IMG/VR virus record: IMGVR_UViG_3300008516_001586
Span: 1 to 25,522 of that record
Direction: 5' to 3' (one strand)
From: a virus
Length of the DNA stretch: 25,522 nt
Positions 1-25,522 of the stretch are shown here, piece after piece. Both the position numbers and the translations under genes were made by a program. Numbering within the stretch: position 1 is the stretch's first letter; the number at the start of each line of letters is the position of its first letter. The notes below the pieces were generated by a model, which was not told the origin of the DNA, did no database searches, and was given only the letters and a program-made list of their open reading frames with translations.

Positions 1-204
1 TCGATATGCCAAGCAAACGCGGCGGGAGGCAGGAACGGATACTACCGTGTGACATGGTTCATGCCACGCCTTCCCGTCCATAATTTTTGTGTGTGCGAAT
101 GGGAGATATGGTTCGGGGACCCCGACCTTGGCATGGATGAAGTGGAACGCTCAATATCCCTTTTGAATGACCACCAAGCACGGTATAGGCCACTTATCAG
201 ATAG
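1..204 (+). CDS. C-terminal end of a probable head-morphogenesis protein (5' truncated)
   Basis: Frame 1 is open from the first base to TAG at 202-204, giving 67 residues with no start in the window. The fragment is rich in aromatic residues and contains LPVHNFCVCEWEIW, a P-x-H-x(2)-C-x-C pattern like that near the C-terminus of Mu gpF/SPP1 gp7-type minor head proteins (usually PPLHPNCRC...). Its position just before the scaffold, decoration and capsid genes fits a portal-associated head-morphogenesis protein, the usual occupant of that slot. The reading frame is firm. The family is an inference from one short motif and context, and it could be another head protein. Confidence 0.5.
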   Translation, partial: SICQANAAGGRNGYYRVTWFMPRLPVHNFCVCEWEIWFGDPDLGMDEVERSISLLNDHQARYRPLIR

Positions 205-213
205 GGGGTGACT

Positions 214-264
214 ATGTGCAAGCGGATTACGTCCCGTATCAAGAACTGTGCCGATGAAGGTTAG
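214..264 (+). CDS. possible 16-residue ORF after the head gene
   Basis: ATG at 214 follows a G-rich Shine-Dalgarno-like tract (GGGGGTG, 204-210) and opens a 16-codon frame, MCKRITSRIKNCADEG, ending in TAG at 262-264. It is short, basic and has two Cys. Apart from the ribosome-binding-like tract nothing shows it is translated, and it could be a chance ORF in the spacer. Confidence 0.2.
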   Translation: MCKRITSRIKNCADEG

Positions 265-275
265 CTGAGGCAACC

Positions 276-286
276 CATAAATAATA
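276..286 (+). promoter_or_regulatory. candidate archaeal TATA box for the capsid operon
   Basis: CATAAATAATA is an AT-rich box in an otherwise GC-balanced spacer. A second candidate, CTTTTTTAAAC, lies at 294-304. Either would place transcription start near 303-330, leaving a leader of about 100 nt before the scaffold gene at 426. The T run in the second candidate could alternatively act as an archaeal T-rich terminator for the upstream gene. Confidence 0.35.
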
Positions 287-309
287 CCTTACCCTTTTTT
301 AAACTGTGC

Positions 310-390
310 GTGGGCCGGACCCACTTGGGTCTAATCCCTACAGGCTGTCGGCGCCTGTCTAAATACTGCCGTTCCGCGAATGGCGCGGAC
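310..390 (+). promoter_or_regulatory. structured leader: three successive hairpins, the first with an alternative fold
   Basis: Seen directly: GTGGG (310-314) can pair with CCCAC (320-324), or instead GACCC (318-322) with GGGTC (327-331). These two folds exclude each other. ACAGGC (340-345) pairs with GCCTGT (353-358). TCCGCG (373-378) pairs with CGCGGA (384-389). The segment lies between candidate promoters and the scaffold start, so it would form the 5' leader of the capsid operon. It is not a recognisable tRNA or known riboswitch. An attenuator, stability element or other structured RNA are all possible. Confidence 0.4.
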
Positions 391-425
391 TACGAAATAC
401 TAAACTCGAAAGAGGAAAAAGGATA

Positions 426-827
426 ATGGATAATCCAGAAAAGACTGGAGATATACCGGCTTCACCAATAGTTGAGAAGAACGTCGCTACATTAAATGCA
501 CGTGTACTGGTTCTGGAATCTCTTAACAAGGGGCTCATAGCGGAGCGCGACGCTGCGGTCAATCAGCTAAAGCAGGCGAACGACCTCATTGAGGCCGACA
601 CGAAGGCTCGGCTCGTTGAGCAAGCGCTCAACCAAACTGAAATGACATTGAACGAACTGGCAGGTAAGGACATCGATGAGCTTGAGAACATACTCACCAT
701 CTCGGCGCTTGCGAAGAAGCAGCGCTTCGAGTCCGGCGCTGACCTCGCCGCTAAACCCGGCAAGGACAAAATCGACCCCAATACCTACCTACACAGCCTA
801 TACCAAGGTAGATCCCGGAGGAATTAG
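426..827 (+). CDS. probable capsid scaffolding protein
   Basis: This 133-residue, highly charged protein lies immediately before the decoration and major capsid genes, the normal place for a head scaffold. Residues about 15-95 are predicted almost entirely helical, with Leu/Ile/Val spacing of a coiled coil (VATLNARVLVLESLNKGL and onward through the ELENIL segment). The tail is polar and ends in the basic GRSRRN. Scaffolds are typically short, helical and have a basic C-terminus that contacts the capsid shell. ATG at 426 is preceded by AAAGGATA. No enzymatic motif, and no protease domain, is seen. The role is inferred from composition and position, because scaffolds are poorly conserved in sequence. 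Confidence 0.6.
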   Translation: MDNPEKTGDIPASPIVEKNVATLNARVLVLESLNKGLIAERDAAVNQLKQANDLIEADTKARLVEQALNQTEMTLNELAGKDIDELENILTISALAKKQRFESGADLAAKPGKDKIDPNTYLHSLYQGRSRRN

Positions 828-829
828 AT

Positions 830-1297
830 ATGCCCGTATGGCCAGTAGCCTCCGATAACTCAATCTTCGTAGGCGGACTGCCTATGATCGAGGATTATGA
901 GGCGTCAGAGGAAATCTACCCTGGAGACCTAGTAGAGTTCACCAACGCAGATGCTAACGACAAGACAATCAAGCCCGGCACCAACGACTCTGTCGCCATC
1001 ATAGGAGTCGCAGACATCAGCGTCGACAACATAGCCCTCCGAGGCGGAAAGCGTTCAAGCGCCTACGCAGCTAAGGATGTTGTCAAGGTAATCAAGGGAC
1101 CCATCAACGTAATGCTACGCCTGGCAGGTAGCCAGGACATTGACAGAGGCGAGATGCTTGGGCCCGCTGCATCCGGAGAGGTTAAGGAATACGAGTGTGT
1201 CACAGACACCCCGTGCCAGCTAATCGCTCAGAGCCTTGAGGATGTCGTGACTTATACCGCTGCAAGCTGGGTACTCGTCGAACTCAAGATACCTTAG
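830..1297 (+). CDS. capsid decoration (cement) protein
   Basis: This 155-residue beta-rich protein sits between scaffold and major capsid genes. It shows the layout of DUF2190-like head decoration/stabilisation proteins. A short N-terminus is followed by EEIYPGDLVEFTN, then a segment tracking replaceable values (AIIGVADISVDN), VIKGPINVMLRL, a GEMLGPAASGEVKEY turn, and a C-terminal strand AASWVLVELKIP. Such proteins bind the outside of the expanded capsid and stabilise it. ATG at 830 has a strong GGAGGA 6 nt upstream and only 2 nt separate it from the previous gene. A related layout appears in the N-terminal part of the protein at 14948. The assignment rests on pattern and position, not a database match. 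Confidence 0.65.
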   Translation: MPVWPVASDNSIFVGGLPMIEDYEASEEIYPGDLVEFTNADANDKTIKPGTNDSVAIIGVADISVDNIALRGGKRSSAYAAKDVVKVIKGPINVMLRLAGSQDIDRGEMLGPAASGEVKEYECVTDTPCQLIAQSLEDVVTYTAASWVLVELKIP

Positions 1298-1309
1298 GTG
1301 TGAATTGAT

Positions 1310-2191
1310 ATGAGATCAATAGGTAACGTTGGGCGCGACGAGATGCTGACTCAGTTCCAGATCCAGTACGTGGAGAGCAAGATAGTTGAGGCTATGGGCG
1401 AACTCATGATCGGTAGGAAACTCTTCGCTCCTCGCAGCATCCCTGTGGGGAAGAAGGTCTACACCTACTATGATGAGGTAGACATGAGCCCGGCCGTCAT
1501 CACGATGGGTGGGAACACTCAGGCTGGCGACGTCACGATGTACGACGGCAACGATGTAAGGGTTCCCGCCATCAGCAAGGACATATTCCTCCAGTGGCGT
1601 GACATCCAAGCATCGAAAGAGGATCAGCCGAATCTTCTAGACCGCTACGCACGGAACGCCGCGAAGCAGGTCGCAGAGGAAGAGGACAAACTCATGATCA
1701 CTGGAGAGTACACGGGCTGGGGAGCATACAACGTCCAGGGCCTAGCCACGAAGACCGGTAGACTCCCGGTCACAGGCGGGGCTTGGCCGACAAACGCACA
1801 GGCTAACATCAACACCGCGAGGGCCGCACTAGAGGCCGCCGGATTCTACGATGAACCCATCCTAATAGCACGACCCACAATCGCCAAATACCTCGACACA
1901 TTCGTCACCAACACAGCAATAACATACCGCCAAGCCTTCCTAGAAGACAACGGAATCCTCTCAGACATCATGGAGACCACAAGCCTCTACACAGCGGCAG
2001 GCCTCACAACCAACGCACTGCTCGTCGTACCCGACCCAGACTACCTCTACTACGTCGAAGGCCAACCACCCATGACCACATGGTGGTACGATAAAGATGG
2101 CAACGCCCACGGGAAAGTCAGAGAAGTGATAGCTCCAGTCATAGCTCACGCCGGATGTATCGCTGAGATCACGGGGATCACGAGTGGATAG
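1310..2191 (+). CDS. major capsid protein, HK97 fold (encapsulin-like branch)
   Basis: This 293-residue protein carries the features of the smaller HK97-fold capsid proteins without a fused delta domain. After an N-terminal arm comes the IVEAMGELMIGRKLF helix, then an E-loop region with KKVYTYYDEVDMS. VPAISKDIFLQWRDI and RYARNAAKQVAEEEDKLMI match the spine-helix area, where AxxVAExED-like patterns are usual. A-domain strands PILIARPTIAKYL and NALLVVPDPDYLYYV follow, and it ends with a P-domain strand (HAGCIAEITGI). ATG at 1310 follows AGGTG by about 8 nt. An in-frame ATG at 1343 is a less likely start. It is followed by a non-coding, hairpin-containing spacer, as expected for the end of a highly expressed head operon. 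Confidence 0.85.
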   Translation: MRSIGNVGRDEMLTQFQIQYVESKIVEAMGELMIGRKLFAPRSIPVGKKVYTYYDEVDMSPAVITMGGNTQAGDVTMYDGNDVRVPAISKDIFLQWRDIQASKEDQPNLLDRYARNAAKQVAEEEDKLMITGEYTGWGAYNVQGLATKTGRLPVTGGAWPTNAQANINTARAALEAAGFYDEPILIARPTIAKYLDTFVTNTAITYRQAFLEDNGILSDIMETTSLYTAAGLTTNALLVVPDPDYLYYVEGQPPMTTWWYDKDGNAHGKVREVIAPVIAHAGCIAEITGITSG

Positions 2192-2220
2192 CCTCAGGGT
2201 CTCCTAATCATCGCTCCCTT

Positions 2221-2270
2221 GGGGGTTTGCATCCCCCGCAGTGGACGGCTGGCAGACAGCCTGAAGCTGT
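2221..2270 (+). terminator. hairpins after the capsid gene, possible transcription terminator or 3' stabiliser
   Basis: GGGGG (2221-2225) pairs with CCCCC (2233-2237) around a 7-nt loop. ACAGC (2256-2260) pairs with GCTGT (2266-2270). Both fall in the 153-nt non-coding gap after the capsid gene. The T stretch that follows (GTTTTG, 2278-2283) is short, so factor-independent termination is uncertain. Confidence 0.3.
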
Positions 2271-2304
2271 GTACCTAGTTTTGAAAGGCATATCAGCGAC
2301 AAAC

Positions 2305-2314
2305 CTAAATATTA
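2305..2314 (+). promoter_or_regulatory. candidate TATA box for the gene at 2345
   Basis: CTAAATATTA is centred about 35 nt before ATG 2345, which would give a transcript with a very short leader. It resembles the CATAAATAATA box before the capsid operon. It is called only by sequence and spacing. Confidence 0.35.
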
Positions 2315-2344
2315 CTACAACAACTATAAGATTGGGTTAGCAGG

Positions 2345-2650
2345 ATGCCTGAGAAGAATATCTGGGCTGAGAGGGCTGAAAAATGGTTATGGGATTCATG
2401 CGGATATGCGCCTGATATTTCTGTTGAAGAACTTGCGGAGTGGATGAAGAAGGCTGAGAAATACGATGCTTGGCTGATCGATAAAACAGATGGGGCCATA
2501 ATCACGATAAGCCAAGAGAAGTGGCAAGAATGTTTATCAGTATTAAAGAAACTTGAAGCCGTCAAGACATGGTGGAATATGTTCAACCAGTGCATAGACT
2601 CAGAAGCTGTCAAGGATAAACTTGAGGAGATTCTGGAGGATTCGACATAA
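2345..2650 (+). CDS. Trp-rich acidic small protein of unknown function
   Basis: This 101-residue protein has six Trp residues, a predicted all-helical fold, and clusters of acidic and basic residues (VEELAEWMKKAEKYDAW, WQECLSVLKKLEAVKTWW). No signal peptide, membrane segment or known motif is visible. It is first in a small unit after the capsid operon with its own candidate TATA box. GTTAGCAGG provides a weak ribosome site before ATG 2345. Its final codons include GGAGG (2635-2639), which can serve as the Shine-Dalgarno site of the zinc-ribbon frame overlapping its stop. A compact helical regulator or anti-host protein is possible, but nothing in the sequence decides this. Confidence 0.6.
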   Translation: MPEKNIWAERAEKWLWDSCGYAPDISVEELAEWMKKAEKYDAWLIDKTDGAIITISQEKWQECLSVLKKLEAVKTWWNMFNQCIDSEAVKDKLEEILEDST

Positions 2651-2748
2651 TCTGTCCGTTCTGCGGTTACGAGTGGAAGAACCGTGTGGTGAAGCCTAAG
2701 AGGTGTCCCAAGTGTCAGAAGTGGCTACCCCCCTGGAAAGATGACTAA
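2647..2748 (+). CDS. zinc-ribbon miniprotein starting at ATA
   Basis: A 33-codon frame encodes a complete two-knuckle zinc ribbon, CPFCGYEW...RCPKCQKW, with Cys at positions 3, 6, 20 and 23 counted from the ATA codon. It ends in TAA at 2746-2748. This is the archaeal type of small C-P-x-C zinc ribbon. The frame has a stop at 2623-2625 and no ATG, GTG or TTG between that stop and the first Cys. The ATA at 2647 lies 7 nt after a perfect GGAGG (2635-2639) and overlaps the previous stop as ATAA, just like the ATGA overlaps elsewhere in the window. ATA initiation is therefore the simplest reading. A -1 frameshift from the upstream gene is the alternative, but no XXXYYYZ slippery heptamer is seen. 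Likely a nucleic-acid-binding or regulatory miniprotein. Confidence 0.55.
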   Translation: MICPFCGYEWKNRVVKPKRCPKCQKWLPPWKDD

Positions 2749-2773
2749 TAATGTGTCTGAATGACTTCCAAAC

Positions 2774-2783
2774 TTTTTTATAC
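2774..2783 (+). promoter_or_regulatory. candidate TATA box for the 2814 gene pair
   Basis: TTTTTTATAC is one of the clearest archaeal TATA-like boxes in the window. It is centred about 35 nt before ATG 2814, in a 65-nt non-coding gap after the zinc-ribbon gene. Confidence 0.5.
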
Positions 2784-2813
2784 ACTCTCGCTCTCAAATT
2801 GTAGTGGTAAATA

Positions 2814-3104
2814 ATGACTGAAAAAAGATATGAGATGCGCTTCGTTCCCTACGACTCTGAAGGCAAGCTAAAGAATTGTGCCCCCCGCCCAGGCACTAAG
2901 GGAGGCCCTGATGATGGCGACATCGTCATGCTTCCCCTTGAGCAGCGCTGGGAGAAGTGGTGGGAGCTTGTAGACTTGGAATCAGTCCCTGAGGAAGAGT
3001 TAGCCAAGGATCAGAAGAAGCGTGACGCTTTCTTGATGGAGGCTCGGGCCGCTGAGGCGGAGCGTGCAAAACAACTTCACCCTGTAGGAGTTCCCACAGG
3101 ATAG
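2814..3104 (+). CDS. small protein, paralogue of the N-terminus of the next gene
   Basis: This 96-residue protein has an N-terminal block KRYEMRFVPYDSEGKLKNCA, then GDIVMLPLEQRWEKWWELVD. That block is repeated in the following gene (KYKMRFVGFDEHGELKPTA, then GEIRMLPLEYAQNFWWELVD). The C-terminal half is a charged helix (EEELAKDQKKRDAFLMEARAAEAERAKQ). The block resembles the small beta-rich domain found in many short phage proteins near head genes, but its function is not established from sequence. The two adjacent copies indicate a tandem duplication followed by different C-terminal additions. A clear TATA-like box lies upstream; the ribosome site (GTGGT) is weak. Confidence 0.6.
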   Translation: MTEKRYEMRFVPYDSEGKLKNCAPRPGTKGGPDDGDIVMLPLEQRWEKWWELVDLESVPEEELAKDQKKRDAFLMEARAAEAERAKQLHPVGVPTG

Positions 3105-3115
3105 GATGGTTCAAG

Positions 3116-3676
3116 ATGGACGAGAGAATGAAATACAAGATGCGCTTCGTAGGCTTCGATGAGCATGGCGAACTCAAGCCCACTGCACCCGGCTACAAGA
3201 AAGGCGAAATCCGGATGCTTCCGCTGGAGTACGCCCAGAACTTTTGGTGGGAGTTGGTTGACCCCATCCCCGACCTTGTGATCCCTGATCTGAGTTACGA
3301 GGACAGCGTCTTCATTGAAGAGGATTTCGTGCCTCCCAAGGACGTTAAGCCTAGAGAAGAGGAATCAGAGCTGGGTTTGCGAGTGCTTGAGACTGATCAG
3401 GCACTTGAGGACGCGGTAGTTGAGTCTTTAGATGAGACTCTGATCGCTAGAGAGGTACTTGAGCCGGTTGACGCCGGGGACATAGCACTGCCTCCTGCTG
3501 ATGAGGATGTGCCTGAGCTGGAAGGGATACCATACGAACAGAGGACCATCAAGAGTCTTAAGCTCTTCATCAAGCAACGTGGCGGAGAGGTGGACTCACA
3601 GTGGAGGAAGGTAGACCTCATCAGGGAAGCTCGGAGGCTCGAAGAATCCTTAAGGATACCCTCCGAGTCTTCATAG
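3116..3676 (+). CDS. paralogue of the previous protein with acidic linker and HeH/SAP-like C-terminus
   Basis: The 186 residues divide into three parts. Residues 1-50 are the duplicated block shared with the preceding gene. Residues about 51-135 are a very acidic, low-complexity linker. Residues about 140-180 are a helix-extended-helix segment (RTIKSLKLFIKQRGGEVDS followed by RKVDLIREARRL). That last part has the layout of SAP/HeH/LEM-like or Rho-N-like domains that bind DNA and occur in phage head and connector proteins. ATG at 3116 follows GGATGGT. The gap to the previous gene is 11 nt, so the two are co-transcribed. A possible role is head completion or a small virion or nucleoid component, which is inference. 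The duplication is directly visible. Confidence 0.6.
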   Translation: MDERMKYKMRFVGFDEHGELKPTAPGYKKGEIRMLPLEYAQNFWWELVDPIPDLVIPDLSYEDSVFIEEDFVPPKDVKPREEESELGLRVLETDQALEDAVVESLDETLIAREVLEPVDAGDIALPPADEDVPELEGIPYEQRTIKSLKLFIKQRGGEVDSQWRKVDLIREARRLEESLRIPSESS

Positions 3677-3687
3677 GTATCCCTTAC

Positions 3688-3698
3688 ATTTTTATACG
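3688..3698 (+). promoter_or_regulatory. TATA box of the HNH gene at 3726
   Basis: ATTTTTATACG is centred about 32 nt before ATG 3726. No Shine-Dalgarno sequence precedes that ATG (CTAAGAGATAACT), so a near-leaderless transcript is expected. Confidence 0.5.
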
Positions 3699-3725
3699 TT
3701 ATCCACCCATAACTAAGAGATAACT

Positions 3726-4178
3726 ATGAAACCGTTAAGGGTTTGCAGGATATGTGGTCTGGAGGCACAAACCGAGGATGACCTGAGTAATTTCATACTA
3801 CACAAAGACTCTCTTCATGGTCGACAGAATCTCTGTAAAGAATGCAACAATAAGATGAGTCGAAAAGGCGGGAAATACTTTGAGCAAGCAACTAGAAGAA
3901 CCAAGCGTTGGATCGAGAATAACCCCGATAAATGGGCGGCTATAAAGAAAAAGAGCCGATCGAATCGTATCCGGTTTAGGGGAAAAGAAGTGCGTTTTGA
4001 TGAAGCCCCAAGAACTAATAAGTGCTCTAATTGTGGTAAAGTGTATCCCGATGAGTTAGACCGTAGAACATGCCTACACCATCTGAAATATGATCTAGAC
4101 GACCCTTTAGCCCATACGATAGAATTATGCACCGAGTGTCATGCGAGGCTTCATCGTAAAATGGATCAAACAAGGTAG
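3726..4178 (+). CDS. HNH endonuclease with N-terminal zinc finger
   Basis: This 150-residue protein has two metal-binding regions. At the N-terminus CRICG (residues 7-11) pairs with a later CKECN, forming a treble-clef-like finger common in phage HNH proteins. The C-terminus is an HNH/McrA-type nuclease core: CSNCGKVYP, then CLHHLKYDLDDPLAH (H118, H119), then ELCTECHARLH. Free-standing nucleases of this kind are usually homing endonucleases that cut alleles lacking them. The gene lies exactly between the small head-proximal genes and the glycan island. It is more AT-rich than its neighbours and has its own TATA box with no ribosome site, all consistent with a mobile gene. Whether it cuts DNA, and where, is not visible. 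Confidence 0.85.
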   Translation: MKPLRVCRICGLEAQTEDDLSNFILHKDSLHGRQNLCKECNNKMSRKGGKYFEQATRRTKRWIENNPDKWAAIKKKSRSNRIRFRGKEVRFDEAPRTNKCSNCGKVYPDELDRRTCLHHLKYDLDDPLAHTIELCTECHARLHRKMDQTR

Positions 4179-4185
4179 TAAATCC

Positions 4186-4905
4186 ATGTCCAAAACGAAA
4201 CAACTTAAAGATAACCTTCGAGTATTTGTTGGCGTCCCTTTTCTCGGGACGGGGGCTCGTTGCGAGTCTTTCATCCCCAAGGCTATCAGTTCGATAGAGA
4301 CTCAGAGGACAGGCATCAGGATGCTCTCTCCATGGGTCACCTCCCCTGCCTCCATGAGGGGAAGCCAGAGGGATCTCGTTGCTGCTAAGCTGAATGACAT
4401 CGTCGACAGATTCCTTAAGACGGATTGCACCCATGTATGGCTTGTGAACGCCGACTGCGAGTTACCGCCGGATGCGCTTGAGAAATTGATCCGCCTTGAT
4501 GTTGATATTGCCAGCGGTGTGTCTCCTACGCATAGTGACTGGAACGAGACGACTGCTGCTTGGGAGATTCTAGGGGGAGGACTCAGGTTCTACCGCCGGA
4601 TGGATTTGGAGGATAAGGTCGTTGGCGAGAATGAGGTTGTCACGACAGGCAACTTCTGTACCTTGATTAAAAGGCGTGCTCTTCTTCAATATTCACCACA
4701 CCATGAACCTTTGAAGTATCAGATAATGAGGGAGCGGCAATATATTTACGGTCCAGAACTCCAGTTCTTTATAGACGCCCAGAAGATGGGGTTCTCCGTT
4801 CGGATTCATGGGGGAGTAATGTGTGGTCATCTCCCTGAGTGGCCTCTATCCTATGAGGGACATGAGGACACTCTATTCAAGAAGATAAGGGGATTGAAGT
4901 CATGA
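4186..4905 (+). CDS. GT-A fold glycosyltransferase (GT2-like)
   Basis: This 239-residue protein starts the glycan island. RVFVGVPFLGTGARC is the first strand and loop of a nucleotide-binding GT-A fold. CTHVWLVNADCELPPDALEKLI holds the metal/nucleotide region with an NAD(90)C variant of the DxD motif. VTTGNFCTLIKRRAL and YGPELQFFIDAQKMGFSVRIHGGVMCGH are the acceptor-side strands and the terminal His seen in this family. ATG 4186 is preferred over the in-frame ATG 4141, because the latter would overlap the HNH gene by 38 nt and adds residues unlike the family start. It overlaps the next glycosyltransferase by ATGA. It probably transfers a sugar from a nucleotide donor; donor and acceptor are unknown. 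Confidence 0.8.
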   Translation: MSKTKQLKDNLRVFVGVPFLGTGARCESFIPKAISSIETQRTGIRMLSPWVTSPASMRGSQRDLVAAKLNDIVDRFLKTDCTHVWLVNADCELPPDALEKLIRLDVDIASGVSPTHSDWNETTAAWEILGGGLRFYRRMDLEDKVVGENEVVTTGNFCTLIKRRALLQYSPHHEPLKYQIMRERQYIYGPELQFFIDAQKMGFSVRIHGGVMCGHLPEWPLSYEGHEDTLFKKIRGLKS

Positions 4906-5708
4906 ATACCCCTGAGGTAGGGGTTCTCGTTGCGACGCTGGGGCGACCCTACTATATCGATCAGGTTATGAGAGCAATCTTCAGAACCAAAATTCCTCTG
5001 AAAGTCCGCTTGGTCAACCAAGGTGACACGAGTCCCAAACAGATGGAAGCTCTGAAGGGGTGGCGGGGCAGATGGGATGTAGAGATAGTTGACAATCCAG
5101 AGCCACGGAAACTCTCAGAGGTCAGAACAGAGGCGATGCAGGCCTTCAAAAGAAGATACACGTATATGGTGACCCTTGACGATGACATCTTCCCACACAT
5201 TGGAAGCATTGAAGCCCTGATCTGGGCATTAAAGAAAAACCCACAGTACCACGCCATAGCAGGCGGCATCATCCAGAAAGGCATGAACCGAATGCTTGGC
5301 GGCTACATAACCCACGAAGAGGGTGAAACACAGCACCATGTTCTTCCCTTGATAAAGCAAACTGCGGAGGTACACTTCGTATCCTCAGGCTTCACAGCCT
5401 TCAGACTAGACCCGCTTATCCCATACGACACAGAATACGAGTTTGGATGGAACGATTGGGATTGGAGCCAAGAGATAAAGAAGGCGGGGCTTCGGATGGC
5501 TGTCTGCGGAGACGCCATGGCCCACCATAAATACTTAGTCACCTCTAAAGGCATAATACCCTGTTATGACAGCGTCGAGTATTATCGACTGCGTCAAAAT
5601 ACTGAGCGTCATAAAAGATCAGCTGACAGATTCAAAAAGAAGTGGGGCTTCAAACCAGCTCAGCCAAAACTATGGGATAAACCTATTCTCAAGGCACTCC
5701 CCCAATGA
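4902..5708 (+). CDS. glycosyltransferase family 2-like (copy A of a pair)
   Basis: This 268-residue GT-A enzyme has VGVLVATLGRP at the N-terminus (first Rossmann strand), PLKVRLVNQGDTSPKQM, and the metal-binding TLDDDIFP with D93-D95. An acceptor-binding GFTAFRLDPLIPYDTEYEFGW comes next, then NDWDWSQEIKKAGLRMAVCGDAMAHHK. It ends in a basic FKKKWGFK segment. The same framework, at the same positions, recurs in the gene at 6535, so the two are paralogues separated by another transferase. The start overlaps the previous stop as ATGA, with GGGG upstream. It is expected to add one sugar in a short virus-encoded glycan. Specificity cannot be read from the sequence. Confidence 0.85.
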   Translation: MNTPEVGVLVATLGRPYYIDQVMRAIFRTKIPLKVRLVNQGDTSPKQMEALKGWRGRWDVEIVDNPEPRKLSEVRTEAMQAFKRRYTYMVTLDDDIFPHIGSIEALIWALKKNPQYHAIAGGIIQKGMNRMLGGYITHEEGETQHHVLPLIKQTAEVHFVSSGFTAFRLDPLIPYDTEYEFGWNDWDWSQEIKKAGLRMAVCGDAMAHHKYLVTSKGIIPCYDSVEYYRLRQNTERHKRSADRFKKKWGFKPAQPKLWDKPILKALPQ

Positions 5709-6538
5709 AGAGTCTCAATCATTCCGAGGCCCCGTATGTTGAGATAGTTCGTGTTCAGAAGATAGAGTCGCCTATCTATTCCGTCGTCGTGCCAGTTGGT
5801 AACCTTTACGGCGCGAGGGTGAGGAACTGCCTGAGGAGCCTTCAGCTTCAAACCGTGGGAAGCCTTGAGGTAATCGTGGTTGACTACGGCTCCACTCCTG
5901 AGAATCACAGACAGTTGATGGTGACGCTTGAGCCTTTCGACTGCACCGTGTTCCGCTTCCCAACCAAGGACGCATGGAGTATGTCACTCTCGCGGAACAT
6001 TGGGCTGAGGAGGGCGAAAGGCGAATACGTTGCGACATTAGACGCAGACTGCGTGTTGATGCCCATAGTTCTTAAATTCACCCTCAACATTCACAGGGAG
6101 ACGCCTCGGCTGATCATGATGGCACCATACTATTTAGACGAAAACGTTGAGATTGAATACATAAATCTACCTAGAGACTATGAGAGGCTGAGAGCTGGTA
6201 ACCCGAGGTATCTCAAAAGAAGTATCGGAGGGTTCATGAGTGCGCCGCGAAGCTGGTGGCTGAAGGTGAGGGGATTCGATGAGAGGATGATGATGTATGG
6301 CTGTGAGGATGGAGACCTATGTAGACGAGCTGAGATAGACCCTGAAATAGAGAACTACGTAATAGAGGAAAACTGTGCGCCTGACATAAGGTTCTACCAT
6401 CAGTGGCATCCTCCGATGAGGCTACACAAAGCAATTGGGGAGGAGGCCGTGAACCGTCAATACGAGATAAATCGGCTGATCAAGAAAAGCGAGTATTCAA
6501 TCAGGCGGAATACTGGTGATTGGGGTATGATGGTGTGA
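5705..6538 (+). CDS. glycosyltransferase family 2, chondroitin-synthase/GalNAc-T-like layout
   Basis: The 277 residues show YSVVVPVGNLYGARVRNCLRSL (first strand and helix of GT2) and LEVIVVDYGSTPENH (nucleotide-binding loop). SLSRNIGLRRAKGEYVATLDADC follows, with a true DxD at D113-D115. IGGFMSAPRSWWLKVRGFDE comes next, then MYGCEDGDLCRRAE, the ED catalytic region. HQWHPP near the end resembles the His of the C-terminal galactosyltransferase-like segment. This is the most classical GT2 of the island and all key motifs are present. ATG 5705 overlaps the preceding TGA (ATGA) without a clear ribosome site, so translational coupling is likely. It probably acts in sequence with its three GT-A neighbours. 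Confidence 0.87.
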   Translation: MKSLNHSEAPYVEIVRVQKIESPIYSVVVPVGNLYGARVRNCLRSLQLQTVGSLEVIVVDYGSTPENHRQLMVTLEPFDCTVFRFPTKDAWSMSLSRNIGLRRAKGEYVATLDADCVLMPIVLKFTLNIHRETPRLIMMAPYYLDENVEIEYINLPRDYERLRAGNPRYLKRSIGGFMSAPRSWWLKVRGFDERMMMYGCEDGDLCRRAEIDPEIENYVIEENCAPDIRFYHQWHPPMRLHKAIGEEAVNRQYEINRLIKKSEYSIRRNTGDWGMMV

Positions 6539-7290
6539 AGCCCAGAGTTGCAGTGGCCGTTCTGACGCTGAAGCGACCCCAGTTCCTAAGCCAGTGCCTC
6601 AGGAGCATTACGAGGACAGAGATCCCTATCAAACTCTTTCTAGTCAACCAGAATGACGAGAGCGAGGAGCAGATGAAGGTAATTAAGGAGTGGCAAGGCA
6701 GGCCAGAGGTGAAATATATACTCAACAAACCTGCGAAGTGGCCTGGAGCAGCTAGAGGCACAGTCTTCACGTTGTCGCACAACATGGGCTATGAATATGT
6801 TGTGACCGTGGATGATGACTGCTGCCTGCTTCCTGGCGCTATAGAGAGCTTAGTAAAGGCGGCGGACTCGCACCCTGAGTTTCATTCCATCTCTGGTTTC
6901 CTCATAGACAAGAGGAGAAGATACATGTTGGGTGGAAGGAAGATCCCACATACATACGGGATCCACTACAGAAACTACGAGTGGATGCCTGGGGTTCACA
7001 AGGCTGACTATGTGAGCAACGGCTTTCGGCTGATAAGGCTGAATCCGCTTGTCATTCCCGACCCGAACTACGAGATCGGTCTAACAGATTGGGATTACGC
7101 CAACAAGTTGGAGGTTCGGGGCCTGAAGATGGCGGTATGTGGCGACGCTGGAGCCTATCACAAGCTCATGAATGTTGATGGACAGATGAAGTGGGTGCCC
7201 AATCCTCCAAGCTACAAGAGAGGGTCCCCTAGTATGACTGAACGGATGAACAACTATTTTATGAAGAAATGGGGCTACAAGGTGAAGTAA
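6535..7290 (+). CDS. glycosyltransferase family 2-like (copy B of a pair)
   Basis: This GT-A enzyme of 251 residues is paralogous to the gene at 4902. VAVAVLTLKRPQFLSQCL aligns with VGVLVATLGRP. IPIKLFLVNQNDESEEQMKV aligns with IPLKVRLVNQGDTSPKQMEA. TVDDDC, GLTDWDYANKLEVRGLKMAV and NYFMKKWGYK also match. GTG at 6535 is chosen: GGGGT (6522-6526) lies 8 nt upstream, it overlaps the previous stop as GTGTGA, and it puts the DDD triad at residues 93-95, exactly as in copy A. An in-frame TTG at 6520 is the alternative. The pair suggests duplication followed by divergence to add different sugars or act on different acceptors. Confidence 0.85.
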   Translation: MKPRVAVAVLTLKRPQFLSQCLRSITRTEIPIKLFLVNQNDESEEQMKVIKEWQGRPEVKYILNKPAKWPGAARGTVFTLSHNMGYEYVVTVDDDCCLLPGAIESLVKAADSHPEFHSISGFLIDKRRRYMLGGRKIPHTYGIHYRNYEWMPGVHKADYVSNGFRLIRLNPLVIPDPNYEIGLTDWDYANKLEVRGLKMAVCGDAGAYHKLMNVDGQMKWVPNPPSYKRGSPSMTERMNNYFMKKWGYKVK

Positions 7291-7845
7291 ATGAAAACAG
7301 ACCTAAAAAATAGGCGTGGAAACCGTTTTCTCGGTCAGAGGATTCAGCATAGCTATGCAGAGATCTCTTTCATAGACCAGGTTCTTACAAAGGAGACATT
7401 CAAGACACTAATCGAGTTCGGGACGGCGAAGGGCGGCTTAAGCCTCCTCTTCGGCCTGCACGCCCTCAGGGTAGGCGGACACGCATATACCTTCGATGTA
7501 TCAATTGAGCCTTGTCGGGATCTTTATGTCAAGCTAAAGCCTATGATACCATTGACCTTTCTAAAGATGGATGTGCTGTCAGACAAGGCGATGAAAATCA
7601 TCCCAAAAATCGTCGGGAGAGGCCGAACCCTGATCTACTGTGACGCACAGAAGAAAAAGGAGTTCAACCTCTACGCGCCGCTCCTCAAGAAGGGAGACGT
7701 GATAATGGCTCACGACAAGGGCACAATAGAGATCCGTTACGCGGACATAGTGGAGACTGTGAACAGGATCGGACTCAAACCGTTCCATCAGGACGCCGCT
7801 GACGAGATGGGAACGATAATATTCAGCTTCATAAAGGAGGAGTAG
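7291..7845 (+). CDS. SAM-dependent methyltransferase, CmcI/cephalosporin-hydroxylase-like
   Basis: This 184-residue Rossmann protein carries LIEFGTAKGGLSLLFGLHAL (G-rich SAM-binding loop from I41) and GGHAYTFDVSIEP (acidic residue after strand 2). RTLIYCDAQKKKEFNLYAPL and KKGDVIMAHDKGT, the strand 4-5 region with a putative metal-binding HD, follow. The layout is that of the CmcI-like family found in glycan and antibiotic loci, where members act as sugar O-methyltransferases. It lies between a glycosyltransferase and an FkbM methyltransferase. ATG 7291 directly follows the previous TAA, with AAGGTGA upstream. Its last codons, AAG GAG GAG TAG, double as the ribosome site of the next gene. O-methylation of a sugar is the likely reaction. 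Confidence 0.7.
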   Translation: MKTDLKNRRGNRFLGQRIQHSYAEISFIDQVLTKETFKTLIEFGTAKGGLSLLFGLHALRVGGHAYTFDVSIEPCRDLYVKLKPMIPLTFLKMDVLSDKAMKIIPKIVGRGRTLIYCDAQKKKEFNLYAPLLKKGDVIMAHDKGTIEIRYADIVETVNRIGLKPFHQDAADEMGTIIFSFIKEE

Positions 7846-7847
7846 GT

Positions 7848-8561
7848 TTGAGGGTTGTGAAAGAGGTGAATGTAGCTGGAAGACGGTTCAAGTTGCACCT
7901 TGACATGGAGGACGCGACCTCCCAGCCTGTAATATTTCAGACGGGACGATGGGAGCCGAGAATCACTGCCTTTCTCTTGGAAAATCTAAAGCAGGACATG
8001 ATCTTCATAGATGTCGGGGCGGCCATCGGCTGGTTCACCATCATAGCCTCGTCGCTGGTCGGTGAAGGAGGAAGGGTGATAGCGTTCGAGCCAGCGCCCA
8101 ATAGATTCAAGACTCTTGTTGAAAATATGATGCTGAACACAGATGGAAACGTTGAGTGCGTTGATAAAGCCGTTTCAAGCGAAAACGGTGAGGCATACAT
8201 AAGCGGAGAAAAATATCCAATGTATTTGTCAAGTTCAGGAAACGGTTTTAAAATTAATGTCCCGATAGACATGGTTACTCTTGACTCGTATCTGAAGATG
8301 AGGGGTGTTGAGAAGGTGGATATGGTGAAGATAGATGTCGAGGGGTCTGAACTCAGGGTGCTGAAAGGTATGGAACAGACGATCAGGAACAGCGGCAAAA
8401 TTAAAATCATCTGTGAGGTTCACCTTCCATATCTAAACAGATACGGGGATAACATAAACCAGCTATTTGAATATACGCAGACAATGGACCTGAGAAAACA
8501 AAGATTAACTGGAGGAAAAACGGCGCAAGCACCGCGCTACCTGTTCTACAAGGAGGAATAG
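7848..8561 (+). CDS. FkbM-family methyltransferase
   Basis: This is a 237-residue class I SAM methyltransferase of the FkbM family. MIFIDVGAAIGWFTIIAS (M51 onward) is motif I with an uninterrupted DVGAxxG. GRVIAFEPAPNRFKTLVENM is motif II with the family's FEP signature. MVTLDSYLK and VDMVKIDVEGSELRVLKGM carry the KIDVEG(x)E hallmark. KIKIICEVH is the final strand. FkbM enzymes O-methylate sugars or polyketides and are typical of glycan clusters. TTG 7848 is the start: AAGGAGG lies 7 nt upstream, in the last codons of the previous gene, and no ATG is suitably placed. The junction to the next gene is a near-exact repeat of the junction at its own start. Confidence 0.9.
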   Translation: MRVVKEVNVAGRRFKLHLDMEDATSQPVIFQTGRWEPRITAFLLENLKQDMIFIDVGAAIGWFTIIASSLVGEGGRVIAFEPAPNRFKTLVENMMLNTDGNVECVDKAVSSENGEAYISGEKYPMYLSSSGNGFKINVPIDMVTLDSYLKMRGVEKVDMVKIDVEGSELRVLKGMEQTIRNSGKIKIICEVHLPYLNRYGDNINQLFEYTQTMDLRKQRLTGGKTAQAPRYLFYKEE

Positions 8562-8563
8562 GT

Positions 8564-9166
8564 TTGAGCAAGAGTACAGCTGAAGAGAAGTGGTGGGAGA
8601 ACCACTACTCCAGAGGCGGGCACAGCGGTCCTGGCTCCATCGGAGAACACCGTAAATGGAAATGGGGAATTATAGAGGAATATGTCTCTGAGGTGAACCA
8701 TGTAATAGATGTGGGCTGCGGGGATCTCACCTTCTGGGAAGACCACGACTGTAACGACTACATAGGCATAGATTTCTCAAACACAATCATAGAGAGGGAT
8801 AGGAAGGAGAGACCCCATTGGAAGTTCATCCTACACCACGCCGAGGACAGGATAGACGGGCTACACGCCCCAGTAATCTTCTGCTTCGACGTTCTTATCC
8901 ACCAGATGGATGAAGAGGTTTTCATGAAGATACTGGAGAACCTCTGCTACTACTCCACAGACCTCATACTTCTATACAACTGGGTCAAACCCAAACCTGG
9001 ACGCGGAGTGACAGACGGCGTAATCCATTACTTCCGTCCCCTTGAAAAACATATGAACATCTTCAAGAGAGGCGGATTCAAACTCATCGATAGGAGAGAC
9101 GGAGACCCAGGGGATCATAACAAGCGGGGCGCCATATACATCTTCAAACGGGAGAAAAGGAGATGA
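8564..9166 (+). CDS. class I SAM-dependent methyltransferase
   Basis: This 200-residue protein has an aromatic N-terminus (AEEKWWENHYSRGGHSG) often seen in small-molecule methyltransferases. VIDVGCGDLTFWED (V47 onward) is motif I, YIGIDFSNTIIERD is motif II, and HHAEDRIDGL precedes CFDVLIHQMDEEVFMKIL. KPGRGVTDGVIHYFRPLEKH and FKRGGFKLIDRRD are the late strands. The VIHYFRP segment after a flexible loop probably shapes the substrate site. TTG 8564 is the start, with AAGGAGGA 6-7 nt upstream inside the previous gene. It overlaps the following GT-B gene by 4 nt. A sugar or lipid-carrier acceptor is likely, given the context. The exact methyl position is unknown. Confidence 0.85.
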   Translation: MSKSTAEEKWWENHYSRGGHSGPGSIGEHRKWKWGIIEEYVSEVNHVIDVGCGDLTFWEDHDCNDYIGIDFSNTIIERDRKERPHWKFILHHAEDRIDGLHAPVIFCFDVLIHQMDEEVFMKILENLCYYSTDLILLYNWVKPKPGRGVTDGVIHYFRPLEKHMNIFKRGGFKLIDRRDGDPGDHNKRGAIYIFKREKRR

Positions 9167-10041
9167 AAATTGCACTCTTATGCCCTGAAGGAAGACGGCG
9201 GTGGGCTTTCACCTTCATCATGGAGGACTTTAAAAAATTCGTTGATAGACCTGACTATATCTTTGATCTGATCAACACCCAGAAGATCACAGAGAACCTC
9301 AGGGAATACGACTGGATAATCAGCCCACTGCTCGGGCAGGCCACATATGACACCGAGCTCTTTAAGGAGGAAATCCGCCCCCACTTCATCGCTTGGCTTG
9401 GAGGGATGAAGACCTACGGCAGGATAAAGGATTGGAGCATCTTCAAATATGTGTTCGCTCAGTCCAGTTCCCTGATCCACGACAAACTCAGGGACACGAC
9501 CTTCTTCATCAGACCCACAGGCGTAGACATAAACATGTTCCGACCCCTGAATATCCAGAAGAAACACTTCGCTGGAATCACTGGGAGAGCCATACCCCAG
9601 GATAACTGGAAAAGTAGGTCGGAGCGGATAGATACGTGGTTCAGCCCCATCTGTAGGTATGCGAATGTTTCAAGCATTATCTTGGATACGAGAGGCAACT
9701 ACGCTGTTCCACGTGAGCAGATGCCAAGGCGATACAACCAATTACACACCTATCTATGCACATTCATGTCGGCTGGGGGGCCACTGACGCTTCTTGAAGC
9801 CGCAAGCTGTGGCTTGCCCATCATCTCAACGGATGTAGGGTATGTCAGGGATGGTCTGATAGATGGCAATGGATTCATCTGCAACACTAGGAAGGAGTTT
9901 ATTGACGCGCTCATCTACCTGAAGGAGAACCCAGATAAAAAGCTTAGAATGGGGGAGAGAAGCAGGGAGCTTGTGCTTAAGAACTGGACTTGGGAGAAGA
10001 GAGCGGAGGAATGGATCACAACCATTGAGGAGCTGAGTTGA
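9163..10041 (+). CDS. GT-B fold glycosyltransferase, family 4-like
   Basis: The 292 residues form a compact two-domain GT-B enzyme. MKIALLCPEG is the first strand. KYVFAQSSSLIHDKL and FIRPTGVDINMFRPLN (P118-T119-G120 region) are the hinge signature common to GT4 enzymes. SAGGPLTLLEAASCGLPIIS (P207, E212), continuing to STDVGYVRDGLIDGNGFI, is the donor-nucleotide site with the first Glu of the EX7E motif. It is shorter than usual GT4 enzymes (about 350-400 residues), mostly in the N-terminal acceptor domain. ATG 9163 overlaps the previous TGA as ATGA. As a retaining enzyme it would complement the inverting-type GT-A enzymes upstream. Confidence 0.85.
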   Translation: MKIALLCPEGRRRWAFTFIMEDFKKFVDRPDYIFDLINTQKITENLREYDWIISPLLGQATYDTELFKEEIRPHFIAWLGGMKTYGRIKDWSIFKYVFAQSSSLIHDKLRDTTFFIRPTGVDINMFRPLNIQKKHFAGITGRAIPQDNWKSRSERIDTWFSPICRYANVSSIILDTRGNYAVPREQMPRRYNQLHTYLCTFMSAGGPLTLLEAASCGLPIISTDVGYVRDGLIDGNGFICNTRKEFIDALIYLKENPDKKLRMGERSRELVLKNWTWEKRAEEWITTIEELS

Positions 10042-10058
10042 GTGCGCGTGCATAACCA

Positions 10059-10856
10059 ATGATAAAAAAGCAGAACATCCAAGGGGAAACTTGGGATAAT
10101 TTGATAATATTGGATGCATGTAGATTTGACTTTTTTGAGAAAATATATAAAGAGTATATGGATGGAGAGCTAGAAAAAAGAATTAGTAAAGGATCAAATA
10201 CAGGTGAATGGCTTGCGAAAACATTTCCAGATAAATATGACTATACTTACATTTCCGCAAATCCATATATAAATAGTTACGGAGTTTCTCTCAATAGATG
10301 TCGCCCAGAATATAGAAACTATTCATGGAACGCAGTTGAACATTTCTCAAATATTATAGATGTATGGGAATTTGGATGGAAAGAAGAAGTGGGCACAATT
10401 CACCCAAAGGAAGTAAACAAGGCTTATTTATCAAATAAAGATAATAATAAAACGATAATACATTATGTTCAACCTCATTACCCATATTTATCTTACGGAG
10501 GGGTTTTTGGAATAAGAAACAAGGTAAACATCTTAAAAGATGAACCTATCAACTATAAACAAAAACTGAAAAAGAATAAATTAGTTGAGCCTATTAAAAA
10601 GCTACCTAGATTAAAGAAAATTCAAGTAGAAATTGGACTAGATAAACTATTTTACTATTATGAAGATAACTTAAGAACCGTGTTGAAACATGTTTCCCAC
10701 TTAACAGCCTACCTGAATGGAACGACAATAATAACAGCAGACCATGGAGAAGCTTTTGGCGAAGAAGGTGTTTGGGAACACCCTATAGAAACACATATCC
10801 CTGTATTAATAGAAGTTCCATGGTTAGCCATACATAGTAAAAGAGTTGATAGATGA
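10059..10856 (+). CDS. sulfatase/alkaline-phosphatase-superfamily protein, AT-rich outlier
   Basis: This 265-residue protein has NLIILDACRFDFFE near its N-terminus (D19, C21, D24) and ITADHGEAFGEEGVWEHP near the end (D228, H229, E231). These are the two metal-site halves of sulfatase-fold hydrolases and transferases. The DACRxD form is common in archaeal surface-polysaccharide loci. YISANPYINSYGV and IIHYVQPHYPYLSYG are further family-like segments. The classic CxPxR formylglycine motif is absent, so a phosphatase or phospho(sugar) transferase role is as possible as a sulfatase. No signal peptide or membrane segment is seen. The gene is strikingly AT-rich against both neighbours and lacks a clear ribosome site, suggesting recent acquisition. 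ATG 10059 is the first Met of the frame. Confidence 0.75.
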   Translation: MIKKQNIQGETWDNLIILDACRFDFFEKIYKEYMDGELEKRISKGSNTGEWLAKTFPDKYDYTYISANPYINSYGVSLNRCRPEYRNYSWNAVEHFSNIIDVWEFGWKEEVGTIHPKEVNKAYLSNKDNNKTIIHYVQPHYPYLSYGGVFGIRNKVNILKDEPINYKQKLKKNKLVEPIKKLPRLKKIQVEIGLDKLFYYYEDNLRTVLKHVSHLTAYLNGTTIITADHGEAFGEEGVWEHPIETHIPVLIEVPWLAIHSKRVDR

Positions 10857-11429
10857 ATGAGCAAACAAAAATCTCCACGGGCCCAAGACCTTGCCGCCGC
10901 TATCGTCGAGACACAGCACCTCAAAGGCGACTTTGCGGAGGCAGGAGTATATACTGGCAACAGCGCACAAGTAATCTGTGCAGCAAAGGGAAACAAACCC
11001 CTCCACCTATTCGACACGTTTAAGGGATTACCTGGATCACTGTTTGAACCTATTGATTCATCCACTGAGGTGGCTCGATTTCATGTAAAGCCGGGCATGT
11101 ATGCGGCTTCCTTAGAGAGAGTTAAGGAGAGACTAAAACACTACCCGAACGTTTTTTATTATCCAGGTCTATTCCCAAGCACCGCAAAACCTCTGAGACA
11201 TAAGACCTTCGCTTTTGTCAATCTAGACCTAGACCTTTACAGATCCACGCTTGATGCCTTGAATTTTTTCTATCCTCGGTTGAATATAGGTGGAATTATC
11301 ATATCTCATAATTACACGAACCTGCCAGGCGTTAAAAAGGCGTTTGACGAGTTTTTCAAAGCCAAACCCGAGAAAATAAAGATAATAAGTGACTCTCAAT
11401 GTATAATCAAAAAATTGGGGGGAAGTTGA
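10857..11429 (+). CDS. TylF/MycF-family methyltransferase homologue
   Basis: The 190 residues fit macrocin-O-methyltransferase (TylF) relatives: GDFAEAGVYTGNSAQVICAA (SAM loop), KPLHLFDTFKGLP (the FDTFxGLP hallmark), and FPSTAKPLRHKTFAFVNLDL followed by DLYRSTLDALNFFYPRLNIGG. KKAFDEFF lies near the end. Known members O-methylate deoxysugars and use Mg2+ bound by Asp residues, including the DD of an IIIDDYG segment. Here that segment reads IIISHNYT, with H151-N152 in place of the two Asp. The enzyme may therefore use a different metal arrangement or be inactive. ATG 10857 directly abuts the previous TGA. GC content returns to the island level here, in sharp contrast to the sulfatase-like gene just before. 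Confidence 0.8.
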   Translation: MSKQKSPRAQDLAAAIVETQHLKGDFAEAGVYTGNSAQVICAAKGNKPLHLFDTFKGLPGSLFEPIDSSTEVARFHVKPGMYAASLERVKERLKHYPNVFYYPGLFPSTAKPLRHKTFAFVNLDLDLYRSTLDALNFFYPRLNIGGIIISHNYTNLPGVKKAFDEFFKAKPEKIKIISDSQCIIKKLGGS

Positions 11430-12416
11430 ATAAGAATCCTATTTTTAACTCGGAACGGGGAGGGCTGTGTGGGTGCTCCTAGCGCTTACCACGGATTTGA
11501 GATGGCCGTCGCCAAAACCGCTGACTGCCTTTGGGCAGGAAAAGGGTGGTCGCTCCATAGAGAGGGAGAAGAGATGAATGAGACGGTTGAAAGGCTATAT
11601 GGAGGCGATCCACCTGACTGGGTGGTTGACAACAAAAATGATAGCTTCAAAACCCCGAAGCGGAGAGATTACCGGGTATGCGTGTTCATCAGTGATCTGC
11701 ATGGAAAATACAACTGGAGAATCAGAAACGCGACGGGATTCATAGAACTCCTAAACAAGGCTGGATATGACACCGTTTTCATGAAGTACATGTACGTGCA
11801 TGGCGTTCCCGAGGTAGAAAACATATACCTCCAGTCGCTTGAGGCTAAGCCGCTGTTCCTCCCATGGAGCATTGATCCAGAATACTACCGACCCCTGAAG
11901 AAGACGATTGATACATGTTTCCTCGGCGCCATTGGAGGGCACTACTACCCTATGAGACAAGCCATCTACGAAGATCTCCCAGACTTATGCAAGATGCATG
12001 GGTTTGACTATGTGATGAGAACGTCCCCCCCAGGAAAAACTTATCAAAGGAGAGTTGACAAGCTGATTAGGGATCATTACGTGGGGGAAAGATATGCAAA
12101 AGTGCTGGGGCAGAGCAGGGCTCTTATATTCGGCTCTGGTATCCATGTCGGCCCCGTCCAGAAGCATTTTGAAGGAAGGGCATGTGGATGCTTGGTCATG
12201 GTGAACGAGCCGTCCGAGGCCGAGGAACTCGGCTTTGTGGATGGGGTAAATTACGTTAAGATCGGTCTAGGGGATTGGAAGGAGAAGTTGGTTTATTATG
12301 CCAAGCATAGGGAGGAAGCTGAGGAGATCGCATTGAATGGGCGAAGGCTGATCCTAGAGAGGCACACACATGAGATCAGGGCCCGAGAGTTCATGGAGAT
12401 GTTGAAGAATGGTTGA
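11430..12416 (+). CDS. GT-B glycosyltransferase, CgeB-like, starting at ATA
   Basis: From ATA 11430 the frame encodes 328 residues beginning (M)RILFLTRNGEGCVGAPSAY, an unmistakable first strand and loop of a GT-B enzyme. The first conventional start, GTG 11469, would remove that strand. The preceding in-frame codon is the TGA of the upstream gene, and GGGGGGA (11417-11423) lies just before, so ATA is the best start. Further family features are RVCVFISDLHGKYNWRIRN, PLFLPWSIDPEYYRPL (hinge), DTCFLGAIGGHYYPMRQ, and HFEGRACGCLVMVNEPSEAE continuing to GFVDGVNYVKIG (donor site). These match CgeB/DUF3880-like proteins of surface-glycan loci. It overlaps the next gene by 8 nt. The product is likely cytosolic. 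Confidence 0.8.
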   Translation: MRILFLTRNGEGCVGAPSAYHGFEMAVAKTADCLWAGKGWSLHREGEEMNETVERLYGGDPPDWVVDNKNDSFKTPKRRDYRVCVFISDLHGKYNWRIRNATGFIELLNKAGYDTVFMKYMYVHGVPEVENIYLQSLEAKPLFLPWSIDPEYYRPLKKTIDTCFLGAIGGHYYPMRQAIYEDLPDLCKMHGFDYVMRTSPPGKTYQRRVDKLIRDHYVGERYAKVLGQSRALIFGSGIHVGPVQKHFEGRACGCLVMVNEPSEAEELGFVDGVNYVKIGLGDWKEKLVYYAKHREEAEEIALNGRRLILERHTHEIRAREFMEMLKNG

Positions 12417-13179
12417 CCCAGAATTTGGAAGGGATGTGAAGATAGGGAGGAATGTCACGATCAATGTCACGGAGCACATCAGCATAGGGGACAGGTCCGT
12501 GATCAACGACGGCGCCATCATTGAGGGAAGACATATCGATATAGGACGCGAGGCTTGGCTCGACAAGTGCGCGTATATAGGCGGGGGAAGCTGCTTTGAT
12601 TTGCAGTCGAAGCTCATAGCTGGCGATTGGCTTCATATGGGTAAAGGCAGCCACATAAACACGGCGAGGGAGGTCATTATCGGCGACGAGTGCGGCGTCG
12701 GCATCGGCACCAAAATCTTCACCCACGGAGCATACCTGTCAGCCTACGAGGGGTTCCCCGTCACGTTCAAGAAGGTCTCCATCGGGGACAGGGTTTGGCT
12801 TCCCCACGCTTGGGTCAACCCTGGCGTTCACATAGGAAGTGATGTGGTGGTGGCGGCGATGAGCCTAGTGAACAGGGACCTGCCAGCGGGCTGCCTCGCC
12901 GGAGGCATACCCGCCAAGGTTCTGAAGGAGAATGTCTACCCTAAAAAGCTGACACTGAGAGAGAAGACCCTGTTTGTGGACCGCATAGCCGCGTATCTTC
13001 AGCTCCCTTTCCGGCTTGACAAGGGGGAAATCAGGTTCAAGGACACCATCTTCAACATGGAGGAGAGAACCATCGAGGGCCCCTCCACCGAGGAGACGGA
13101 GAGGATCAAGAATCAGCTACGCAGACACGGCGTCCGGTTCCGGTTCTACGCGGACGAAGGAGAGTATCGGCCTTGGTAG
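12409..13179 (+). CDS. left-handed beta-helix acyltransferase (hexapeptide repeat)
   Basis: The 256 residues open with repeated [LIV]Gxx hexapeptides (VKIGRNVTINVTEHISIG, VIIGDECGVGIG, VSIGDRVWLPHAWVN, VHIGSDVVVAAM) that build a left-handed beta-helix. GIPAKVL, the typical end of the CoA-binding coil, follows. A loop FTHGAYLSAYEGFPVTF carries the likely catalytic His, as in galactoside/maltose-type O-acetyltransferases. The C-terminal 80 residues are helical and charged, with no recognised fold. A sugar O- or N-acetyltransferase is the expected function, paired with the deacetylase whose remains and restart follow. ATG 12409 lies inside the end of the previous gene. The 3' end overlaps the remnant PIG-L start at 13173. 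Confidence 0.85.
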   Translation: MVDPEFGRDVKIGRNVTINVTEHISIGDRSVINDGAIIEGRHIDIGREAWLDKCAYIGGGSCFDLQSKLIAGDWLHMGKGSHINTAREVIIGDECGVGIGTKIFTHGAYLSAYEGFPVTFKKVSIGDRVWLPHAWVNPGVHIGSDVVVAAMSLVNRDLPAGCLAGGIPAKVLKENVYPKKLTLREKTLFVDRIAAYLQLPFRLDKGEIRFKDTIFNMEERTIEGPSTEETERIKNQLRRHGVRFRFYADEGEYRPW

Positions 13180-13229
13180 TCGTGGCGGTAAGTGCCCATC
13201 CAGACGAAGAATTTATATTATCTGGATGA
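13173..13229 (+). pseudogene. remnant 5' end of a PIG-L deacetylase
   Basis: From TTG 13173 the sequence reads (M)VVVAVSAHPDEEFILSG and then TGA (13227-13229). VVAVSAHPDEEF is the N-terminal strand and metal motif of PIG-L/LmbE deacetylases (AHPDDE). The frame overlaps the acyltransferase end by 7 nt, and AAGGAG lies about 10 nt upstream, the normal layout for a translated gene start. It stops after 18 codons, just before the HNH gene. A second PIG-L start follows that HNH gene with the same VVAV.AHPD residues but different wobble bases. It is probably the upstream half of a gene split by the HNH cassette, or of a lost tandem copy. Confidence 0.6.
13210..13219 (+). promoter_or_regulatory. TATA box of the HNH gene at 13242
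   Basis: ATTTATATT is centred 27 nt before ATG 13242, so the transcript would start at or next to the ATG (leaderless). The box lies within codons of the PIG-L remnant (EFIL) and is absent at the matching place of the downstream copy. Confidence 0.5.
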
Positions 13230-13241
13230 ATCCGAAGTATT

Positions 13242-13904
13242 ATGCGTGAACGAACAGAAACAATGAATTGTCTTGGTTGTGGGGAACAATTCTTTATTTA
13301 TCCATATGAAAAAGGAAAAAGAAAGTATTGCTCTCAAGAGTGTTATCGGAAATATTCACAAAACAGGAAGATCCCCCCACCTTTTATACCCAATAGAACA
13401 ACAATTAAAAAATGCCAGTGGTGTGGAAAACCCTTTTTATCAGATCCTCGAAGAAATAAATGCCATAAGTTCTGTTCAGAGAAATGTCAAAAAGAACATG
13501 GTCATCACTCCAAATTCAAATCGAAAGAAGAATGGGAAAAATCACGTATTAAAATATGTCCTATTTGTGGTAAAGAGTTTAAAACAATAAGAGGCAACAA
13601 GCAAAAATATTGTTCCAAAATATGTTCTGGTTTAGTTCGGATGAATAGACAACGAGTCAAGAGATATATCGCAAATATAAAAATTACGGAAATAGGAGAA
13701 TGCGAAATATGTGGCTTTAATGTGGTTCTTGAAGGGCATCACATCATATCTCCGATAAACGAAGATGGCAGTTATAATGAGGATGCAGATGACCCCGCAA
13801 ACATAGTTGTTTTATGCCCTAATCACCATACTATGATTCATAAGGGTATTATTAGAGTTGAAAGAGATGAGGCTGGTGTGTTGGAGGTGATGAGAATTAA
13901 ATGA
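13242..13904 (+). CDS. HNH endonuclease with three N-terminal zinc fingers
   Basis: This 220-residue protein contains three tandem CxxC fingers. CLGCGEQF pairs with KYCSQEC, CQWCGKPF with KFCSEKC, and CPICGKEF with KYCSKIC. A C-terminal HNH core follows: CEICGFNVVLEGHHIISP, then NIVVLCPNHHTMIHKG. Fingers would give DNA specificity and the HNH domain cleavage, as in phage homing endonucleases. The gene is clearly more AT-rich than the genes around it and has its own TATA box with no ribosome site. It sits between a PIG-L remnant and a second PIG-L start, overlapping the latter by ATGA. An in-frame ATG at 13263 is a possible alternative start, giving MNCLGCGEQF. Confidence 0.88.
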   Translation: MRERTETMNCLGCGEQFFIYPYEKGKRKYCSQECYRKYSQNRKIPPPFIPNRTTIKKCQWCGKPFLSDPRRNKCHKFCSEKCQKEHGHHSKFKSKEEWEKSRIKICPICGKEFKTIRGNKQKYCSKICSGLVRMNRQRVKRYIANIKITEIGECEICGFNVVLEGHHIISPINEDGSYNEDADDPANIVVLCPNHHTMIHKGIIRVERDEAGVLEVMRIK

Positions 13905-14545
13905 CTGTTGTTGCTGTAGGAGCACATCCCGACAGGGTCTGAGATCGATCTCTCTTGCCCCGGGAAGATGTAGAGTTCGGCTGCTATGGTACGTTGGCGA
14001 AGCTGAGCAAGACGCATGAGATCCATATCTTTATCTTCAGTGCCGGGGAACTCGGGGGGCCGAGGGAGACTAGGATCAAGGAGGCGGAGGCGAGCGCGAC
14101 CCTTATAGGTGCCGAGGTTACGGTGTTTGGCTACATGAATGGGAAGATCCCCGTTGACGCCGACTCCGTGGAGATCCTCAAGAAGCGGATCGATGTCCTA
14201 AAACCAGATATAGTGTTCGCTCCCTACCTTGAGGACACGCATCAGGGACATAGGGCGGTGTCAAGGATCGCCGTCTCGTCGTGTAGATATGTGCCTAAGG
14301 TTCTGTTCTATGAGCTGCCTCAGACGGAGCGGTTTGAGCCAAACTACTATGTCGATGTCACAGAGCACTTCGAGGTTAAGGCGAAGGCGGTGAGGTGCCA
14401 CAGAAGCCAGGAGCACAGGCCCTACTATGACATAGAGGGGATCAGGGGGCGGGCTGCGGCACGTGCGTTTAAGGCGTTCCATCCGGGTAGGCTGTTCGAG
14501 GCATTTGTCCTATACCGGCTTATTGAGGGAGCAGGTGAAACCTGA
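13901..14545 (+). CDS. PIG-L/LmbE deacetylase interrupted by a 33-nt in-frame insert with a stop
   Basis: ATG 13901 gives MTVVAVGAHPD, then 33 extra nt including TGA (13940-13942), then DVEFGCYGTLAKL in the same frame. Removing the insert restores the canonical AHPDDVEFGCYGTL of this family. The rest is complete: IHIFIFSAGELGG, EASATLIGAEVTVFGYMNG, PDIVFAPYLEDTHQGHRAVSR (the third zinc-ligand His region), and a C-terminal YRLIEG. PIG-L enzymes remove N-acetyl groups from GlcNAc-type sugars using Zn bound by the HPDD motif and this His. Without removal or bypass of the insert only 13 residues are made from ATG 13901. Restart at TTG 13955 would lack the first half of the metal motif. The start overlaps the HNH stop (ATGA). 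Confidence 0.75.
13934..13966 (+). other. 33-nt insert splitting the HPDD codons of the deacetylase
   Basis: The insert lies exactly between GAC (13931-13933) and GAT (13967-13969) of the HPD|D motif. It contains TGA at 13940, a perfect 12-bp palindrome GAGATCGATCTC (13941-13952, foldable as GAGA-TCGA-TCTC) and CCCGGG (13959-13964). GGG at 13935-13937 could pair with CCC at 13958-13960, closing a weak outer stem. Its origin is unknown. Candidates are a ribosome-bypass element, a small spliced intron, or an inactivating scar. Confidence 0.6.
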
Positions 14546-14560
14546 GGTTGAAGTTCAACG

Positions 14561-14570
14561 CATATATATT
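14561..14570 (+). promoter_or_regulatory. candidate TATA box for the neck/tail operon
   Basis: CATATATATT is centred about 35 nt before TTG 14601, in the 55-nt gap between the glycan island and the first tail-module gene. A start near 14592 would leave a leader just long enough to hold the GAGGAG ribosome site. Confidence 0.5.
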
Positions 14571-14600
14571 TCAACATCCACTAAATAGAGGAGAGACACC

Positions 14601-14933
14601 TTGACAGCCGGTTATTGTAATGTAGACGATGTGCAGGCTATCGTGGACACCGATATGGAGACCGCGGAGATTCAGGATCTCATAGACGAGACGGATGCCT
14701 TTATGGACTTGAAACTCGATACAGGCAGTCTTGCCGCCATGGTTAAGCGTGGTATCAGCAGGACCTGGACGGCCTACAAGGTGATGCTGAAGGACCCCGC
14801 ATCGGAGAGAATCGCTGATCTCAGTGCAGACCGAACGACTAACCTGAAGCTCCTCAAGGATGAGTACATGGAGATGATGGCCGCCGCCTCAGGCGGAATA
14901 GCCTTCAAGATGACAAGCAGCCCCATCGGGTAG
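14601..14933 (+). CDS. head-tail connector protein (gp6-like adaptor)
   Basis: This 110-residue helical protein begins YCNVDDVQAIVDTDMETAEIQDLIDETDAFMD. That is the layout of the HK97 gp6/SPP1 gp15 adaptor family: an N-terminal 'YCtvddV..l' turn, a helix with the D/E-xx-I-xx-L pattern, and then a long helix (KRGISRTWTAYKVMLKD). These adaptors form the ring under the portal on which the neck is built. TTG 14601 is the start; GAGGAG lies 8 nt upstream and no ATG fits. It is the first gene after the glycan island, and resumes the structural order expected downstream of the capsid gene. This shows the island was inserted between head and neck genes. Confidence 0.7.
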   Translation: MTAGYCNVDDVQAIVDTDMETAEIQDLIDETDAFMDLKLDTGSLAAMVKRGISRTWTAYKVMLKDPASERIADLSADRTTNLKLLKDEYMEMMAAASGGIAFKMTSSPIG

Positions 14934-14947
14934 GAGTCGTATCTTGA

Positions 14948-15829
14948 ATGCCTTATGTGATCAAGCCACACCGGGACGGGGACGGTCACATAGTAGAGGG
15001 TGTCGCAGGAGAGGCTCTGTCCAACTATGATGCTGTCTACATCAAGGGCGGTAAGTGGTACAAGGCTGACAGAGACACAGAGGCTACACTCCCTTCTTAC
15101 GGGATGGTGCTCAGCGACTTGCCCATCAACTATAAGGGCAGGATTCTTCTATTCGGCCTCGTCAGCAACCTAGCATGGGCTTGGAGCGACGGCCCAATTT
15201 ACTTATCATCGACACCGGGGGGGCTCACGCAGACAGCTCCCACTTCATCTGGGTGGGTTCAGTCTGTGGGCGTGGCGTATGGTACGGACTACATGCTATT
15301 CGCACCCATGTGGATTGAACACGTGGCTAAGACCAAGCTCGAACACGAGCACCTCTCAACCGGGCTGCTAGGTAAGAAACAGGTTGGACCACCTGAAATT
15401 GTGATCCAAGATAATACAAAGATGCTTGCATTCACCCTTAACATAGATGACTTCTTCTACCACTGGGCAGTTCCAGAAGACTTCGCTGGCGGGGACTTGA
15501 CTGTAAACTTCATGTGGACAAACGATGGCGGGGTTGACGACAACGGGAAGGACGTTAAAGCCCAGCTGGATTATCAAACATATGCTGATGGAGAGTCAAT
15601 AGCTGGGAGTCACGCAAACAGCCCCAAAACCGCGAACGACACCTACACGTCGGACGGCGGATGGGAACCTCATCAGACCCCTAGTATGGTCATCGCCGAA
15701 GCAGACTTTATAGACAAACACGCGATTTCCTTCAAAGGCTCCTTTATTACACCAGACGGAACTGAACTTACCTGTGAACCGCATCTCATTGTGGTGGGAC
15801 TATCATATTTGGCGTATGTGAACATTTGA
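14948..15829 (+). CDS. virion surface protein: decoration-like N-terminus plus beta-sandwich
   Basis: The 293 residues form two parts. Residues 1-125 (IVEGVAGEALSNYDAVYIKG, ATLPSYGMVLSD, GRILLFGLVSN, WSDGPIYLSSTPGGLTQTAP) follow the 'replaceable value' pattern of head fibre and capsid-cement proteins, also seen in the decoration protein at 830. Residues about 145-293 are beta-rich, with alternating polar and hydrophobic strands (EIVIQDNTKMLAFTLNIDDF to EPHLIVVGLSYLAYVNI), as in jelly-roll domains. It is thus probably a head fibre or neck appendage, a candidate receptor-binding or glycan-carrying protein. GTAGGAG lies upstream of ATG 14948. No catalytic motif is seen. Attachment to head or tail cannot be decided from sequence. 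Confidence 0.5.
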   Translation: MPYVIKPHRDGDGHIVEGVAGEALSNYDAVYIKGGKWYKADRDTEATLPSYGMVLSDLPINYKGRILLFGLVSNLAWAWSDGPIYLSSTPGGLTQTAPTSSGWVQSVGVAYGTDYMLFAPMWIEHVAKTKLEHEHLSTGLLGKKQVGPPEIVIQDNTKMLAFTLNIDDFFYHWAVPEDFAGGDLTVNFMWTNDGGVDDNGKDVKAQLDYQTYADGESIAGSHANSPKTANDTYTSDGGWEPHQTPSMVIAEADFIDKHAISFKGSFITPDGTELTCEPHLIVVGLSYLAYVNI

Positions 15830-15842
15830 GAGAAGAAAAGAA

Positions 15843-16499
15843 ATGACACCCGATAGCTTCCTGACCTTCACCGAGAGCGACACCCTGAACCGCCTGAACC
15901 AGACCGCGGCTCGATCAACCTTCGCAGCCGTCGACAGGACGGACGACGCCATCTATCTCTACAAGGACTATGGCGTCCTTGAGTTCGACGACTTTACTCA
16001 CGAGTTCGATTTCCGCATTACCGCCATAGCGGTATCGGCTGCCACCCAGGAGAGAATAGCAATCATAACATACTGTAAGGAATTGAACGACTGGAATGGA
16101 AACCTCGCAGCCCTCAAGGACCAGCTGGCCCTTATTATCAAGTCCAACAATGTCGGTAACCAATTTACGCTAGTATGGTCGGAGACTGAGGGAGGAAATG
16201 AACACAAGAACGAGCCAGCACAAGTGTACAACGTCGGGACGACATACTATGCGAAGATAAGGAAGAGCGGGACGTCCGCAACCATCTACATCTACTCCGA
16301 TGCAGCCCGAACAGCCCTGGTGGGCAGCAGCGCGCTGGTCCTCCAGTCCGACTACGCATTCAGATACCTGCTAATCCCCCAGTCTCTGGATGCGGAGACA
16401 AGCCAAACCTGCTCAGGGTACGTGGAGAACCTCGTCGCGGTGGTCCCCTTCGTCAGCGTGTATCTGACCTCAGATGAGGTGGAGGTGAAGCTGAGATAA
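15843..16499 (+). CDS. lectin-like (concanavalin A/LamG-type) virion protein
   Basis: This 218-residue beta-rich protein begins DSFLTFTESDTLNRLNQTAA and has YLYKDYGVLEFDDFTHEFDF, typical of LamG/ConA-like sandwich domains in which a 'DF.HEF.F' strand is characteristic. FTLVWSETEGGN follows, then TYYAKIRKSGTSATIYIYSD, the usual 'YY.ki.R.g...t..iYsD' strand pair, and a final strand VSVYLTSDEVEVKLR. Such domains bind sugars and occur in virion fibres. It is adjacent to the fibre-like protein at 14948 and probably acts with it. The ribosome site before ATG 15843 is weak (GAGAAGAAAAG). Specific ligands are unknown; it may be purely structural. Confidence 0.55.
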   Translation: MTPDSFLTFTESDTLNRLNQTAARSTFAAVDRTDDAIYLYKDYGVLEFDDFTHEFDFRITAIAVSAATQERIAIITYCKELNDWNGNLAALKDQLALIIKSNNVGNQFTLVWSETEGGNEHKNEPAQVYNVGTTYYAKIRKSGTSATIYIYSDAARTALVGSSALVLQSDYAFRYLLIPQSLDAETSQTCSGYVENLVAVVPFVSVYLTSDEVEVKLR

Positions 16500-16541
16500 T
16501 GTCTCTTAAATCTCAGTTCAGGTTATTCAAGGTGTGGAGAA

Positions 16542-16557
16542 CATGACTGACCCAGAC
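16542..16557 (+). repeat. first copy of a 16-bp duplicated gene start
   Basis: CATGACTGACCCAGAC here and CATGACTGATCCAGAT at 17047-17062 differ only at two wobble positions (GAC/GAT twice). Both encode MTDPD and they flank the HNH-AP2 gene. Confidence 0.7.
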
Positions 16558-17055
16558 ATAATGGAAATCCCGTTAACCCAAGGGAAGGTTGCTATAATTG
16601 ATCGCTCAGACTACGATCTTGTAAGTCCCTTTAAATGGTGTGCGGCTAAGAGTGGAAATCGCTGGTATGCCGTGAGAACGACATATATACCAACCAAGAA
16701 AACAATTCGTCTCCACCGGCTTCTTTTGAACTCTAAACCGAATGAAAAATGTGATCATATCAATCATGATGGTCTCGATAACAGGCGAAGCAATCTACGG
16801 GTTGCAACCAACTCTCAAAACATGATGAACCAATTTAAGCTGTCAGGAACTACTAGTAGCCATTTCAAGGGAGTTGTTTGGCATAAACGAGACAAAATAT
16901 GGGAGGCTTCTATCAGGCTCAACCAAAGAGGGATTTATTTAGGTCGTTTTTCGGATGAGGTAGAGGCAGCTAAAGCGTATAATATGGCTGCCATAAAGTA
17001 TTTCGGAGAATATGCGAGATTAAATCAGTTAGGGGGAAATGAAGATCATGACTGA
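16543..17055 (+). CDS. HNH-AP2 homing endonuclease using a captured gene start
   Basis: From ATG 16543 the product is 170 residues. It begins MTDPDIMEIPLTQGKVAIID, where MEIPLTQGKVAIIDRSDYDLVSPFKW is the normal N-terminus of HNH-AP2 endonucleases. The HNH core follows (IRLHRLLLNSKPNEKCDHIN, then HDGLDNRRSNLRVAT). A C-terminal AP2-type DNA-binding domain (FKGVVWHKRDKIWEASIRLN, then RGIYLGRFSDEVEAAKAYN) completes it. The first residues MTDPD equal those of the structural protein that follows, so the nuclease seems fused in frame to a copied gene start. ATG 16561 gives the family start. GTG 16534 would add three residues and is less likely. It is more AT-rich than its neighbours and overlaps the downstream gene. 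Confidence 0.87.
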   Translation: MTDPDIMEIPLTQGKVAIIDRSDYDLVSPFKWCAAKSGNRWYAVRTTYIPTKKTIRLHRLLLNSKPNEKCDHINHDGLDNRRSNLRVATNSQNMMNQFKLSGTTSSHFKGVVWHKRDKIWEASIRLNQRGIYLGRFSDEVEAAKAYNMAAIKYFGEYARLNQLGGNEDHD

Positions 17056-17062
17056 TCCAGAT
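17047..17062 (+). repeat. second copy of the 16-bp duplicated gene start
   Basis: This copy is the start of the structural gene at 17048. It matches 16542-16557 at 14 of 16 bases, with both changes silent. Confidence 0.7.
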
Positions 17063-17614
17063 TGGTTAGAGGTTGAAGGAACCATCGGGAAGACCGTCAA
17101 CTTCACGGTCTACAAAAGTGATGGAGTAACCGTTGAGGACCTCTCTTCCTACGACGAGACCGGAATCCAGCTGAAGGTATGGGAGAACGACGGCACGACC
17201 CTGAAGTTCGAGACGGATATGGCATACGTGACGGATGGCACGGATGGGCGTCTCAAGGCGTATATTGGTCCAGGCGACATCGCCGTAGGCGACGAGAGAT
17301 CCTACTTCTTTACCATTGAACTGACACTTGCAGAAGCATCTACAACCACTGGCGTGGGAACGGATACGATATTTGAGACCAACTTGGATGAGGCAAACGA
17401 CTTCTGGAATGGTTTCACAATCACATTCACCGGAGGCGCACTCACCGGGGAGTTCAAGGTCATAACCGACTATGCTCTGACTAATGGACAAGTCACGGTA
17501 GCCTCGGCATTCACCGGAGTCCCTGGAGCAGGAGACTCTTTCACAGTCACACCGCCAATAACCATCCCAACTGTCCGGGGGACTTTGTTGATCACTCAGG
17601 GAGCCCCAGCTTAG
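17048..17614 (+). CDS. BppU-like virion protein with a mobile beta domain
   Basis: The 188 residues have two domains. Residues about 8-95 resemble the N-terminal Ig-like domain of baseplate upper proteins (EGTIGKTVNFTVYKSDGVTV, then LKVWENDGTTLKFETDMAYV, then RSYFFTIELTL). Residues about 102-168 are a GVGTDTIFETNL...FTITFTGG...AFTGVPGAGDSFTV domain. That second domain also occurs inside the large tail-tube protein at 18905. ATG 17048 is chosen over the in-frame ATG 17039: it matches the duplicated start 16543, and GGGGG at 17032-17036 is too near 17039. It overlaps the nuclease by 8 nt. It probably belongs to a neck or baseplate appendage rather than the baseplate core, since it lies before the tail-tube genes. 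Confidence 0.55.
   Translation: MTDPDWLEVEGTIGKTVNFTVYKSDGVTVEDLSSYDETGIQLKVWENDGTTLKFETDMAYVTDGTDGRLKAYIGPGDIAVGDERSYFFTIELTLAEASTTTGVGTDTIFETNLDEANDFWNGFTITFTGGALTGEFKVITDYALTNGQVTVASAFTGVPGAGDSFTVTPPITIPTVRGTLLITQGAPA
17351..17550 (+). repeat. shared beta-domain coding segment, copy 1 (in BppU-like gene)
   Basis: Encodes GVGTDTIFETNLDEANDFWN...FTITFTGG...GEFKVITDY...AFTGVPGAGDSF. The same pattern is found at 19085-19287. The two copies differ at many codons but keep length and motif order. Confidence 0.6.
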
Positions 17615-17625
17615 GAGGTCTCAGG

Positions 17626-17973
17626 ATGGCTTGGATAGCGCCTATGGTAAAGAGAACAGGTGAAAACGTCGCCATCTACCGTGAGACCGAGGGCGCAGTG
17701 GGATCCTATGGTGATCCTGCCTCAAATTGGTCGGTTGTGGCTACAGAGAAGATGCTCATAACGAGACCCCGTGCGAACGCAGTGGACAGCATCGCCGGAC
17801 GCATCGACAAGTCGGAGTACGTGGCATATCTGCTGCCCGCCACGGTGGCTAGATCCCACGACTATCTACTACTCGACACCGTGAAGTATGAGATCATAAA
17901 CATCGACACATTCAAGAAGCGGGGCACGAACTTCGGTCACGTGGCCCAGCTAAAGAAGATGGATGTGGGCTAA
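17626..17973 (+). CDS. head-tail adaptor/stopper protein
   Basis: This is a 115-residue beta-barrel-like protein with the layout of SPP1 gp16-type stoppers and HK97 gp10-order head-tail joining proteins. It has GENVAIYRETEGAVGSYGDP (strand with 'v.I.r...g..d.yGdp'), WSVVATEKMLITRPRANAVD, a middle polar stretch, EYVAYLLPATVARSHDYLLL, and a final TVKYEIINIDTF...HVAQLKKM strand pair. Such proteins close the portal channel and connect to the tail terminator, which is the next gene. AGGAGGT lies 7 nt upstream of ATG 17626. The stop and the next start share TAATG. The identification is from pattern and gene order. Confidence 0.6.
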   Translation: MAWIAPMVKRTGENVAIYRETEGAVGSYGDPASNWSVVATEKMLITRPRANAVDSIAGRIDKSEYVAYLLPATVARSHDYLLLDTVKYEIINIDTFKKRGTNFGHVAQLKKMDVG

Positions 17974-18413
17974 TGGAAGATCCACTGACAAACCTTTACA
18001 CCTGCCTGAAGAATGGTTGGGGAGGCGCCATAGTCCCCGCTGAGGCTGACATCCGTTTCTCAACAGGGTGGTACGACAAGAACATTGGTACGCCCCAGAT
18101 CACGATCACTGAGCTGGCGACGGTGGACCGCCCGCTTGACCTTGGCTATGGCACCGTGAGGGTGGACGTAGTCATCCAGATAGACATCTGGGTCACCATC
18201 TCACGCGCAACAGGAGCAGGTCCACAGTTGGCGAAGGAGTACAAGTGGGCGATGAGGCAGGAAGTGAAACGCATACTCAAGGCGAACCTCACTGGACTCA
18301 CCGACATCGACCTCTTGATACTGAACGACACCGGGAGATCCCTTGACGAGCCAGATGCGACCCCCCCACTGCTACGGTTCTCACAGATGGTGGGCGTAAT
18401 CTACGGCATCTAA
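17973..18413 (+). CDS. tail terminator (tail completion) protein
   Basis: This alpha/beta protein of 146 residues sits between the head-tail adaptor and the tail-tube genes, the standard place of the tail terminator. An N-terminal helix (DPLTNLYTCLKNGW) is followed by beta strands with an ITITELATVDRPLDLGYG segment, VRVDVVIQIDIWVT, a helix KEYKWAMRQEVKRILKAN, and a strand RFSQMVGVIYGI. That order (helix, strands, helix, strand) is shared by gpU/SPP1 gp17-type terminators, which cap the tube and dock it to the head. The start is coupled to the previous gene by TAATG overlap. No unusual feature is seen. Confidence 0.65.
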   Translation: MEDPLTNLYTCLKNGWGGAIVPAEADIRFSTGWYDKNIGTPQITITELATVDRPLDLGYGTVRVDVVIQIDIWVTISRATGAGPQLAKEYKWAMRQEVKRILKANLTGLTDIDLLILNDTGRSLDEPDATPPLLRFSQMVGVIYGI

Positions 18414-18415
18414 CC

Positions 18416-18424
18416 TTTTAATAG
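18416..18424 (+). promoter_or_regulatory. candidate TATA box for the tail-tube genes
   Basis: TTTTAATAG begins just after the tail-terminator stop, 40-48 nt before ATG 18464; AATTATAAGG at 18432-18441 is an alternative. AAGGAG (18448-18453) follows. A separate promoter would allow high expression of the tube proteins. Confidence 0.35.
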
Positions 18425-18463
18425 GGCGTGAGAATTATAAGGTAGTAAGGAGAAGATTAAATC

Positions 18464-18889
18464 ATGTCATATCATGGCACGCAGTGTAAGGTAGCCGTGG
18501 ATGTGGACAATGGCGTGGCATTCACAGATTGGCTGGCAACTGACAAGGTGCAGAGCGTGGGTTTTGACTTCGCAGGAAACCTTGAAGATGTCTACATGCT
18601 CGGTGATAGGGATCCTCAGGAGATAAAGGAAGGCACAATCGCCATCTCAGGAACCATTGAACGGATCTTCGGGACAGCGGACTTCAGTGCCTCTACAACC
18701 ACGTTCTGCGGTATGGCGACTGATAGCCCACTTGACGAGTTCTGGGTAGCCCTCTTCCCCGAGGGAGATGCAGCGCCTAAGATTCTGATAAGCAATGTCA
18801 AGTTCGGCGGGTACAGCCTGAACGTAGACATAGGCGGAGTAGTGACGGAGTCAGTTACCTTCCATGGTCTGGCGATAGCGGTCACGTAG
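18464..18889 (+). CDS. tail tube protein, short paralogue
   Basis: This 141-residue beta-rich protein is closely related to the next gene. Both begin MSYHG and share a central LEDVYMLGDRDPQEIKEG block, continuing IAISGTIERIF (LEDVYTLGSRDPQEIKEG and ISGTIDQLY in the partner). Both also share a C-terminal ILISNVKFGGYSLNVDIGG, then VTFHGLAIAV. Phage tube proteins have this order: N-terminal strand, central 'GtI.r.f' strand, and a C-terminal hairpin with 'i.l.nvkf...s..v..g'. It probably forms hexameric rings of the tube. AAGGAG lies 10 nt upstream of ATG 18464. The smaller size suggests it is the main tube subunit, with the longer paralogue as a decorated minor or tail-end form. Confidence 0.7.
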   Translation: MSYHGTQCKVAVDVDNGVAFTDWLATDKVQSVGFDFAGNLEDVYMLGDRDPQEIKEGTIAISGTIERIFGTADFSASTTTFCGMATDSPLDEFWVALFPEGDAAPKILISNVKFGGYSLNVDIGGVVTESVTFHGLAIAVT

Positions 18890-18904
18890 GCTGAGGTGAA
18901 CTGA

Positions 18905-19819
18905 ATGTCATACCACGGTGCGACTGTGAAGCTCGTAATAGAGCGGCTTCTAGCTGAGACTATGATTCAGAAGGAACACCTTGGCATCCTCAGCGGCGGT
19001 GCAGTCGATCAGGATTTCTACACGAAGAACTTCCCCATAACACACGACGCAGGTGAGGCGGGCGGAGTAACTGGCCTAGCATCTGGTGTCGGAACAGACA
19101 CGATATTTGAAACCGACCTTACTGCGGCAAACGGATATTACGATGGCATGACGATCCGTTTCACAGGGGGAGGCAACGCCGGTGAGATGCGGGTCATAAG
19201 CTCCTATCTCCAAGCGAGCGGAGAGATTACAGCATCTGCAGCTTTCACGGGAGCCCCCGCCCTCAATGACGCTTTCATCATCGAACCCTCAGTGAACGTT
19301 TACTCAGACGAAGGCACACCAGGCTCATGGACAGAATACCTTGAGGACGGAACAGACTACACTATAGCTGGCTTAACAGGACTGGTGAAGATCCTAGCCG
19401 CAGAGAACCAAGCAGGTAACGCTGGCGAATCTATTAGCGTCGACTACTACACCATGGCCGAGGTCGGTCTGGGCCAGAGTGCGTCCATAGACTTCGGGGG
19501 CAGCCTAGAGGATGTCTACACACTTGGCAGCCGAGACCCTCAGGAGATCAAGGAGGGACAGAAATCCATCAGCGGCACCATCGATCAGCTATACTGTAGC
19601 CGGGACCTCATCGGGAAGTTCCTCGGCGAGAGCGACTTCTATGAAAGGCTGACAGACTTCAGCTTCTACCTGTATCCCAACGGCGAGGTAGGAGGCCAAC
19701 CGGAGATAAAGCTGTCAAATGTCAAGTTCGGAGGCGGAAGTATCAGCGTCGACATCGGGGGGATCATGGCGGCTAACGTGACTTTCAAGGGTCTCGTGAT
19801 AGCGGTCGGCACGGTCTAG
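18905..19819 (+). CDS. tail tube protein, long paralogue with inserted domain
   Basis: This 304-residue protein keeps the tube framework of the previous gene at its ends (MSYHGATVKLV; SLEDVYTLGSRDPQEIKEG; EIKLSNVKFGGGSISVDIGG). It carries about 150 extra residues between the first strand and the central block. That insert includes a SGVGTDTIFETDLTAANGYY...AFTGAPALNDAFIIE domain, shared with the BppU-like protein at 17048. A segment EDGTDYTIAGLTGLVKILAA follows, resembling a surface domain found in many phage structural proteins. Either it alternates with the short subunit in the tube, giving surface decoration, or it occupies one end. AGGTGA lies before ATG 18905. The 15-nt gap implies one transcript. 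Confidence 0.7.
   Translation: MSYHGATVKLVIERLLAETMIQKEHLGILSGGAVDQDFYTKNFPITHDAGEAGGVTGLASGVGTDTIFETDLTAANGYYDGMTIRFTGGGNAGEMRVISSYLQASGEITASAAFTGAPALNDAFIIEPSVNVYSDEGTPGSWTEYLEDGTDYTIAGLTGLVKILAAENQAGNAGESISVDYYTMAEVGLGQSASIDFGGSLEDVYTLGSRDPQEIKEGQKSISGTIDQLYCSRDLIGKFLGESDFYERLTDFSFYLYPNGEVGGQPEIKLSNVKFGGGSISVDIGGIMAANVTFKGLVIAVGTV
19085..19287 (+). repeat. shared beta-domain coding segment, copy 2 (in long tail-tube gene)
   Basis: Encodes GVGTDTIFETDLTAANGYYD...MTIRFTGG...GEMRVISSY...AFTGAPALNDAFII, collinear with 17351-17550. Confidence 0.6.
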
Positions 19820-19827
19820 GTGAGCCT

Positions 19828-20337
19828 ATGGCTGAGGTAACTGCGGAGGAGAGGGAAAAGGCTGTCAAAGACCGCGAAGAGTACAAAGAGGAGCTGAAGC
19901 ATCAAGATGAAAGGAGAGAAGAGGCGTTGAAACGTGTCAGAGTAACACGGGAACGGGTTCTGAAGGGAACTGGGCTCAGAGAACAGGTCGACATACTTGA
20001 ACTGGGCAAAGAGGAAGAGGAGAAAACCTTTTTCGTGATGCGTCCGCTGACAGACGGCGAGTTCGTCGAGGTGCAGAAAACTATCCTTGGGGATGTTTCC
20101 GCAAGTTCGATGGATAGGGATATGAAGGCAAAGGACCTCATTGATCGAGAACAGAAGGGCAAGTACCTAGCACTTACATATGCGCTCAGCATCGATAACG
20201 AGGAATGGACCATTGAAGAGATCGGTAAACTACCAACCGGCGTCCCAGACAAACTCTACAACCGATTGGCGGAGATCTCGGGTTTTCCTCGGCCAACCAA
20301 GCCGCTTTTCCCCAAGAAGGAAGAGCAGCCTGGTTGA
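19828..20337 (+). CDS. tail assembly chaperone, short form (G-like)
   Basis: This 169-residue protein lies between the tail tube and tape measure genes, where phages encode the chaperone pair. An N-terminal charged coiled-coil (EEREKAVKDREEYKEELKHQ) precedes TFFVMRPLTDGEFVEVQKTI, the usual 'v.vR.lt..e...v' segment of these proteins, and YLALTYALSIDNEEWT. Near the 3' end lies a T TTC CCC AAG site at 20307, where a -1 shift leads into a second open frame. The short form ends in TGA at 20335-20337. The chaperone coats the tape measure during tail assembly and is not kept in the virion. AGGTGAG precedes ATG 19828. Confidence 0.75.
   Translation: MAEVTAEEREKAVKDREEYKEELKHQDERREEALKRVRVTRERVLKGTGLREQVDILELGKEEEEKTFFVMRPLTDGEFVEVQKTILGDVSASSMDRDMKAKDLIDREQKGKYLALTYALSIDNEEWTIEEIGKLPTGVPDKLYNRLAEISGFPRPTKPLFPKKEEQPG
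20307..20313 (+). promoter_or_regulatory. -1 frameshift slippery heptamer T TTC CCC
   Basis: In the chaperone frame the codons read CTT TTC CCC AAG, so bases 20307-20313 form T-TTC-CCC, a perfect X-XXY-YYZ heptamer. Slipping back one base gives TTT CCC CAA and enters a frame open to 20519. The position, about 25 nt before the stop of the short form, is typical for G/GT tail chaperones. Confidence 0.75.
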
Positions 20338-20519
20338 GGGCCGAATGGCTGAGGATCGAAGCCGAAATCAAAGCACTCCAGAGCAAGGACGGCGTCGAGT
20401 TCCACAACCTGCATCAACAGGGCTATCGCCTAGTCAATCTGATCTACGAGTTGACCCCTCTTCAAAGCTGGTTCATGGCCACCCTTCCAGGATACATTGC
20501 CCGCATCAAAAAGAGATAG
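20313..20519 (+). CDS. T extension of the tail assembly chaperone, reached by -1 frameshift
   Basis: After the slip at 20307-20313 this frame adds 68 residues, beginning QEGRAAWLRAEWLRIEAEIK and ending LPGYIARIKKR at TAG 20517-20519. The fused long form would be 230 residues. The added part is helical. WFMATLPGYIARIKK resembles the C-terminal end of several GT proteins that touch the tube and tape measure. Without frameshifting the frame has only a TTG at 20334 (overlapping the TGA of the short form), which would cut the AAWLRAEWLRIEAEI helix and has no convincing ribosome site. The frameshift reading is therefore favoured. In lambda-like systems the short form outnumbers the long form. Confidence 0.7.
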   Translation, partial: QEGRAAWLRAEWLRIEAEIKALQSKDGVEFHNLHQQGYRLVNLIYELTPLQSWFMATLPGYIARIKKR

Positions 20520-20528
20520 GGGATCACC

Positions 20529-20951
20529 ATGGCTACCGTTGAGGTCATAGGGGACGAACGCCTGATTGCAAGATTAATAAGAATGAAGGAAGCCCTGAAC
20601 CCTGCGGCGGTTAAAAGTATTAGGCGAGTCGCCGAGGAGGTTCGGGATTACGCTAAGACGATCTGTCCCGTAGGAACACCAGAGTCCACTGGGATACCTG
20701 GCTACATTGGTGGGAGCTTGAAGAAAAGCGGTCGAGTCGGATCCTACGCCAGACCAGCGAAGCACGTGTTCAGTATCAGGGTCACCTTCGGCGGCTATAT
20801 TACTAATCCCAATACCAAGCGGAAGGTCGACTACGCTAAGTACGTTCATGAAGGAACAAGTAAAATGACTCCTAGACCATTTCTTCTCACATCCATCATG
20901 AAGCATCGTGAAAGCCTCGCTAAGGCCATAAAGGAGGAAATCAAAGAATGA
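20529..20951 (+). CDS. HK97 gp10-like neck/tail protein
   Basis: The 140 residues fit the HK97-gp10-like family. An N-terminal helix pair (LIARLIRMKEALNPAAVKSI) is followed by EVRDYAKTICPVGTPESTG (the 'a..yAk..aPv.TG.l..Si' turn), GGSLKKSGRVGSYARP, and the C-terminal hallmark VDYAKYVHEGTSKMTPRPFL. Members help join tail to head or complete the tail. They usually lie before the tail-terminator gene. Here the gene lies after the tail chaperone and directly before the tape measure, which is an unusual order. ATG 20529 has GGGG 6 nt upstream. Its last codons (AAG GAG GAA) form the ribosome site for the tape-measure gene, which overlaps it by ATGA. Confidence 0.8.
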   Translation: MATVEVIGDERLIARLIRMKEALNPAAVKSIRRVAEEVRDYAKTICPVGTPESTGIPGYIGGSLKKSGRVGSYARPAKHVFSIRVTFGGYITNPNTKRKVDYAKYVHEGTSKMTPRPFLLTSIMKHRESLAKAIKEEIKE

Positions 20952-23638
20952 GTGAAACCTATAACCTCATCGCGGTTGTAAAAGCTAAAACCGAGGAAGC
21001 CCTTCGCAAGTTCAATGATTTCACCAAAGGCGTGAAAAGCGCCAAAGCGGAGCTATCTGCCTTTGAGCAGGCAGGCCGGATAGCAGCCGGGGTACTCCTA
21101 AGGGATATGGTTCAAGGATTGACAGCCTCACTCACTGAGTCCATTAAACTCGGCGGCGCGATTGAGACTCTCAGAAACTCTTTTGAGGAGCTAACCAAAT
21201 CACAAGGCGTCACGGATGCATCCCTTGATGAACTCAGGAAGGCCGTAAAGGGGACCGTCAGTGACATGGATCTTCTGACTGCGGCGAACACGGCTATGCG
21301 CTTCAGTATACCTTACGAGAAATTTGTGAAGTACGCCGAAGCCGCAGCTGTCGTGGGTCGTGCCGTTGGAATAGATGCCACACAAGCCATCAGTAACTTC
21401 ACAGTAGCATTGGGCAGGCTGAGGCCCCGGATACTGGACAACCTCGGCATACAACTATCCCTTGAAGAGGCGAACAAGATATATGCTGAACGCCTCGGCG
21501 TAACTGTTGAGTCGCTCACAGAGGCAACGAGGGCCACGGCATACCATACCATAGCCACTGAGAGATTGATGGAGCAGGCGGCCCTTCTGGCAGGGACAAC
21601 ATCGGAAGCCCAGATAGCCCAAGAGGGCTTCACCGCATCGATGAAGAATCTCCAAGCGGCAGTGGGTTCATTACTGACACCCCTTTCCGGTATCACGCCA
21701 ATACTTAAGGGGACGATGCCTTTTTTCTCCATGTTCTCAGCGGTGTATATTCCAAGCCTGATAACACAATATGGGCTTCTTGGGACCGCTACGGCTGTCT
21801 GGGGGGGGATAACAGCAGCGGTATCTTCGTTAGTCACAACGAGCATTCTCGGCATCCCAATCCTCGGCTGGATAGCAGCGGTCATCCTAGCCATAAAGGG
21901 TCTCCAAATGGCTTGGCAGAAAAATTGGTTCGGCATCCGAGACATTGTGGATAATGTTGTAATTGCGATTTCGGATAAAATAGATTGGCTTATGGAAGGA
22001 ATTGAGGTATTCGCTGAGGGTGTTAGCGAGGCATTAGAATGGCTTGGTCTCATGTGGGCAGTCGTTACAGGAACGGTTGAGGATCACCTCGCTAAGCAAA
22101 GAGATAGCTTGACTCAATCATTTGAGGAACAGGTTCAGATAATCAAGGACAATATGTCTGCCGCCCTTGATGAAGTGACATTAAAATATGGTGAAATGTT
22201 TGCAGCGGCAGAAGCTTCTCACTCTAAAGAAATAGATGAACATGCTCAGTTCTGGATAGATCAACTCAACGAGCAAGCTGAGGGATTCGATAAGGCCGTT
22301 GAGGAGTACCAGAAGCACTACAACCAGATCCTGACCGACACAGAGAGCCATTATGGCGATCTACTTTCAGATACCAAAGACCATTACAGCGAAATTCTGT
22401 CCGAAACCACTCAGGGCTACGACGATCAACTATCCGAGACAAACACCTTCTATGACGAGATGCTAGCTGAGCAAAGCGCATTCCTCATCGCCATAAGAGA
22501 GGGCCGCAGCCGTGACCTTGACGACCTCGAACTCAACTTCCTCCTCCAGAAACAGGCTCTAAACGATGCCCTTGAAGATCAGACACTGACCACTGAAGAA
22601 TACGAGGAGAAAATAAGCAATCTGGAAGCGGCTTATCGTGATTCTCGGGAGGAGATCCGAGATAACTACAGGATACAGGAACTTCAGGCCGAGGATGAGT
22701 TCAGAACAGAGGAGGAGCGCATCAACGCGGAGCGGGCGGCGGCGCTTGAGAAGATCGAAGAGGAGAAAACCAACGCAATTATCACAGTTGAGGAAGAGCT
22801 GAAGGCTGAGGTTGAGCGTATTGAACAAGAGAAGGCCGACGAGGTTCAGCGGATTAATGAGCAACGGAAGACAGATCTTGAGGCAATCCAAGCCGACAAA
22901 GAAGCCTTAGAGGTAGCGCATGCCAATGAAATGCAGAAACTTGAAAGAGAGAAGGCCGTTGAGATCGCTGGAATAAGGGCACAAGCTGAACTCGACCTAA
23001 TAAACGCCCAGAAACAATTTCATGCGGACCTCGAAAAGGCTGAGGAAGAGCATAAAACCGCTAGCACTGGCATCTGGGGCAGCCTCATGGCCTCCCTGAA
23101 TATGATAGTAAACACCGGCATCACAGGCATAAAAGCCGCCCTAGACAGTCTCAGCGCCGAGGCGAAGGCTGTGATAGCGGATGTAGCGAACAAGATTTCA
23201 GATGCATGGAACTCCGTTAAATCGTTCGCCAGCAATGTGGCGGATAAGATTGATAGTGTGCTTGACTCGGCTAGGGCGGCTTACCAGAGGGCTAAGGATC
23301 TTCTCGCAAAGGCGACGAGTAAAAAGGAGAAGGCAAAGGAAACTGAGAAAGAAGCCGAAAAGGCAGAGCCTGTGCCTCCACGTGGAGGCGGAGGAGCAGT
23401 AAGGCGTCAATTCGGTGGCAAAGATATTGTCCGCCGCCCGACATGGTTCCTCGCGGGTGAGGCGGGGCCGGAGTTGCATGAATGGACGCCGCTCTCCAAA
23501 ATAGATTCCTCTCGTGATCAGGGGGGTCGCAAGCTAGTCATCAATGGCCCTCTGGTCGTTATCGAGGGTAGTGCGGATCCGAAGACCGCTCGGCTTGCAG
23601 CTGACCTTATAATGCAGGAGCTGAGAAAGATTGCTTAA
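20948..23638 (+). CDS. tape measure protein
   Basis: This 896-residue protein sets tail length. Residues 1-240 are helical, with AGRIAAGVLLRDMVQGLTAS and MRFSIPYEKFVKYAEAAAVV, typical of the tape-measure N-terminal region. Residues about 255-325 hold two hydrophobic segments (VSSLVTTSILGIPILGWIAA and following) that may enter the host membrane. Residues about 360-720 are almost continuous charged coiled coil. Within it, five 11-residue units (HYNQILTDTES, HYGDLLSDTKD, HYSEILSETTQ, GYDDQLSETNT, FYDEMLAEQSA; residues 457-511) repeat in register. The C-terminus has a Gly/basic linker and IVRRPTWFLAGEAGPELHEW, the GEAGPE signature (G837) of many tape measures. No peptidase domain is visible. ATG 20948 overlaps the previous stop. 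Confidence 0.9.
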   Translation: MSETYNLIAVVKAKTEEALRKFNDFTKGVKSAKAELSAFEQAGRIAAGVLLRDMVQGLTASLTESIKLGGAIETLRNSFEELTKSQGVTDASLDELRKAVKGTVSDMDLLTAANTAMRFSIPYEKFVKYAEAAAVVGRAVGIDATQAISNFTVALGRLRPRILDNLGIQLSLEEANKIYAERLGVTVESLTEATRATAYHTIATERLMEQAALLAGTTSEAQIAQEGFTASMKNLQAAVGSLLTPLSGITPILKGTMPFFSMFSAVYIPSLITQYGLLGTATAVWGGITAAVSSLVTTSILGIPILGWIAAVILAIKGLQMAWQKNWFGIRDIVDNVVIAISDKIDWLMEGIEVFAEGVSEALEWLGLMWAVVTGTVEDHLAKQRDSLTQSFEEQVQIIKDNMSAALDEVTLKYGEMFAAAEASHSKEIDEHAQFWIDQLNEQAEGFDKAVEEYQKHYNQILTDTESHYGDLLSDTKDHYSEILSETTQGYDDQLSETNTFYDEMLAEQSAFLIAIREGRSRDLDDLELNFLLQKQALNDALEDQTLTTEEYEEKISNLEAAYRDSREEIRDNYRIQELQAEDEFRTEEERINAERAAALEKIEEEKTNAIITVEEELKAEVERIEQEKADEVQRINEQRKTDLEAIQADKEALEVAHANEMQKLEREKAVEIAGIRAQAELDLINAQKQFHADLEKAEEEHKTASTGIWGSLMASLNMIVNTGITGIKAALDSLSAEAKAVIADVANKISDAWNSVKSFASNVADKIDSVLDSARAAYQRAKDLLAKATSKKEKAKETEKEAEKAEPVPPRGGGGAVRRQFGGKDIVRRPTWFLAGEAGPELHEWTPLSKIDSSRDQGGRKLVINGPLVVIEGSADPKTARLAADLIMQELRKIA

Positions 23639-25079
23639 TGTCAAGGTCGTGGTAACTGATCTCGCTACTGTCGATCACACGATTTCGCCGTCAACGTTTG
23701 GCTCCGGTAACGCCCTTAAGGTGAGGTTGACCCATGAGGCGGCTGATGATTTCACCTTTAACATTGAAGACTCCGATGGGACGATAAGAACGTGGCTAGA
23801 ACCCGGTTGCACCATAAAAATCTACATTGACACCCTCGCTGTGCCCACAACCCTCGTGTTTTATGGTATGATCGAGAGTGTGCGGGCGACCCAGCTGGGC
23901 GAAGACAAGGTAATCGTACAGGCCCGAGGTCGAGAACTTTTTCACATCATCATCCTGAATCGGATCGTCACCGAAACATACCTAGACACTGAGGTAAGCG
24001 TGATCGTCCAAGACCTAATGGAGAAGTACGCTCCCGATGTAGACCGGGTGACCCATGTGAACGTGACCACAACCACGCTTGATGACATCCGCTTTCCATA
24101 CCGTAGTCTCAAACTCTGCCTTGACGAGCTGGCCAGGCTAAGCGACTTCACGTATTACGGTGATCCTACACTGAAGCTTCACTGGATTTTAAAGGAAACA
24201 GAAGACAGTGGGCTGATCTATACCCAGAATGACTTGGAGGCCCCTCCTGAATTGCTGAACACGATATTCCCCCTCGCAAACCGGGTCTATGTCATCGGCG
24301 GGGAATACATGCAGGTTGACCAAGAGCAGACTACCACGGCAGCGGCACTGCTCACGAAGGACAAATGGTACGCCCAGAGCTTCACCCCAGAACAGGCAAA
24401 CCTAGACCAGATCAGCCTATTCCTAAAGAGGATTTTACTTCCCCCCGACCTAGTCTGCGAAATCCGGACTGATGATCCCGGAAACGGCCCAGATGAGAAA
24501 ATGGCATCCGTCATATATGATCTGGACTTCATAGGGGTCGTGGCATCGTGGCGACCCATCTACGTGGGAACCAGGCTCCTGATTGGAGAGAAATACTGGA
24601 TCGTCGTGCAGAAGACGGGCGACGCAGCTAATCACTACGAGTGGTCTCACGACAATGATACCCTGGGGGAGTATGCGGACAGCAACGATGGCGTAACCTG
24701 GGTGGTAAACGATGGTGGTGACCTCCAGTTTGCCTTCAAGACGCACTATGAGGTTCCCATACTTGGGACAGCGGCTGACTATGCCTCTAAGGATAAATAT
24801 CTATGGCGTGAAATTGTACTTGAGGACGCCGGTATAATGGACAGAACCCTCGCACGACAAATGGCTAAAGCCAAACTTGAGGAACTGCAAGCCCTCAGTG
24901 AGGAACTTAGCAACACGACTGTAGTGGACCCCGTGGCTATTCCCGACCGAGGCAAGCTCGTCACGATAACGCTTCCAAAGCTCGGCCTAGCCGCCGAACA
25001 GTATGTCGTGAAGGAGGCGGAGCTGAACTTTATCAGCGGCGAAGTGGGGACGAAGAGATTGATTCTGAGAGTGAGGTAG
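23631..25079 (+). CDS. baseplate hub/tail protein with an inserted carbohydrate-binding-like domain
   Basis: The 482 residues resemble the distal tail/hub protein that follows the tape measure in siphoviruses. The outer parts (residues 1-230 and 377-482) have the hub layout. FNIEDSDGTIRTWLEPGCTI, LVFYGMIESVRATQLGEDKV, AIPDRGKLVTITLPKLGLAA and YVVKEAELNF match gp27/gp44-like beta-barrel segments. Between them, residues about 231-376 form a separate beta-sandwich (DKWYAQSFTPEQANLDQISL, YVGTRLLIGEKYWIVVQKTG, GDLQFAFKT). That pattern is common in extracellular and virion proteins and may bind glycans or proteins. TTG 23631 is the start: it overlaps the tape-measure stop, GGAG lies 10 nt upstream, and the ATG at 23638 is in another frame. 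Confidence 0.7.
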   Translation: MLNVKVVVTDLATVDHTISPSTFGSGNALKVRLTHEAADDFTFNIEDSDGTIRTWLEPGCTIKIYIDTLAVPTTLVFYGMIESVRATQLGEDKVIVQARGRELFHIIILNRIVTETYLDTEVSVIVQDLMEKYAPDVDRVTHVNVTTTTLDDIRFPYRSLKLCLDELARLSDFTYYGDPTLKLHWILKETEDSGLIYTQNDLEAPPELLNTIFPLANRVYVIGGEYMQVDQEQTTTAAALLTKDKWYAQSFTPEQANLDQISLFLKRILLPPDLVCEIRTDDPGNGPDEKMASVIYDLDFIGVVASWRPIYVGTRLLIGEKYWIVVQKTGDAANHYEWSHDNDTLGEYADSNDGVTWVVNDGGDLQFAFKTHYEVPILGTAADYASKDKYLWREIVLEDAGIMDRTLARQMAKAKLEELQALSEELSNTTVVDPVAIPDRGKLVTITLPKLGLAAEQYVVKEAELNFISGEVGTKRLILRVR

Positions 25080-25080
25080 G

Positions 25081-25311
25081 ATGTCTGAAACTACTGCGCC
25101 AGCGGATCTCGCTAAATGGCTTGAAGGTCAGAAGGTGGAACTTGACCGAGCCAAGATAAAGGGCTTCGGAGTGAAGCGGGGCGTAATAAACCTCATAAGG
25201 CTCCTGTCGGACACGGCGGAAGCCACAGACGCCAACCTCGTCGCCACAGTGCAGCTCAGCGGCCAATTCGAAATAGATACTGCAAGAATCGGCTTCTCGG
25301 ATATTGGTTAA
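25081..25311 (+). CDS. small protein of unknown function after the hub gene
   Basis: This 76-residue protein has an amphipathic N-terminal helix (PADLAKWLEGQKVELDRAKIK) and a small beta-like C-terminus (NLVATVQLSGQFEIDTARIG). It has no signal peptide, membrane segment or recognised motif. It follows the hub gene by one base, with GAGGTAGG as ribosome site, so it is the last gene of the tail operon seen here. Genes at this place often encode small baseplate or tail-fibre accessory proteins; this is position-based inference only. A TATA-like box overlaps its stop codon and serves the next gene. Confidence 0.55.
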   Translation: MSETTAPADLAKWLEGQKVELDRAKIKGFGVKRGVINLIRLLSDTAEATDANLVATVQLSGQFEIDTARIGFSDIG

Positions 25312-25320
25312 TTTTATCTA
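25309..25320 (+). promoter_or_regulatory. TATA box of the NUMOD3 gene
   Basis: TAATTTTATCTA is centred about 28 nt before ATG 25343, predicting a leaderless transcript. No ribosome site precedes the ATG. Confidence 0.45.
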
Positions 25321-25342
25321 TGCCCTCAGATTATGTCTAAAC

Positions 25343-25522
25343 ATGGTTAGAGATTCCAAAGGTAGATTTGTGGAAGGGCATGTTCCATGGATTAAAGGTA
25401 GAACGGCATCTGATGAAACTAGGCAGAAATTGATTGAAAGCCATAAGGGACAGGTGCCGTGGAATAAAGGTTTAACTGGTTACACAACTTCAAGAAGGGG
25501 TCAGAAGCACTCTGAAGAGACT
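25343..25522 (+). CDS. NUMOD3-containing homing endonuclease (3' truncated)
   Basis: Sixty codons are visible before the window ends. The product begins MVRDSKGRFVEGHVPWIKGR and contains SDETRQKLIESHKGQVPWNK and RRGQKHSEET. These are repeats of the NUMOD3 type (G.kHs.eTr.km..shkG..pwNKG), DNA-binding modules of GIY-YIG and HNH homing endonucleases. The nuclease domain would lie beyond the window. The start is ATG 25343; the upstream ATG at 25333 opens only five codons. Its own TATA box and AT-rich sequence match the other nuclease genes here, making it the fourth probable homing gene of the window. Confidence 0.8.
   Translation, partial: MVRDSKGRFVEGHVPWIKGRTASDETRQKLIESHKGQVPWNKGLTGYTTSRRGQKHSEET

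Follow-up and report, generated by a model that had tools for sequence, protein, structure and literature searches.

Overlapping genes can reinitiate translation in both archaea and bacteria, and coupling of this kind has been demonstrated for Haloferax volcanii and E. coli, usually with a Shine–Dalgarno (SD) motif located inside the upstream gene (PMC6728339). A survey of stop-start overlaps presumes NTG start codons (PMC10666635), and a review of archaeal initiation gives AUG, GUG and UUG, with AUA not found in the accessible part of its text (PMC7531240). Natural AUA starts are described for infC, ccpN and citZ of S. aureus, where reporters yield about 10% of the AUG level in poor medium and, in the case of ccpN, up to 30% in rich medium (PMC13009471). 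In E. coli AUA is very weak, reaching 1% of ATG at most (Hecht et al. 2017, as cited in PMC12864459). The open-access literature that we searched yielded, within its accessible text, no natural AUA start in an archaeon or an archaeal virus. An initial annotation of the DNA studied here described ATA initiation as very rarely recorded; rare it is, although AUA has been measured in the three S. aureus genes named above.

In this work we describe a viral gene pair with a putative ATA start at its junction. The window, by which we mean the whole stretch of DNA that was analysed, covers an entire IMG/VR record (25,522 bases), and its 38 predicted genes tile the contig without broken frames. A two-gene cassette (approximately 2289–2768, plus strand, edges read by eye) separates the major capsid gene from the gene that follows. 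Its first gene encodes a 101-aa protein that belongs to no family (2345–2650, plus strand), and its second a zinc ribbon of 33 aa, M/I-ICPFCGYEWKNRVVKPKRCPKCQKWLPPWKDD (2647–2748, plus strand, with Cys codons at 2653, 2662, 2704 and 2713). On the same strand, a GGAGG match to the SD motif lies within the upstream gene at 2635–2639, and 7 nt (2640–2646) separate it from ATA at 2647–2649, the probable start codon of the ribbon. The TAA stop of the 101-aa gene (2648–2650, plus strand) overlaps this codon, giving ATAA at 2647–2650.

The closest described arrangement is ATGA-type termination–reinitiation, which, as set out in the accessible text of two sources (PMC6728339, PMC10666635), shares with the window a 4-nt stop/start overlap and an SD inside the upstream gene, here with a spacing of 7. 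The window differs in that ATAA lies outside the NTG starts that these surveys count, and in that its coupling is a predicted one. The S. aureus genes are alike in having an AUA start in natural genes, together with a strong SD (PMC13009471, accessible text). These are bacterial chromosome genes backed by ribosome-profiling and reporter evidence, whereas ours is a virus gene at a stop-start overlap that is known from its letters only.

In the ribbon frame, a TGA at 2623–2625 is followed by GGA GAT TCT GGA GGA TTC GAC ATA ATC TGT. Frame 2626–2748 has no ATG, GTG or TTG ahead of the first Cys codon at 2653, exactly as the initial annotation had stated, and its placement of GGAGG 7 nt before the ATA is also correct. 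Nine codons without a canonical start are not unusual alone; for a conserved gene to have none is unusual. The ATAA had furthermore been likened to ATGA overlaps said to be common in this genome, which is a fair description: the 37 adjacent pairs formed by the 38 predicted genes include four overlaps of the form ATGA, one TTGA and one ATAA. The SD match of the ribbon is good, not exceptional. It ranks tenth among the 38 predicted starts, and 4.75% of 2000 random 17-mers drawn from the window score at least as high. Predicted RNA folding at the junction is ordinary, both in the window (z -1.11) and in a close relative, L062 (z 1.10), and the two have no structure in common.

Is the ribbon a gene at all? 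Several lines of comparison indicate that it is real, conserved and stand-alone, in agreement with the initial annotation, which had proposed a zinc-ribbon gene. The DNA pattern for CPxCGYxWx2Rx3Px2CPxC has one match in the window and none in 100 shuffles, and it matches 10 stretches among the viral contigs and 17 among the genome contigs, of which 15 are archaeal. By this pattern and its short length the window protein is a short CPxCGYxW ribbon of the archaeal type. Its identity is 81% to L062 (over 31 residues), 74% to L023, 71% to L018, 68% to L030 and 65% to L006, and all five of these closest relatives end in WL.PWK, as the window ribbon does. With L009 added, the set is alike in CPxCGYxW...PK.CPxC at 55–81% identity (the first P is K in L062), and all six start with ATG or GTG where the window has ATA. 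The window retains 17 of the 17 residues that are invariant among the five relatives and has two residues of its own, compared with one to six unique residues in each relative. Against L062 there are 11.0 synonymous differences over 16.0 sites and 7.0 nonsynonymous differences over 74.0 sites (dN about 0.10; dS about 1.9, which is near saturation). Because dN is low against dS and all invariant residues are retained, we conclude that purifying selection acted on the frame at least into the recent past.

The protein would presumably bind zinc. Rubredoxin-like zinc ribbons (the PF0610 domain PF23470, structure 2gmg, and NCBIfam NF045720, RCKP) likewise have two Cys knuckles. The window matches to them are weak and fall under the curated cut-offs, and here the ribbon makes up the whole protein. 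The best score against a curated cut-off is 22.9 bits for UPF0547, where 29 are needed, and NF045720 reaches 21.8 against 45.

The most informative relative is L062 (from IMGVR_UViG_3300009488_002371, 52,411 bases), in which the junction reads TTCTGGAGGAAAGCGAGAAGTGATCTGC, with TTCTGGAGGATTCGACATAATCTGT as its counterpart in the window. The stretch TCTGGAGGA, including the SD, is retained in L062 ahead of a GTG start. The 4-nt overlap is retained too, the upstream TGA and the GTG together giving GTGA where the window has ATAA (GTGATCTGC against ATAATCTGT as read). The spacing from SD to start is 10 nt in L062 versus 7 nt in the window. Another pair of loci, L009 and L014, which are identical here, has ATGATCTGC, i.e. 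ATGATC at the position of ATA ATC, overlapping an upstream TGA; in the longer read, GAATGATCTGC, the upstream ORF terminates at this TGA.

The initial annotation had proposed to compare the homologues, and the comparison supports its choice of ATA. The codon in the ATA slot is a canonical start in all five of the closest relatives (GTG in L062, ATG in L006 and L023, GTG in L018 and L030, with L018 and L030 having additional in-frame starts further upstream). For a wider view we tabulated starts from 61 sources, of which 45 rows were caught by a regular expression and a length filter and 16 were not. After six duplicates were removed, 39 distinct loci remained. A genome search in the relatives of L018 had matched 65 of 229 genomes, mostly in weak partial form, and only L032–L035 were used from it. 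Among the 39 caught loci the window is the sole one without a canonical start ahead of the first Cys. The slot holds ATG in 13, GTG in five and TTG in one of the other 38, a total of 19, and the rest start further upstream. One of these, L008, has ATA in the slot too, but it has a GTG three codons earlier.

We consider it probable that ATA 2647 is the start in use, by way of termination–reinitiation, and that the gene belongs to the ATGA/GTGA coupling type, its start having changed to ATA. Ribosomes would end the 101-aa gene at TAA 2648–2650, be held by GGAGG at 2635–2639 and restart, with initiator Met-tRNA, on the overlapping AUA at 2647. This would yield Met-Ile-Cys-Pro..., with the N-terminus of the ATG-started L009. 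An ATGA or GTGA probably stood at this junction ancestrally, and the direct ancestor may have had either. When two genes overlap as ATGA, a single G serves both the ATG and, as its central base, the upstream TGA, so a change of G to A would give ATAA, which preserves the upstream stop (TGA to TAA) and weakens the downstream start alone. This step is drawn from sequence arithmetic and from the ATGA junction of L009. What the relatives establish about the initial annotation's start is its position; the use of AUA, reinitiation as its driver and a low output are what we infer.

The same G-to-A change could also be read as damage. A recent start loss, from ATGA or GTGA to ATAA, would leave the ribbon no longer made and the gene an early pseudogene. 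One change from ATGA is enough for this and would not affect the upstream gene, and an ATG-to-ATA start mutation is known for nadA, listed among the mutations of an engineered Halobacterium strain (PMC11834397, accessible text). Against this, the frame is intact, with every invariant residue in place and few nonsynonymous changes, and an ATG-to-ATA mutant of E. coli rpoS still made RpoS, lowered only up to 5-fold according to the accessible text (PMC12864459). We regard start loss as rather unlikely.

An error of sequencing or assembly at base 2649, or a minority variant there, would mean that the virus really has ATG, and this we think improbable. A single base would be enough and L009 has precisely ATGATC, but the contig, whose predicted genes tile it intact, bears no signs of frequent errors. 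The junction with ATA is known from a single contig; a pattern search of the contig collection, which may be without near-identical records, found no second copy with either A or G.

The initial annotation was silent on a further near-cognate codon, ATC at 2650, which overlaps the upstream stop by one base (TAATC). Initiation there would give Met-Cys-Pro..., and coupled genes also commonly overlap by a single nucleotide (PMC6728339). Yet ATC lies 10 nt after GGAGG, both L062 and L009 conserve it as second codon, after GTG and ATG respectively, and a canonical codon occupies its slot at just one of the 38 other loci (L019), which has an ATG one codon earlier too. A start at ATC is thus very unlikely. 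Least probable of all is a fusion of the ribbon to the C-terminus of the 101-aa protein, made by a -1 frameshift as that gene ends; a conserved fusion was what the initial annotation had named as evidence against its own reading. In favour of it, the two frames differ by -1, and frameshifting can be stimulated by SD-like sites within a gene. We rejected it, since no X XXY YYZ heptamer was found in the overlap of the window or in that of L062, the proteins encoded upstream of these two ribbons are unrelated, and the ribbons of L006 and L023 stand alone with ATG starts.

Returning to the coupled AUA start, this type of ribbon and this type of overlap are already known and AUA starts are rare but known, making the case a variant of known things. 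We suggest, tentatively, that it may go one step further: an AUA start naturally fixed in an archaeal virus, tolerated by means of a strong-SD reinitiation junction, and serving as a volume control that would keep the ribbon protein well under its upstream partner. To our knowledge, no natural AUA start has been described in an archaeal virus before. Should coupled overlaps tolerate AUA, short genes at such sites will escape gene callers that accept ATG, GTG and TTG alone, and overlap surveys that assume NTG will undercount. The case also lets the relaxing of archaeal start-codon choice by reinitiation be tested directly, since the GTG and ATG that close relatives carry at the same junction are natural controls.

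The cassette as a whole looks like an accessory insert, recently gained or lost. It is absent from G001, the nearest virus by capsid protein (95%), in which the corresponding locus is L002. Upstream similarity to L002 stops at TTTTGAAAGG (window 2279–2288). The capsid match ends at 5879 in L002 and 2191 in the window and the next orthologous gene begins at 6039 and 2814, respectively, so that the capsid gene and its neighbour are 622 nt apart in the window versus about 156 nt in G001. A ribbon profile search of the 55-kb record of G001 found nothing. Ahead of the 101-aa gene, at 2300–2314 on the plus strand, is CAAACCTAAATATTA, a candidate archaeal-type promoter. The 101-aa protein has no relatives in the viral contigs or in seven genomes or records, fits no family of Pfam or NCBIfam, and in PHROG gives only matches at E-values of 0.044 and 0.09.

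The virus is a tailed one. Its capsid gene is of the HK97/encapsulin kind (Linocin_M18, E = 2.8e-11; major head protein in PHROG) and a tail tape-measure gene is also present (PHROG). The host is probably an archaeon, because the ribbon has archaeal relatives and a distant capsid match (25%, E = 7.2e-11) occurs in a Methanosarcinales genome, one of 13 genomes or records searched. Annotated phages searched with the capsid protein, the first 8 kb and the ribbon gave no match, and neither did plasmids searched with the ribbon. Similarity in the tape measure is common to the three viruses with WL.PWK ribbons, i.e. the window, G236 (the virus of L062; 39% over query residues 23–363) and G002 (the virus of L006; 30–37%, in pieces), and G001 had no match to it. 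The genes neighbouring the ribbon differ in each of the three.

Some further observations concern the surroundings of these genes. From 4141 to 13179 the window has glycosyltransferase-, methyltransferase- and acetyltransferase-like genes in a row within the structural region; the names are our reading of the translations, and many of the genes we take for glycosyltransferases. L062 is likewise set among genes of these three kinds. The proteins encoded at 2814–3104 and 3116–3676, for which Pfam, PHROG and NCBIfam searches gave no convincing family, each also match the other's L002 orthologue (28.6% over 70 aa, E = 2.8e-4; 48% over 50 aa, E = 1.5e-7), which suggests a tandem duplication.

TTG is the predicted start of eight of the 38 genes of this virus. 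Two adjacent genes, at 7848 and 8564, are both TTG-started and preceded by nearly the same stretch, AAGGAGGAnTAGGT. Leaders resembling triplet repeats, e.g. GTAGTAGTTGTAGTAGG or TTATTATTACTATTATT, occur in the 45 nt upstream of many ribbon genes, for example in L006 (about 5714–5759), L021, L023, L030, L062 (2180–2205) and L087, and weakly in the window at 2308–2328. The mean lag-3 identity upstream of ribbon genes is 0.36 (n = 46 distinct stretches), compared with 0.284 (sd 0.076) for random stretches from the same loci.

Follow-up and report, generated by a model that had tools for sequence, protein, structure and literature searches.

The conserved start position of a GT-B-type glycosyltransferase gene (11430–12416 on the plus strand, stop codon included) in the 25,522 nt viral sequence analysed here, referred to as the window, is nucleotide 11430 as judged by sequence comparison, and the gene model should begin there. 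The codon at this position (11430–11432, plus strand) is ATA, and it aligns with the ATG start codon of an orthologue (L002 8265). It is a probable, inefficient and non-standard start (an ATN start codon), such as has been described in bacteria before, and the evidence leans towards its really being used.

The ATA lies directly downstream of, and in frame with, the TGA stop codon of the preceding gene (11427–11429, plus strand). From 11430 the sequence reads ATA AGA ATC CTA TTT TTA ACT CGG AAC GGG GAG GGC TGT GTG, opening the protein IRILFLTRNGEGC. According to the list of open reading frames, the frame contains no ATG, GTG or TTG between the TGA and the GTG at 11469–11471 (plus strand), which is 13 codons after the ATA and is the first canonical start. 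The frame remains open for 328 codons to a stop ending at 12416, and the gene is otherwise intact. A stretch resembling a Shine-Dalgarno (SD) sequence, GGGGGGAA (11417–11424, plus strand), is found upstream of the ATA within the 3′ end of the preceding gene, and the predicted duplex UGGGGGGAA (from 11416) has an energy of -9.5 kcal/mol at a spacing of 5 nt. All SD energies were computed against an assumed anti-SD sequence, AUCACCUCCU.

A single close viral relative was found, the 55 kb IMGVR_UViG_3300031539_000039 (L002; G001), and its orthologue of the glycosyltransferase shows 87% protein identity over the full length. In the relative the gene begins ATG AGG ATA CTG TTT TTG ACT, directly after a TGA, and encodes MRILFLTRNGEGC, so that the gap between stop and start is zero in both genomes (TGA-ATA in the window, TGA-ATG in the relative). 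The window ATA and the ATG of the relative align without an indel, which rules out an origin by indel (TTG ATA with an extra A). Codons 2–13 of the two genes differ at six bases, all six of them synonymous, and residues 2–13 are identical; if the protein were under no selection, such a pattern would arise with a probability of about 2e-4 to 1e-3. Over the whole gene there are 72 synonymous versus 42 replacement codon changes. Protein scans and a degenerate DNA scan of viral contigs, and searches of genome contigs and phage records, gave no orthologues beyond this relative.

More distant homologues are encoded on Priestia megaterium plasmids (WP_252288418.1 and WP_252285732.1; about 26% identity, E-values down to 3e-19), and these align over residues 1–322 of the window protein. 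They begin MKRLKVLFLTRD and MKRLKILFLTRD, and like the window protein carry the LFLTR strand at the N-terminus, but their genes start with ATG. The C-terminal domain (residues 204–322) matches Glyco_trans_1_2 (PF13524; E-value 4e-12) with 46.7 bits against a curated cutoff of 25, and in a profile search of solved structures the C-terminal half alone was matched. AlphaFold2 run on a two-sequence alignment gave a mean pLDDT of 33, which is not usable for judging the fold. The RILFLT residues are presumably the first Rossmann strand, as the GT-B family and the alignment suggest. Taken together, the position aligned with the ATG of the relative, the N-termini of the Priestia proteins and the exclusively synonymous changes argue that the conserved N-terminus begins at 11430. 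The initial annotation had described an ATA directly following a TGA and leading into the RILFLT codons, and had placed the start of the protein there and not at GTG 11469. The sequence of 11427–11471 bears out the description, and the orthologous ATG and the conserved strand bear out the start position. RILFLT is conserved at both short (the 87% identical orthologue) and long (Priestia, about 26%) distance, and homologues lacking the N-terminal strand, which would have spoken against this start, were found neither in the relative nor in Priestia.

The genes upstream of the ATA differ between the two genomes. BLASTN blocks covering 8572–10044 and 11414–13207 of the window are contiguous in the relative, where, going by the order of open reading frames, the orthologue comes right after a neighbouring glycosyltransferase gene, identified by Pfam and corresponding to 9163–10041 (plus strand). 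Two plus-strand genes occupy the intervening segment of the window and are missing at this place in the relative: a TylF-like methyltransferase gene (10857–11429; PF05711, E-value 2e-20), directly upstream of the ATA, and a gene with weak PglZ/Sulfatase resemblance (10059–10856; PF08665, E-value 0.019, and PF00884, E-value 0.05, both below the Pfam cutoff). The ATA thus abuts a junction. Six bases, AGTTGA, are common to both edges of the extra segment (10036–10041 and 11424–11429, plus strand), and the segment was either gained in the window lineage or lost in the relative. The TylF-like protein ends a few residues past the end of its relatives in two other viral contigs (L004 and L005), and these extra residues encode the SD-like sequence.

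If translation began at GTG 11469, a protein of 315 residues lacking the first 13 would be produced. This start has a canonical codon and a stronger SD, GGGGAGGG (-10.6 kcal/mol at a spacing of 4 nt, compared with -9.5 for the ATA), so it is conservation and not SD strength that favours the ATA. The same GGGGAGGG stretch, however, encodes an NGEG motif that is identical in the relative, whose ATG sits 39 nt upstream of it. A start at the GTG would also discard the fully conserved residues 2–13, whose codons show synonymous changes only, and would remove a strand that is kept in the Priestia homologues, making it quite unlikely. Read-through of the TGA would give a fusion of the TylF-like methyltransferase with the glycosyltransferase and make a separate start unnecessary. 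Both genes do share a frame with no other stop between them, but a shared frame has a one-in-three chance of occurring, TGA terminates many other genes here, and the TylF relatives on the two other contigs end at nearly the same residue. In the relative, moreover, the orthologue stands as a gene of its own and follows another neighbour, and we regard read-through as extremely improbable.

The remaining explanations concern the codon itself. A recent loss of the start, in which ATG mutated to ATA and little or no product is now made, would mean that the conservation of the N-terminus reflects past selection. The only close orthologue known carries ATG, and the synonymous pattern is compatible with a very recent change. 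Against this, nothing else disrupts the 328-codon frame, an SD is retained 5′ of the ATA, and the relative has another gene with a start of this type (described below); we consider start loss unlikely. A sequencing or assembly error at 11432 would require only one base, as ATA and ATG differ by that much, and the true codon would then be ATG. Consensus errors are presumably rare and would have to strike a start codon, the nearby differences from the relative look biological, being synonymous throughout, and the independent ATA start lies on another contig, all of which make an error highly unlikely. Use of the ATA at 11430 as a start remains the preferred reading.

Precedents for such starts come from bacteria. 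In Staphylococcus aureus, AUA start codons of infC, ccpN and citZ have been mapped by ribosome profiling, and in reporters for ccpN and citZ the AUA gives about 10–30% of the AUG product (PMC13009471). As in the window gene, the AUA sits where the protein starts, a short distance behind a strong SD. The AUA of ccpN is kept between species, whereas that of the glycosyltransferase is not conserved in its sole close orthologue (ATG), and the window start is a proposed one. An ATG-to-ATA variant of rpoS in E. coli O104:H4 continues to produce the protein, though up to 5-fold less of it (PMC12864459). It arose by a single G-to-A change in a gene otherwise intact, like the change assumed for the window, but it is a laboratory mutation of a chromosomal gene, while the window case is a natural viral gene beside a stop codon. 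ATA starts are usually weak, with up to 1% of ATG activity in E. coli in the figure that PMC12864459 quotes from Hecht et al. 2017, and in archaea the factor aIF1 works against starts other than AUG (PMC6237735).

The ancestor probably had a TGA with an ATG right behind it, as the relative does, and it is simpler to suppose that ATG became ATA than the reverse. The third base of the start would then have turned into A in the lineage of the window, beside the junction left by the gain of two genes here or by their loss in the relative. A ribosome finishing the TylF-like gene would stop at the TGA with the SD-like GGGGGG already near the tail of its 16S rRNA. The terminating ribosome, or a small subunit held by the SD, might then let initiator tRNA pair with the neighbouring AUA, though less efficiently, and the protein yield would be below that of AUG. 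We infer that the AUA is used, that its use is coupled to termination, that the yield is lower, and which way the codon changed. Termination-reinitiation coupling is known in both archaea and bacteria (PMC6728339), and the coupled pairs considered from that work resemble the window in having adjoining stop and start codons with an SD inside the upstream gene. Those pairs are overlapping arrangements such as ATGA and TGATG, and coupling to an ATA start is not among them. The suggestion in the initial annotation that stop-start coupling may underlie the tolerance of ATA fits the geometry (a gap of zero). In the relative, however, an ATG follows the TGA in just this layout, so coupling need not be the reason.

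To see whether tolerance of ATA extends further, both genomes were scanned at the starts of genes for in-frame non-canonical codons behind an SD. Beyond the glycosyltransferase and a zinc-ribbon ORF in the window, one further strong case was found, a sulfatase-like gene of the relative (G001:C1:658-1362; L013 658-1362; PF00884, E-value 6e-17, domain from residue 7). From G001:C1:655 onward its frame reads TAG ATA AAT AAC GCA GAG AAG AAT CAC ATC CTT TTA GGT ATG GAC TCC. The first canonical start, ATG, falls inside a conserved N-terminal strand, NHILLGMDSCRWD, and a Mesorhizobium homologue begins MVNHIVWVIFDSARYD. The ATA at 658 overlaps the TAA of the preceding gene and is preceded by the SD UAGGCAGGUGG (-10.8 kcal/mol, spacing 6 nt). 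The screen demanded a strong SD, so it is the homology and not the SD that counts as independent evidence, and by this comparison ATA 658 is likely the start of the gene.

The zinc-ribbon ORF (2647–2748, plus strand) has an in-frame stop at 2623 and no ATG, GTG or TTG up to the first CxxC. Its ATA at 2647 overlaps a TAA (2648–2650) as ATAA, and follows the SD UGGAGGA (-9.3 kcal/mol against the assumed anti-SD, spacing 6 nt). Searches of the relative, of viral contigs and of phages and plasmids gave no homologue of it; from its sequence, a start at ATA 2647 is possible, and ATC 2650 would serve as well. Of the two ATA starts that the initial annotation had proposed for the window, the position of the one in the glycosyltransferase gene stands, while the one in the zinc ribbon, for which no homologues were found, is possible.

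SD-spaced in-frame codons without a neighbouring canonical start include five ATA among an estimated 40–50 sites, where about one would be expected. This enrichment test was post hoc and at least one to two of the five ATA are spurious, being followed by a usable canonical start, and it is given little weight. For the remaining clear orthologous pairs shared by the two genomes, starts of ATG, GTG or TTG suffice; this comparison set aside the PIG-L gene, whose 5′ end is broken in the window.

Two weaker candidates for other start codons are present in the relative. A fragment resembling the C-terminal part of Mu-F (reverse complement of G001:C1 24549-25049) is open from 24582, in frame and 33 nt past the stop of the preceding gene, contains no ATG, GTG or TTG in its first 63 codons, and has an ATC with a strong SD as a possible start. 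A small zinc-ribbon ORF (KIPPKRCPRCG...; reverse complement of G001:C1, about 10397-10574) has no ATG, GTG or TTG at its 5′ end but an SD, CGGAGG, 5′ of CTG codons, one of which is a possible start.

Together the two related genomes, with about 120 genes, yield three ATA candidates. Tolerance of ATA in this virus group, as the initial annotation had suggested, is plausible from these sequences, with the sulfatase-like gene of the relative adding an independent third candidate. It is a more doubtful proposition that start selection is generally relaxed in this tailed-virus lineage (probably archaeal) and its host, with ATA, and perhaps ATC and CTG, working given a strong SD and an upstream stop.

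TATA-box-like TTTTTATAC sites occur at 2775–2783 and 3689–3697 of the window, about 30 nt upstream of the genes at 2814 and 3726, and suggest archaeal-type promoters and an archaeal host. A search of genome contigs with the capsid protein, aimed at the host, gave no matches, and the putative terminase and another protein of the relative gave mixed phage matches. A cassette at 4186–14545 of the window, with the capsid gene on one side and the tail genes on the other, contains glycosyltransferases, methyltransferases, a hexapeptide-repeat acyltransferase and a PIG-L deacetylase; it may function in glycan synthesis for the virion or host surface. The PIG-L deacetylase gene (13173–13970) is interrupted close to the 5′ end, where two partial PIG-L 5′ ends flank an HNH endonuclease gene (13242–13904), and the second of these is followed by a 33 nt in-frame insert containing a TGA (13938–13970, edges approximate) that folds into a bulged hairpin and is absent in the relative. 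One may think of decay, of a mini-intron, or of a bypass element close to a homing endonuclease.

Gene finders restricted to ATG, GTG and TTG would trim the N-terminal 13 residues off the glycosyltransferase and 12 off the sulfatase-like protein of the relative, and would miss the zinc ribbon entirely. The peptides ILFLTR or NGEGCVGAPSAYHGFEMAVAK could not arise from a start at GTG 11469. As a single case, ATA 11430 is mainly a correction to a gene model. If ATA starts do prove to be common in this group, these viruses would offer a natural setting for examining how strictly initiation rejects non-AUG codons beside a site of termination.
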